From NCBI GenBank assembly GCA_009782915.1, contig WRIC01000009.1, positions 26,154 to 90,153 of the forward strand: a stretch of 64,000 nucleotides of DNA, in the 5' to 3' direction. Shown piece by piece: positions 1 through 64,000 of the stretch. Numbering within the stretch: position 1 is the first letter of the stretch; every line of letters begins with the position of its first letter. A program made the translations under genes and the position numbers. The notes under the pieces are model-generated. The model did no database searches, was not told the origin of the DNA, and was given only the letters and a program-made list of their open reading frames with translations. The DNA comes from Propionibacteriaceae bacterium (GTDB lineage: Bacteria; Actinomycetota; Actinomycetes; Propionibacteriales; Propionibacteriaceae).

Positions 1-478
1 CAGCGAGAACACCATCAACCTGGTTGAGCACATAATCCACATGGGTGCCCTCTTGACGGATATCGAGCTTCTCCCCAACACAGATGATGGGGGTCATGGA
101 ATTCTCGATGACCTTCTTGGCTTTGGCATTGATGACCTCATCAGTTTCGCCATGGTATTCACGGCGCTCCGAATGGCCCACCACCACATAGGTGCAGTCC
201 AACTTGGCGAGCATTCCCGCAGACACCTCACCGGTGTAGGCCCCCGCATCATAAACCGAGACATCTTGGGCACCAAAACCCAGGGAATAGCGATCCCCTT
301 GGATGAGGGTTTGGACAGTACGCAAGTTGGTGAACGGCACGATCACGGCAGCTTCAGACTTCTTCTTGTCATAGTGATAATCCGACAAAGTCCAGGCGAG
401 TTTCTGAACAACATTGGTGGCTTCGACATGGTTGAGATTCATCTTCCAGTTGCCAGCCATCAGCGGTAGACGACTCAT
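1..478 (-). CDS. tpiA: Triosephosphate isomerase (3' end truncated by window edge)
   Basis: Minus-strand translation starts [17 protein letters not shown]... with VVVGHSERR motif; ATGA overlap with pgk stop at 475-478. Confidence 0.95.
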
Positions 479-1692
479 GAAACCTCCTCCAATACGCTCA
501 ACCCAGGAAGTTCCTTTCCTTCCAGATATTCCAGCGAGGCTCCCCCACCGGTCGAAATATGACCAAACTGGGAATCGTCGTAACCAAAGGCCCTCACAGC
601 CGCTGCGGAGTCACCCCCACCGACCACAGTGAAAGCATCACTATCCACCAGAGCCTTTGCGACGCCTTTCGTACCATCAGCGAGAGCATCAATCTCAAAG
701 ACGCCCATGGGGCCATTCCAGAAGACAGTCTTTGCACCCGCGATCTCGGAGGCAAAAACCTCGGCTGACTTGGGACCAATGTCGCATCCTCCACGATCAG
801 CGGGAAGATCAGTGATGTCGGCTTCAACAACATCACCAGACAGGGTAAAGGTGGAGAAATCAATGGCGTTCTCCCCCACACACAGGGCATCAACAGGCAG
901 AAGAACCTTCTTACCCAAAGCCTCACCCTGCTGGAGATAGCCAGCGCAATCATCGATCTTTGTTTCGTCGAGAAGGGACTTTCCGACCTCATAGCCTTGG
1001 GCCTTAGCGAAGGTGTACGCCATTCCCCCACCAATGATGAGGGTGTCAGCAACCTTCAACAGGTTATCGATCACAGCAAGTTTGTCGGCAACCTTGGCGC
1101 CACCGAGGATCACCACATAGGGACGCTGCGGAGCCACAGTCAGCTTCTTGAGTACTTCAACTTCAGCTTCAACAAGGAAACCCGCGTACGCAGGAAGAAG
1201 CTTGGCCACATCATAGACCGAGGCTTGTTTGCGGTGCACGACACCGAATCCATCAGAGACAAAGAAGTCACCCAAGGCAGCATATTTCTCCGCCAATTCG
1301 AGACGTTCACCATCATCTTTGGATGTTTCACCTGGCTCGAAGCGTACATTCTCCACCAGAGCCACCTGACCATTGTCCAGTCCAGCGACCGTCTCTTGGG
1401 CTGATGACCCGACCACATTAGCGGCGAGTGCGACGTCACAACCCAGCAATTCACCGAGCCTTGCTGCCACGGGAGCAAGTGAATACTTGGGATTCACTTC
1501 ACCATCTGGGCGGCCCATGTGAGCCATGATCACGATCTTGGCTCCCGCTTGCTGGAGAGCGGTCAACGTGGGTAAGGCGGCACGAATGCGCCCATCATCG
1601 GTGATCTGGTCACCTTGGAGGGGAACATTGAAGTCACAACGCACAAGTGCGCGTTGACCAGCAACATCCCCAAGATCAGCAATAGATTTCAT
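475..1692 (-). CDS. pgk: Phosphoglycerate kinase
   Basis: 405 aa; [16 protein letters not shown] and GGGDSAAA motifs; gap-pgk-tpi order. Confidence 0.98.
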
Positions 1693-1760
1693 GACGATTC
1701 CTTTCTATGCACGCAGGTACGTGATGGGCCGAGGACCCACCACGAACCAGCGCGATTATC

Positions 1761-2822
<1,062 letters not shown>

Positions 2823-2885
2823 CTACTGTGAAAAGGGCCGAATGGGCAGAGAAAAATCCCACCAGTTTGGACCAATCTGTTTCGA

Positions 2886-3863
2886 TCAATCGTCGTCGAG
2901 ACTCAAACCCATGTCTGTGGATTCGAGACCCAGCTCTTGGGCTTTTTTGTCTGCCAAGGCCAGAAGTCTTCTGATTCGCCCAGCGATAGCATCTTTGGTT
3001 AAAGGTGGTTCGTGCAGAGCGCCCAGCTCTTCAAGGGAGGCCTGTTGGTTGTCGATGCGCAGACACCCTGCAGCCCGAAGGTGCTCGGGAACCTCGTCAC
3101 CGAGTATCTCGAAGGCCCGAGAAACACGGGCAGAGGCTGTCACAGCTGCCCGAGCAGAGCGACGCAAATTAGCATCATCAAAATTTGCCAAACGATTGGC
3201 TGAAGCGCGTACCTCACGGCGAAGACGACGATCCTCCCACACTAGGCGGGTCTCGTGAGCGCCCATCTTGGTGAGCATGATCGCAATCGATTCACCGTCG
3301 CGGATGACCACCCGCTCTAAACCACGTACCTCGCGAACCTTGGCCGACACTCCCAGACGCCGAGCAGCCCCCACCAGGGCCATCGCGGCTTCTTGACCGG
3401 GGGCAGTGACCTCCATGGCCATGGATCGACCCGGTTCGGTTAAGCAACCATGGGCGAGGAAGGCACCCCTCCAGGCGGCCACAGCATCACACATTGCTCC
3501 GCCCACGATCCCGGCAGGCAACCCTCGAACCGGGCGCCCTTGGGCGTCAATGAGACCGGTGAGACGAGCAATAGCTGGCCCATCTTTCACCAGGCGCACC
3601 AGGTATCTAGTTCCCCGGCGAAGCCCTGAGCCTCGAACAGTGATCAGATCTGAACTGAGACCAAAAACATCGGTCATGGCCACACGCAACCGGCGGGCAG
3701 CAGCTCCAGTATCGAACTCGGCTTCCACCATAATGTTTCCACCACCGGTGATGTGGAGCCCGCCGGCATACCTCAGCATGGTCGCTATCTCAGCACGACG
3801 GCAACAATGCTTCACTATGGGAAGGACGGCAAGTTCTGCCTTCACATCCTGGGTTAATGCCAT
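2886..3863 (-). CDS. whiA: DNA-binding protein WhiA
   Basis: 325 aa, WhiA family sequence; located between yvcK and gap as in other actinobacteria. Confidence 0.95.
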
Positions 3864-3887
3864 GAATCACTCCAGATCAGGTGTTGG

Positions 3888-4823
3888 TCATAATTCCATC
3901 ACATGAGCGAGGATAGCAGCAACCAGGAAGGGATCATGACGAGGCGAACCATCGTGCATGGCCACTGGAGCAATCAGCAACTGTCCAGCCATGGCTTTCA
4001 CAGCAGTAGAAAGCGAGGGATCTTGGGCGAAACTTGGGTCGGCGATCACCGTATTGAGGGTGAGTTCTGGGCAGTGCTCCGCCAAAATTTCGATATGTCG
4101 AGAAGGGCTGAATCCACTGGTCTCCCCTGCTGGCAGAAGATTCAACAGGCAGATTCTCTTGGCGGGGGATTCAAGGATCGCTGCGACCAGTTCGGGGACA
4201 AGCAGATGGGGAACCACAGAAGTGAACCATGAACCCGGTCCGAAGACCAGATAATCGGCATCGAGGATGCTTGCCACAGCTTCTGGACAGGCAGGAGGGT
4301 TTTTCGGCGTGAGACGTATGTTGAGAACCTCTCCTTCACTCAAAGCAATGTTGGCTTGTCCTGTCACCACGGTGGTCGATGTGGGGTTATCGTGGTCTAA
4401 ACCAGCAACATCGGCAGAAATCACCAGGGGAAGGGATGACATGGGCAGAACCCTGCCTTGGGCCTCCAGGAGCTTACCCACCTGATCGAGCCCATGAACA
4501 GGATCAGGGTCGCGCTGCCACAGAGCTGAGATGAGCAGGTTGCCCACTGCATGGCCCGCTAGTGGGCCTTCCCCACCGAAACGAGTCTGAAACACATCCG
4601 CCCAGAGTCGCCCTTCAGGGTTGTCACCTGTGAGAGCTGCTAGAGCCATGCGAAGATCGCCAGGGGGAAGACAATCAAATTCATCACGAAGGCGCCCCGA
4701 TGATCCCCCATCATCAGCGACAGTGACCACCGCTGTGAGTTGATCGGTCAACCTTTTGAGTGCTTTGAGAGTGGCCGCTAAACCATGACCACCTCCGAAG
4801 GCCACCACCTTGGGTAGGGTCAT
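3888..4823 (-). CDS. yvcK: YvcK/CofD-family gluconeogenesis factor
   Basis: 311 aa; VVAFGGGHGLAATLKAL, DDGGSSGRLR, PPGDLR motifs; between whiA and rapZ. Confidence 0.93.
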   Translation of the reverse strand: MTLPKVVAFGGGHGLAATLKALKRLTDQLTAVVTVADDGGSSGRLRDEFDCLPPGDLRMALAALTGDNPEGRLWADVFQTRFGGEGPLAGHAVGNLLISALWQRDPDPVHGLDQVGKLLEAQGRVLPMSSLPLVISADVAGLDHDNPTSTTVVTGQANIALSEGEVLNIRLTPKNPPACPEAVASILDADYLVFGPGSWFTSVVPHLLVPELVAAILESPAKRICLLNLLPAGETSGFSPSRHIEILAEHCPELTLNTVIADPSFAQDPSLSTAVKAMAGQLLIAPVAMHDGSPRHDPFLVAAILAHVMEL

Positions 4824-5677
4824 TATTCTCTCCCAAGATCACGGTGCATCACCGACACAGTGAACTGCGCCGAGCGAAGGCGACGAGCACATTCTTCAGC
4901 CATGGCCACCGATCGGTGTTTGCCACCGGTGCATCCGATAGCCAAAGTGACCAGTCTCTTTCCTTCGGCAACGTAGCCTTGGGCGGCCGTACGGAAAAGG
5001 TCCTGCAGTTGATCTTGGAATTGCCCAGCTAAAGGAGAATCCAACACATAGGAAGACACCGCCGTACTCAATCCTGTTTGGGGTCGAAGTTCCTCCACCC
5101 AGTGAGGGTTGGGAAGAAAACGGACGTCCATGACCATATCGGCATCAACCGGCACGCCATTTTTGAAACCGAAACTCATCACGGTGACGCTCACGTCGCT
5201 TTGACCTTCCCCAAAAGCCGCCACCATTCGGGCAGTGAGTTGGTGAGGGGTCAACCCTGATGTATCGATCACCAGATCCGCTGTCGCACGCAAGGTGGAC
5301 ATCATCCGTCTTTCTGCTTGGATTCCTTCAAGCAACGACCCCGACCCTTGCAGAGGTACGGGACGACGTGAAGACTCTTGGCGTTTGACGATCTCAGCGT
5401 CATTGGCTTCCAAGAAAACAATCTGCGGTGAACCAGCGATAGGTTCGATCACTGAGAAGAAACTCGGGATCTGCTCAAGGTCCCCCATGGAGCGAACATC
5501 GAGAACCACACAGACATGGTCAACATTTTCCCCATGTAGGAAATCCACCAGGGCAGGCAACATCCCCGGCGGAAGGTTGTCCACAACATACCACCCCAGG
5601 TCCTCCATGGCTTTTGCTGCCGTATGGCGACCTGCTCCGGACATACCAGTGATGATCACCAGATCCATGAGGCTCAC
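4823..5677 (-). CDS. rapZ: RNase adapter protein RapZ / nucleotide-binding protein
   Basis: 284 aa; ITGMSGAGRHTA P-loop, DVRFLPNPHW, AIGCTGGKHRSV motifs. Confidence 0.95.
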   Translation of the reverse strand: MSLMDLVIITGMSGAGRHTAAKAMEDLGWYVVDNLPPGMLPALVDFLHGENVDHVCVVLDVRSMGDLEQIPSFFSVIEPIAGSPQIVFLEANDAEIVKRQESSRRPVPLQGSGSLLEGIQAERRMMSTLRATADLVIDTSGLTPHQLTARMVAAFGEGQSDVSVTVMSFGFKNGVPVDADMVMDVRFLPNPHWVEELRPQTGLSTAVSSYVLDSPLAGQFQDQLQDLFRTAAQGYVAEGKRLVTLAIGCTGGKHRSVAMAEECARRLRSAQFTVSVMHRDLGRE

Positions 5678-5701
5678 CTCCTGGTGGTTAGTCTAGCGTG
5701 G

Positions 5702-7675
5702 TTAATCAAGAACCTCCCCAGTGGTCATGTTAATCGCACGCGGCTTCTCACCCACCGCCTCCACCACACCTTGGGCAAGAGCTGGACCAAAACCAGGGAC
5801 CTGGGCGATGTCTTCCACACTGGCGCTGCGAAGTTTCTTCAACGAAGGAAAAGCCTTCATCAGAGCCTTCCGGCGTACCTCACCCAAACCAGGAACCCCA
5901 TCGAGCAGAGACTGGGTCATGGAGCGTGATCTTTTCTGGCGATGGTAGGTCACAGCGAAACGATGCGACTCATCACGTACCCTCTGGAGAAGATAGAGCG
6001 CGGGGGAACTCCGCTTCAAGATCAGCGGATACTGCTGACCTGGAATCCACACCTCTTCCAGTCGCTTAGCCAAACCAACCACCACCACCGACTCAAAACC
6101 AAGATCATCAAGAACCGTCCTCGCCACCTGTGCTTGGGGGCCAGCTCCATCAACAACAATGAGCGACGGAGCATAGGAGAATCGTCTCGCGGTTCTCGTG
6201 GTGGAATCGATGATCCCCTCAGCCCCCTGGTTGATCACCTCCTGCTCATCACGAAGGCGGGCCATCCTCCTGGTGAGCAGCTCCTTCATCGCACCCACAT
6301 CATCGGATTCCACCGTGTTGATCGTGAAATGGCGATACTCACTCTTTCTAGCTAATCCGTCTTCAAAAACCACCATCGAGCCAACCGTGTGAGTCCCTTG
6401 AATATGGGAGATGTCATATCCCTCAATCCTCAAAGGAACCTCATCCATGGACAGAACTTGCGCTATCTCATCGAGGGCCTGATTGCGTGAGGTCAGATCA
6501 CTGGCGCGCCTGGTTTTGTGAACCTCCAGAGCTTGGGCAGCATTCTTAGTAGCGGTATCCAAGAGAGTTTTCTTATCTCCACGTTTGGGTACGCGTACGA
6601 CCACGGGCGAACCACGCAACTGGCTCAACAAAGTGCTCACCACCGCAGCGCTGTGGGGAAGAACTGGAACAAGAATCATTGGCGGAATCAACCTTGCCGC
6701 ATCCTCCTGCACCACATCGGAGTAGATCTGCAAGAGAAAGGCCTCCACAAGATCAGGCAGATCAGCACCGGGGTCGTCGTCCTGGTCGTGGGGGCCAGCT
6801 TGTCTTTCCGCCACCCAATTGCGTGAACTGACGATCCTTCCCGCGCGAACATGGAAAACCTGGACCCCCACCTCTAGCGGGTCAACCACCAGAGCAATCA
6901 GGTCAAGATCATCACTATCGGCCAACACCACAGTGTTTTTCTCCATCACCCGTCGAAGGGCTTGGCTTTTATCGCGAGCAATCCCCGCCTTCTCATATTC
7001 CATAGCTTCGGCATGTTGGGCCATCTCTTGATCGAGCTGGTCGAGGAATGCCGAGGTTTTTCCAGAAATTGCCGTACAGAAATCAGTGACCAGTTGACGA
7101 TGATCCTCTTGGGTGATTCTCCCCACACAAGGAGCCGAACACTTGTTGATATGGGCGAGAAGACAAGGACGCCCACTGGAGCGCGCTGAGCGGAAAACCC
7201 CATTCGAACACGACCTCATGGGAAAGACACCCAGCAGAGCATCGATCGAGTCCCGGATCGCCCACGCATGAGCGAAAGGACCGAAATAACGCCAGGGTTT
7301 CTTCTTGGTTCCACGCCCCACAAAGACACGGGGATAGTCCTCATTCCAGGTCACACACAACCAGGGATATGACTTGTCGTCACGGTATTTCACATTGAAC
7401 CGGGGCTCGTACTGCTTGATCCAGGTGTATTCCAGTTGGAGGGCTTCCAGTTCATTGCGGACGATCGTCCACTCCACACTGGAAGCAGACGTCACCATGC
7501 GCTGGGTTCGAGGATGCAAGGAAGCAAGATCAGAAAAATATGAGGTCAACCGTGAGCGCAGCGAATTGGCTTTCCCCACATAGATGATGCGCCCTTGGTC
7601 ATCGATGAAACGATAGACCCCTGCTACGGTGGGAATCTCGGATGTCGCTGGTCGCCACACTGCTGGGTCACTCAT
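5702..7675 (-). CDS. uvrC: Excinuclease ABC subunit C
   Basis: 657 aa; [24 protein letters not shown] domain and C-terminal HhH; ATGA overlap with uvrA. Confidence 0.97.
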
Positions 7676-10509
7676 GGAGAAACCTGGGGGGAAACGATGC
7701 GGGCAAGATAATGTCCAGTGTAGGAATCCTGGCAGGTTGCCACCTGCTCCGGTGTCCCAACGGCGACAACAAAACCACCTCGGGAACCTCCCTCAGGACC
7801 CAAATCGATCACCCAATCAGCGGTTTTGATCACATCAATATTGTGCTCGATCACCACCACCGTGTTGCCTTGCTCCACGAGGCGATCAAGCACAATGAGC
7901 AGTTTGCGAATATCCTCGAAATGAAGCCCAGTGGTGGGTTCGTCGAGAACATACATTGTTTTGCCGGTGGATCTCTTCTGCAATTCTGAAGCCAGTTTCA
8001 CTCGCTGGGCCTCACCCCCCGACAGAGTTGTCGCTGATTGGCCAAGTCGAACATAGCCGAGGCCCACCTCAACAAGGGTGTTGAGATGGCGCGCAATCGC
8101 GGGGATCGCACCAAAGAACTCGGCTGCTTCTTCGATAGGCATCGATAACACTTCAGCAATAGTTTTGTTCTTGTAGTGAACCTCCAGGGTCTCCCGGTTA
8201 TATCTGGCCCCATGGCAGACCTCACAGGGAACATAGACATCAGGCAGGAAGTTCATTTCAATCTTGATCGTCCCATCCCCCATGCAGTTCTCGCAGCGAC
8301 CACCTTTGACATTAAAAGAGAAACGCCCGGGCTGATACCCGCGTACCTTTGCCTCAGTGGTTTGAGAAAACAGGGCCCGAATCTTGTCAAAGACCCCAGT
8401 GTAGGTGGCAGGGTTCGACCGGGGGGTACGCCCGATCGGTGACTGATCCACATGGATGATCTTGTCGATCTCTTCGGCACCCTCGATTCGTTTGTGGCGG
8501 CCGGGAACAGCTTTCACACTATAGATTCTCTTTGCTAACCCCCGATAGAGAATCGAATTGACCAGCGATGATTTCCCTGAACCCGACACCCCAGTAACGG
8601 CGATGAGCAAACCCAAAGGGAAGGCAACATCAATATCTTGGAGGTTGTTTTCTCTCGCACCCACCACCACGACTTCCTTGGCTCCGCGTTGACGTCTCAC
8701 AGCGGGCAGGGGAATGGATCGACGCCCAGCAAGATAAGCGCCAGTGAGTGATTCTTCGGTTTCCAGCAACTCTTGAACGGGCCCCGACACCACCACCTGT
8801 CCCCCATGTTCCCCAGCCCCAGGTCCAATATCAACCACCCAGTCGGCGGTACGAATAGTGTCCTCATCATGCTCGACCACAATCAAGGTGTTCCCCAGAT
8901 TCCGCAGGCGTACGAGGGTGTCGATCAGGCGATGATTATCGCGCTGGTGGAGCCCAATACTGGGTTCATCGAGCACATAGAGCACCCCCATGAGCCCCGA
9001 CCCTATCTGGGTGGCCAACCGAATCCGCTGAGCCTCACCACCGGAGAGTGTTCCCGTGGGGCGAGAAAGAGTCAGATAATCCAACCCCACATCCACCAGG
9101 AACCTCAGTCGCTCCCGAATCTCCTTGGTGACCCTTTCGGCGATCGTGGCATCACGAGCTGACAAGGAAAGACTATCCACATAATCCAGGCAGTCCACAA
9201 TACTCATGGAGGTGACCTCGTGAATATTCTTTCCCCCCACGCTCACAGCTAGACTCGCGGGTTTCAGTCGAGCCCCCTGACAGGCAGCGCAGGGAATCTC
9301 CTGCATATAGGAAGCATATCTTTCACGGGCTGTGTCTGTTTCTGCTTCCTGATGGCGTCGACGAATATGGGGAATCACACCCTCGTACTTGGCTGAGAAA
9401 GTCCGGGTTCGTCCAAACCGATTCCTATGTTTGACATAGACCGGGTCACCCACGCCATAGAGGATCACCCGGCGAGCCTCCTCACCTAGTTGCACCCAAG
9501 GAGTGGACATCGAGAATCCCTCAGATGCGGCCAACGACTTCAAGACATGCTGGTAGTAACGACCTATCGCTGGTGTGGCCCACACCGAGATGGCGTTGCG
9601 TTCCAAGGAGAGTCCATCATCGGGAACCACCAGTTCAGGATCCACCTCCATGGTGGTGCCCAACCCCGAGCAGTGTGCGCAGGCACCCCAGGGGCCATTG
9701 AACGAGAATTGCCGAGGTTCGAGTTCATCAATCAATATATCGTGGCCTGAGGGGCAGGCCATCTTCTCAGAGAACCTCTTCTCGGTGCCCTCATCAACCA
9801 GTTCAATGCTCACCACCCCATGAGCTAGCTTGAGCGCAGTTTCAACAGAGTCAGTGATTCTCTGCTTGGCTTCAGGTTTGACCTGAAGACGATCCACAAT
9901 CACGTCAAGATCATGTTTCTTTTGTTTGTCTAGGGTAGGAGGCTCGCTGAGAGGATAAACCTCACTATCAACTCTAATTCTGGCGTAGCCACTGGCAGCT
10001 AACTCAGTGAAAACATCGCGGAACTCCCCCTTGCGACCAGTGATCATCGGGGCAAGGACCTGGAAGCGAGTTCCCGGATCCATCTCCAATATCCGATCAA
10101 CAATCTGTTGAGGGGTCTGGCGGGAAATAGGCTGGGCGCACTGCGGGCAGTGAGGAACACCAATGCGAGCATAAAGAAGCCTGAAATAGTCATAAACCTC
10201 AGTGATCGTACCCACCGTCGAGCGAGGATTCTTGGAGGTTGATTTCTGGTCAATAGACACCGCTGGAGACAGCCCCTCAATGAAATCCACATCCGGCTTA
10301 TCCATCTGCCCGATGAACATCCGTGCGTAGGCACTCAGCGACTCCACGTACCTGCGTTGTCCCTCAGCGAAAATCGTATCGAACGCCAAAGAAGACTTCC
10401 CTGATCCACTGAGCCCGGTGAAAACAATCAGAGAATCACGGGGTATGTCGATAGAGATATTGGCGAGGTTATGCTCCCTTGCCCCTTTGACGATGAGCCG
10501 ATTATGCAC
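7672..10509 (-). CDS. uvrA: Excinuclease ABC subunit A
   Basis: 945 aa; two ABC ATPase domains ([27 protein letters not shown]), zinc-finger CXXC motifs. Confidence 0.98.
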
Positions 10510-10639
10510 GACAGCCAGTGTAGTTCCCTACCGCCCACAACCAGCACACATTCGTACACGTGTCCCCTATTTGTCTTTCTTTCTCCGCTAAGTGGGATAG
10601 ATGTCGCGCAGGGTCCCCCATCACCCTTAGGTTTGATTT

Positions 10640-11350
10640 GTGCCGTTCCCTCTAGACCTGGATCAGTCGCTCAATCAAGGGCGACTTGAACTCACCTCGG
10701 CAACCCAGCGTTTGCTGGGCGACACCATTGGACTCTCGCATCGCGATTGGAGAATGGTGACCCACCTGCCGGGGTGGACCCGCGCCCACATTGCCACCCA
10801 TCTCACCCACCACGCTCAATGCATGACCACGACACTCACTCAACTGGGGAAACAGCCAGTCACGTGGAATTGTGAACTCACCGACAAAGACTTGTGGGTG
10901 GGAGCTCAGCGCAGCCCCCTGGAATTAACTGAGGATCTTGATCAATCCTCAGCGGAATTAGCCAGAGCCCTCGACCCTCTCAGCAACACCAACTGGGACT
11001 CAACAGTGATCACCTCGGTGGGTGAGATTCCATCAAGTGCTCTGATCCTCGATCGGCTCAACGAAGTAGTCATTCACCATGTCGATCTCAACCTCAGCAT
11101 TGATTTCACTGACCTGAAACCAGAACTCGTCCACCTTCTCTTGGCCTGGAATGCTGTCCGATTGAGTTCGCGGTTCACCGACAATGAGATCACCATCATG
11201 ACCGATGAGGGGGACACGATGGTGGTGGGGTCAGGCGCTCCCAGGACCGTACGCGGAAGCCAGGCGAGTCTTCTCGGTTGGATGGTCGGGCGAAAAGGGT
11301 CCTCGGCAATTCTGGGGGCCGAAGAGTTCGATCAACCACAGCTGGTTTGA
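10640..11350 (+). CDS. Maleylpyruvate isomerase / mycothiol-dependent DinB-like protein
   Basis: 236 aa; THLPGWTRAHIATHLTHHA N-terminal pattern of the mycothiol-dependent maleylpyruvate isomerase family. Confidence 0.8.
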   Translation: MPFPLDLDQSLNQGRLELTSATQRLLGDTIGLSHRDWRMVTHLPGWTRAHIATHLTHHAQCMTTTLTQLGKQPVTWNCELTDKDLWVGAQRSPLELTEDLDQSSAELARALDPLSNTNWDSTVITSVGEIPSSALILDRLNEVVIHHVDLNLSIDFTDLKPELVHLLLAWNAVRLSSRFTDNEITIMTDEGDTMVVGSGAPRTVRGSQASLLGWMVGRKGSSAILGAEEFDQPQLV

Positions 11351-11356
11351 GGGTGT

Positions 11357-12316
11357 TTATCCAGCCTCATGGGGCCGGTCATGTGAGGTCTTCACAAGGC
11401 TGGCCACCGTGGTGAGTGCCAATGTGCCAATGATGACACCCAGCGAGACCAACAAAGGAACCTCCCAGGTCACCACATGGAAATGATGCAGGGCATGCAG
11501 GATCAGTTTGACACCAATGAAAGCCAAGACAATCGACAGTCCCACCGAGAGATAGACCAGTTTCTTCAGTAGACCACCCATCAAGAAATACAATTGCCTC
11601 AGGCCCATCAGAGCAAACACATTCGCGGCAAAAACAAGGTAGGGCTCCTGGGTCAAACCAAAAACAGCAGGAATAGAGTCCAAGGCAAACAGCACATCGG
11701 TGGTTCCCAGGGCAACAACAACCAGGAACATGGGCGTCATCATGCTAGTCTCACCTGTGCGGATAGACATCTTCGTACCATGGAATTCATCGGCTAAACG
11801 AAAATGCTTCTTCACCCATCTCATGGCAGCGTTATCCCCAACCTCCTTGGGGGCATGCTGGCGGTATTCCCTGACCAAGTCGAATGCGGTGTACAGCAGA
11901 AAGGCGCCAAAGAGGAAGAAAACCCAGGTGAACCTTTCGATCACCGCAGCACCCAAGGCAATGAAGACTCCACGAAAAAACAAGGCAAGAACGATGCCCA
12001 CCATCAAGGCATATTGCTGAAGTTGGCGGGGAACCTTGAGCTTGGACATGATGATGAGAAAGATAAAAAGGTTATCGACAGATAGTGAGTATTCAGTCAA
12101 CCACCCAGCAATGAACTCACCGCCATAAACCGGCTCCCAGAAACGACCAACAAAAACGGCGAAAAGAAGAGCGCCGGTGATGTAGATGCTGATCGCGATA
12201 GTGCATTCTTTCGTGGAAGGCTCATGTGGTTTGCGCCCAATGACAAAAACATCAAAGACCAGCACTGCAATCAAGATAGCGAATGTGAGGATCCACGTAC
12301 TATCATCGACAACCAT
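11357..12316 (-). CDS. TerC family integral membrane protein
   Basis: 319 aa; FVGRFWEP...FIAGWLTEYSLSVDNLFIF and DVLFALDSIPAVFGLTQEPYLVF motifs. Confidence 0.95.
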   Translation of the reverse strand: MVVDDSTWILTFAILIAVLVFDVFVIGRKPHEPSTKECTIAISIYITGALLFAVFVGRFWEPVYGGEFIAGWLTEYSLSVDNLFIFLIIMSKLKVPRQLQQYALMVGIVLALFFRGVFIALGAAVIERFTWVFFLFGAFLLYTAFDLVREYRQHAPKEVGDNAAMRWVKKHFRLADEFHGTKMSIRTGETSMMTPMFLVVVALGTTDVLFALDSIPAVFGLTQEPYLVFAANVFALMGLRQLYFLMGGLLKKLVYLSVGLSIVLAFIGVKLILHALHHFHVVTWEVPLLVSLGVIIGTLALTTVASLVKTSHDRPHEAG

Positions 12317-12371
12317 AGAGACCCTTCAACACGTGAGGGTATCCATTTTACCACGCGAAGAACAAATTAAG

Positions 12372-14435
12372 TCACTTCTGACCTTCGACCATGGCGCGGT
12401 ATTCCTTCTTCAAATCTGCCACCTCATCGCGGAGTCGTGCTGCGATTTCGAATCTCAAATCCGCTGCTGCTGCTTGCATCTGCGCAGTCAGCTCAGCAAT
12501 GAGATCAGCCAATTCCTCCTGGTGAAGATTCGCTGGGCGAGTCGACTCATGCGCCCGGATAACACCGGTGGTCTGGGCACGAGGACGAGTGATCTCATCA
12601 CTAGTTTCGCGCGACAGCATCTCAGTGATGTCAGCAATCTTCTTGCGCAAAGGCTGAGGATCAATCCCGTGCGCCTTGTTGTAGGCCACCTGCTTGGCTC
12701 GACGCCTATTAGTCTCATCGATGGCTGTTGACATCGACGCAGTCACCGAATCGGCGTACATGTGAACCTGCCCAGAGACGTGGCGGGCAGCACGTCCAAT
12801 AGTTTGGATCAGTGATCTCTCAGAACGAAGGAAACCCTGCTTGTCGGCATCCAAGATCGCCACCAGCGAAACCTCGGGAAGATCCAAACCCTCACGAAGA
12901 AGATTGATCCCCACCAAGACATCATATTCGCCAGCGCGCAATTCCCGCAGCAGATCCAGGCGCCGAAGAGTGTCAATATCGGAGTGAAGATAGCGCGTGC
13001 GAATATCGTGGTTCAAAAAGTACTCGGTCAGATCCTCAGCCATTTTCTTGGTGAGCGTGGTGACCAAAACCCTTTCATCCCGCTCGGCTCTCTGACGGAT
13101 CTCCCCCATCAAATCCTCCACCTGGCCCTTGGTGGGTTTCACGATCACCTCAGGGTCAACCAATCCAGTGGGACGGATCAGCAATTCCACCGGGTGGGGG
13201 TCTTTGGCGAGCTCATAGGGGCCAGGGGTTGCCGAGAGATAGACCGTCTGGTCAATCCTTTCCAGGAACTCCTCCCATCTCAGCGGTCGATTGTCAAGCG
13301 CAGAAGGGAGTCTGAATCCGTGCTCCACCAACGTACGTTTGCGTGACATGTCACCTTCATACATTCCACCAATCTGGGGCACGCCCACGTGGGATTCATC
13401 CATGACCAAGACAAAATCCTCCGGAAAATAGTCGAGTAAGCAATTCGGAGCAGAACCGGGGGCACGACCATCGATGTGGCGGGAATAATTCTCAATCCCC
13501 GCACAGGTTCCCACCGTTGACATCATTTCCAGGTCGTAACCTGTCCTCATTTCAAGGCGCTGGGCTTCAAGAAGCTTATTCTGGGCGCGCAACTCAAGTA
13601 GACGTTCCTGCAGTTCGGTTTCTATTCCACGAATCGCTTTGTCCATGCGCTCCGACGAGGCGGTGTATTGGGTGGCCGGGAAAATATGGAGAACCTGATC
13701 ATTGGTCAACACAGCCCCATCGACAGGATCCATGGTCATGAGCGCTTCGACCTCATCACCAAAAAATTCAATCCTCCACGCACTCTGCTCATACATGGGG
13801 AAAACCTCTACCGTGTCCCCACGCACCCGGAAAGTCCCGCGAGTACCCGCCAGATCATTGCGTACGTACTGAATATCGACCAACCGGCGAAGCAGTTTAT
13901 CCCTGCCCACATCGTCACCAACGTGGACAGTGATCGCCTGGTCAACAAATTCCTGGGGGGTCCCCAACCCGTAGATCGCTGACACCGAAGCTACAACAAT
14001 GCAATCGCGACGAGTCAGCAAAGAAAAGGTGGCGTGATAGCGTAACCGTTCAACCTCCTCATTGAGAGAAGAATCCTTCTCGATATAGGTGTCCGATTGG
14101 GGGATGTACGCCTCAGGTTGGTAATAGTCATAATAGGAGACGAAATATTCCACGGCATTATCGGGAAAGAAATCCCTCAGCTCTTGGGCAAACTGCGCAG
14201 CCAAAGTCTTGTTCGGCTGCATCACCAGCATGGGACGCTGGAGTCTTTCCGCCAGCCACGCCACCGTCGCAGTCTTCCCTGTTCCCGTGGCCCCCAACAG
14301 GACGACATCTTTCTCGCCTTCTTTGAGGCGCCTCTCCAGGGCATCGATAGCCTCAGGTTGATCCCCACTGGGCTCAAAATCGGCATGAACTTTAAACGGG
14401 GCTACGGTTCTTTCCAGGTCTGTGATCGGGCGCAT
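12372..14435 (-). CDS. uvrB: Excinuclease ABC subunit B
   Basis: 687 aa; [37 protein letters not shown] motifs; C-terminal UVR domain. Confidence 0.98.
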
Positions 14436-14457
14436 ACCCCCACGCTACCGTAGCCCG

Positions 14458-14491
14458 GTGACAAAACGGGGACGGAGGTGTTTTTGTCACC
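14458..14491. repeat. Family-B repeat copy (GTGACAAAACGGGGACGGAGGTGTTTTTGTCAC)
   Basis: GGTGACAAAA...TTTTTGTCACC inverted ends with GGGGACGG core; same motif at 47.9, 55.7 and 60.5 kb. Confidence 0.75.
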
Positions 14492-14497
14492 AACCAT

Positions 14498-14632
14498 CGT
14501 CACCCTGCGGAGCACTGCGAGTCGCGCTAGCGCGCTCCGCAGCACAGGCTCCGCGACTCGCAGGGTCCAGAAGTCACAGCTGAATGACTGTGGAGTCTGG
14601 ATTCTGCGACTACGCGCAGAACGACTCAGGGG
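14498..14632. repeat. Family-A palindromic element, long-arm variant, ends at coaE stop
   Basis: CGTCACCCTGCGGAGCACTGCGAGTCGCGC...GACTCGCAGGGTCCAGA ... TCTGGATTCTGCGACTACGCGCAGAACGAC. Confidence 0.85.
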
Positions 14633-15289
14633 TTAGAGGTCCTCGCCGACCAGGAAGGAGGTACGCTCGTCGTTGCCACGATAATGCAGACCCTTAGCTA
14701 GGACAGTGTCCATCCACTGGTTTACTTGGGCTTCCAGGTTCTCTGCACTACCAGAACCGTCAAAGACAAAGTCAGCGGCAGCAAGGCGTACCTCATCGTC
14801 GATCTGAGCAGTAATGCGACCCCAGGCTTCCTCTTCATCCATACCACGGCCATCCACGAGACGGGCCACCCGAACCTCGGGGGAAGCATCCACCACAATC
14901 ACTGTGTCAAAAGCCTCAGGTCCAGCAACCTCCACCAGCAGAGGGATCGCATGAACCACCAGTTTGTCACCACGTTTCTCTGCAGCAATATCAATGAGTT
15001 GTCCCTCACTGATCACTCGAGGATGAATGATGTTTTCGAGCCTCTCACGAGCCTCATCATCATCACCGAAAACAAGCTTCGCCACCAGGGAACGATTGAG
15101 ACTGCCATCGGCCTCCAGAACCCTCTCACCGAAGGCCTCCACAATCTCAGCTAAACCATCAGTACCCACAGCCACCACATCACGAGCAAGAATGTCATAG
15201 TCGATGACTTCAACACCACGCAGTTCAAAGGCTCGGCTCGCCACAGATTTCCCTGCTGCAATACCTCCAGTGAGGCCAACTCTAATCAT
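14633..15289 (-). CDS. coaE: Dephospho-CoA kinase
   Basis: Start moved to MIRVGLTGGIAAGKSVAS; ORF track extends upstream to 15391. Confidence 0.93.
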   Translation of the reverse strand: MIRVGLTGGIAAGKSVASRAFELRGVEVIDYDILARDVVAVGTDGLAEIVEAFGERVLEADGSLNRSLVAKLVFGDDDEARERLENIIHPRVISEGQLIDIAAEKRGDKLVVHAIPLLVEVAGPEAFDTVIVVDASPEVRVARLVDGRGMDEEEAWGRITAQIDDEVRLAAADFVFDGSGSAENLEAQVNQWMDTVLAKGLHYRGNDERTSFLVGEDL

Positions 15290-15308
15290 GGATCCTCTTC
15301 TCGATGGA

Positions 15309-16757
15309 TTATTCCTCCCCGAGTTGCTCCTTGAACGCTTGGAGAGCCTCATCAGCAGCGAGAGTCGGTTCAGCAGGGGCATCAGCTTCACCAGTGGTGT
15401 AGGTTGCGGCGGTCATTTCCTCAACCACTGCCTCCTGGTCAGCTTCGCCGGCTTCCTGGGCCTGCTTCTTGTGGGCCTCCCACAGTTCGCGAGCCTGCTT
15501 CCACTGTTCCTCCCATGCAGCCTGCTGCTCTTCGTAACCTGGCTTCCAATCATTGGTTTCAGGATCGAAGCCCTCAGGATAGATGTAGTTACCCTCAGCA
15601 TCATAGGAGTTCGCCATGCCATAGAGGCTCGGATCGAAGTCATCAGCTACCACGTCAACACCCTCATTGGCCTGCTTCAGTGACAGCGACACGCGACGAC
15701 GCTCCAAGTCGATATCAATGATCTTGACCATGACCGCATCGTTAACAGCGACCACCTGCTCGGGGATCTCCACATGGCGTTCCGCGAGTTCGGAGACGTG
15801 AACCAAACCTTCGATACCTTCAGCGACTCGCACAAAGGCACCAAAAGGAACCAGCTTGGTGACCGTACCCGGTGCGATCTGGCCAATCTGGTTGAGACGG
15901 GCGAAAGTCTGCCACGGATCTTCCTGGGTGGCTTTCAGCGACAGGGAGACACGTTCACGATCCATCTCCACGGAGAGAACCTCGACAGTCACCTCCTGAC
16001 CGATTTCAACAACCTCCGAAGGATGATCAATGTGCTTCCAGGAGAGCTCGGAGACGTGCACCAGTCCATCAACCCCACCCAGGTCCACGAAGGCACCGAA
16101 GTTCACGATCGACGAGACGACACCCTTACGAATCTGGCCCTTGGTGAGATTATCGAGGAAGGTGGCGCGTACCTCGGACTGTGTTTGCTCCAGCCAAGCC
16201 CGACGCGACAGGACCACATTGTTGCGGTTCTTGTCGAGTTCGATGATCTTGGCTTCCAGTTCAGCATTGATGTATGGGGAGAGATCGCGTACGCGCCTCA
16301 TCTCCACCAAGGAGGCAGGAAGGAAGCCACGCAGACCGATGTCCACGATCAGACCGCCCTTGACCACCTCAATGACGCGGCCCGTGACCACCCCATCCTC
16401 GGCTTTGATTTTCTCAATGGTGCCCCAGGCGCGCTCGTACTGGGCACGCTTCTTGGACAGGATCAGTCGTCCTTCTTTGTCTTCTTTTTGCTGGACGAGT
16501 GCTTCAACAGTGTCACCAATGTTGACTTCTGCGAAGGGATCCACGTGATATTTGATGGCGAGTTCTTTGACGGGGATGACACCTTCAGTCTTGTATCCCA
16601 CATCGAGGAGAACTTCGTCTTTGTCTACCTTGACAACAATGCCGGTGACAATATCGCCATCATTGAAGCTTTTGAGTGTTGAATCGATTGCGTCGAGAAA
16701 ATCTTGGTCTGAACCGAGATCGTCAATCGCGATAGGGGCTTGCGCCGTTGAGGTCAT
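15309..16757 (-). CDS. rpsA: 30S ribosomal protein S1
   Basis: 482 aa; four S1 repeats. Confidence 0.97.
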   Translation of the reverse strand: MTSTAQAPIAIDDLGSDQDFLDAIDSTLKSFNDGDIVTGIVVKVDKDEVLLDVGYKTEGVIPVKELAIKYHVDPFAEVNIGDTVEALVQQKEDKEGRLILSKKRAQYERAWGTIEKIKAEDGVVTGRVIEVVKGGLIVDIGLRGFLPASLVEMRRVRDLSPYINAELEAKIIELDKNRNNVVLSRRAWLEQTQSEVRATFLDNLTKGQIRKGVVSSIVNFGAFVDLGGVDGLVHVSELSWKHIDHPSEVVEIGQEVTVEVLSVEMDRERVSLSLKATQEDPWQTFARLNQIGQIAPGTVTKLVPFGAFVRVAEGIEGLVHVSELAERHVEIPEQVVAVNDAVMVKIIDIDLERRRVSLSLKQANEGVDVVADDFDPSLYGMANSYDAEGNYIYPEGFDPETNDWKPGYEEQQAAWEEQWKQARELWEAHKKQAQEAGEADQEAVVEEMTAATYTTGEADAPAEPTLAADEALQAFKEQLGEE

Positions 16758-16929
16758 TGATGATGACTTTCACATATAGTATTCCAGTACGCCTGGTCGT
16801 GGCCATAAGGCACCCTATTCACTCCATGCTGGAATAGAGCCGATCAAGCGCCCACCTATCCTAGCGAGGCGTACGCCCCACAGCAAACAGCCGAGGTAAC
16901 AATCACGCAACAGTATGTCACTATTACTG

Positions 16930-18060
16930 CTAGCCGGAGGTGTCCACAGTGAAAGTGAAGAACTCTTTACCATCACTACCCACGCACCGATATTCAATCG
17001 TGGCATTCACTTTAACAAGACCCGCAAACATGTTGTTTTCTTTGATTTCTTTTGATACATCAGCTTTCAGCGCATCGCGGAACATGTTAATCGTCGCTGG
17101 AGTGAATTGGCTAGCACGATATTTGGTCAGGGTATAATTGAGCCGAACAACCCGACCCTCACGCTTTTCGGCACTATCGAATCTTATTCCTTCGGTGAAC
17201 TCGATTGGCGCGAGACGATTCATTTCTGCAACAACTTCGTCAAGGAAGGTGTCCACGAGCTTCAATGTGCTTGAGACGTTTCGGATCTTTTTGGTTGCTT
17301 CTTCTGTCGCTTCGGAGGCTTCCTGTATTTCTATGACCTGTTCTTCGAGATCAGCGAGCTTCTTTTCCATCTCGGGTACGACAAAGTTGAGCGATTCCGC
17401 TGTAGCGACAGCTTCAGTGAGCCGGTCATAGTCAGCCTCCACCACATAATCGGTGGCAACAGTGGTCTCCAGTATCTCCTTGGCTGAGGTGAGTTCTGTC
17501 TGAAGTTTCTTCTGGTTGGTATCCAATTGAGCGGCGAAATAGTTGAAATCTTCCTTCGCTTCCTCCATGGCCATCTGGTAGGGCCGCACCAGACCAAAGA
17601 AAACACCAGCGCCAGCAAGGAGAGCTAGGACGACACCGCCAATGACAAAGATGGGCCACTTCTTCTTTTTCTTCGGTGGTGGACCCATGGGAGCACCAGG
17701 TGCACCAGGGGATCCGGGCGCATAGGGGTACGCCTGTTGGCCATAGGCGGTTGGAGGTTGAGGGATGCCGGTGGGTGCACCCATGGGTGCTACGGGTGGT
17801 TGGGGCATGCCCGACTGCGGGATGCCCGGTTGTGCAGGACCGGGTTGGGGAATGCCCGGTTGTGGAATCCCAGGCTGTGGCATACCGGGTTGGGGAATGC
17901 CCGGTTGTGGCTGTCCAGTGGTGGTGTTGACACCCTCAGGTGGTATCTGAGATGGAGTAACTTCGGTGGTGGGAACCTCGGGTGTGGGAGTCGAGAATGA
18001 CTCTTGATTCATGGGTTCCTGGGTGTCAGCAGTGAGGTCTTCATTGTTCTCCGTGGCCAT
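16930..18060 (-). CDS. Proline-rich (PQPG(I/M) repeat) single-TM protein with coiled-coil extracytoplasmic domain, function unknown
   Basis: MATENNEDL start; GIPQPGMPQPGIPQPG tandem repeat, PKKKKKWPIFVIGGVVLALLAGAGVFFGL TM segment. Confidence 0.75.
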   Translation of the reverse strand: MATENNEDLTADTQEPMNQESFSTPTPEVPTTEVTPSQIPPEGVNTTTGQPQPGIPQPGMPQPGIPQPGIPQPGPAQPGIPQSGMPQPPVAPMGAPTGIPQPPTAYGQQAYPYAPGSPGAPGAPMGPPPKKKKKWPIFVIGGVVLALLAGAGVFFGLVRPYQMAMEEAKEDFNYFAAQLDTNQKKLQTELTSAKEILETTVATDYVVEADYDRLTEAVATAESLNFVVPEMEKKLADLEEQVIEIQEASEATEEATKKIRNVSSTLKLVDTFLDEVVAEMNRLAPIEFTEGIRFDSAEKREGRVVRLNYTLTKYRASQFTPATINMFRDALKADVSKEIKENNMFAGLVKVNATIEYRCVGSDGKEFFTFTVDTSG

Positions 18061-18133
18061 GGTCCGCCCCTCGTCGATACGTTTTCCCCATTCTATCAGC
18101 CCGCGACAGGTGCTCGTGTGCCCATCAACCAAA

Positions 18134-18504
18134 CGTCATTCCGCGCAAAGTCGCGGAATCCAGACTGTATAGTCCAACAAACTGTGGATTCTGGACCCTG
18201 CGACTTCGCGCAGGGAGACGGGGGTAACGTCATTCCGCGCGAAGTCGCGGAATCCAGACTGTATAGTCCAACAACTGTGGATTCTGGACCCTGCGACTTC
18301 GCGCAGGGAGACGGGGGCAACGTCATTCCGCGCGAAGTCGCGGAATCCAGACCGTACGTCCAACAACTGTGGATTCTGGACCCTGCGACTTCGCGCAGGG
18401 AGACGGGGGTAACGTCATTCCGCGCGAAGTCGCGGAATCCAGACTGTACGTCCAACAAACTGTGGATTCTGGACCCTGCGACGTTCGCGCAGGGAGACGG
18501 GGGT
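18134..18504. repeat. Four tandem copies of the family-A element (period 92-94 bp)
   Basis: Units starting CGTCATTCCGCGC(G/A)AAGTCGCGGAATCCAGA at 18134, 18228, 18321 and 18413, each followed by TCTGGACCCTGCGACTTCGCGCAGGGAGACGGGG (fourth copy has a one-base insertion). Confidence 0.95.
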
Positions 18505-18564
18505 GGGGAGTTGTCCAAAAGGAGACGCGGTGGCGCACCGTGGGACTCTGTGCCTGTCGGCTGG

Positions 18565-21219
18565 CTAGTGGGCGGCTTGGGCCCAGGTGGGGCCGACACC
18601 GATGGAGACATCGAGCGGAACACTGAGCTGGACAGCATTGCCCATTTCTGCGCGTACTATCTCTTCCAAGGATTCCTGTTCACCAGGGGCGACCTCGAAG
18701 ATCAACTCATCGTGGACCTGCAGGAGCATCCGTGAAGCAAGTCCAGTTGCCTTCAGTCGGGCATCCAGTTTCAACATCGCCAGTTTGATGATATCGGCTG
18801 CTGTTCCTTGAATGGGGGCGTTGAGGGCCATACGCTCAGCCATCTCCCTCATCGTACGATTCGTTGAATCCAAGTCGGGAAGGTAGCGCCTCCTGCCGAG
18901 GATTGTTTCGGTGTAACCGCGCTGGCGAGCCAGCTGAACCTCCGATTGGAGATAGTCACGAACACGACCAAACTTGTCGAAGAAATCCTCCATGAGTCGA
19001 CTAGCTTCCGCCACCGAAATCTTGAGCTGATTCGATAACCCGAAGGCACTCAACCCGTAGGCCAACCCATAGTTGACTGCTTTGACCCGGCTGCGCTGCT
19101 CACTAGTGACCTCGGATGTTTCCAGACCGAAAACATGACCAGCCATCACCGTGTGAAAATCCTGCCCCGAATTGAAAGCCTCAACAAGCTGCTCATCACC
19201 AGAGACGTGAGCCATGATTCTCATCTCAATCTGGGAATAGTCGGCAGTCAAGAGCGCCTCGAACCCATCGGCCGCGATGAATCCTTCACGAATGCGAGTA
19301 CCTGTGGCTGAGCGCGCAGGAATGTTTTGCAGATTCGGGTCCTGGGAAGACAGGCGCCCAGTGGCTGCCACAGTTTGAAGATAGGTGGTGTGAATCCGAC
19401 CATCAGCTGCAGTCGCCTTGATGAGACCTTCGACGCTCTGGCGCAATTTGATCGAATCGCGATGGGCGAGGAGATGTTCAAGAAAAGGATGACCGGTGGT
19501 CGCCAAAAGATGGTCGAGGGCCTCAGCATCGGTGGTATACCCACTCTTGGTTTTGCGAGTCTTCGGCATCTTCAACTCATCAAAAAGAACCACCTGGAGC
19601 TGCTTGGGTGAGGAGAGGTTGATCTCTTGACCAATCGATTCATAGGCGAGGCGCTGCGCCTCCACCACACGATCATTGAATTGTTCACGCAGGCTGGTGA
19701 GGGTTGTGGTGTCAACCCCAACACCAGTCTTCTCCATCGCTGCCAGTACGCGGGTAAGCGGGATTTCCACATCAACGAGCAACTCGGCGCACTCTTTCGC
19801 GGCGAGCTCCTCACCCAGAGGGGCGGCAAGATCAGCGATAGTACGAGCATTGGTTCCCACTGTTGTGGCGGCAGGGTCGTCAAAAAAGTTGAAGGCCGGT
19901 TGCTCATCGGCGACCGCCGCAACGAGGGTACGGTTGAGATAGCGATCCGCTAAACTCACCAGATCGAGACTACGGCGATCAGGGTTAGCGAGATAGGCAG
20001 CGATCTGTGTATCACACACCACACCGTGAAGATCCCATCCCCGTTCCCACAAACCAATCAGTGGAGCTTTCACCTCGTGGACCACTGTAGGAATCTCCGG
20101 GTTGGCCAGCCACGACACCAGGGCACGCTCATCTTCCGGTGTGATAGCCGCCAAGTCAATCCATCCAACCGAGTCGCTGGTGGCGATCGCCAAAGATTCG
20201 ACAACCCAGGTGCCTGTCCCCCACTGCCCCTGGAATTCGATTCCTGCTTGGCTGTTTCCCTGTTGAGCAAGCCAGGCCTCCACCTCACCAGGTGCGATAG
20301 TGCTGACCTGGGTGGTGACCTCACGAGCAGGAGCCACCTCGCGTACCTCGAAAACTTCCGAAACCCTCTTGCGCAAGGCACGGAACTGAAGCAAATCAAA
20401 GAGCTGGTTGACTGCGCCCATGTCTGGTTGCCCACCAGTGAGTTCACCCACAGAAACAGGCAGATCAAGGTCACGTACCAGGGCATTGAGCCGGCGGTTT
20501 CTTTCCACCGCATCAGTGTGTTGGCGCAAAGACTCACCCGCTTTGCCGGGCACCTGGTCCGCTCGACGAATCAGATTCTCCAACCCGTCATACTCCCCCA
20601 ACCACTTGGCAGCAGTCTTGGGCCCCACCCCGGGAACACCAGGAAGATTGTCGGAGGTTTCACCGACAAGAGCAGCCAACTCTGGATAGCGCTGCGGTGG
20701 CACACCATACTTTTCTTCCACCGCTTGAGGGGTCATTTTGATGGTTTCGTTGCGCCCAGGGTAGAGAACAGTCACCGTATCGGTAATCAGTTGGAAAGTG
20801 TCACGATCACCCGAGGTGATCAGAACCTCCATGTCTTTCGATTGGGCCTGCTGTGACCACGTGGCGATGATGTCGTCGGCCTCATAGTTGTCAACCTCAA
20901 TATGTGTGATACCCAGGGCGTCCAGAAATTCTTTAATCAGTTCGACTTGACCCACAAATTCCGGCGGGGTGGCTCCCCGGTTGGCTTTATAGTCCGAATA
21001 CTTTTCGGTACGAAAGGATGTCCTGGATTTGTCGAAAGCCACACCAATGGCGGTGGGTTGCTCAGCACGGATCGTACCTAAAAGAAGTGTGGCAAAGCCA
21101 TAGATGGCATTGGTGTATTGCCCGGTACTCGTGGTGAAAGATTCGAGCGGATACCCATAGAAGGCCCGAAAAGCCAGAGAATAACCGTCAACGAGCAGGA
21201 CGCGATCTGGTTGATTCAC
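18565..21219 (-). CDS. polA: DNA polymerase I
   Basis: 884 aa; LLVDGYSLAFRAFYG 5'-3' exo start, DYSQIEMRIMAH, QVHDELIFEV motifs. Confidence 0.98.
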   Translation of the reverse strand: MNQPDRVLLVDGYSLAFRAFYGYPLESFTTSTGQYTNAIYGFATLLLGTIRAEQPTAIGVAFDKSRTSFRTEKYSDYKANRGATPPEFVGQVELIKEFLDALGITHIEVDNYEADDIIATWSQQAQSKDMEVLITSGDRDTFQLITDTVTVLYPGRNETIKMTPQAVEEKYGVPPQRYPELAALVGETSDNLPGVPGVGPKTAAKWLGEYDGLENLIRRADQVPGKAGESLRQHTDAVERNRRLNALVRDLDLPVSVGELTGGQPDMGAVNQLFDLLQFRALRKRVSEVFEVREVAPAREVTTQVSTIAPGEVEAWLAQQGNSQAGIEFQGQWGTGTWVVESLAIATSDSVGWIDLAAITPEDERALVSWLANPEIPTVVHEVKAPLIGLWERGWDLHGVVCDTQIAAYLANPDRRSLDLVSLADRYLNRTLVAAVADEQPAFNFFDDPAATTVGTNARTIADLAAPLGEELAAKECAELLVDVEIPLTRVLAAMEKTGVGVDTTTLTSLREQFNDRVVEAQRLAYESIGQEINLSSPKQLQVVLFDELKMPKTRKTKSGYTTDAEALDHLLATTGHPFLEHLLAHRDSIKLRQSVEGLIKATAADGRIHTTYLQTVAATGRLSSQDPNLQNIPARSATGTRIREGFIAADGFEALLTADYSQIEMRIMAHVSGDEQLVEAFNSGQDFHTVMAGHVFGLETSEVTSEQRSRVKAVNYGLAYGLSAFGLSNQLKISVAEASRLMEDFFDKFGRVRDYLQSEVQLARQRGYTETILGRRRYLPDLDSTNRTMREMAERMALNAPIQGTAADIIKLAMLKLDARLKATGLASRMLLQVHDELIFEVAPGEQESLEEIVRAEMGNAVQLSVPLDVSIGVGPTWAQAAH

Positions 21220-21821
21220 TCGTCACCCTTGGTGACTTTGCCATGATTGATGACACCCTGAGCTACCTCACGCATAGATTTGCGCATATCCATCGCTGTT
21301 TTCTGAATCCAGCGGAAAGCCTCGGCTTCACTGATTCCCAGCCCCTCCTGGATGAGACCCTTGGCCTGGTCAACAACCTTCCTTGAAGCGAGCCGCTCCT
21401 CCAGATCAGCGACCTCATCTTCAACAGCCATGATCTGGGCGAAACGGGCATGGGCGAGCTCAATGGCAGGTATCACATCGGAGGCGTCGAAGGGTTTGAT
21501 GACGTACGCCATCGCGCCGGCTCGAGAGGCCCGGTCAATGAGTTCGCGCTGGGAGAATGCGGTGAGAATAACAACAGGGGCGATACGCTCCTCGGTGATG
21601 GTTTCGCCAGCAGTGATTCCATCCATCTTGGGCATTTTGACATCCATGACCACAACATCGGGGCGGACTTCACGGGCCAGCGCGACAGCTTCTTCGCCAT
21701 CAGCTGCTTGACCAACAACGGTGTAACCCGAGTCTTGAAGTAGTTCCACCAGGTCCATACGGATGAGTGCCTCATCCTCAGCGACAAGAACCCTCATTGG
21801 TTCGGTGGTGATTTCTTTCAC
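21216..21821 (-). CDS. ANTAR-domain response regulator (PdtaR/Rv1626-like)
   Basis: 201 aa; receiver VLVAEDEALIRMDL...VVMDVKMPKMDG plus C-terminal ANTAR (VVDQAKGLIQEGLGISEAEAFRWIQKTAM). Confidence 0.92.
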   Translation of the reverse strand: MKEITTEPMRVLVAEDEALIRMDLVELLQDSGYTVVGQAADGEEAVALAREVRPDVVVMDVKMPKMDGITAGETITEERIAPVVILTAFSQRELIDRASRAGAMAYVIKPFDASDVIPAIELAHARFAQIMAVEDEVADLEERLASRKVVDQAKGLIQEGLGISEAEAFRWIQKTAMDMRKSMREVAQGVINHGKVTKGDE

Positions 21822-21919
21822 CTTGTCATCCTCTCATTTCGAGGTCCACGAGACAAGGGCATGAGCCATATGGCAGAATAGTTCTTCGGTTCTTGTAGAT
21901 GTTTCTTCTCACAAGAGTT

Positions 21920-22002
21920 GCCCAAGTGGCGGAATGGCAGACGCAGTCGACTCAAACTCGGCCGTCCTTACGGACGTGGGGGTTCAACTCCCCCCTTGGG
22001 CA
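21920..22002 (+). tRNA. tRNA-Leu (anticodon CAA)
   Basis: GCCCAAG/CTTGGGC acceptor; anticodon stem GTCGA/TCGGC with loop CTCAAAC; long variable arm; T-arm GGGGGTTCAACTCCCCC. Confidence 0.93.
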
Positions 22003-22315
22003 CTAGATAGTGTGTTCCACCGGCGGGGAGTGCGGATTGCGAAGCAAGACGCCAACTCCCCGAAGGCGGGACACTCCTGCGTCATTCTGCGCAAAGTCAT
22101 GGTCCCTTGGATAGTGATTGCTGCTGGGGATGTTCACAATGTCTGTGAGCATGGGATGGTGGTTGGTCGGGCAAAAAGGAGGTACGTGATCCCGTGGGCG
22201 ACCATCGACCCTGGTCGCGTTTTCGTGGTCAAGAATATGGGCCACCCGAGCATCAATGTCGGTGTCCCCCACGTACGAAACCTGTGATAATGCGCCCACA
22301 CCGTAAGATGGTGAC

Positions 22316-22936
22316 ATGCCTGCTGTCGAGCCTCAACTTTTGGAAACCAGAAAGATTCACTACGTACGTTTGGTGGTGAACTGGATTAATTTGTCTACTC
22401 CTTTTGGTTTGCTGATTTCGGTGATTGGGCGAGCGAAACTGTCGAAGGGGCCCCAGGGGTTGATTCTGGCTGATGGTTACAAGTTTTCTTTTCCGATTGC
22501 GAGTGCTTTCACGGTGGGTAATGTCATCATCACCGCATCGAATTTCACAAGGTTCACTGCCCGACTTCCGCAGGGTTTGGTTCATGAGGCCCGTCACTCA
22601 ACCCAGTGGGCTTTCTTTGGGCCACTATTTCTTCCGCTCTATACTCTGTCGATGGGTATCAGCTGGCTGTGGTCGAGAGACCGGGCAGCGTTGAACCTTT
22701 TCGAGATGCATGCAGGACTCGACGATGGGGGTTACAAGAGGTTTGTGAGAAAACCACGCAACAGCAAACGAGCTCAAGAACGTGCAAGTCTCACAGATGC
22801 CACCACGCAGCTCGCCCACAGTGGTCAGGTCGCTTCAACGCTACGTACTGAAGTTGAGACCATGACTCAGGAGCCTACTAACCCGGAATCCACTAACCCA
22901 CCGAGCACACCAGTGACAGATCATCGGTGTGATTAA
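22316..22936 (+). CDS. Conserved hypothetical membrane-associated protein with HExxH-like motif (HEARHSTQW)
   Basis: 206 aa ORF; VHEARHSTQWAFFGPLFLPLY and NLFEMHAGLDDGGY motifs; C-terminus low complexity. Confidence 0.65.
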   Translation: MPAVEPQLLETRKIHYVRLVVNWINLSTPFGLLISVIGRAKLSKGPQGLILADGYKFSFPIASAFTVGNVIITASNFTRFTARLPQGLVHEARHSTQWAFFGPLFLPLYTLSMGISWLWSRDRAALNLFEMHAGLDDGGYKRFVRKPRNSKRAQERASLTDATTQLAHSGQVASTLRTEVETMTQEPTNPESTNPPSTPVTDHRCD

Positions 22937-24365
22937 CCAGGTCGGGGGTGGGGTCTGTGGTTGGTTCAGGATCATCCGGTTCGTTGGATGGTCCAGCAGA
23001 AGAGTCAGTGGATGCCGCCGAGGGGTCAGCGGTAGCTGCCATAGCAGCTTGAGCATCGAGTTCTTCTGACTGGTCGATGGTTGTTTTCACGACCAATTGA
23101 ATATAGGAATAGTCGGGATTACCGGTGTTGATCAGTGGTGGTGTGAACGAGACAGCGATCATGGGCAGGGACTTGGCTTGAACAGCTAAATCCACCATTT
23201 CGGACACATTCCATGGCGGGATGGAGGTGGTCGCCATTTCTTGGGAGGCAGCTGCCATGGAGGTGAATTTCACGGCAACAGTGGAGGGGTCCATTTGGCT
23301 GAGCACTGCTGCCATCACACATTTTTGGCGCTCCATTCGTGAATAGTCGGAGGTGGTGGACCGCGAGCGGGTGAACCACAACACCTGATGTCCGTCGAGG
23401 TGCTGGCTGGGCCCGGCTTCCAACCATTCGGTTTCTTGTTTGTTGATGGGTACGCGCTCGTGAATAGTGATCGTCAAACCACCCATGGCGTTGATGAGGT
23501 CTTTAAACCCTTGCATGTTGATCATGACATAGTAGTTGATGGGTAGCCCTGTGATTCCACTGACCGCCTCCATGGTGGCTTGGATTCCTGGGTTGTCGAC
23601 ACCAGGATACAGATCAGCATGTTCCTCACCGAGCAGATAAACAGCGTTCAACATGCAGTCGTCGGATCCACATTTCCAGCCGTCAGGATAGAGGTTCCGC
23701 AGTGGTGAGCCTTCAGCAAAGGGTACGCTTTGGAGGTTGCGGGGCAGGCTAAACAACACAGTACGCCCAGTGTTACCTTGGACGCTGGCGAGCATGATCG
23801 TGTCGGGTCTCACTCCCGTACGCCCAGGTCCGGAATCGGAACCCAACAACAGGATGTTGTAGCGTCCTTTGTCTTTGGTGGAGTTTCCACCGCCTGAGAA
23901 TATTCCCGACAGTGCACCGCCTGCACTCCAGGTTGCAGCCCCAGCCCAGGCCGTACCGGAGGCGAGAACTGCTGCCATCACAAGGGCAACCACCGAGAAC
24001 ACGGCACCTTTCTTGGCTCCCATGTTTTTGGGGCGCGAAATCCACCACGTGTTGATCGCGAGTCCCAGCCAGAAGATTCCCAGAGCGAGAACAGTCACAG
24101 AAACGATCTTCAACACCAGGCCATTGGCCCAAAATCCCACCATGGCTTTGGTGAGCGCCAGGGAGAGGATCAACAACACCAGTGCCACCACGAGCACGAA
24201 CATCCACAGTTTGAGAGCGAAACGCCCCAGGTTTTTGTTGCCATGGATGGCTTGGGCTGATCCGGGGACGAGCAGACCGAGTCCGAGCAGGGTGTATCCG
24301 CGCCTGGTGGCGACAACCTCACTGCGATGGGAGATCTCCAGATATTCCTCCACCTGGTCAGACAT
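22893..24365 (-). CDS. LytR-CpsA-Psr (LCP) family protein
   Basis: NILLLGSDSGPGRTGVRPDTIMLASV...SLPRNLQSVPF; start taken at MSDQVEEYLE. Confidence 0.9.
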   Translation of the reverse strand: MSDQVEEYLEISHRSEVVATRRGYTLLGLGLLVPGSAQAIHGNKNLGRFALKLWMFVLVVALVLLILSLALTKAMVGFWANGLVLKIVSVTVLALGIFWLGLAINTWWISRPKNMGAKKGAVFSVVALVMAAVLASGTAWAGAATWSAGGALSGIFSGGGNSTKDKGRYNILLLGSDSGPGRTGVRPDTIMLASVQGNTGRTVLFSLPRNLQSVPFAEGSPLRNLYPDGWKCGSDDCMLNAVYLLGEEHADLYPGVDNPGIQATMEAVSGITGLPINYYVMINMQGFKDLINAMGGLTITIHERVPINKQETEWLEAGPSQHLDGHQVLWFTRSRSTTSDYSRMERQKCVMAAVLSQMDPSTVAVKFTSMAAASQEMATTSIPPWNVSEMVDLAVQAKSLPMIAVSFTPPLINTGNPDYSYIQLVVKTTIDQSEELDAQAAMAATADPSAASTDSSAGPSNEPDDPEPTTDPTPDLVNHTDDLSLVCSVG

Positions 24366-24441
24366 GATGCTCCATTCTGTTGACGTACCCCAGTATGGAG
24401 GAACCACCGCGCCCGCCCAAGCAGGCACGCCGGAAGGGAAG

Positions 24442-25785
24442 TTAACCGCCGTAAGGTGCTGGAATGATTCTTTGGTCTGCGTCCAGATAGTACGTGGGGA
24501 TCACCGGTTCGCCTCGACTCATCTTGTAGCCGTCACGCGGGAGTTCACCGCGGGCCATCTCATGGCGGGCGCGGGCATCAGCGATGGGTTCTCGTCCCAC
24601 GATTTCTCCGTTGATGATGAGTTCACGAAGAAGAGGGCGGTCGTTGTCGTCGATGACAGCTGGTTTGCTGATTCCCACGAGTTCTGCTTCAGCGATTCCT
24701 TTCGGGTCAAGTCTGCGCGAGGCATGTTTTCGCCCACCCACGGTAGCTTTCTGCATGGATTTCTTGGCTACCGGTGTCCAGGGGGAATCTGGTGCATCGG
24801 TGGCGGCTCGGGCCACGAGTTTGTAAACCATGGAGCAGGTGGGTGCCCCTGATCCTGTGACAAGCGAGGTGCCCACGCCGTACCCGTTGACAGGGGCACC
24901 GCTGAGGGCAGCGAGCTGCCATTCATCCAGATCGGAGGTCACGATGATCTTGGTGTCAGTGGCACCCAGATCATCGAGTAGGGCGCGTACCTCTTTGGCG
25001 GTGACGGTCAGATCACCGGAGTCGATGCGGACCGCACCCAGGCGACCACCAGTGAGTTTCACCCCGGTGCGTACGGCCTGTTCGATGTCGTAGGTGTCGA
25101 CCAACAGGGTCGTGTTTTCGCCGAGGGTTTCGATCTGGGCTGCGAAGGCTTCCTCCTCGGTGTCGTGGAGCAGGGTGAACGAGTGGGCTGCGGTTCCGGT
25201 GGTGGGGATGCCGTAGGTGCGCCCGGCTTCCATATTGGAGGTGGAGGCGAAACCGGCGATGTAGGCGGCTCGGGCTGCGGCCACAGCGGAGTATTCGTTG
25301 GCGCGTCTGGTACCCATTTCGATGCAGGGGCGATCCTCAGCCATCAGTGTCATGCGGGAGGCCGCTGAGGCGATGGCAGAGTCATAGTTGTAGATCGACA
25401 GGAGCATGGTTTCCAGCAGTACGGCTTCAGCGAAGGTTCCTTCCACAATGAGCAGTGGTGAGCCGGGGAAATAGAGATCCCCCTCGCCGTACCCCCACAT
25501 GGAGCCAGTGAACTTGTAGGTGGACAGATAGTCAGCGGTGGGTGCGTCGATGATTCCCGCCGATGCCATGAAGTCGAGTTCCTCGGTGCCGAAGTGGAAG
25601 TTGGCAACCGCTTCCAGAGCACGCCCCACCCCAGCAACCACCCCATAGCGTCTCCCCGAAGGCAACCGCCGAGCAAACAGCTCAAAGATGGACCGACGAT
25701 GTGCATTCCCGGAGGTCATGGCCGCCCGGACCATGGTCACCTCATACTGATCAGTCAACAGCGCAGTAGTTTCACGACATACCAT
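24442..25785 (-). CDS. pncB: Nicotinate phosphoribosyltransferase
   Basis: MVCRETTALLTDQYEVTMVRAAM start; RIDSGDLTVTAKEVRALLD, YGVGTSLVTGSGAPT. The ORF-track extension to 26124 runs back through a repeat and is judged spurious. Confidence 0.93.
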   Translation of the reverse strand: MVCRETTALLTDQYEVTMVRAAMTSGNAHRRSIFELFARRLPSGRRYGVVAGVGRALEAVANFHFGTEELDFMASAGIIDAPTADYLSTYKFTGSMWGYGEGDLYFPGSPLLIVEGTFAEAVLLETMLLSIYNYDSAIASAASRMTLMAEDRPCIEMGTRRANEYSAVAAARAAYIAGFASTSNMEAGRTYGIPTTGTAAHSFTLLHDTEEEAFAAQIETLGENTTLLVDTYDIEQAVRTGVKLTGGRLGAVRIDSGDLTVTAKEVRALLDDLGATDTKIIVTSDLDEWQLAALSGAPVNGYGVGTSLVTGSGAPTCSMVYKLVARAATDAPDSPWTPVAKKSMQKATVGGRKHASRRLDPKGIAEAELVGISKPAVIDDNDRPLLRELIINGEIVGREPIADARARHEMARGELPRDGYKMSRGEPVIPTYYLDADQRIIPAPYGG

Positions 25786-25805
25786 CCCCCCAGCATAGTG
25801 TGTCG

Positions 25806-25850
25806 CCCCCCCGTCTTTCTGCGCGTAGTCGCAGAATCCAGAATCCACAG
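25806..25850. repeat. Single family-A half-element (TTCTGCG type)
   Basis: CCCCGTCTTTCTGCGCGTAGTCGCAGAATCCAGAATCCACAGT. Confidence 0.8.
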
Positions 25851-25914
25851 TCCCCACCCATGTTTCTTCAGATAGAATCACCAGTACCCACACATCTATA
25901 GTGAAAGGTGAACC

Positions 25915-26415
25915 ATGTCCCCCCTGGTGAGCATTCTGATGGGATCGGATTCCGATTGGCCGATCATGGTGGAGGCCGCCAAGGCCCTCCAGGAGTTCAA
26001 CATTGAGTTTGAGGCGAACGCTATATCTGCCCACAGGATGCCAGAGGAGACGATCAACTATGGTCGCACTGCCCACGAGCGCGGGATCAGGGTCATCATT
26101 GCTGGTGCCGGTGGTGCAGCCCATTTGCCTGGGGTTCTCGCAGCGGTGACTCCCCTGCCAGTCATTGGGGTGCCGATCCCGCTGAAGCAGTTGGATGGCT
26201 TGGATTCTTTGCTGTCGATCGTGCAGATGCCTGCGGGCGTACCAGTGGCTACCGTGGGTGTGGGCGCTGGACGTAACGCTGGCTTGCTCGCTGCGCGCAT
26301 CCTCGCTGCTAGTGATGACACCCGCCTGGCCCAGGTCCAGGATTTCCAGGCGAGTTTGCGTGAGGCAGCCCAGGCTAAGGGTGACAAGGTACGCGCGTAC
26401 GCGAAGGAACTCTAG
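25915..26415 (+). CDS. purE: 5-(carboxyamino)imidazole ribonucleotide mutase
   Basis: 166 aa; [11 protein letters not shown] and SAHRMPEE motifs. Confidence 0.97.
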
Positions 26416-28718
26416 TTGGTCCTGCGCCGTGAGCGCCTTCCCGTTGTTCTTTCTCCCCCATCGGAGGGTGCTTGACTGGCGACTGGTTCGTCGTATCTGA
26501 TTCGCCCTTGACCTTCACAGGGTTCACAGGTGGTGGTGAAGGCTTCCGCGAGACCTGTCCCGACTTTCTTTCGAGTCATTTGTACTAAACCAAGTGAGGT
26601 CACTTCGGAGACTTGGTGGCGGGTACGATCCCGTCCGAGGCATTCCACGAGTCGGCGTAGCAACAGTTCACGGTTGGTGGGCAGAACCATATCAATGAAG
26701 TCGATGATGATGATTCCACCGATGTCTCGTAAGCGCAGTTGGCGTACGATCTCTTCGGCGGCTTCGAGGTTGTTGGAGGTGACGGTGGCTTCAAGGTTGC
26801 CCCCTGCGCCAGTGAATCGTCCGGTGTTGACATCGATGACGGTCATTGCTTCGGTTCGATCGATGACCAGTGATCCGCCGGAGGGGAGATGGACTTTTCG
26901 GTCCAGGGCTTTGGCAATCTGCTCATCGATGCGATATTTCGCAAAAACATCACCGTCTTGCTCGCGATCCCACCGGCTGATTCTTTCTTGCAGGTGTGGG
27001 GAGACATGCCCAACATAGGCGCTGACTGTTTCAAAGGCGTCTTCCATTCCCCCATTTCCATCGACGATAAGCGTGGAGAAGTCTTCAGTGAACAGGTCTC
27101 GGACGATCCTCATGGTGAGGTCTGGTTCGGTGTAGAGCAATTGGGCGGTTTGTTTGCCTTGGGCTTTCTTTTCGATGACCTCCCATTGGGCTTTGAGACG
27201 GTTGACGTCGCGTACTAGTTCTTCTTCGGAGGTTCCTTCAGCGGCGGTACGGATAACCACGGTGGCGGATTCTTCAACAAGGTTGTCGAGGATGGATTTC
27301 AAGCGGTTGCGCTCATTTTCTCCGAGTTTGCGGGAGATGCCGGCAATGTGGCCATGGGGGGCATAGACCACATATCGTCCTGGGATGGACACATGCGAGG
27401 TCAGGCGTGCCCCTTTGGCGCCCACGGGGTCTTTGGAGACTTGGACAACAGCGAGTTGCCCGGCGGTGAATACTTCCTCAATTTTGCGGTTTTGACCGGC
27501 TTCACCGAAGGAATCCCAGTCGACTTCACCGGCGTAGAGTACGGCGTTGCGCCCTCGTCCGATGTCGATGAATGCTGCTTCCATTCCGGGCAGTACGTTT
27601 TGGACTTTCCCGAGATAGATGTTCCCGATGAGCGAGGCTGCTGATGCGCGATCCACATAGTGTTCAACCAGGATTCCGTCTTCGATCACAGCGATCTGGG
27701 AATACTCTTCTTTCTGCCGGATGAGCATGGTGCGTTCCACTGATTCGCGTCGTGCAAGGAATTCGGCCTCGGACAAAATGGGCGCACGTCTACGTGAGGC
27801 TGCTCTTCCTTCGCGGCGGCGTTGCCTTTTGGCTTCGATTCGAGTGGAGCCTTCGATGCCTTCCACCTTGGCTTGGGTGTTCTTCTTGGTCCGCGGTTCA
27901 CGTACTTTGACGACAACTTCAGCGTCAGTGTCATCAGTATCATCGATGTCTTCTCCGCGTCGACGTCGGCGACGTCGGCGACGGTTGGATGAGTCTTCAT
28001 TGTTGTCGCCGTTGTTGTGGTTGCCGTTGGTGTCAGCAGCGTTGGGGGTTTCTTCTTCTGGTTGGTTGTCGTCGCTGCCCTCAGGGCCAGTGGTGTGACG
28101 TTTGCGTCCTCCCCTGCGGCGTCGGCGACGGTTGGAGCCTGCTTGTTCCTCATCAGTATCGTTCCCTGATGGGCTGTCGGCCGCGATGGCTTGGGCTAGT
28201 TCGTCGAGGGCTTTGGTTTTCTCGGCGTCTTGGCTTGCTGTGTTGTCTTGTTTGGTTTTCCTGCTGCGCGTGCCAGCTGAACGAGTACGTTGGGTGCGGC
28301 TGAGTTCACCGAGAGCTTCGCCAATGGCTTCCTGGGTTTCAGGTGTGGTGTCTGGCACGTCGGATGTGGTGGACTGGTCTGCTGGCTTTTTTCGCGTGGT
28401 TTTGCGCGCGGTTGTCTTGGGGGCTTCAGTGTCCTGGTTTTCTGGGTCTTTGGTTTCCCCGTTTGTCTTGCGCTTAGTGGTTTTCTTGGTTTTCCCTTTG
28501 GCGGCAAATCCGCGATGCCCGGAGGATTCTTCACTAGCGTCAGCTGAGGGCTGCGACTGATCATCAGTGGTGTTGAGTGATTTGGGGGGTTTGCGGGTTT
28601 TCTTGGGCCGGTATTCGGGTTGAGCTTCAACCGTGGGGGCCTCTGCAGGACCTGGGTCTGTTGTTGGGGGTGGTGTTGTGGATTCTGCGGTGGAATCCAT
28701 GGATGTATCGTCGAGCAT
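26412..28718 (-). CDS. rne: Ribonuclease E/G
   Basis: S1 domain [39 protein letters not shown] and catalytic [18 protein letters not shown]...VIDVNTGRF; Arg-rich disordered N-terminus; start at [10 protein letters not shown]. Confidence 0.95.
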
Positions 28719-28733
28719 AAGCGCTCTCTTTCT

Positions 28734-28775
28734 CACCGGGGTTTTACCCGGTGCCACAGGCGGGTTTTCCCCGCC
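28734..28775 (-). promoter_or_regulatory. Tandem hairpins in the rne 5' leader
   Basis: CACCGGG-GTTTTA-CCCGGTG (28734-28753) and GGCGGG-TTTTC-CCCGCC (28759-28775) just upstream of the rne ATG. Confidence 0.5.
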
Positions 28776-28966
28776 AAAAGCTTGAAATCTGGTGGGAACC
28801 CCGCCGCGGTCCCATACGCCGGGTCGCGTCTTGAGTTCGCACTCACGGACCGCAGGTTGCGATCCAATCTGTGTTTATTATTTCACAGGTCTTATTTCGT
28901 TGCACATTAAGCAGTACGGTGAGTCGCTTCTTAGGACCTACCACTTCGTCGCATGAATATCTGATG

Positions 28967-30358
28967 TCAGATTTTCTTGTTATAGGGTTTCCTGGTATTC
29001 CAAAGAAATTTCTGTGACAACTGGTCTAGTCGATTAAAGATGCGATATTGCACCACATAGGGCCACATACGTTTTTTAAAATAGTGCCAATCATCGCGTC
29101 GAACAGCTTCCTGATAGTGGATATGGCTCCACCTAGCCATATCACTACGGGTGTCTTGAATCTTCTTCCTAAAAAAGGAAATCATCTTGCTTGACGGCTC
29201 AACTCGCTTCAGTGGAACCCAATTTCCTCTCTTGTTTTGCCTTTCCAACCTATAAGCTAATTCTTCTCGGTGTCGGACAAGCCCACCTTGAGAACGAAGT
29301 AAAGTTTCCTCGTCAAGTGCAGAAAGCTGGACATTGCCACAATCCATCTCCTGATTAATGAGTTCTAGCAACTCTGAATTGCGAACAATGATGACGTTAT
29401 CACCTCGTTGATCGTCAACATATTCTGGTAGCCACGCATCGCCCAGAACTATGTCTGCATTTTCATTGAACACATTGTCCGTGAAGTCTGAGAACTTTGT
29501 CTTGAAGAAACCATAAGCCCAGGACGCCGCATAGAGTTCGGTTTGAGTTCTGCAGAACGAGACCTTCTGACCATCGACATTACCTGTAAATCTTGTCAGA
29601 TATTGGTTGGACTTCCCAGCGTCGTTTTTGACGCGAAATTCTATATCATGTAAAGCGCCTGGCCTAATTCCATGTTGCCAAGCTAGGCACTCCGCATATT
29701 TCATGCTTTTCTGATGACCACAAATCAACCCGATTGTGTATACGATTCTCTCCTTGAACAGAGCATCGATTTCCTGTAATAAGCGGATCTCCGTAATGAA
29801 TTCTGGAATTCCAACAATGGCGTACCGCCCTGGCATTTCTCTAACTGTCTTGAGCACGTGGGAGAGTTCAACTGGGTAGTAGCGCGACTGGGAACCCAAG
29901 AGGATTTCCGAAACGGAACGGGAAATATCATATTGGAAAAGCACTCCGTCGTTTCCTGTGGCTTTCCTAACATGGACGGCCCCATCGATTCTCCCTGTCT
30001 CCATCAATTTCGCGAGAATCCAGGTTCCAAACCCACCAGAACTCCCATGCTTTCTATACTCCCCCTCAATCACATGACCAGCAAACAGGGCATGATAGAA
30101 GCCGAGAACTCTATGATACCTAATTCCTTCCGCTTTGCCATAGTTATTCTCAGCTAGCTGATATTCGTTAGGCGATGCGTCAGCCATCATGTCTACCAAC
30201 GATTCTTCGCTGCTCTGTTCTTGGGCGTGCAGATACTCATATTGCCCAAATTGGTCAATAGCCATTGCAACATCGTCATCGACGACCGCACGAATACCAC
30301 TACGTACTGAATAGCTATCTCGGGTTTTCCCTGATTCTGAACCGACGTTGTGCTCCAT
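28967..30358 (-). CDS. FrhB (coenzyme F420 hydrogenase beta subunit) C-terminal domain-like protein of polysaccharide cluster
   Basis: EYRKHGSSGGFGTWILAKLM...IVGIPEFITEIRLLQ...YTIGLICGHQKSMKYAE typical of FrhB-like proteins in EPS loci. Confidence 0.75.
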   Translation of the reverse strand: MEHNVGSESGKTRDSYSVRSGIRAVVDDDVAMAIDQFGQYEYLHAQEQSSEESLVDMMADASPNEYQLAENNYGKAEGIRYHRVLGFYHALFAGHVIEGEYRKHGSSGGFGTWILAKLMETGRIDGAVHVRKATGNDGVLFQYDISRSVSEILLGSQSRYYPVELSHVLKTVREMPGRYAIVGIPEFITEIRLLQEIDALFKERIVYTIGLICGHQKSMKYAECLAWQHGIRPGALHDIEFRVKNDAGKSNQYLTRFTGNVDGQKVSFCRTQTELYAASWAYGFFKTKFSDFTDNVFNENADIVLGDAWLPEYVDDQRGDNVIIVRNSELLELINQEMDCGNVQLSALDEETLLRSQGGLVRHREELAYRLERQNKRGNWVPLKRVEPSSKMISFFRKKIQDTRSDMARWSHIHYQEAVRRDDWHYFKKRMWPYVVQYRIFNRLDQLSQKFLWNTRKPYNKKI

Positions 30359-30579
30359 ACCTTCATCGTACCTAAACAGGAAAGGCATGGATTTGTGGAT
30401 CATCAACAATGATATTTCTTCTACACTTGAAGAACTCCCGACATTTCATTTTCGAGAATGCCTTTTCGCAAACTGAGCAGCCTCGTCTAAACGGTAACGA
30501 CATCCATCACTTGATCCATGAGTTAATGATCCATCCACTATGCTGGAATTTCTCAACAGATTCTGGAGGGAAACTACGA

Positions 30580-31746
30580 ATGGATATTGCTGTCTTTGGG
30601 GCCGGGTATGTTGGTTTTGCCAACGCAATTGTCCTTGCCCAACACAATAGAGTCATTGTCGTAGATATCGATCCTGCCAAAGTCGCCTCGATAAATAATG
30701 GTAAGTCACCTGTCCATGAATCAAGAGTTAATGAGTTCCTGGCCGAAACAACATTGCAACTCAGGGCAACCACTGAAATTGCCGAAGCGGTTTCCTGCGC
30801 TTCTGTTGTCATCATTGCCACACCCACTGATTATGATCTTCAGACAGGCTTCTTTAACACATCTACAGTGGAGCAATGCATCAATCAGACTCTTCAAATC
30901 AATCCTCAAGCAATAATTGTCATCCGCTCGACTATTCCTATTGGTTTCACTTCTTCGATGCAGAAAGAGTATGAGTCACAATCAATTTTCTTTGTTCCTG
31001 AGTTTCTTCGGGAAGGTCAGACGCTCCAAGACAGCCTGTATCCCTCTCGCATCGTCATAGGAGGTGCGCCTCATCAGAGCCAGAAGGTGGTTGACCTTTT
31101 TCTCACCTCGTCGCGCAATCAAGACGTACCTGTCCTGCTAACCGGTCCACGAGAAGCCGAGGCAATTAAACTGTTTTCCAACTCCTATCTCGCTCTGCGT
31201 GTTGCCTATTTCAATGAAGTTGACACCTATGCAATTTCTGAAGAACTCAATGCAGGTGAAATTATTACCGGGATAGGGCTGGATCCTCGAATTGGTGCCC
31301 ACTATAACAATCCATCTTTCGGCTATGGTGGTTATTGTCTACCTAAGGACACCAAACAGCTACTTGCCAACTATTCCGGAATCCCGCAGGATCTCATTAG
31401 TGCTGTAGTGGAATCGAATAGCACCAGAAAGTCTTTCATCGCATCTGACATCCTTTCTCGACACCCCCAGACAGTCGGCATTTTTCGTTTGATTATGAAA
31501 GTAGGCTCAGACAATTTCCGCTCATCGTCAATCTTTGGGATCATTGAGAGGTTGCGACCATCTGGTGTCAGTATTATCGTTTTCGAGCCCAATATCGATG
31601 ATGAAACGGTTGCCGGCTGTGAAGTGGTCACAGACATTTCTACATTCAAACAACGAAGCGATCTGATCGTCACCAACCGAAGATCACCAGAGCTCGATGA
31701 TGTGCAAGACAAGGTATATACCCGTGACCTTTTTGACAGAGACTAA
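30580..31746 (+). CDS. UDP-glucose 6-dehydrogenase family protein
   Basis: MDIAVFGAGYVGFANAIVLAQ, IIATPTDYD, RSTIPIGFT, NPSFGYGGYCLPKDTKQL; RBS GGAGGG upstream of 30580. Confidence 0.92.
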   Translation: MDIAVFGAGYVGFANAIVLAQHNRVIVVDIDPAKVASINNGKSPVHESRVNEFLAETTLQLRATTEIAEAVSCASVVIIATPTDYDLQTGFFNTSTVEQCINQTLQINPQAIIVIRSTIPIGFTSSMQKEYESQSIFFVPEFLREGQTLQDSLYPSRIVIGGAPHQSQKVVDLFLTSSRNQDVPVLLTGPREAEAIKLFSNSYLALRVAYFNEVDTYAISEELNAGEIITGIGLDPRIGAHYNNPSFGYGGYCLPKDTKQLLANYSGIPQDLISAVVESNSTRKSFIASDILSRHPQTVGIFRLIMKVGSDNFRSSSIFGIIERLRPSGVSIIVFEPNIDDETVAGCEVVTDISTFKQRSDLIVTNRRSPELDDVQDKVYTRDLFDRD

Positions 31747-31770
31747 ATAGGTGACTGGGATACCTGACCG

Positions 31771-33303
31771 TCAATTTTCATCTGATTGTCTTCTCATCTG
31801 ATCAGACGTCCGCCTGAGAAGATCCTTAACCTGTTTTCTTTCCTCACCCTGCATAGTGATTCTCCATGTAGCCCATGAATAGCAAGCAGTAAAAACAAGA
31901 CCAACTACTGCAAATAAGGAAAGTGAATTGATGTCAATAATGGTTTCACATATCCAGAGAAATACACCAGTGCATACGAGGGCAACCAGGAGTGTCTTCC
32001 ACATCGAGCTCCAGAACTTCACCATATTCAAACCCATCCGTGCATGGTAATACCAGTTCATAGCAAGACATGGTCCAAGCACCATGATCACGCAGTATCC
32101 CACAGTGGCGCCCAACGCACCCATGTGAGGAGCAAGCATCCAACAAACCATAGCACCCAGGAGTGCTGATATCAAATAGACTATGGAGCGAAATTTGTGC
32201 CTATTTTTTGCCTGCTGAATGGCGATTCCAACATTCTGAACCAAAGGAATGGTCGTGATCGCTGCTAAAAGAATGACCATCTGATACGTGGAGCTGAATT
32301 CCTCACCTGCCCACATAGTAATAAAGAAGCGCCCAGTGATAATAAATCCGCCCAGAAGAAGAAAATGTACCATAAGTTGATATCTCCCAACTCTCATCAT
32401 GAGGCTCAAAAGGGAATCATTGCTTGCATCTTTTGCCACCATGAAATTGACTCTGGGTGTGAACACATTCGACAAGGCAGTGGACACTGAAAAGAACAGG
32501 TGGCGAAACAAGAAGGCAACTGAAAATAGCGCGACATCTGCCGAACTTGACCTTGACGCAAGTATGAAATTGGGCGCATTGTCAGAAAAAATATTAAATA
32601 GGAGCGACAAGAATACCCAGAAAGAAAAGGATGCAATTTCTCTCAGGAGATGGAATCTAAATGGGAAAAACTGAAATTCCATTCCCAGGCGCTTGGCGAA
32701 AAAGGCAGTCCAAGTCAATGACATGAAAGTCGAAATAGTTGTTGCCAGAGTTGCGCCAAAAGCGCCAAACCCAAACAACAGGAGCACAATCCCCAGAATC
32801 GTCCCCCCCAGTCTCATGCAAATAGCGATCCCATATAACGCTTTAAATCGTTCGTGGACAAGCAGATAGCTACTGAACACCGAGGAGGGAAAAGTCATAG
32901 CCACATTGATAGTCATGAGAACCATGAGCCTTTTCGCCAACACGATTTCTGCTGGGCTTAATCCGCCACCAAAGAGACCTTCAGCAAAGAAAACTATGAG
33001 TCCACCTCCAACACACGCTAGAAGGCCCATAAAACAAAAAATGATGAGGTACATCCCATTGAGATTGGATATTCCTTGAGAATCGTTCTTTACTCTAAGT
33101 CGTGTGTAGAACCGAACGTAGGCAACTCCAAAACCAAAATTCAAGATGAGAAGGGCAGAGATAACTGAATCCGACAGTCTATAAACCCCATATTCGTTTT
33201 GCCCTAAGACTCTAATAACAAATGGGGTGTAAAGAAGTGCGACAACATTTGACACTGCGACATTGGCATAGGCAAGCACTGCTCCTGATTTCACCTCAGA
33301 CAC
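31771..33303 (-). CDS. Polysaccharide flippase (Wzx-like, MATE/MVF superfamily)
   Basis: 510 aa polytopic; AYANVAVSNVVALLYTPFVIRVLGQNEYGVYRL. Confidence 0.85.
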   Translation of the reverse strand: MSEVKSGAVLAYANVAVSNVVALLYTPFVIRVLGQNEYGVYRLSDSVISALLILNFGFGVAYVRFYTRLRVKNDSQGISNLNGMYLIIFCFMGLLACVGGGLIVFFAEGLFGGGLSPAEIVLAKRLMVLMTINVAMTFPSSVFSSYLLVHERFKALYGIAICMRLGGTILGIVLLLFGFGAFGATLATTISTFMSLTWTAFFAKRLGMEFQFFPFRFHLLREIASFSFWVFLSLLFNIFSDNAPNFILASRSSSADVALFSVAFLFRHLFFSVSTALSNVFTPRVNFMVAKDASNDSLLSLMMRVGRYQLMVHFLLLGGFIITGRFFITMWAGEEFSSTYQMVILLAAITTIPLVQNVGIAIQQAKNRHKFRSIVYLISALLGAMVCWMLAPHMGALGATVGYCVIMVLGPCLAMNWYYHARMGLNMVKFWSSMWKTLLVALVCTGVFLWICETIIDINSLSLFAVVGLVFTACYSWATWRITMQGEERKQVKDLLRRTSDQMRRQSDEN

Positions 33304-33360
33304 AGTGATCTCCGCTGGTGGGCATCAAACACAAAATGATTGTGGCAGACATTTCATCGC

Positions 33361-34464
33361 TCATAGCGACTCGGCATCCGTGATTGCTCGATCTATCACC
33401 GCACTCAACCATCCCATGCTATCTGCACGCCTTTGATTCAGTATGCAATTCACCGAGTCGAAATTTATTGAATAAGCAATGTCACTCACGCTCGAGCCCC
33501 CTCCCCATTGGCATATTTCTAGCCCGAAAGCACGCAATAGGGTGATAACACGTGAATTCATGCCATCCCCGTCGGATCGAGGTCCAACCACGACTGGTCT
33601 ATTCATGATGATGCTAAAAACAAGACCGTGAAAGGAATCGGTCACCACCAGGTCAGCCTTCGACACAGCATGTACGAATTCAGCTGGGGTTAGTGCAACA
33701 TGGCTGGAATGAAAATGGTCCCCCATGACATCGAGAATTCTTGCTCCCGTATCGCGAGAATACTCCAAAATCCTTTCCCTAATTTCTGAGTTTGCTTCTC
33801 GTAGATGATAAGAAAAAATGAATGGCTCCTCAGGAATGCGATGATCTGGAGGCAATTCAAGTGACAACCATTCTTCAGGAGAAAGTAGCATTGTGGGGTC
33901 CAGAACAACCTGAGCATTGCGCCCGGTCAGCGACTCAACAATCTCAGCTGCGGATTCTTCTCTGACAGAAATGTGTTCAATACCACTAAGCCAGTTGATA
34001 TAGGAAGCACGCTTTTCATCAGGAATGGTGGAAACACCAAAGCTGGCAGCATACGCCACTCTTTTCCGCCGTGGAGCAAACTGCAAAAACATCCTGCTAC
34101 TTGTGCTTGTTAGATGAGGATTCCAAACTTGATCACTACCAACGATGAAGCAATCAACAGTCTTGAACCAAGATTTCGCAGTAAAAACAGAGAGATATCG
34201 TTTGGTGGGAACATATTGCCGTGAGAATCTTCGAAAAGCAAGCCTCTTTGCTTCTGTTGCCAGACCCCATGGCGTGCCGAATAACCGATGATACCACTGG
34301 GCAATTGCCCGCCTGGCACTCCTAAGAAAAGTGGATTGTGAGTAAAACTCAATCATCGTTGCGTCGTGGTCCAATTTGACTAAAGCCTGCGACAAAGCGT
34401 AAGCCTGCAATCGATTCCCGTAGTTCCTTTCACTGGGTAGCGTCAGCACAACAATTCGGGCCAT
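33361..34464 (-). CDS. Polysaccharide pyruvyl transferase family protein
   Basis: YGNRLQAYAL, FIVGSDQVWNP, SLTGRNAQVVLDPTMLL, VVTDSFHGLVFSIIMNRPVV. Confidence 0.9.
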   Translation of the reverse strand: MARIVVLTLPSERNYGNRLQAYALSQALVKLDHDATMIEFYSQSTFLRSARRAIAQWYHRLFGTPWGLATEAKRLAFRRFSRQYVPTKRYLSVFTAKSWFKTVDCFIVGSDQVWNPHLTSTSSRMFLQFAPRRKRVAYAASFGVSTIPDEKRASYINWLSGIEHISVREESAAEIVESLTGRNAQVVLDPTMLLSPEEWLSLELPPDHRIPEEPFIFSYHLREANSEIRERILEYSRDTGARILDVMGDHFHSSHVALTPAEFVHAVSKADLVVTDSFHGLVFSIIMNRPVVVGPRSDGDGMNSRVITLLRAFGLEICQWGGGSSVSDIAYSINFDSVNCILNQRRADSMGWLSAVIDRAITDAESL

Positions 34465-34465
34465 G

Positions 34466-35449
34466 CTATACCTTTTCTTCTCGGGAATGATGAAGATTCG
34501 TTCGTCGTTGCTTCTTCACCGTATTGGATATCGGACAAAACAAAAACTCAATAGTATGAAGGAGAACCTGCATTAATCCGCCCAATGCGCTTCTTCGGGT
34601 TTTTGCAGAAACTGGATGTTGCACCACCAGCCTCATGATTGTTCTCACAGCGCCATAATTCTTCAGCAATAACCACCAACCTGCTCTTACTGAAATCCTC
34701 ATGGTTTTTGCAGTGGACCTATAGCCCTGAGACACTGCAATCAAACCTTCAACATGTTGATCTGCTGGTCTACTAGTCATTGTTGAGTTTGAATGGAGTC
34801 TTCGATTGAAAAGTATTCTGTCAAGATGCCCGCACCTTTTGGCAGAAAGAATTGCCTGCACAGTATAAAGTTCATCCTCCCGAATAATCCCTTCCGGAAA
34901 AGTCAGCTTATTATCAATGATGAAATCTCGTCGAGTTATGTACATACATGGCTGAACACGAAATTCTCGACGCTTCATCATTTCAGCGAAGAGATCCGAT
35001 CCTTTCCACACCCCTGGATACGATGTAATCCTCTGATAAAGCTGGGGGCAATTATGCTCTTCCTGACCCGACAAATCATCAACAGTAAAGGTGTTGCCAT
35101 CAAAGAACAGTAAGTCGTAGTCGTTAGCAGTCATTTCATTTATACACTCTTCTGCAAATGAAGAATCAATGTAGTCATCTGCATCAAGAAAGTAGATGAA
35201 TTCCCCTCGTGCTAACTCCATCCCGCGGTTCCTGGCCGCCGCCTGCCCTTGGTTTTTCTGACGATGTAATTGCACCCGATTATCTTGATCAGAGATCTGT
35301 TGAACAATTACTGCACTGTTGTCACTTGAGCCGTCGTCTATGCAGATGACTTCCATATTGACGCATGTTTGTTGTAGCACAGACTGGATGCACTGGCCTA
35401 CATAAGATGCAACATTGAAAACTGGAATGATTACCGACAGCTTAATCAT
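34466..35449 (-). CDS. Glycosyltransferase family 2
   Basis: LSVIIPVFNVASYVGQCIQSVLQQT...CIDDGSSDNS...FLDADDYID. Confidence 0.92.
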   Translation of the reverse strand: MIKLSVIIPVFNVASYVGQCIQSVLQQTCVNMEVICIDDGSSDNSAVIVQQISDQDNRVQLHRQKNQGQAAARNRGMELARGEFIYFLDADDYIDSSFAEECINEMTANDYDLLFFDGNTFTVDDLSGQEEHNCPQLYQRITSYPGVWKGSDLFAEMMKRREFRVQPCMYITRRDFIIDNKLTFPEGIIREDELYTVQAILSAKRCGHLDRILFNRRLHSNSTMTSRPADQHVEGLIAVSQGYRSTAKTMRISVRAGWWLLLKNYGAVRTIMRLVVQHPVSAKTRRSALGGLMQVLLHTIEFLFCPISNTVKKQRRTNLHHSREEKV

Positions 35450-36804
35450 GGTTTCTCTCTGATCAAATCTCTGTGATGTGAAAGCGGCTCCAGAGCATCG
35501 GAAACCTCCTGGATTGAACCCTCACACCCTGAGGTAGAGGTGACCAATGGTTCAATCTCAGGTTCACGAATGGTGCAAGTTGAGTACAAACATACGGTAG
35601 TGATAACAACATATAACGTTAATTGCCAAAAGGAGGCAGACAGATACCCTCCGCGAGCAAAACACAAACCAATGAACAACAATCCAAGTGGCCAATGGCG
35701 CATTATCAACCACATGGTGAACCCAATTGCAACCAGAAAAGCAACAACCCCCAGATCTGAAATAACATACGCATAGTTGTTCCAAATTGGGGGTGTAGCC
35801 CCTATACCGTTCCCAAGTACTAAGTCATCTACATACGCCCAACTCCCCACTAATCGACTTGTTGCTGAACCGTCCTCACCTTCTAGAATTTTGTCCAATC
35901 TACCTGTGATTGCCACGTTAATGCTGTGCCTAAATAGATCTTGTGCGACGACTGCAACTACAGCCACTAGGACCATCAGGCCACCAACAAGTGTTCTTCC
36001 AACACCTCTAACTGTGAATACACCCCTGACGATCCCCAAAAGTCGCCATGCGATTAAATACATGAGTATGGGCCAAGTTGCCGTACTAAAGGTGAGTAAC
36101 CCTGCTAATAGAATGACCAGTTCAGCGAGAGTGGAATTGCGTCTAACATGTCTAGAGGCGTACATAATGCCCAGTACCAAGCATACAAGTTGACCAAAAT
36201 ATGACGGCTCGCGAGACATAGAACGTAGCCGGATGACATCTGTTGTTCCGAAGGTATAACTACGAAAATCATCACGTGTGAAAGTCCAAAAGAAATCATA
36301 TGGGAGGCTGAGATTAAATATCTGAACAATGTAGATGTAAATACCTATGCTAGAAAAGAGTACTGCGATGGGAACTAGCCACTTAATGAGAAATAAGAAT
36401 AGGTTGTTATCTCTCACATAGGAATAGGTCCTGGTCAAGAAAACGGCGTAAACCGGCACTTTGACTATATATACCATATATTGGTCTGGGAGGTATTCCG
36501 GATCGAACCATACGTGTAGAAATATGCTCCACACTGGCACTGCGACACTCATAATCAGGAGCAGAACTTGAATTCGTGAGGTTCGAACAATCACTCCCAC
36601 AAGAAGTACTACACCCACGAGGACATGAATGTCCGAAAAATCTATATCACCCAAACCAGGGAATCTGTTGCCACCCATGAAAAGAATCAAGGCACAGTTA
36701 ATAGCAATGAGATGATCGCGAAAAGTAGGGGTAGCCTGCGTGAATCGTTGCTGCGTTTCCAGAAGCATTCTTATCCCACTCCAATTTTGCTGTCCACCAG
36801 GCAT
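35446..36804 (-). CDS. Polytopic membrane protein, putative oligosaccharide repeat-unit polymerase (Wzy-like)
   Basis: About 10 hydrophobic segments, large loop, position in glycan locus; no strict signature seen. Confidence 0.65.
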   Translation of the reverse strand: MPGGQQNWSGIRMLLETQQRFTQATPTFRDHLIAINCALILFMGGNRFPGLGDIDFSDIHVLVGVVLLVGVIVRTSRIQVLLLIMSVAVPVWSIFLHVWFDPEYLPDQYMVYIVKVPVYAVFLTRTYSYVRDNNLFLFLIKWLVPIAVLFSSIGIYIYIVQIFNLSLPYDFFWTFTRDDFRSYTFGTTDVIRLRSMSREPSYFGQLVCLVLGIMYASRHVRRNSTLAELVILLAGLLTFSTATWPILMYLIAWRLLGIVRGVFTVRGVGRTLVGGLMVLVAVVAVVAQDLFRHSINVAITGRLDKILEGEDGSATSRLVGSWAYVDDLVLGNGIGATPPIWNNYAYVISDLGVVAFLVAIGFTMWLIMRHWPLGLLFIGLCFARGGYLSASFWQLTLYVVITTVCLYSTCTIREPEIEPLVTSTSGCEGSIQEVSDALEPLSHHRDLIREKP

Positions 36805-36830
36805 TGATAGGCTACACCCGCTTGGACCAT

Positions 36831-38033
36831 CTATTTCAACACCGACCTCAATACACTGAGTAGTCTGAGAAAAAGTTTATCCCGAGAATAGACCGTTTCC
36901 GCCAGATGTCGTGAGTTTCGAGACATGGATTCTAGGCGATCCTCGTCTTCAAGTAGTTGGACAATTTCCGTTGCTGATTCTTGCGGTGATGCGGATACAC
37001 TCATTCCCGCTTGTGCCGACTCCAATACATTCTTCTGCCAACCGCCATAGTTTATTATCACTGGTTTCCCCGCAGCTAAAGCATCAAAGAACTTATTCGC
37101 GCTATTTGCTTCCATTTCTGGAATTGGTAGAAACAGTGAGGTTGCCACCTTGCACGAAGCCAGAACACTGGGCATTTCGTTTTTAGTAAACGCGGGGCGC
37201 ATGAAAAAATTGACATCCATAACTCCAAGATGTCGGGCACGCTCAGCAATCTGTTGTTGCTGCGAACCATCACCGATCACTAAAAAGGCGACATCCTTAT
37301 GAGTATCCTTTACAATAGCTGCAACCTCTGCAAGATAATCAACTCCGTTAATGAAGCCGAGCGTCCCACCATAAAGAACAACTTTCTTCCCGACCAATTC
37401 TGGACAATCCTGGGACCAGTCTCTTGGTTCGACTTGAGGATGAAACAAGTCCACATCAGATGAATTCGGAATCACTGTAACCCGATCTGGGGGTATCCCA
37501 CGCGCTAGTATTCCGGACTGCATTCCAGGCGACAGCGCGACAATCTGATCGGCCTTTTTATAGGCGATCTTTTCGAGATATCGCGAAAGAGCAATGGCAA
37601 GAGGATGGCGAAGTGCTCCAACAGCAATAGGTAGCTCTGGCCATAAATCCCTCACCTCGAAAACAAGTGGCGAAGACCGGAATAACGAGGCCCATAGGAC
37701 TGGAAGGATGATCGTCAAGGGCGTACTCGTCGCGAAGATGAGATCACCTCGGAGGGAACGGCTCCGGTGGGCCGCCCCCACTGCGAAGGAAAGAAAGGCG
37801 ATAATTCGACGATTGAAAGACTGCTTGTTCGAGTATGGCACCTTCAACCAATGCACAGTGAATCCAGAGACTTTCTCTACAGTCCACCCTGGTGGCGCAT
37901 CTTCAGATGTATCACTTGTCACCATCTGGACGTCATAACCTTCATCCGCAAGTCGGCGTGCGAACTCAAAGGACCGCGTGCCTCCCTGCATACTTGGAGT
38001 CTTGAAATACTGGTGAAGGTATACGATGCGCAT
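36831..38033 (-). CDS. Glycosyltransferase family 4 (WbuB-like)
   Basis: MRIVYLHQYFKTPSMQGGTRSFEFARRLADEGYDV; E(7)E-like EMEANSANKFFDALAAGKPVI. Confidence 0.92.
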   Translation of the reverse strand: MRIVYLHQYFKTPSMQGGTRSFEFARRLADEGYDVQMVTSDTSEDAPPGWTVEKVSGFTVHWLKVPYSNKQSFNRRIIAFLSFAVGAAHRSRSLRGDLIFATSTPLTIILPVLWASLFRSSPLVFEVRDLWPELPIAVGALRHPLAIALSRYLEKIAYKKADQIVALSPGMQSGILARGIPPDRVTVIPNSSDVDLFHPQVEPRDWSQDCPELVGKKVVLYGGTLGFINGVDYLAEVAAIVKDTHKDVAFLVIGDGSQQQQIAERARHLGVMDVNFFMRPAFTKNEMPSVLASCKVATSLFLPIPEMEANSANKFFDALAAGKPVIINYGGWQKNVLESAQAGMSVSASPQESATEIVQLLEDEDRLESMSRNSRHLAETVYSRDKLFLRLLSVLRSVLK

Positions 38034-38035
38034 GG

Positions 38036-38683
38036 TCAGCTCAGCCATCTGGCTGGAATCCCTTTCGCAACCACACCGTCAGGAACGCCTTCAACGACAC
38101 ATGCCGATGCCCCGACTGTTACTTGAGCGCCAACAGTGAGACCCTGAAGAATGACTGCTCCTGCCCCAATCAGTGTTTCGTCATTGAGAGTAACCTCACC
38201 CGATATGATCGCGCCAGGATTAATCGAAACGAAGTTGGCCACTGTGACATCATGGCCGATAGTGACGGAAGGATTCACGTGAACATGATCACCCAATTTC
38301 ACATTCGTAGATACTTGCACCCCAGCGCAAATGACGGTTCCAGAACCAACATCACAAAGAGAACCAACCATCGCCCGGGGATGGATAACAGGTGGAGCAG
38401 AAGGTAGACCAACCAAGCACTGGGCGATGATGCTCCGCTTGGACGGGCTACCAACAGCTATGAGGTAAGCATCGCCGACACCCGAGCTTTTCCAGTCACT
38501 GATAGTGCCAAGATGTCGGTAACCTCTTCGGGAAAGTCGCATAAGATTTTCATCGCTTGGGCTGTCATCAACAACGCCTATCACCCGAAATCCATGTCCT
38601 TCATTCGCTTGGTTGACTGATTCGAGGACATCGAGAGTTTCTCGTCCAAAACCGCCAGCACCTATAACGACCATATCAATCAT
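38036..38683 (-). CDS. NeuD/PglD-family sugar O/N-acetyltransferase
   Basis: MVVIGAGGFGRETLDVLE then hexapeptide repeats ending ASACVVEGVPDGVVAKGIPARWLS. Confidence 0.9.
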   Translation of the reverse strand: MIDMVVIGAGGFGRETLDVLESVNQANEGHGFRVIGVVDDSPSDENLMRLSRRGYRHLGTISDWKSSGVGDAYLIAVGSPSKRSIIAQCLVGLPSAPPVIHPRAMVGSLCDVGSGTVICAGVQVSTNVKLGDHVHVNPSVTIGHDVTVANFVSINPGAIISGEVTLNDETLIGAGAVILQGLTVGAQVTVGASACVVEGVPDGVVAKGIPARWLS

Positions 38684-39299
38684 GATGAGCCCCCTGGAAT
38701 ACATTCATAGTGGCTTGACCCACTTCAGAGATTCCTTGTCGCTTCGCAACGATTGACATAGTTCGGGCAATGATACTCAGATCAAGTCCCCAACTTCTGG
38801 AATCAATATATTCCACATCACACTTGAATTTCTCCTCCCAGGACAAAGCATTTCTTCCCCTAACTTGAGCTAACCCTGTGATTCCAGGTCTCACCTCGTG
38901 GCGCCGAGCTTGCTTTGAGGAATACAAAGGCAAGTACTCGACCAGGAGTGGTCGCGGGCCAACGATGCTCATGTCTCCTTTGAGGACATTCCAGAGAGTC
39001 GGCAACTCGTCAAGGCTAGTTGCCCTTAGTTTTCTGCCGAAACTAGTAAGACGTTCTTCATCCGTCGTGAGACCGCTATTAGCGTCCTCATGATGCATAG
39101 ATCGAAATTTGTAGAGTCGGAAAACCTTGGCATTCTTCCCTGGGCGGTCCTGTGAAAACATGACGGGGCTACCCAAGTGGTGACGAACCAGAAGAGCAGT
39201 CGCAGCCATGACAGGTGAGAGGACGACAAGTCCCACACCCGACACCACCACATCGAAGAGGCGCTTAGAAAAATCAAAGCCACGATGATCCTGGGTCAC
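38676..39299 (-). CDS. Undecaprenyl-phosphate sugar phosphotransferase (PglC-like initiating transferase)
   Basis: KRLFDVVVSGVGLVVLSPVMA, YKFRSM, SLDELPTLWNVLKGDMSIVGPRPLL, RPGITGLAQVRGRN. Confidence 0.93.
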   Translation of the reverse strand: MTQDHRGFDFSKRLFDVVVSGVGLVVLSPVMAATALLVRHHLGSPVMFSQDRPGKNAKVFRLYKFRSMHHEDANSGLTTDEERLTSFGRKLRATSLDELPTLWNVLKGDMSIVGPRPLLVEYLPLYSSKQARRHEVRPGITGLAQVRGRNALSWEEKFKCDVEYIDSRSWGLDLSIIARTMSIVAKRQGISEVGQATMNVFQGAHHD

Positions 39300-40435
39300 T
39301 TTCCCACCTCCTGCTGTGACACAAACGTAGCTAGCGTGCCTAATATCCTATCCCGCCCGGTATCTGTGAGAACAGAACCACTGGGTAGCGTTAATCCCGC
39401 CTCAAACAGCTTCTGCGCAACACCAGTAATCTCGCCTCGAGTTTCAGCGAACACGGGCTGAAGATGCATAGGCTTCCACAGTGGGCGCGCTTCGATTCGC
39501 TCAGAAGCCAGATGTTCAGCAAGAACAGTTGGCGAAAACCCTGCCACCTCAGTGTCGATCATGATTGAGGTTAACCACGAATTGTCGGATGAATCGTCAT
39601 GACCACCCAGAATTGTGACACCGGGAACTTCGGCGAAAAAATCCTTGTAAAGAATCCGCAGTTCCTTGCGGCGGGCGATCATGTCATCCAATCTCATCAA
39701 TTGCGCTCGCCCTACTGCGGCAAGAAGATTCGACATTCGATAGTTGAAGCCAATGTCCTCATGTTGATACCACGGAACTGGCTGGCGGGCTTGGGTCCCG
39801 AGATATCTCGCGTGTGAAGCCAGGTCCCCATCGTTGGTCAGCAACATCCCTCCACCCGAGGTGGTCATGATCTTGTTGCCATTGAAAGAAAATATCGAAG
39901 CCTGTCCAAAGCTTCCTGCAGGTCGGCCAGCATGGGAAGACCCCACAGCCTCAGCTGCATCACACACCATCGGAATGCCATAGTCAGCAATAATCGGCTC
40001 TAAGGTGGTGTAGTCAGCCATTTTGCCCAGCATGTCCACCGGGATCACCGCGCCCACCTTGTCACCTAGGGAAGTCAGTGCCCTCTTTAACGCTTCAGGA
40101 TCCATGTTTCCTGTCTCGGGAAGCACATCAACAAAGAAAGGCTCCGCGCCAGTGTAAACAATCGCATTCGCTGTCGCAGCAAAAGTCAACGTGCTCGTGA
40201 TAACAACGTCCCCTGGGCCAACTCCCAAACCCAGTAAAGCCAGATGTAAAGCAGCCGTACCAGAAGACAAAGCCACCGCGTGACCCACCCCCACCCGGGA
40301 AGCCATTTCAGCCTCAAACGCGTCCACCATGGGTCCTAGAGGAGCCACCCAGCCCGATTGAATCGCCTCGAGAAGCATTGTCTGCTCAAGATCTCCCACA
40401 TCAGGAGCAGACAGATAGATAGGATTTTTAGTCAC
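39296..40435 (-). CDS. DegT/DnrJ/EryC1/StrS aminotransferase (PglE-like)
   Basis: ALSSGTAALHLALLGLGVGPGD, DAAEAVGSSHAGRPAGSFGQASIFSFNGNKIMTTSGGGML. Confidence 0.93.
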   Translation of the reverse strand: MTKNPIYLSAPDVGDLEQTMLLEAIQSGWVAPLGPMVDAFEAEMASRVGVGHAVALSSGTAALHLALLGLGVGPGDVVITSTLTFAATANAIVYTGAEPFFVDVLPETGNMDPEALKRALTSLGDKVGAVIPVDMLGKMADYTTLEPIIADYGIPMVCDAAEAVGSSHAGRPAGSFGQASIFSFNGNKIMTTSGGGMLLTNDGDLASHARYLGTQARQPVPWYQHEDIGFNYRMSNLLAAVGRAQLMRLDDMIARRKELRILYKDFFAEVPGVTILGGHDDSSDNSWLTSIMIDTEVAGFSPTVLAEHLASERIEARPLWKPMHLQPVFAETRGEITGVAQKLFEAGLTLPSGSVLTDTGRDRILGTLATFVSQQEVGK

Positions 40436-42236
40436 GGGCCTTCACCACTGTTTCCATCCACTGATCATAGTCGAGGTTTTCCGCAGAGATCGGGGGAACC
40501 TTGGCCCGTGTCGTACGGTCCGCAATAACAGTGAGTTCACCCTCTTCGTCGTCGGAGACAAGAACCTCATGGATCTTCTCCCCCTCGCGCATACCTGTGA
40601 ACTCGACCTGGCAATCCTTGCCAGAGATTTCCATCATCTTATTGATGATGTCAGTAACACGAACAGGGTCACCCATATCCAGGATCATGACATCCCCACT
40701 GTTGCCCAAACCACCGGCTTGAACCACCAGCTGACAGGCCTCCGGGATCGTCATGAAATAACGCGTTGCTTCCTCGTGGGTGATTGTGATCGTCAAACCC
40801 CGCTCAATCAGAGTCTGAACCAGGGGAACCATCGACCCGCGTGAGCCAATCACATTACCGAAACGAACCGAACAATAACGCTGACCAGTCTGTTCCCCCA
40901 TCCACGAGGTTAAGCGCTCAGCTAAACGCTTCGAATGGCCCAAAGCAGTCGAAGGATTCGCGGCTTTATCAGTGGAAATATTGACAAAAACCTCAGTCCC
41001 AACCGATGATGCGCACTCCAAGACATTCAAGGTTCCCAGAACATTAGTGTCCCAAGCCTCACGAGGATGACGCTGCAACATCGGAACATGCTTGTAGGCA
41101 GCAGCATGGAATACTACCTCCGGTTTCCACTGCTCAAACACCTTTGCCAACGACTCCTGGTCACGGATATCAGCCAAGACGATCTCTGGGCGCGTCAACA
41201 AACCAGTTCCCCACAATGCCAATTCCGTGTCCTGGAGATGAGTCTCATCATTGTCCAGTAACACCAGAGAACTCGGCCCGAATTTCCTGATTTGGACACA
41301 TAGTTCCTGCCCGATGGACCCACCTGCCCCGGTCACCAGTACGCGACGAGACGACAAGTAATCCGCAATCGTATCCAGATCCAATTTCACTGGTGGTCTC
41401 TCAATGAGATCCTCGATAGCGATGTCGCGAATCTGCCCCACGCGAGTACGCTCACCAAAACTCTTATCCAAGGTGGGAACAACCTTGACATCGATACCCA
41501 AGGGAGAAGCAACCTCCATCACCCGAGCCATCAGTGCAGGGCTGGCATCAGCAATCGCGACAATCATCACCGAAGCGTGGACTCGCTCCGAGACCTCGGC
41601 CAAGTCATCAAGAGTGCCCAACACCCGGACGTTGCGAATCTCCAGATTCACTTTATCGGCGTCATCATCCAAGAAACCCACCGGATCATAGGAGGCACGA
41701 GAATCCATCAAAATGCGATGGACGATGATGCGCCCAAGGCTGCCGGCCCCAAAGATGAGAGTACGACGCCCACCGGTAGCCTGATGGGACTGGGGGCGTT
41801 CCCGAATGAAACGACGAATCAACCTAGTGGCCAACATCACACACACAGTGATCGGTGCAGCAATGAACACCAAGCTACGCGGTAGACCAATCGCATTAGC
41901 AGCCAGAACACAGATCACACCCATGACCATGGTGATGATCCCCATGATCCACCCCAAGGCCTTCGTCTCCTCCAAGCTGCCGGTGGTGAACCTCCCCTGA
42001 TAAAGCCAACCAGCCATCCCAGCAATGAACTGCACCCCTGACATGACAAGCATCACCAGCAGTAATGCCGGAATGTTGATCGACGACAACGTGAAGTCGT
42101 ACCTCATGATCGCTGCACCGAACAGCGCTACACCCCAGGCGCAAGCATCAAGGAACCATTGACCCCAACCCGATTTCGAGATGCGGAAGAAGGCATGGTT
42201 ACTTGCCGATGGCGCTGAATCTTTGCTCACCGTCAC
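40428..42236 (-). CDS. Nucleoside-diphosphate sugar 4,6-dehydratase, CapD/PglF type
   Basis: N-terminal TMs, LIFGAGSLGRI and VLVTGAGGSIGQELCVQI Rossmann motifs, FVNISTDKAANPSTALGHSKR. Confidence 0.94.
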   Translation of the reverse strand: MTVSKDSAPSASNHAFFRISKSGWGQWFLDACAWGVALFGAAIMRYDFTLSSINIPALLLVMLVMSGVQFIAGMAGWLYQGRFTTGSLEETKALGWIMGIITMVMGVICVLAANAIGLPRSLVFIAAPITVCVMLATRLIRRFIRERPQSHQATGGRRTLIFGAGSLGRIIVHRILMDSRASYDPVGFLDDDADKVNLEIRNVRVLGTLDDLAEVSERVHASVMIVAIADASPALMARVMEVASPLGIDVKVVPTLDKSFGERTRVGQIRDIAIEDLIERPPVKLDLDTIADYLSSRRVLVTGAGGSIGQELCVQIRKFGPSSLVLLDNDETHLQDTELALWGTGLLTRPEIVLADIRDQESLAKVFEQWKPEVVFHAAAYKHVPMLQRHPREAWDTNVLGTLNVLECASSVGTEVFVNISTDKAANPSTALGHSKRLAERLTSWMGEQTGQRYCSVRFGNVIGSRGSMVPLVQTLIERGLTITITHEEATRYFMTIPEACQLVVQAGGLGNSGDVMILDMGDPVRVTDIINKMMEISGKDCQVEFTGMREGEKIHEVLVSDDEEGELTVIADRTTRAKVPPISAENLDYDQWMETVVKARD

Positions 42237-42317
42237 TCAGCCCCTTCCTTCCATGGTCTGGAGTAAAGATTCTAGTAGAAACGAGGGCAACCAAGAACCC
42301 TTGCCCACCGGTGGACT

Positions 42318-43772
42318 TTACCCTCCCAAGGTTTGGCGAATCTTTTGCTTGGCAGTGTCCACGGTTGCCTGATTCGGAACCATCACATATAGCCTTTGAC
42401 CAGGATAGGTGTAGGTGTAATCCATTGCACCCACCCCATCGACACTGATCGTCTCAATATCCCAATCCTGCCCAGAAGAGAGCTGGGTTTTCACCTGGGC
42501 TGAGATCGCTGAGCGTGGCATCGAGGTTTCCACAGAACCCTCCACAGCACTCAAAATCCGGTCATACCTGGCCAAAACCGACGGATCAGTGAGCCGGTGA
42601 ATGATCCCCACGATGACCCTCTGCTGGTTTTCACCGCGAACCCGATCACCACCAGAAAAACTATAGCGATTACGGCAAAAAGCCAACGCTGCTTCACCGT
42701 CGAGATGATTCATCCCCACCGTGAACTTGTAGCCATTTTGACTGAAGGCGTACGCCGAATCCACATCAATACCACCCAAAGCATCAACCACTGTGATCGT
42801 TGAGCTGAAATTCAAGCGCAGATAGTAGTCGATGTCGATGTCATAGAGGTCTTCCATAGTTCCGATTGACACCCCAATACCGTACACACCGGCGTGGGTA
42901 AGCTTATCCCTCAGCCCTGTCGTACCACGAAATTGTACGTAGAAGTCACGCGGAGTGTTGACCAAAAGGATCTGGCCACTCTCCGGATTAACAACCATCA
43001 ACATGTTCACATCGCTACGGGAACGCGAACTAATCGACCCATAGGTGTCAATCCCGCTGATATAAACAACATAAGGTTGATCAGGTTGCTGGGTGGGAGG
43101 GGCCGGCGGTGGGGCCACCCAGTTGGCATCCACGTCGACCGTGGCCAAGATCACCAGTTTGTCGTATGATTCCTCATCAGCATCCTCCAACACCTGCATC
43201 AAGGCATCCTGGATCACCATCGATCTAATCTCCCCTGAGATCACCTCCTCAACCATGTTGACCCAGGTGGGACTCGGGGTGAAATCCACCTCCACCAGTT
43301 TCACGACCTCATCACGTACTGCTTGGCCCAAAGGATCACTGCCCACCTCAGCCATGAAAGACCCACTCAGGTCAGACAATTCCAGGGAAGCCGACGATAG
43401 CGCCACAATGTCGTAAGCGACTGTCTCAGTGGTGGGAGCCTGAATATTCGAACTGAAACGAAGATAATCCACACCCACCTTGACCATGGCGCAATTCGAG
43501 ACAAACAACAAGAAAGCCATCATGGTGGCCATCGTGAATCTCACCTTATGGATCTGCGGGCGAGACCGCAGCAAAACGAAAGCCAACACGCATGCGAAAA
43601 CCAGCTCAATGACAATGATCGATAAAAGCGCCGACGTGGGCAACACGCCCATCAGCAACAGAACGACGATCACGACCACACTCGACAGCCCCACCACACC
43701 AGCGATCGCTAGAGAAACCCGTGGGAATCCTGGAGCCTCATCCTCCCGAATATCATCGAAGATATCAGTCAC
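42318..43772 (-). CDS. LCP family protein with multi-TM N-terminus and accessory extracytoplasmic domain (CpsA-like)
   Basis: YVVYISGIDTYGSISSRSRSDVNMLMVVNPESGQILLVNTPRDFYVQF. Confidence 0.9.
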   Translation of the reverse strand: MTDIFDDIREDEAPGFPRVSLAIAGVVGLSSVVVIVVLLLMGVLPTSALLSIIVIELVFACVLAFVLLRSRPQIHKVRFTMATMMAFLLFVSNCAMVKVGVDYLRFSSNIQAPTTETVAYDIVALSSASLELSDLSGSFMAEVGSDPLGQAVRDEVVKLVEVDFTPSPTWVNMVEEVISGEIRSMVIQDALMQVLEDADEESYDKLVILATVDVDANWVAPPPAPPTQQPDQPYVVYISGIDTYGSISSRSRSDVNMLMVVNPESGQILLVNTPRDFYVQFRGTTGLRDKLTHAGVYGIGVSIGTMEDLYDIDIDYYLRLNFSSTITVVDALGGIDVDSAYAFSQNGYKFTVGMNHLDGEAALAFCRNRYSFSGGDRVRGENQQRVIVGIIHRLTDPSVLARYDRILSAVEGSVETSMPRSAISAQVKTQLSSGQDWDIETISVDGVGAMDYTYTYPGQRLYVMVPNQATVDTAKQKIRQTLGG

Positions 43773-45928
43773 TGCTGATCCTTTCCGTTCATCAGATCGG
43801 CTATGCGACGTACGGACTCCATCTGATAAATATCCTCCAACATCAGTCGCTTTCCAGTGTGGTCACCTAGTGGAACCCTCCAATTAGGATACTCGTCGAC
43901 TGTTCCCGGTTGGTTCTGGGTACGCCGCTCACCCAAGGCGTCCGTGAGCGCCACACACTTCAGTTTGGCTGGAGTGGAACGCAGAAAACGATACAGGGCT
44001 TCCATGACCTGGTGAGGATCACGCTGACCGGTGGCAAGGAAACCCCGATCCTCCAGAAAACAAATCGTCTTCATTTGATCGTGTGAATCCCGCTCCAGCT
44101 CCTCAGCAAGTGGTCGGGTTAAAAGACCCAGGTCGCTGCGAAGCTGAACATGACTCTGCTCAAGATAACCCAACGTGGGGGGAAGATCATGGGTGGTGAC
44201 CGATGCCAGACACAGATTCCGCCACTTCTCGGGCGGGAGTAGCCCCTCCCCGGTTTGCTCAAACCACACCACCGAGGTTCCCAAGACACCACGGTCAGTC
44301 AAGTAATCCCTCACCCACGGTTCAACCGTACCCAGGTCTTCACCAATCACCAGCGCCCCGGCCCGCTGCGCTTCCAGAGCAATAATTCCCACCATCGCCT
44401 CATGGTCATAGCGAAGATAGGTTCCCTGATCAGGACTCATGCCCTGGGGAATCCACCACAGCCGAAACAAACCCATAACATGATCGATGCGTACACCGCC
44501 AGACCTACTCGACGAGGAATCAGATCCACCGTGGTCAGTGGAATCCGACAACAGCGCTGCCATCATCGCACGAACAGGCTCATACCCCTGCTGCGCTAAA
44601 CGATGAGGGCTCCATGGTGGTTGAGACCAATCCTGTCCCACCTGATTGTAGGCATCCGGTGGGGCACCTACTGTTACCCCAGGAGCAAACAGATTCCGAC
44701 GCGCCCACACCTCTTCGCTAGCCTGGCTCACCCCCACAGCAAGATCGCAGAGAACCCCCACCTTCATTCCTGCCCGCTGCGCCATCTTATGGGCTCCACG
44801 GGCTTGCTGGTGCGCCACCCATTGAAGCCACATATGGAATCTCAGTCGATCTCCCTGCGTGGCGACAAAGTCACGTACCTCCTGGGAGGAAGGGTCCTGG
44901 AAACTGGGGGGCCATTTCTTCCAATCCTGACCGTACTTCTCCGTGAGAACACACCAGGTGGCATAGGTGGACAATGCGGAGCCTTCACTGCGAATGAAAT
45001 CCTCGAAGGTCTGCTCACTCATGTCATCTTGTGGTTGGGCAAAAATCAGTTCAAGAGCTGCCCTCTTGCGCGTCCACACCTCGTCGCGAGTAATCAACTC
45101 AGAGTCACTGGTCGCCTTCATCGCCATCTGGCGAAAGGCCTCCACCGTGGCCTGCACCTCATCAGAGGCGCGATAACACTGGCGGATCTGACCAGGGCGA
45201 ATATAGATCGGATTGATATAACGCCTTGTCGAAGGGTAGTACGGGGAAGGGTCCATCGGTTCGGTCACCTCACACACATGGGTGGGGTTAATCAAAATGA
45301 AGTCAGCACCCAGCTCCTGTTTCGCCCAGTACGCCAAGCCACCCAGATCATAGAAATCACCCACCCCCCAGGAGCCCTCACTACAGATCGAATACAGCTG
45401 CACCATGAACCCCCAGAGCGAATCAATCCCCTGTGATGTGGTGAGCTGTGAAGGAGTGATGATCAGTGGGGTCGAGAAGGTTACCCCATCTGATTCCAAG
45501 GTGAGCTGGTGATACCCCAGTGGAACATCGCCCGGAATACTGAAACTTGCGCGCCCCACCGCTCGGTCGCCAACCATACGATCCGGTTCCCAGTTATCCA
45601 CCTGATCGAGTACGCGCGTTGCTCCATCTTCTTCGGTGAGCCACACCTGGGCAGGGCGCCCAGAATCCACATGGACGTTGATGGTTTTTTCTTCCCCCTG
45701 CTGCACAACAATATAAGGTGGAACAGGTTGTTTCCACGGCTTGTCTTCCAGATCCTTCAAAGCCCGATCAACCCAATCCTCGCCACTGACATCCACACCG
45801 AGACCAGCAAGGCAGGCATGAATCGTCTCTGGGGAAACAACCTGGGTCTCACCACGATAATCCACGTACGAGGTGGACACTCCATGCCCCTGGGCAAGGT
45901 GGGCCAAGCGGGGATCAATTTCAGGCAT
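43769..45928 (-). CDS. malQ: 4-alpha-glucanotransferase
   Basis: GSWGVGDFYDLGGLAYWAKQELGADFILINP, GVRIDHVMGLFRLWWIP; start at MPEIDPRLAHL. Confidence 0.95.
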   Translation of the reverse strand: MPEIDPRLAHLAQGHGVSTSYVDYRGETQVVSPETIHACLAGLGVDVSGEDWVDRALKDLEDKPWKQPVPPYIVVQQGEEKTINVHVDSGRPAQVWLTEEDGATRVLDQVDNWEPDRMVGDRAVGRASFSIPGDVPLGYHQLTLESDGVTFSTPLIITPSQLTTSQGIDSLWGFMVQLYSICSEGSWGVGDFYDLGGLAYWAKQELGADFILINPTHVCEVTEPMDPSPYYPSTRRYINPIYIRPGQIRQCYRASDEVQATVEAFRQMAMKATSDSELITRDEVWTRKRAALELIFAQPQDDMSEQTFEDFIRSEGSALSTYATWCVLTEKYGQDWKKWPPSFQDPSSQEVRDFVATQGDRLRFHMWLQWVAHQQARGAHKMAQRAGMKVGVLCDLAVGVSQASEEVWARRNLFAPGVTVGAPPDAYNQVGQDWSQPPWSPHRLAQQGYEPVRAMMAALLSDSTDHGGSDSSSSRSGGVRIDHVMGLFRLWWIPQGMSPDQGTYLRYDHEAMVGIIALEAQRAGALVIGEDLGTVEPWVRDYLTDRGVLGTSVVWFEQTGEGLLPPEKWRNLCLASVTTHDLPPTLGYLEQSHVQLRSDLGLLTRPLAEELERDSHDQMKTICFLEDRGFLATGQRDPHQVMEALYRFLRSTPAKLKCVALTDALGERRTQNQPGTVDEYPNWRVPLGDHTGKRLMLEDIYQMESVRRIADLMNGKDQQ

Positions 45929-46634
45929 GGGAGCCCTCCTGGGTAGGTTGAGGAATATCACGAACCAGCAAGGTCGAAGCGAAAACATCGGTCACCGACT
46001 GTTTGCGGGGATGCCACAGCGGAAGTAACACGTTCACAATCTGGACCAAGGCAAACCACGACGTACCGGTCGAAAACAGCGCCCAGCCCAATCCTTTAGA
46101 AATCGAGCGCATCCAACCAGGTTTCTCTTCCACGAATCTCGGATAACCGGCCAGCGACAGCCATCTCATTGGTAGAGGGGCCTTGATCACTTTCACACCC
46201 ATCAGGCGGTGCCCCACTGTGGCTCCACGCACACCCAACATGATGATGGAATAAAAGGCCGTGATCACCCCGAGAACAAGCACCACAGTCATCGAAGCCT
46301 CAGCAAGCGCCTGAGGAGGTTCAACAAAGCGCCCCAATCGTGCGCCCTCCATAAACTCTGCTCGATAAGTGGTCGCGAGCTTATTCCAACCGGTGACCAA
46401 GTCGGGCACAGACAGATTCAACACCACACCGGTCAAAATCCACGCAATGATCGTGTCCACTATTCCCGCACCACACCGACTCCACCACGATGCCAAAGGA
46501 AACAGCAGAGCTGGGTCTCTCGGAGGCGACTTCCGAACCACCTTGGACCACGCACTACCCGACCAAAAACGCTCCTGAGCAGGGTGAGCCGGATCAGGAT
46601 ACCAACCCCGGTCGGGGGAACTCGCGGACTTCAC
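45921..46634 (-). CDS. RDD family membrane protein with N-terminal DUF2510-like segment
   Basis: GWYPDPAHPAQERFWSGSAW (DUF2510-like) plus RDD region (LASWWSRCGAGIVDTIIAW... RGATVGHRLMGVKVI). Confidence 0.8.
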   Translation of the reverse strand: MKSASSPDRGWYPDPAHPAQERFWSGSAWSKVVRKSPPRDPALLFPLASWWSRCGAGIVDTIIAWILTGVVLNLSVPDLVTGWNKLATTYRAEFMEGARLGRFVEPPQALAEASMTVVLVLGVITAFYSIIMLGVRGATVGHRLMGVKVIKAPLPMRWLSLAGYPRFVEEKPGWMRSISKGLGWALFSTGTSWFALVQIVNVLLPLWHPRKQSVTDVFASTLLVRDIPQPTQEGSHA

Positions 46635-46652
46635 CAGACTATTGTGCCAGAT

Positions 46653-47897
46653 TCAGCGAACCTGGCCATCACCAGTGATCACATATTTAGTGGTGGTCAT
46701 CTCAGGTAGAGCCATCGGGCCACGGGCGTGAAGTTTCTGAGTGGATATCCCAATCTCTGCACCAAAACCAAACTGTTCGCCATCAGCAAACCGACTCGAT
46801 GTGTTGACAAAGACACAGGCGCAATCCATCTCAGCAATGAAACGTTTCTGGTGGGAGGCGTCATCGGAGATGATCGTTTCCGAATGCCCAGAGGTGTGAT
46901 CGCGAATGAAAGCGATCCCCTCATCAATCCCATCCACAATCGCAACCCGAAGATCAAGGCTCAAGGCTTCGTTATCCCAATCGTCGTCGGTGACATCGGT
47001 GATCCTTGAATCAAGAGACTGCGCCTGGGAGTCGCCGTGAACCGAAACCCCAGCCTTCACCAAGGCGTCCACAGCATCAGGAATGAACAGCTTTGCAATC
47101 TCTGCGTCCACCACAAGAGTCTCCAGCGCATTACAGACCGAGGGCCGTTGAGTTTTCGCATTCAACATGATGTCGATAGCCATCTGTTGGTTGGCTGACC
47201 GATCAACATAGAGGTGACAGTTGCCAGAACCCGTTTCCAGTACGGGCACCTGAGCGCCACGTACCACTGCTTCAATGAGCGAAGCCCCACCACGAGGAAT
47301 AAGCACATCCACCAAACCACGCGCCGCCATCATGGTGTCAGTGACCGAGCGATCCCCCTCCACCAGCGAGATAGCACGAGGATCAATGTTGGCGTTGCTC
47401 AAACCCTCCTGGAGTGCCGCCACTATAGCCCTATTAGAGTTCGTAGCACTCGACGAACCCCTCAGCAACACTGCATTACCGGACTTGAGACAGATCCCAG
47501 CAGCATCAGCAGTCACATTAGGGCGAGCCTCATAGATGATCCCCACCACACCCAGGGGAACCCGTACCTGGTCAATATGAACACCATTAGGCAACTGCCA
47601 CCCGCGAATCACCTCACCGACCGGGTCAATCAGATTCGCTAAGGCGCGCAAACCCTGAGCCATGGATTCCAGGCGCGCCGAATCTAATCTCAGCCGATCG
47701 AGCAAAGCATCACTCACCCCGGCCGTGCGCGAGCTCTCCACATCCTGAGCATTTGCACTCAAAATCTGTGGCTCATGAGCCAACAGCGCCTCAGCCATGG
47801 AATGCAACGCAGCGTCCTTAGCCCCACGGGTCAATGTGGCAACGCCGAGCGAAGCCTCACGCGCACCGCGAGCAAGATCAACAAACTCAGTATTCAT
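46653..47897 (-). CDS. proA: Glutamate-5-semialdehyde dehydrogenase
   Basis: 414 aa; IYEARPNVTADAAGICLKSGNAVLLRGSS, ETGSGNCHLYVD. Confidence 0.97.
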   Translation of the reverse strand: MNTEFVDLARGAREASLGVATLTRGAKDAALHSMAEALLAHEPQILSANAQDVESSRTAGVSDALLDRLRLDSARLESMAQGLRALANLIDPVGEVIRGWQLPNGVHIDQVRVPLGVVGIIYEARPNVTADAAGICLKSGNAVLLRGSSSATNSNRAIVAALQEGLSNANIDPRAISLVEGDRSVTDTMMAARGLVDVLIPRGGASLIEAVVRGAQVPVLETGSGNCHLYVDRSANQQMAIDIMLNAKTQRPSVCNALETLVVDAEIAKLFIPDAVDALVKAGVSVHGDSQAQSLDSRITDVTDDDWDNEALSLDLRVAIVDGIDEGIAFIRDHTSGHSETIISDDASHQKRFIAEMDCACVFVNTSSRFADGEQFGFGAEIGISTQKLHARGPMALPEMTTTKYVITGDGQVR

Positions 47898-47922
47898 GCA
47901 CTCACACTACCGCACACAACTG

Positions 47923-48026
47923 TGTGAAAAGGGGACGGGGCGTTTGTCACACGCGTGTGACATGTGAAAAGGGGACGGGGCGTTTGTCACACGCGTGTGA
48001 CAACCGCCCCGTCCCCTTTTCTGTCA
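47923..48026. repeat. Family-B repeat array: two direct 40-bp copies plus an inverted arm
   Basis: TGTGAAAAGGGGACGGGGCGTTTGTCACACGCGTGTGACA at 47923 and 47963, then ACAACCGCCCCGTCCCCTTTTCTGTCAC inverted. Confidence 0.95.
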
Positions 48027-49178
48027 CGCTAGGACCATGTCGTCGCGGTGAACCACGGGTTTGGTGAACTCCTCACCCAAGTCGGCTGAAATCTCTGCTG
48101 AAGTGCGCCCCACCATGGTGACCAAATCTTGGGAATCACGTCCCACTGCACCGCGGGCAATGACCTCACCAGACGAATCCACAATCTCCACCGGGTCACC
48201 TGCGCTAAAAGGGCCCTCCAGACCAATCACCCCAGCCGCCAAAAGAGAGGCACCAGTCGATCTCAGAGCCCGAACAGCGCCATCGTCAATGATAATCCGG
48301 CCCTGGGTCTCACTAGCATGGGCAAGCCATCCCTCTCGGCGAGAAAACCTCTTTCCGCTGGCTGCGAACACCGTACCCACCTGTTCACCAGCCAGAATCG
48401 CTTCGGCCTGATCCCAGCGGGCCAAACCCACAGGGATACCAGCCTCACTGGCCAACCGAGCAGCCTCCACCTTGGTCGCCATGCCACCGCTGCCCACACC
48501 CGAGGAACCCGCCTTGAGCACATCCGCTTCGATATGGGTCAGATCAGGGACAAAAGTGATCAGCTCCGCACGAGAATCCGAAGGATGATGAGTGAACAAC
48601 CCCTGCGTGTCAGTCAACAAAATCAAGGCGTCCGCGCGTACCAACTCGGCCACCAGAGCAGCCAAATAGTCGTTGTCACCCATACGAATCTCCTGGGTGG
48701 CAACCGTGTCATTCTCATTGACCACCGGAATCACCCCCAGGCGGGTCAACGCCCCAAAAGTCTGCAGCGCATTGGTGTAGCTCGACTTCTGCGAGAGATC
48801 CTCCTTGGTGAGCAACACCTGGGCGGTGTGAAGATCAAACTTGGCGAAACCCTGGGTGTAGGCGGCCATGAGCTGGCCCTGACCCACTGCAGCAGCTGCC
48901 TGTTGTTGAGCGACATCAGTGGGGCGCTGAGAAAACCCCAGCGGTTCCAACCCGGCGGCGATAGCTCCCGAACTCACCAGGACGATTTCCGAGCCACGCA
49001 ATTGACGCTGTGCAAGAGCCTCAACGATCACAGTCAGATGGCCCAGATCCAGTCCAGCTCGGGCAGACGCCAGGGAGGAGGAGCCAACCTTCACCACCAC
49101 TCTCCTGGCTGTCGATAGGTGAGTACGCAGGGCAGCCTCAGCTGTGTCGTCTGGGATGACAGGTGTTGTTGTGCTCAC
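48024..49178 (-). CDS. proB: Glutamate 5-kinase (with PUA domain)
   Basis: VVKVGSSSLASARAGLD, QLMAAYTQGFAKFDLHTAQVLLT, VNENDTVA, SGVGSGGMATKVEAARLASEAGI. Confidence 0.96.
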   Translation of the reverse strand: MSTTTPVIPDDTAEAALRTHLSTARRVVVKVGSSSLASARAGLDLGHLTVIVEALAQRQLRGSEIVLVSSGAIAAGLEPLGFSQRPTDVAQQQAAAAVGQGQLMAAYTQGFAKFDLHTAQVLLTKEDLSQKSSYTNALQTFGALTRLGVIPVVNENDTVATQEIRMGDNDYLAALVAELVRADALILLTDTQGLFTHHPSDSRAELITFVPDLTHIEADVLKAGSSGVGSGGMATKVEAARLASEAGIPVGLARWDQAEAILAGEQVGTVFAASGKRFSRREGWLAHASETQGRIIIDDGAVRALRSTGASLLAAGVIGLEGPFSAGDPVEIVDSSGEVIARGAVGRDSQDLVTMVGRTSAEISADLGEEFTKPVVHRDDMVLA

Positions 49179-49214
49179 CTGACAGAGTCTACCGGGTGTG
49201 GTGAATCCTCATCC

Positions 49215-49315
49215 CGTCATTCTGTGGACGGCAACGACCGTCTCACAGAATCCAGACTCCACAGTTAGACAACTGGGTAGTCTGGACCCTGCGACTTCGC
49301 GCAGGGAGACGGAGG
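49215..49315. repeat. Family-A element with GTG/CAC stem variant on left arm
   Basis: CCGTCATTCTGTGGACGGCAACGACCGTCTCACAGAATCCAGA...TCTGGACCCTGCGACTTCGCGCAGGGAGACGG. Confidence 0.9.
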
Positions 49316-49334
49316 GGTGAACGTGAGAAACACA

Positions 49335-49393
49335 CCGGCCCCTTGTCACGTGACCGGTCCCTTGTCACGTGACCGGCCCCTTGTTACGTGACC
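49335..49393. repeat. Three 19-bp tandem repeats CCGG(C/T)CCCTTGT(C/T)ACGTGA
   Basis: Copies at 49335, 49354 and 49373; contain GTCACGTGAC palindromes. Confidence 0.93.
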
Positions 49394-49445
49394 AAAATGT
49401 CGTCGGGGCAAACAATGAGTCCAAATTCACGTATTCTTGGGTGTG

Positions 49446-50165
49446 ATGACATACTCTTCACCTCCTCGCGGCGGACCACGGCGATCAGCTCAAAGGTCAC
49501 AGTCGTCGCCCTCAGCCACCCCACGTCGGGCGTACGGCCACGAAGACAATACCGACATCACGGCCGGGTATACCTATGGGGGAATCCAACCTGTGGAAGA
49601 ATCCCTGCATCGTTCCACTGATGCCAGGGATCCGATTGTTCCCTCAGCCCAACCAACGAGGTCCATCGACCACTACAAACCCAAGACCCAGATCGCAATC
49701 CTCATCGGAATGGGGCTCCTGCTGATCGTGACCCTCGCTGGGGGAATCCTTATCAATCAGATTCCCGCCCCCGGTCCAACCGTGAACGCCACACCCTCTC
49801 GACTGCCACCACCGACACCCCTGCCCTCCGATGGGCGTACTGGTGGTCTACCGTTCAAAGACAAAGATGTCGAAGGATACTGGAAGATCGTGGAAGCCAA
49901 TTGGGAGGATGATTCGCTGACCATCACCATCAATATCCAGGTTGATGAAGGAATCCTCTACTACAGTTTCTATGCTTACGCCACCGATGATCTCACCCAG
50001 CATTACCCTGTCGAGGGTATAGCTGAGGATCTGACTGCCGGGTTTGCTGGCCCGGGTGACACAGTACGAGGAACCCTCACTTTTAACCTGCCACCCCAAC
50101 CCATGACACTCATCCTAGTTGGGATAGGGCAGAACCAAATCTCGGCTCTCTCTATCGATATCTGA
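49446..50165 (+). CDS. Single-TM hypothetical protein with extracytoplasmic beta-rich domain
   Basis: MTYSSPPRGGP start; QIAILIGMGLLLIVTLAGGILINQI TM segment. Confidence 0.65.
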   Translation: MTYSSPPRGGPRRSAQRSQSSPSATPRRAYGHEDNTDITAGYTYGGIQPVEESLHRSTDARDPIVPSAQPTRSIDHYKPKTQIAILIGMGLLLIVTLAGGILINQIPAPGPTVNATPSRLPPPTPLPSDGRTGGLPFKDKDVEGYWKIVEANWEDDSLTITINIQVDEGILYYSFYAYATDDLTQHYPVEGIAEDLTAGFAGPGDTVRGTLTFNLPPQPMTLILVGIGQNQISALSIDI

Positions 50166-50233
50166 GCAAGATCTGTGGATTCCTTCACCAACACGCCCCC
50201 GCAGTAGGCACTAGGGGTCGAAGTACGGTAGCG

Positions 50234-50257
50234 TTAACCTACGCAACCGTAAGTTAA
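50234..50257. promoter_or_regulatory. Palindromic operator candidate TTAACCTACG-CAAC-CGTAAGTTAA upstream of fadD
   Basis: 9/10 matched 10-bp arms with 4-bp spacer; ends 10 bp before fadD ATG. Confidence 0.6.
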
Positions 50258-50267
50258 GGATGGCGAG

Positions 50268-51947
50268 ATGGTCGATTACGCTGCGCTCTACCAGCCCGGG
50301 GTGCCACGCCAGATAAACCTGCCCACAGGATCCCTGGTGGACATGGTGGACAAGGCAGTCACCGAATCTGCCGATCGGATAGCCCTCGATTTCTTCGGGC
50401 GCACCACCACGTACCGCCAACTAGGCGACCAGATATCCCGCGTGGCTGAAGGGTTGCGAACCCTGGGAGTGAGCGCTGGGGATCGAGTAGCCATCATCCT
50501 GCCCAACTCCCCTCAACATGTGGTCGCCTACTACGCCATCCTTCGCCTCGGCGCCATTGTGGTTGAACACAATCCCCTCTACACCTCGCGTGAGCTTCGC
50601 CACCTCTTCGAGAACCACACAGCCCGGGTGGCTATCGCATGGGATAGCGCTGTTGAGAAGCTACGCAGCCAACCCGATGATATTGGCCTTGAGCACATCA
50701 TCTCGGTGAACCTTCTCCACGAATTCCCAGCCATGAAAAGAATGGCACTGAAACTCCCTGTCCCCTCCCTGCGCGCAACACGAGCCAAGCTCACCACCAA
50801 GGTTCGCGGGGAAATGACGTGGAAGGACCTGCTCAAACACAAACCACTGAAGAAGAACCATCCCCGACCACAGGTCAGTGATATTGCAGCCATTCAATAC
50901 ACCTCCGGCACAACAGGGTTGCCCAAGGGCGCGATCCTCACCCACCTCAACCTTCACTCCAACGCCACCCAGGGCAAAGCCTGGATGCCCGAAACCCAGC
51001 TTGGCCACGAAGTGTTCTATGCCTTCCTTCCTTTCTTCCATGCTTTCGGTACGACCACCCTGCTCATCTATGGAATCCTCCAACAGGCAAGAATCCATCT
51101 CTTCCCCACCTTTGATGTCTCCCTGGTTTTGGCCGCAGCGAAAAAAGACCCACCCACGGTCCTCGTTGGCGTACCACCCATCTTTGAAGCCCTCGCCGCC
51201 ACAGCGAAAAAGCGCAAGATTTCTTTGGCCTCCGCTAAATTCTGTCTGTCTGGAGCGATGAGCCTGCCCGTGTCTACCTTGGAAACCTGGGAGTCCAGCG
51301 CGGGGGGTCGCCTTGTTGAAGGGTACGGGATGACCGAAGCTTCACCGGTGTGCCTCGGAAACCCCTTCCACCACACTCGACGCCCCGGAACAATAGGTCT
51401 GCCTTTCCCCTCAACCGATATTCGCATCGTGGACCCCGATGATCCATCCCGCGAAGTCACCCAAGGGGAACGCGGTGAGTTGCTCGTACGCGGACCCCAA
51501 GTATTCTCCGGCTACTGGAATAACCCCGAGGAAACAGCCAAAGTGCTGCTCGACGGTGGATGGTTAGCCACAGGGGACATCGTCGTCCAGGACGCTGATG
51601 GTTTCACCGCTGTGGTGGATCGCAAGAAAGAACTCATCATCACCTCAGGGTTCAACGTCTCCCCCACTGAGGTGGAATTGGTCCTCCAGTCCTATCCAGG
51701 AATCGTTGATGCCACAGTGGTTGGGTTGCCTCATCCCCATGCGGGCGAAGAAGTAGTGGCTGGGCTCGTGATGGAAACAGGCCACAGTGCTGACCTGGAG
51801 GCCATTCGTGGCTTCTGCAAAACCCGGCTTGCTGCATATAAGGTTCCTCGGCGAGTCTTCGAGATGGACGAATTACCGAAGTCTCTCCTGGGGAAAGTGC
51901 TACGGGCAGAGGTACGTACGCGCCTGATCACCCATGCCAAAGGCTAG
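50268..51947 (+). CDS. fadD: Long-chain fatty-acid--CoA ligase (AMP-forming)
   Basis: 559 aa; IQYTSGTTGLPKGAILTHLNL, EGYGMTEASP, GWLATGDI, KELIITSGFNVSPTEVE. Confidence 0.93.
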   Translation: MVDYAALYQPGVPRQINLPTGSLVDMVDKAVTESADRIALDFFGRTTTYRQLGDQISRVAEGLRTLGVSAGDRVAIILPNSPQHVVAYYAILRLGAIVVEHNPLYTSRELRHLFENHTARVAIAWDSAVEKLRSQPDDIGLEHIISVNLLHEFPAMKRMALKLPVPSLRATRAKLTTKVRGEMTWKDLLKHKPLKKNHPRPQVSDIAAIQYTSGTTGLPKGAILTHLNLHSNATQGKAWMPETQLGHEVFYAFLPFFHAFGTTTLLIYGILQQARIHLFPTFDVSLVLAAAKKDPPTVLVGVPPIFEALAATAKKRKISLASAKFCLSGAMSLPVSTLETWESSAGGRLVEGYGMTEASPVCLGNPFHHTRRPGTIGLPFPSTDIRIVDPDDPSREVTQGERGELLVRGPQVFSGYWNNPEETAKVLLDGGWLATGDIVVQDADGFTAVVDRKKELIITSGFNVSPTEVELVLQSYPGIVDATVVGLPHPHAGEEVVAGLVMETGHSADLEAIRGFCKTRLAAYKVPRRVFEMDELPKSLLGKVLRAEVRTRLITHAKG

Positions 51948-51949
51948 GA

Positions 51950-53065
51950 CTACAAACCTGTCTTCATCGTGACCACGGGCGCCTCTGTGAGCGACAACTG
52001 GAACATCACCCCATGGGTTTTAAGTTCAGGGACCTGATAAACGAAGAGTCCTTCGGCCTGTTCCCCAGCCCTCAAATCAAGAACAATGAAAGGGTTCGTT
52101 TCACCACCAGGGCCCTTCGCTGCGACCATACCGGGAAGATCAGGGAGATACTCCGTACCATCTGTTCCCACTAAAACCGACCGAGAGTGAACATGGAGAT
52201 AGGTCTGGGACCCACCATAGGTGACCTTCACCGGAACAAGGACATAGACGTATGCTTCCTCGGGTTTCGTTGAGCCCAATGCATCAGCAACGGTTGCCTC
52301 ATCGGTGATCGTGAAGGTCACTGGCCCGTAATAACAGGTGAATGCAGCTGCTTCCCCCACGGCAATAGGACCGAGTGTCTCCACGGGTGAGCCTTGAGAA
52401 GCTGTGGGCGAAGAATCTGTAGCGGTGGGATCTTGCGTCGGGCTACTAGAGAGACCCAGATAGGCCAAGATTCCCACACCCCCCACCAGGAGAACACTCA
52501 AAGCGATCAGGATAATCAGCAGTGCACGATTGAATCTTCCCGGCTTGGTTGGTGGTACGGGCTCAGGTGATGGTTCGCTGTCTGCCACTGGGGAAGGCTG
52601 AGGTGGGGTGTCTGTCTGAGGTGCTTCATCGCCTTGCGGTGCAACTTCGAGTGGCTGGTCAACTTCTTGTGACTGGTCAACTTCTGGGGGGTGGGGAGCT
52701 TGTGGGGCTTGGGGAGCAATCGCTGAAACCTGAGGTATTGCCCCCTGTGGTTGAGTGGGTGGAGTGGATTGAGTGGGTGGAGTGGGTGCTGTGGGCTGTG
52801 TGGGTTGACTGGGTGGTATGGGTTGACTGGGTGGTATGGGTTGACTGGGTTCTGATGGCTGAATGGGTGCTGGTGACTGAATGGGTTCTGGGTGATCCAC
52901 CGGCTGGGGAAGATCTCCAACCCAAGGTGGTGTAGCAGCAGGAGCTGCTTCAGGAATCGACTGAGCTGTCCACGGTTGAGCTTTCGTCGCGGGTAGGGCA
53001 GGCGGGACAAAGGGTTCCGAGGTTGAGCCAGTGTTCGCCACCTCTTCTTGGGCTTGGTCCATCAC
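51950..53065 (-). CDS. Proline/Ser/Thr-rich single-TM protein with C-terminal DUF4352-like domain
   Basis: SQPIPPSQPIPPSQPTQPTAPTPPTQ repeats, RFNRALLIILIALSVLLVGGVGILAYLGL TM, C-terminal beta-rich domain. Confidence 0.7.
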   Translation of the reverse strand: MMDQAQEEVANTGSTSEPFVPPALPATKAQPWTAQSIPEAAPAATPPWVGDLPQPVDHPEPIQSPAPIQPSEPSQPIPPSQPIPPSQPTQPTAPTPPTQSTPPTQPQGAIPQVSAIAPQAPQAPHPPEVDQSQEVDQPLEVAPQGDEAPQTDTPPQPSPVADSEPSPEPVPPTKPGRFNRALLIILIALSVLLVGGVGILAYLGLSSSPTQDPTATDSSPTASQGSPVETLGPIAVGEAAAFTCYYGPVTFTITDEATVADALGSTKPEEAYVYVLVPVKVTYGGSQTYLHVHSRSVLVGTDGTEYLPDLPGMVAAKGPGGETNPFIVLDLRAGEQAEGLFVYQVPELKTHGVMFQLSLTEAPVVTMKTGL

Positions 53066-53374
53066 CTTTTCCTTAGGTCAATTCAGTGCCCAAGGGTATC
53101 GCATTGCGACCAACCTGACGATTCCTGCGTACACCACATGCTCCTTGTGATGTTCCCCCAACTGATCCATCACCGTCATTACCGTGATCAACAACAAGCT
53201 TTTCTCACAATCCATTGCGACAATTTTCGTCATTTTATTTTCATCAATAATTCTTCAAGAAAACTCAGTCAATCGTTTGCGTCAATCCTTTGTGTGATGT
53301 ATCTTTGGGAGCCAGCAGGCGATACACTGGCACTATTATTCTCACAACATTGAAACAACTCAAGAAGGGATGCC

Positions 53375-54442
53375 ATGCCTATCCGCATCAACCAGCGCCC
53401 CACACAACGCCAGATAGCTGCCCGGGTTGGAGTCAGCGTCACCACTGTGTCAAGGATCCTCAATCCGAGTGAAACCCATCCAGAACGATGGGCCTCCCCA
53501 GAGACGATTGAAGCGATACGTGAAGTAGCTGAGGTCCTCGGATATCGCAGAAATTCTCTGGCCGTCTCCCTGCGAACCTCCAGGTCCCAAACCATCGGTG
53601 TCTTTCTCCCAGTCATCGGTGACTACACCCTCGCCTCTATTTTTGCTGGCATTGATGATGTGGCTCGTGAACACGGCATCATGGCATTGACCGCTTCAAC
53701 CCTCGACACCCCAGGACTACGCTCCGATCGCGCCATGAACATGCTCGACCATCTTGTCGATGGGATCATCGGAGCAGATGCTCACCTCGGTGAACGCTAT
53801 CTTGGTGGTCTGGATGCCCAACGCGTACCCATCGTCCTGGTGCACCGTCGCCATGACGACCATGTGTCCGTGACCGCTGACGATGTTGCAGCAGGACAGA
53901 TGGCTGCCCGCCACCTCATCAGCCTCGGACGCACACGCCTGGCAGTCATCATTGGGCGACGATACATGTCCACGGGTGTAGATCGGGCCGCAGGATTCGT
54001 ACAAACGGCGCTCGAAGCAGGACTAGAAGAACCAGTAGTCTACGACCATGGATTCACTGTCCAAGCAGGACGAGAAGCCGCCCTAGCCATGATCGGGCGC
54101 GAGAGTGTTCCCGATGGGCTGTTCGGAATGCACGACCTGTGTGTCTTGGGCGCCACCTCGGTGCTACGACAACATGGGTACGTCACTGGTGAAGATGTTG
54201 CTGCTGTGGGAGTCTACGACTCTCCAGTAGCGGGGGCCTGTGATCTTTCATCCATTGGTATCGGGCTACACAACATGGGTCGGCGATCCCTCGAACTCCT
54301 GCTTGATCGTTTAGGAGGAAGTGACATTGAGTCAGAAACCCTGCCCGTACATCTGACCGTCAGAGCATCCAGCGATCCTTCCCTCCAGCGAACCGGTCAC
54401 ACCTGGGGAACAATGACACCCAAGGCGCCACCCACGCCATAG
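53375..54442 (+). CDS. LacI family transcriptional regulator
   Basis: RQIAARVGVSVTTVSRILNPSETHPERWASPETIEAIREVAEVLGYRRNSLA HTH and periplasmic-binding-like effector domain. Confidence 0.93.
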   Translation: MPIRINQRPTQRQIAARVGVSVTTVSRILNPSETHPERWASPETIEAIREVAEVLGYRRNSLAVSLRTSRSQTIGVFLPVIGDYTLASIFAGIDDVAREHGIMALTASTLDTPGLRSDRAMNMLDHLVDGIIGADAHLGERYLGGLDAQRVPIVLVHRRHDDHVSVTADDVAAGQMAARHLISLGRTRLAVIIGRRYMSTGVDRAAGFVQTALEAGLEEPVVYDHGFTVQAGREAALAMIGRESVPDGLFGMHDLCVLGATSVLRQHGYVTGEDVAAVGVYDSPVAGACDLSSIGIGLHNMGRRSLELLLDRLGGSDIESETLPVHLTVRASSDPSLQRTGHTWGTMTPKAPPTP

Positions 54443-54456
54443 GCCAGCACATCCGC

Positions 54457-54819
54457 CTAAAGGTAGAGCCCTGTGTTCTCCTCATCGAGACGTGTGGTGG
54501 CTATCGCGTGAAGATCGCGTTCCCGCAGAAGGATATACACCTCGGCGCGTACCTCCACTTCAGCTACCTCCGCCGGATCAAACAGTACGCGGTCCCCCAC
54601 CTTCACACTGCGCACATTCGGACCCGTAGCTGCCACCCGTGCCCAATCCAACCGGTGGCCCATCTTCACGGTTGCCGGGATCAGGATTCCACCACCCGAA
54701 CGTCGCTCACCGGCATCCTCACAGGACACCAGGATACGGTCGTGGAGCATGTGGATGGGGAGAGGATCAGTTGGTGAAGTGTCCACAGCGGTGGTGGAAG
54801 GTTTTTTCGCCGCCATCAC
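54457..54819 (-). CDS. GroES-family co-chaperonin-like protein
   Basis: LHDRILVSCEDAGERRSGGGILIPATVKMGHRLDWARVAATGPNVRSVKVGDRVLFDPAEVAEVEV. Confidence 0.88.
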   Translation of the reverse strand: MMAAKKPSTTAVDTSPTDPLPIHMLHDRILVSCEDAGERRSGGGILIPATVKMGHRLDWARVAATGPNVRSVKVGDRVLFDPAEVAEVEVRAEVYILLRERDLHAIATTRLDEENTGLYL

Positions 54820-55122
54820 TTACTTCTTCTTGGTTGCAGCAACAACAACAATAACCCCCGCCACGATAGCGACTGCAACAGGGACGGGCCTCCAGCCTGA
54901 CTCATCTTTGAACAATCCCAGTACCCGCTGGGAGGATTGCTTGACCTGTGCCCTGACATCGTCCAGCCCGCGCTTCACGCGAGACTTGTGCTCTTGTACG
55001 GCCCGATGGGTGACAGCTCTGGGATGGACCTCAGTGACGAATCGAGAAATATTTTCCGTCAAACGCTGGCGTGCATCAGCAAGATCCTGCTCGATTGCCT
55101 CAACACTACGATGATCAGCCAT
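54820..55122 (-). CDS. DUF3618 domain-containing protein
   Basis: MADHRSVEAIEQDLADARQRLTENISRFVTEVHPRAV...; C-terminal TM. Confidence 0.85.
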   Translation of the reverse strand: MADHRSVEAIEQDLADARQRLTENISRFVTEVHPRAVTHRAVQEHKSRVKRGLDDVRAQVKQSSQRVLGLFKDESGWRPVPVAVAIVAGVIVVVAATKKK

Positions 55123-55177
55123 GGCCTCTCCTGAGAAAAATCCCACCACAACACGTGATGTGGACTACTATCGTACT

Positions 55178-55657
55178 ATGGCTGAATTAGTTCAAGGTGA
55201 CCAAGCACCTGATTTCCGTTTGCAAGATGCACAAGAAAACTGGGTCTCTCTCAGCGATTACGCGGGCGGGAAACTCATTTTGTATTTCTATCCCAAAGCA
55301 ATGACCCCCGGGTGCACGATCGAAGCAGTTGATTTCTCTGCCTCAGTGGATGCTTTCGCCCAGGCGGGCTATTCCATTGCTGGGGTCTCCCCCGACAAAC
55401 CCGCCTCATTGATGAGATTCATGGAACGCAACGACCTGACGATCAAGTTGCTGTCGGACCCGGAGATGGAATGCATCACACCCTATGGCGCCTGGGGAGA
55501 CAAGACCCTGTGGGGCAAGGTCATCAACGGACTGATTCGCTCCACCTTCATCATTGATGTGGACTCCCACGGCAAAGGCAAGATCCTCGAAGCCGAATAT
55601 GGCGTACGCGCCACCGGCCACGTCGAACGCCTGCGCACCCACCTGGGTATCTCCTGA
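55178..55657 (+). CDS. bcp: Thioredoxin-dependent peroxiredoxin, Bcp/PrxQ type
   Basis: GDQAPDFRLQDAQENWVSLSDYAGGKLILYFYPKAMTPGCTIEAVDF. An alternative start at 55121 overlaps the divergent DUF3618 gene. Confidence 0.92.
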   Translation: MAELVQGDQAPDFRLQDAQENWVSLSDYAGGKLILYFYPKAMTPGCTIEAVDFSASVDAFAQAGYSIAGVSPDKPASLMRFMERNDLTIKLLSDPEMECITPYGAWGDKTLWGKVINGLIRSTFIIDVDSHGKGKILEAEYGVRATGHVERLRTHLGIS

Positions 55658-55659
55658 CA

Positions 55660-55690
55660 AAAGGGGGACGGGGCGTTTGTCACACTGACC
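55660..55690. repeat. Family-B repeat copy 3' of bcp
   Basis: AAAGGGGGACGGGGCGTTTGTCACAC. Confidence 0.8.
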
Positions 55691-55739
55691 CTGGTGTCAC
55701 ATACCCACACCGTCCGCGGGCGTTGTGGCACACCGATAG

Positions 55740-55821
55740 TGCAGGAGAAGAGACTTGAACTCTCACGCCCGAAGGCACAGGAACCTAAATCCTGCGTGTC
55801 TACCAATTCCACCACACCTGC
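55740..55821 (-). tRNA. tRNA-Leu (anticodon UAG)
   Basis: Reverse complement GCAGGTGTGGTGGAATTGGTAGACACGCAGGATTTAGGTTCCTGTGCCTTCGGGCGTGAGAGTTCAAGTCTCTTCTCCTGCA; one U-U mismatch in acceptor stem. Confidence 0.92.
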
Positions 55822-55863
55822 AAGTGCTCCCATTCTATCAGTACCTCAGCTGTGATAATTGGG

Positions 55864-57240
55864 TCAGTTGGTACCGTCCCCACTGACCCAGCCGGGGCCT
55901 GATGATTCACCATCGGGATCGGGTGGGAGTTGAACTGGGGTGGGACGCAATAGCGGGTCATCGATTGACAGTGTTTTGATGGGGCCGGGTCCAGTCTCGG
56001 CGGTCTCAAACCTGACGGTCACCAAACCGAGCCCCGAACCCCACACCCAGCCCGGGCCGTACTCATCATGGGTGACATCGTCCCCGGGACGATACCCGTC
56101 CCAACTGTGGCGCGAAGGTGAGCTCGGCAACTCCACCTGGGAAATATCACTGTGGGCAAGGTCAACCTCAAACAAGGCTTCCTGAGCCTCCAAGGTGAAC
56201 CCGGAGACACCCACACCCAGTAGTCGAACCCCGCGCTTCAGTAGGGCACGTTGCTCCTCCAGCAGGGCCAGCGCCACCGAGGCGATCGTCTCCGGGAAGT
56301 CGATCGCCCCCAGGAGAGTCCGCGAGCGGGAATGAATCGTGAAATCAGCGAGCTTGAGTTTGACCGTGATCGTACGGGCAAAGAAACCAGACTTGCGTAA
56401 CCTTCCAGCCACCAAAACCGCATCACGAGCAGCAATCGGTGCAAGCTGTTCAACGGTGGTCAGATCAGTCTCGAAGGTGTCCTCCATGGAGATTGATTTC
56501 ACCTCCCTCTCACCAGAGATCTGGCGGTCATCCTCACCATAGGCAACCGCCATCAGCCATGAAGCATGCGCTTGACCCAGTTCACGTTGAAGCTCCTTCA
56601 CGGTGGCATGGCGCAGATCATCGACCACTCGTATCCCCAGTTTCGCTAAACGCTCCGCCGTTGCTGGACCAACCCCCGGAAGAACACGCACCGAAAGAAA
56701 CTGGATATGATCGACCTCGGTCCCCGGTTCGATGATCGACACCCCATCAGGCTTAGCTTCCTCACAAGCCAACTTGGCCATGAACTTACTCGATCCAAAC
56801 CCCACCGAAGCAGTCAAACCACCAGTCACCTCGACCACCTGCTGTCGTACCTTCTCCCCCAAAGCCGTGAGGGCGGAAGAAGAAAAATCGGTGACACCAC
56901 CGGCAGCCAGATCCACGAAAGCCTCATCCAGACTCAAAGGCTCCACCAAAGGTGAGAGCTGCTCCAAGACCCCCATCACCTGGCGCGAAGCAATCCGATA
57001 GGCAGTAAACCGGCCAGACAGAATCGCGGCACTCGGGCACAGACTCCGCGCCTCATGGGTGGGCATCGCGGAGTGTATCCCGAACTTCCGCGCCTCGTAG
57101 GAGGCCGTGGACACCACCGATCTGTTGGAAACTCCACCGATAACCACAGGTTTCCCCTGCAGTGAAGGTTTGTCTCTCTGCTCGACCGCGGCAAAGAAAG
57201 CATCCAGATCGAGGTGGAGAACTGACGGCTCAGCGCGCAC
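55864..57240 (-). CDS. dinB: DNA polymerase IV
   Basis: VLHLDLDAFFAAVEQRDKPSLQGKPVVIGG, SLDEAFVDL; GTG start 57240 preferred, ORF extends to 57291. Confidence 0.92.
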   Translation of the reverse strand: MRAEPSVLHLDLDAFFAAVEQRDKPSLQGKPVVIGGVSNRSVVSTASYEARKFGIHSAMPTHEARSLCPSAAILSGRFTAYRIASRQVMGVLEQLSPLVEPLSLDEAFVDLAAGGVTDFSSSALTALGEKVRQQVVEVTGGLTASVGFGSSKFMAKLACEEAKPDGVSIIEPGTEVDHIQFLSVRVLPGVGPATAERLAKLGIRVVDDLRHATVKELQRELGQAHASWLMAVAYGEDDRQISGEREVKSISMEDTFETDLTTVEQLAPIAARDAVLVAGRLRKSGFFARTITVKLKLADFTIHSRSRTLLGAIDFPETIASVALALLEEQRALLKRGVRLLGVGVSGFTLEAQEALFEVDLAHSDISQVELPSSPSRHSWDGYRPGDDVTHDEYGPGWVWGSGLGLVTVRFETAETGPGPIKTLSIDDPLLRPTPVQLPPDPDGESSGPGWVSGDGTN

Positions 57241-57793
57241 GAGACGTCCATTCGCCCAAGGCTTCCAGCGCTCTATTCCTGGTACGTTCAAAGGTCACAA
57301 AGTCAAAGGGTCCACGCGGATTGCGACTAGTTTCGCGCCAATCATCCAGGTTAAAATCAGGAAAAGTGACCCGCCCCTGGTGAGAATCGTAGATCTCGGT
57401 GATGTCGAGATGGGTGGTGTAGGGCCACAACAGTCGATAAACCTCTCCCCCACCAATCGACCACCACTGCTTGTTGGGGAACTGCCCCAGATAGTCACCC
57501 ACCTCTTGAAGGGTTCGAGCCACCAATATGGTGGTTGTTTTGTCGTCCCTGCACACTTCTGGCGATGTCCATGTTGGATTTCGCGTGATCACAATGGATG
57601 TGCGCTGCGGGAGTGGTCCCCCTAAAGAGTCGAAGGTACGCCGCCCCATCACGAGAACACCACCTGTGGTGACCTGCTTGAACCGCTCAAAATCCTCAGG
57701 GTAATGCCACAGGAGTCCCACCCCATCACCAATCACACCGTTAGCCGCCACCGCGGCTATCGCGGTCAGTGAGGGATGGTTCTTCATGCCCAT
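57230..57793 (-). CDS. folA: Dihydrofolate reductase
   Basis: AIAAVAANGVIGDGVGLLWHYPEDFERFKQVTTGGVLVMGRRTFDSLGGPLPQRTSIVIT. Confidence 0.94.
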   Translation of the reverse strand: MGMKNHPSLTAIAAVAANGVIGDGVGLLWHYPEDFERFKQVTTGGVLVMGRRTFDSLGGPLPQRTSIVITRNPTWTSPEVCRDDKTTTILVARTLQEVGDYLGQFPNKQWWSIGGGEVYRLLWPYTTHLDITEIYDSHQGRVTFPDFNLDDWRETSRNPRGPFDFVTFERTRNRALEALGEWTSRAR

Positions 57794-57834
57794 AACGGTA
57801 CCAAACAGCCCTCCACCCCTCCAGAAGCAACGCC

Positions 57835-58172
57835 ACCCCCGTCACCGTACGCAACACTGCGAGATGCAACACCACCGCCGTCACCCTGCGGAGCGGAGCG
57901 ACTCGCAACACCTCCCGCGTCACCCTGCGCACTTACCCCGTCACCCTGCGCACTCACCCCGTCACCCTGCGCACTCACCCCGTCACCCTGCGCGAAGTCG
58001 CAGGGTCCAGACTACCTAGTTGTTCGACTGTGGATTCTGGATTCCGCGAGTCGCTGCGCTCCGCGGAATGACGGGTGGGTAGCGCCACGCTCAACAGCAC
58101 GACGGGGGTGAGTCCGCTCCGCGGGGAGACGGGGGTGAGTCCGCTCCGCGGGGAGACGGGGGTGAGTGCTTC
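57835..58172. repeat. Family-A repeat cluster with tandem truncated arms
   Basis: CCCCGTCACCCTGCGCACTCA repeated 3 times, one full element, then GGTGAGTCCGCTCCGCGGGGAGACGGG repeated twice. Confidence 0.93.
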
Positions 58173-58767
58173 ACTCTGTTGAAAGACGGAGGTGGGGGAT
58201 CATGGCTCGCAGGGCTCTCCCGCGGTGGCTGATGGCGTCTTTTTCTTCGGGGCTCATCTCGGCGGTGGTCCGGGTTTCACCCTCGGGGATGAACAGCGGA
58301 TCGTACCCGAAACCACCCTGCCCTCGCGGAGCCTCGGCGAGAGTGCCCTCCACGACACCGCGGACCACCTGCTCACCACCATCCCACACCAAAGCCATGG
58401 CACACACGAAACGAGCAGTACGCTTCTCAGGGGCAACATCGTCGATTTGGCGAATCAGCAGGGCAAGATTCTCCCCATCACCAGCACCACTACCCGCCCA
58501 GCGTGCGGAGCGTACCCCAGGCATCCGGTTGAGAACATCGACCTCGATACCAGAATCATCAGCTAAGGTGGGCAAGCCGGTGCGGGCAAACCCCTCACGA
58601 GCTTTGATCAGTGCATTAGCCTCAAAGGTGTCCCCGTCTTCGACCGGCTCCGGGTAAGGATCGACATCACCCAAACCCAGAACAACACCATCGACACCAT
58701 TGGCCACAAGTATTCGTCGAAGCTCGGTGATTTTATGATCAGAACCCGTGGCGAGAAAGAATTTCAT
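58171..58767 (-). CDS. rdgB: XTP/dITP diphosphatase (RdgB/HAM1)
   Basis: FFLATGSDHKITELRRIL, LPTLADDSGIEVDVLNRMPGVRSARWAG, FGYDPLFIPEGETRTTAEM. Confidence 0.95.
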   Translation of the reverse strand: MKFFLATGSDHKITELRRILVANGVDGVVLGLGDVDPYPEPVEDGDTFEANALIKAREGFARTGLPTLADDSGIEVDVLNRMPGVRSARWAGSGAGDGENLALLIRQIDDVAPEKRTARFVCAMALVWDGGEQVVRGVVEGTLAEAPRGQGGFGYDPLFIPEGETRTTAEMSPEEKDAISHRGRALRAMIPHLRLSTE

Positions 58768-59483
58768 CAGCTCTCCAAGGTTTGACGCTGAAGCGCAGTG
58801 AGTTGTTCACAGCCAGCTAACCCCAAGGTCAGCATCGCGTCAAAGGACTCTTTGGTGAAGGGTTGCCCCTCTGCTGTTCCCTGCACTTCAACGAGACGGC
58901 CATCACCGGTAGCCACAATGTTGAGGTCCACCTCCGCGCGAGAATCCTCCTCATAGGGAAGATCGAGCCGGATCGTACCATCAATGATTCCCACCGAAAC
59001 CGCTGCAACTGATCCGATCAAGGGTTCCCCAGCGAGCATCTTTCGTTCACGCATCCAGTTGACTGCGTCCACCAGCGCCACATAAGCACCCGTGATCGAA
59101 GCAGTACGCGTACCGCCATCGGCCTGCAACGCATCGCAATCGATCTGGATGGTGTTTTCTCCCAGTGCCTCATCATCAATGATCGCCCTCAAGCTGCGCC
59201 CAATCAGGCGAGAGATTTCGTGGGTACGCCCACCGATCTTCCCGCGTACCGACTCCCGATCATTACGAGTGTTCGTGGCTCTGGGAAGCATCGAATACTC
59301 TGCGGTCACCCAGCCTTTGCCTGAGTCCTTGCGCCATCGTGGTACGCCAGGGGTCACCGAAGCAGCCACTAACACTTTTGTTTTACCGAACTCGACCAGG
59401 ACTGATCCTTCAGCACTGTCCAACCAATTCCGGGTGAAGGACACTGGTCGTAGTTCATCTAATTGTCTGCCGTCTAGTCTCAT
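58767..59483 (-). CDS. rph: Ribonuclease PH
   Basis: [68 protein letters not shown]. Confidence 0.97.
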
Positions 59484-59519
59484 GGTGATTCTTTCTTTGT
59501 TGACTACTGTTGTATCTGG

Positions 59520-59640
59520 ATTCTGCGACTTCGCGCAGAAAGACGGGGGGTAGGCGTCATCCAGCGGTTACTCCTTTGCCGTTTCCCTGGACCCTGCGAC
59601 TTCGCGCAGGGAGACGGGGATGGGTGTGCGCAGGGTCCAC
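59520..59640. repeat. Family-A half-elements flanking and inside the 3' end of murI
   Basis: TCTGGATTCTGCGACTTCGCGCAGAAAGACGGGG (59517-) and CCCTGGACCCTGCGACTTCGCGCAGGGAGACGGGG (59587-). Confidence 0.9.
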
Positions 59641-60435
59641 GATCACTTCCTCGAAGGCTTCCGTGGTGTTGACGAAGTCACCCAGGAGTCGTGAAGCGAT
59701 CTTGGTGAAACGCTGTGGGTTTCCGGTGGTGAGGAAACGCCGTACCCCCTGGTCTCCTTCGCGAAGTAAACCCTCATTGGCAAGTGTCCCGTAGGTAGCG
59801 GTCGCGCATTCCTCAGCAGAGGACACTAAGGTCACCTGATCACCCAACACATAGGAGATGACTCCCGCCAGCAGTGGATAGTGGGTGCAACCAAGAATCA
59901 CTGTGTCAACATCGGTGTCAATGATCGGCGAAAGATAGTCCTTGGCGACACCCATAAGTTCCTCCCCACTGGTGATCCCTGCCTCCACGAAATCCACGAA
60001 CCGCGGGCAAACGATCGTGGTCAGTTCGGCATCTGTGGCTGACACCGCATCCTCGTAGGCGCGCGAGGTGGCGGTTGCCTGGGTGGACAGTACGGCGAGT
60101 TTACCCGTACGCGAAACACGTACTGCCCTCTTGGCCGCAGGAAGGACCACCTCGACTACCGGAATGGAATACCGTTCCCGCGCATCAGCAAGCACAGCGG
60201 CTGAAGCCGAGTTGCAGGCAATGACCAGGGCTTTCACACCCATGTCCACCAGGGCATCCAAACAAGCTAAAGCGAAGGTGCGCACCTCTGCAATCGGTCG
60301 TGGACCATAGGGCGCGCGAGCAGTATCCCCCAGATAGATGAGGTCCTCCCCCGGCAGCAGATCTACGATCGCTCGGGCAACAGTTAGTCCACCGAACCCG
60401 GAGTCGAAGATCCCTACCGGTGCATTCGTGTTCAC
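59557..60435 (-). CDS. murI: Glutamate racemase
   Basis: [46 protein letters not shown]. Confidence 0.96.
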
Positions 60436-60456
60436 TGTCGTATTCTATCTTCCCGC

Positions 60457-60760
60457 GTGACAAAACACCTCCCCATGCTGTCACGAAACCGTCACCCTGC
60501 GCGAAGTCGCGGGGCCCAGACTACCCAGTTGCTCAACTGTGGATTCTGGATTCTGCGACTACGCGCAGAAAGACGGAGCGATACGTCAAAACACCTCCGT
60601 CCCCATGTCGTCACGGAACCGTCACCCTGCGGAGCGAAGCGACTCGCAGGGTCCAGGCCACCCAGTTGTTCAACTGTGGATTCTGGATTCTGCGACTTCG
60701 CGCAGAAAGACGGAGGAAGAGTCGCGCAGAAAGACGGGGGAAGAGTCGCGCAGAAGGTGG
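60457..60760. repeat. Mixed family-A/family-B repeat cluster
   Basis: GTGACAAAACACCTCCCCATGCTGTCAC; two full family-A elements (60490-60577, 60619-60716); truncated GAAGAGTCGCGCAGAAAGACGGGG tandem copies. Confidence 0.93.
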
Positions 60761-60782
60761 GGGCAGCACAAGGGGACGGTGG

Positions 60783-61007
60783 TCAGTTGCAGAATGACGG
60801 GAAAGGAACCAGTGAGCAACCTGAGCAGCCGTGGGGTGGGCAGGAGGATTGGAGGGGGGCTCGATGGACTTCACCACTGTGGTGGAGTTGCTTGATGCAG
60901 TCCGTCACCACCTCACGGGGAAGACCGGTCGTCGATGAAATCTGGGAGACCACTCGTACCCCACGATTGATGGCATCACGAACAAGGGTCAAAGACTCAA
61001 CACTCAT
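60783..61007 (-). CDS. feoC: FeoC-like small winged-helix protein with C-terminal Cys cluster
   Basis: MSVESLTLVRDAINRGVRVVSQISSTTGLPREVVTDCIKQLHHSGEVHRAPLQSSCPPHGCSGCSL; ATGA overlap with the FeoB-like gene. Confidence 0.7.
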   Translation of the reverse strand: MSVESLTLVRDAINRGVRVVSQISSTTGLPREVVTDCIKQLHHSGEVHRAPLQSSCPPHGCSGCSLVPFPSFCN

Positions 61008-62281
61008 AGGATCAGCCTCAGAAACTGGAAGGTCACAATTGCTGCGATAGATGCCATGACCAGTTGAATAGCCATCCCCACCGCAGTCCATTTCCATCCC
61101 ACCTGGCGTACCTGGGTAGCGAAAGTAGCCACGCATGGGGTGTACGCCAAGAGGTACACCATGAAAGCGACAATCGCTGCGATGGCGTGACCACCGGAGG
61201 ACACCTCGAAGGTCATCCAGATATGGTCGCCCAACACCGACAGGTCAACACCTAAAACCCCATAGGTTTGTGCCCAACTGGAAATCACTGCTTCCTTGGC
61301 CACCAGACCCACCACCAGGGCAGCAACAGCCTCCCAGTTGCCGAAACCTGCGGGACTAAACAGTGGGGCCACCAAGGAAGCTGACCATCCGTAGAGTGAA
61401 TCCGTCACCTCCACATGGCCGAAAGACCCACCATGAACGGGAATGGCTTGGAGAAACCATACACCGATCACCGCGGCGACAATGATCCCGCCGGCGGTCT
61501 GCAGGAAGTCTTTGATCCGTGCCCAAGCAATGAACCAGATGGGTTGAAACCGGGGGATCTGGTACGCGGGTAGGTCGAAGACAAGGGGTTGTTCACCGAT
61601 GGTACGCCACAGCGTCTTCCTCATCAGCAACCCGGCTAGGACAACGTACCCCAAAGAAACCAGGTACATCCCGAAGACCACTGTTCCAGCCCACCGCCCG
61701 AAGAACATGCTCCCCAGCATGATGAAAACAGTCAGCCGAGCCGAGCATGCTGTGAAAGGAATGAGCAGGGCAGTCATGAGACGCTGGTGGCGCTGTGGGA
61801 GGTCGCGGGTGGCCATGAGCGCGGGAACATTACATCCAAAACCGACCACCAAAGGCAGGAATGCTTGGCCGGGCAAGCCTAGGATTCCCATGACGCGATC
61901 GGTGAGAACAGCAGCACGCGCCAAATATCCGGAATGCTCGAGGCCCGCCAGCAGAAGAAACATCATGGTCATCATGGGTAGGAAGGTGAGCACCATCCCC
62001 ACTCCAGCAATGAGCCCATCAACAACGAGTCCTTCCATCCATGTTCCCCCGAGCCCGATGGTGTTCATGAGTGCTGAGGTTCCCCCAGCTACGGGGCCAG
62101 TCAGGAGGGTGCTCAACCATTTCTGCAAGGGGGAAGCCAAGGTGGTGGTCAATTGGAAGACCAACCACATCACCACTAAGAAGAACAGTGGTCCGAATAC
62201 GGGGGCGAGCAGGATGCGGTCGATGGAATCGTGGATAGGGGCAGATGTCCGGGTTTTCTGGGCTTCTCTGCTCGGCTTCAC
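61004..62281 (-). CDS. feoB: FeoB-type ferrous iron permease domain protein lacking N-terminal GTPase domain (GTG start)
   Basis: DSIDRILLAPVFGPLFFLVVMWLVFQLTTT, VGFGCNVPALMATRDLPQRHQRLMTALLIPFTACSARLTVF, Gate and C-terminal FeoB motifs; no G1-G5 motifs. Confidence 0.88.
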   Translation of the reverse strand: MKPSREAQKTRTSAPIHDSIDRILLAPVFGPLFFLVVMWLVFQLTTTLASPLQKWLSTLLTGPVAGGTSALMNTIGLGGTWMEGLVVDGLIAGVGMVLTFLPMMTMMFLLLAGLEHSGYLARAAVLTDRVMGILGLPGQAFLPLVVGFGCNVPALMATRDLPQRHQRLMTALLIPFTACSARLTVFIMLGSMFFGRWAGTVVFGMYLVSLGYVVLAGLLMRKTLWRTIGEQPLVFDLPAYQIPRFQPIWFIAWARIKDFLQTAGGIIVAAVIGVWFLQAIPVHGGSFGHVEVTDSLYGWSASLVAPLFSPAGFGNWEAVAALVVGLVAKEAVISSWAQTYGVLGVDLSVLGDHIWMTFEVSSGGHAIAAIVAFMVYLLAYTPCVATFATQVRQVGWKWTAVGMAIQLVMASIAAIVTFQFLRLIL

Positions 62282-62282
62282 A

Positions 62283-62300
62283 TAGGTAAGGCTAACCTAA
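62283..62300 (-). promoter_or_regulatory. DtxR/IdeR-type iron box TTAGGTTAGCCTTACCTA
   Basis: Close to the consensus TTAGGTTAGCCTAACCTAA; next to the feoB GTG start. Confidence 0.75.
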
Positions 62301-62334
62301 CTTTCTTTCATCCTGCAAGTATTGCGCTATCCAT

Positions 62335-63105
62335 CTACGGCGCCGTACGGCAATGGAAAACATCCCCAGCATAGAAGGTTCGGATATCCCCTGAGACCTC
62401 CACCAGTAGTGCCCCATCCTCGTTGATATCCACCGCTCGCCCACTGACAACCACGTGCTCGTCCACGGAGATGTCCACATCACGGCCCAGGGTGGCACTG
62501 AGTTTCCGGTAGTCATCCAAGAGCAGATGATCACGGTGACCCATCATGTCCAGTCGCGTACCCACACAGTTGAGCACCTCAACAATGACATCCTCGTTGG
62601 TGGTCGTGACCCCAGCCATGGCCAAAGAAATCGCGGTATCCACACCGATCTCCTGGGCTGACTGGGACACATTGACACCGACACCCACCACTGCGATGCC
62701 CTGAACAATACGTACGCGAATCCCACACAACTTCTTGTCACCGATGAGAACATCATTCGGCCATTTCACTTGCGCAGTTCCCCCGATGATGGTGACCGCA
62801 TCCACCACACCCACTCCCACAGCCAGAGGGATCAAGCCCAATGAGTGGGCAAACCTCTCCACAGGAAGGGCCAGCGACATCGCAACAGCCGTACCGGGAG
62901 GGAAAAACCAACCACGGCCCAACCGCCCACCACCGGAGGTCTGTTCTGTAGAGATCAGAACCTTGTACGGCGGGCACCCGTGGCTCACTCGCATAGCCAA
63001 CTCGTCGTCGGTTGAGGTCACTGTGGGAAGGAATTCCAATTCCCAGGGGCAAGAATCACCGGTCAACCGCGACGCGTGGGAGGAAAAACTCTGTTCAGTG
63101 ACCAT
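62335..63105 (-). CDS. birA: Biotin--[acetyl-CoA-carboxylase] ligase
   Basis: STDDELAMRV, STEQTSGGGRLGRGWFFPPGTAVAMSLAL, VKWPNDVLIGDKKLCGI; start at MVTEQSF. Confidence 0.9.
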   Translation of the reverse strand: MVTEQSFSSHASRLTGDSCPWELEFLPTVTSTDDELAMRVSHGCPPYKVLISTEQTSGGGRLGRGWFFPPGTAVAMSLALPVERFAHSLGLIPLAVGVGVVDAVTIIGGTAQVKWPNDVLIGDKKLCGIRVRIVQGIAVVGVGVNVSQSAQEIGVDTAISLAMAGVTTTNEDVIVEVLNCVGTRLDMMGHRDHLLLDDYRKLSATLGRDVDISVDEHVVVSGRAVDINEDGALLVEVSGDIRTFYAGDVFHCRTAP

Positions 63106-63123
63106 GCCTGGTACCGTAGCAGA

Positions 63124-63723
63124 ATGAGAGTCATCCTCGCTTCGGCTTCCCCCGCACGCCTGCAAACCCTACGCAACGCCGGCATCAATCCTGAGGTCAT
63201 CGTCTCCGAGGTTGACGAATCAGTGTTCACCGCCGCCACCCCCTCAGAGTTGGCCTGCCTGCTGGCTGAGAAGAAAGCTGAGGAAGTATTCACTCGACTT
63301 GGCTCCCCAGCTGACACCATCATCATTGGATGTGACTCTATCCTCGACTTTGAGGGGCGACCTCAGGGAAAACCTGGTTCTCCTGAGGCGGCTGTTGAGC
63401 TTCTTCGCCGTACGCGCCGCCGTTCCGGTGTCCTGGTGACTGGACACCACATCATTGTCTCCACCGACAGGGTCCAACGAGTCAACCGCGGGGGAAAAAC
63501 CATCATCCATGTGGCAGACCTCTCCGATGAAGAGATCGATGCCTATGTTGCCACCGGTGAACCCGAACATGTCGCCGGTGGGTTCACCATCGACGCCCTG
63601 GGTGGCCCCTTCATCACCGGCATCGAAGGTGACCCCCACAACGTGGTGGGCTTGTCCCTTCCGCTAGTACGCATGATGCTCGCCGACTGCGGTATCCAGT
63701 GGACCTCCCTGTGGGGAGCGTAA
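63124..63723 (+). CDS. maf: Maf family nucleotide pyrophosphatase
   Basis: MRVILASASPARLQTLRNAGINPEVIVSEVDE, GCDSILDFEGRPQGKPGSPEAA, VAGGFTIDALGGPFITGIEGDPHNVVGLSL. Confidence 0.95.
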   Translation: MRVILASASPARLQTLRNAGINPEVIVSEVDESVFTAATPSELACLLAEKKAEEVFTRLGSPADTIIIGCDSILDFEGRPQGKPGSPEAAVELLRRTRRRSGVLVTGHHIIVSTDRVQRVNRGGKTIIHVADLSDEEIDAYVATGEPEHVAGGFTIDALGGPFITGIEGDPHNVVGLSLPLVRMMLADCGIQWTSLWGA

Positions 63724-63766
63724 GTACGCTCAATCCCGATCTGGCATATGAGCACACCTCTTCCCC

Positions 63767-64000
63767 CGTCTGCGGAGCACTGCGAGTCGCGCTGACGCGC
63801 TCTGCAGCACAGGCTCCACGACTCGCAACAACTCCCGCGTCACCCTGCGGAGCGGAGCGACTCGCAGGGTCCAGACTACCCAGTTGTTCGAATTCAGCCT
63901 CCCCCGTCACCCTGCGCGAAGTCGCAGGGCCCAGACTACCCAGTTGTTCGAATTCAGCCTCCCCCCGTCACCCTGCGCGAAGTCGCAGGGTCCAGACTAA
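63767..64000. repeat. Family-A repeat cluster continuing past the window edge
   Basis: Long-arm variant plus ~67-bp tandem units (CCCCGTCACCCTGCG...AGGGYCCAGACTACCCAGTTGTTCGAATTCAGCCT). Confidence 0.92.

Follow-up and report, generated by a model that had tools for sequence, protein, structure and literature searches.

The window, i.e. the whole stretch of 64,000 nucleotides that was analysed, carries on its reverse strand an open reading frame (ORF) for a FeoB membrane domain only (61004-62281; 425 aa, GTG start), as identified by profile matches and synteny. Pfam searches of this ORF detected Gate (E 2e-29, two stretches) and FeoB_C (E 9e-10), both above the cut-off, and no match to FeoB_N; the G domain, with its GxxxxGK[ST] P-loop, and the GDI domain are missing. 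The alignment to TIGR00437 begins at model position 238 of 594, and the score of 305.2 bits is slightly under the cut-off (315.65) because the N-terminal half is missing. The gate cysteine motifs (i.e. GFGCNVPA, CSARL and YTPC) were invariant in the alignment, all G-less members included. Downstream lies a 74-aa feoC-like winged-helix ORF (60783-61007, reverse strand) with a C-terminal cysteine cluster, CPPHGCSGC, and an ATG that overlaps the feoB stop codon (ATGA). This ORF matched the FeoC profile weakly (E 0.06); its position, overlap and cysteine motif are as in most relatives. The conserved downstream neighbour is murI (59557-60435, reverse strand; ORF and synteny), while birA (62335-63165, reverse strand; profile match and synteny) is the conserved upstream neighbour and forms the boundary of the deletion discussed below. 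Only 53 bases separate birA from feoB, a gap insufficient for a G domain. Splitting of the gene by a frameshift was ruled out, as there is no space for G-domain sequence between the two genes. A preliminary description of this DNA had reported a FeoB permease without its GTPase domain, with birA upstream and no split G-domain ORF in the window, and the Pfam and TIGR00437 results and the size of the gap bear out these statements. It made no mention of the feoC-like gene, of a DtxR box next to the start codon or of the feoA-feoB order in relatives, both described below. Several copies of intergenic repeat families (e.g. CCGTCACCCTGCGCGAAGTCGCAGGGTCCAGACTA and CTGGATTCTGCGACTTCGCGCAGAAAGACGG) are also present in the window (57820-58170, 60460-60750 and 63820-64000).

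Comparison with relatives from the genus indicated an ancestral gene order, found in most of them, of birA, DtxR box, feoA, full-length feoB, feoC and usually murI. In one relative (G003; L039:6500-8587), feoB occupies two frames, a 321-aa frame encoding the G domain and, just downstream, a 480-aa frame for the membrane domain, representing a frameshift, a true split or an assembly error. A 425-aa G-less gene with 70% amino acid identity to the window protein was found at the same locus of a sister species (G006; Propionibacteriaceae MAG Nt197P3bin38, contig WRIJ01000003.1) from a termite gut. Nt197 denotes the humus-feeding termite Neocapritermes taracua (PMC7024585), and kinship with G006 suggests that the window's own genome (G000) may also come from a termite gut. 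For a third species (G014; L041:1-1411), the contig starts inside a box remnant, TTACCTT; an ATG comes immediately afterwards and opens a G-less FeoB whose N-terminus differs, spanning ~65 residues that include several cysteines; no feoC was detected downstream of this gene. All three are metagenome or draft assemblies and are small, at about 1.6-2.2 Mb (G000, 1.64 Mb and 93.5% complete; G006, 96% complete with 7% contamination; G014, 88% complete). The presence of the same architecture in an independent termite-gut MAG (G006), and of a comparable one in G014, ruled out an assembly artefact.

The sequence upstream of the G-less gene was compared with that of feoA in these relatives. A DtxR/IdeR-type box identified by consensus match, TTAGGTTAGCCTTACCTAT (62282-62300, reverse strand), directly abuts the GTG start codon; it has 2 mismatches to the consensus, is the sole site in the window at ≤5 mismatches, is kept in relatives and would be expected to bind DtxR. 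A putative -10 hexamer, TAGCCT, assigned by eye from the consensus, lies within the box 7 nt before the GTG (62289-62294, reverse strand; leaderless), and a putative -35, TTGCAG, assigned by comparison with relatives, is located 18 nt before the -10 (62313-62318, reverse strand). The same -35/-10 spacing was observed in G006 (TTGCAT) and in G001 (TTGCGC). In several relatives the box ends 2 bases before the feoA start codon and a TAGCCT-like -10 is found seven bases before this start. For the window and G006, the order is a -35-like TTGCAG or TTGCAT, an 18-base spacer, TAGCCT, seven bases, GTG and then, directly, the FeoB membrane domain; the box, -10 position and start codon of the G-less gene coincide with those at the start of feoA in relatives. 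Codons 2-3 are also alike, with GTG AAT CCG in the G-less gene of G006 and ATG AAT CCT in feoA of G001. The simplest account is a deletion of nearly all of feoA and of the FeoB G and GDI domains that placed the membrane domain behind the start of feoA. Such an event, in the interval from birA to the FeoB membrane domain, would have left the membrane domain in frame, with the promoter and start codon that once served feoA (i.e. the DtxR box and leaderless GTG) now driving it, and the first codons of the ORF probably derive from the feoA start.

This architecture appears to be unusual. The FeoB membrane domain was matched in 164 of 398 Actinomycetota genomes and, among the matches listed, the only frames of <500 aa were the window ORF and two whose start falls in the first 21 bases of their contig. 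Among 45 related loci in named genomes, the G006 locus alone lacked an upstream P-loop while lying away from a contig edge, and a search of open-licence papers revealed no report of a G-less FeoB. The window protein shares with canonical FeoB (TIGR00437) both Gate regions, the conserved cysteines, the FeoB_C segment, the feoC gene order and the iron-regulator box, but differs from it in lacking the G and GDI domains, in the absence of feoA and in changes to five residues that are invariant in relatives. In the apparent split FeoB of Chloroflexota (L053, Ornatilinea; L058) the membrane domain likewise has its own reading frame, but there a P-loop is encoded in a different frame ~0.8 kb upstream whereas no FeoB G domain was found in the window genome. 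The FeoA-FeoB fusion of the Bacteroides fragilis type (PMC8980893) also joins a feoA-derived N-terminus to FeoB; that protein keeps a whole FeoA and a whole G domain while the window form has only a few feoA codons and no G domain.

The predicted fold was examined with an AlphaFold model of the 425-aa protein (pLDDT 80, pTM 0.79). The best PDB matches by Foldseek were to concentrative nucleoside transporters (i.e. CNTnw and vcCNT), with a probability of 1.00 for nearly all; these matches covered ~430 columns with 13-15% identity and, for this predicted model, only a moderate TM-score of 0.32-0.50 and an E of 0.015 at best. Concentrative nucleoside transporters are secondary transporters that need no NTPase. 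The metal-gate cysteines of the window protein are a FeoB feature that sets it apart from this group. A sequence search found no solved structure of the FeoB membrane part, and no crystal structure of a whole FeoB exists (PMC11920956). Searches of G000 and G006 for NRAMP, FTR1 and siderophore permeases were negative and yielded only a ZnuA-type system; as no other dedicated iron importer was found in these two genomes, one would expect the importer that they do encode to work.

Taken together, the locus is probably best explained as a retained G-less FeoB, born by deletion, that acts as an autonomous, DtxR-controlled Fe(II) permease. A G-independent transporter is favoured because the gene is intact in at least two lineages and because the promoter, start codon and gate residues have been kept. 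The gate cysteines would bind Fe(II), and the CNT-like membrane domain would carry the ion down its electrochemical gradient with neither a GTP gate nor FeoA, such that transport by the 425-aa protein would have the gradient as its driving force. Control would now be exerted by DtxR at the level of transcription, and the feoC-like gene is still encoded alongside feoB in the window species and G006. A G-protein-independent ferrous transporter had been one of two options in the preliminary description; the architecture that it implies is supported by the intact gene, promoter and gates, and from these we infer the function.

Intactness of the gene could also be a matter of chance. The main rival to an autonomous permease is slow decay, in which genome reduction removed the G domain and the membrane domain is now non-functional or barely functional. 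Levels of constraint bear directly on this explanation. Comparison of G000 with G006 gave a dN of 0.23 as compared to a saturated dS near 2; among the three G-less genes dN was 0.23-0.33 with saturated dS (about 2 to 3), and all three ORFs were without a stop or frameshift. Columns invariant in 21 full-length relatives were kept at 133 of 142 positions in G000, 128 of 142 in G006 and 126 of 141 in G014, corresponding to 89-94% for G-less proteins; leaving out each full-length protein in turn gave 97-100%. With murI, rph and rdgB as the reference, evolution was ~1.6-fold faster in G-less than in full-length proteins (mean ratio of 1.66 versus 1.05), which suggests that constraint on the G-less FeoB has been partly relaxed, yet it appears far from lost.

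Five invariant columns (D116, T244, T248, V251 and F326; window numbering) were changed in all three G-less proteins, an outcome reached in 0 of 20000 permutations in which genomes were treated as independent, a result that shared ancestry may inflate. Two of these changes (i.e. T248I and F326L) were identical in all three proteins. The core CFeoB segment (226-252) had changes at 7 of 12 invariant columns versus 18 of 129 outside it (Fisher p 0.001, for a segment picked after the changes had been seen). Asp116 is the most telling of the five changed residues. This Asp is invariant in the aligned full-length FeoBs from Actinomycetota, Chloroflexota, Clostridia and an archaeon, whereas the three G-less proteins have His, Ser and Glu; the alignment places the His of the window protein at codon 61934-61936 (reverse strand). 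Slow decay would be consistent with the faster evolution, the 9-15 substitutions at otherwise invariant positions, the additional loss of feoC in G014 and the small assemblies of all three species. This explanation is nevertheless unlikely, as the ORF has stayed intact in three of three species despite saturated dS, the promoter spacing, start codon and gate motifs are kept, coupling to feoC persists in two species and the changes are concentrated and non-random.

An alternative is that the G domain acts in trans, with a separate GTPase, a relocated FeoB G domain or a recruited housekeeping GTPase driving the membrane domain. In G000, the PF02421 matches were Obg, Era, HflX and YchF only, the single PF04023 match was the C-terminal domain of a DtxR-family regulator rather than a stand-alone FeoA, and no second FeoB was found. 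A FeoB-type G domain was not found by profile in G006, and a stand-alone FeoA, which lies beside feoB in most relatives, was not found in G006 or G014. When a relative's own G domain was used as the query, strong recovery was observed in G001, G002, G003 and G008 and none in G000, G006 and G014. The Der (EngA) GTPase was not found in the G000 assembly though relatives have one, probably reflecting an assembly gap. As Der is also missing, failure to find a gene in G000 counts for little by itself; with 93.5% completeness something could be missing, and the split FeoB of Chloroflexota (L053, L058) provides a precedent for a G domain encoded in another frame. Against a partner in trans, FeoB-type G domains were missing from G000 and G006 by profile and from all three genomes by the relative's G domain, FeoA, whose target is the G domain, has been lost as well and an otherwise universal Asp is among the residues changed in all three proteins, as if a docking contact had been lost. 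Action in trans is therefore improbable. The orphan GTPase encoded elsewhere, the other option in the preliminary description, was searched for and not found in genomes of 93.5%, 96% and 88% completeness (G000, G006 and G014, respectively); a full-length FeoB elsewhere together with relics of a G domain beside birA, which it had regarded as signs of a decaying pseudogene, were looked for and neither was seen. A changed role (e.g. a constitutive divalent-metal channel, an Mn(II)/Zn(II) importer or an iron sensor) has slightly less still to recommend it, for although some FeoBs carry Mn(II) (PMC8749426) and the core CFeoB segment, a proposed metal binder (PMC11920956), has diverged in the G-less proteins, the DtxR-type box and gate cysteines are unchanged and G000 and G006 yielded no other dedicated iron importer.

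The number of losses behind the putative autonomous permeases was examined with trees. The FeoB tree weakly grouped the three G-less forms with G010 (77/86), and the housekeeping tree placed G010 as sister to G000/G006 (96/97). The housekeeping data rejected a clade of the three G-less species without G010 (p-AU 0.03) and did not reject the four together (p 0.30). G010 was considered as a fourth G-less member. Its feoB contig starts partway through the membrane domain, and its birA contig terminates in a repeat shortly after birA. This is another intergenic repeat, unlike those of the window. An apparent G-domain fragment in G010 was identified as YchF and discarded. The G010 protein looks like the full-length type because it keeps all five of the residues that changed in the three G-less proteins. 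Two independent losses of the G domain, one in G000/G006 and one in G014, are possible. A broader proposal, that at least two independent losses in the genus each gave a working G-protein-independent iron permease relaxed at the same positions (i.e. Asp116 and the core CFeoB segment), is put forward tentatively and is more doubtful than not. If true, Asp116 and the core CFeoB segment would form the interface that couples GTPase to permease, and the FeoB GTPase would be a gate or regulator and not a motor.

A G-independent FeoB is of interest because it is at odds with the published finding that FeoB of E. coli and V. cholerae needs NTPase activity for uptake (PMC8980893, PMC10353542). Two views of FeoB, as an active transporter and as a GTP-gated channel, are under discussion in the literature, as are the roles of the G domain and FeoA. 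The comparisons name candidate coupling residues (i.e. Asp116; Thr244, Thr248 and Val251; Phe326), and the G-less FeoB also bears on a proposal about the Gate-2 cysteine (Cys675). For structural work, the 425-aa form offers a smaller, nucleotide-independent protein. A FeoB that lacks both the G domain and FeoA, under an iron-type promoter, would provide a natural experiment on iron movement by the membrane domain alone.
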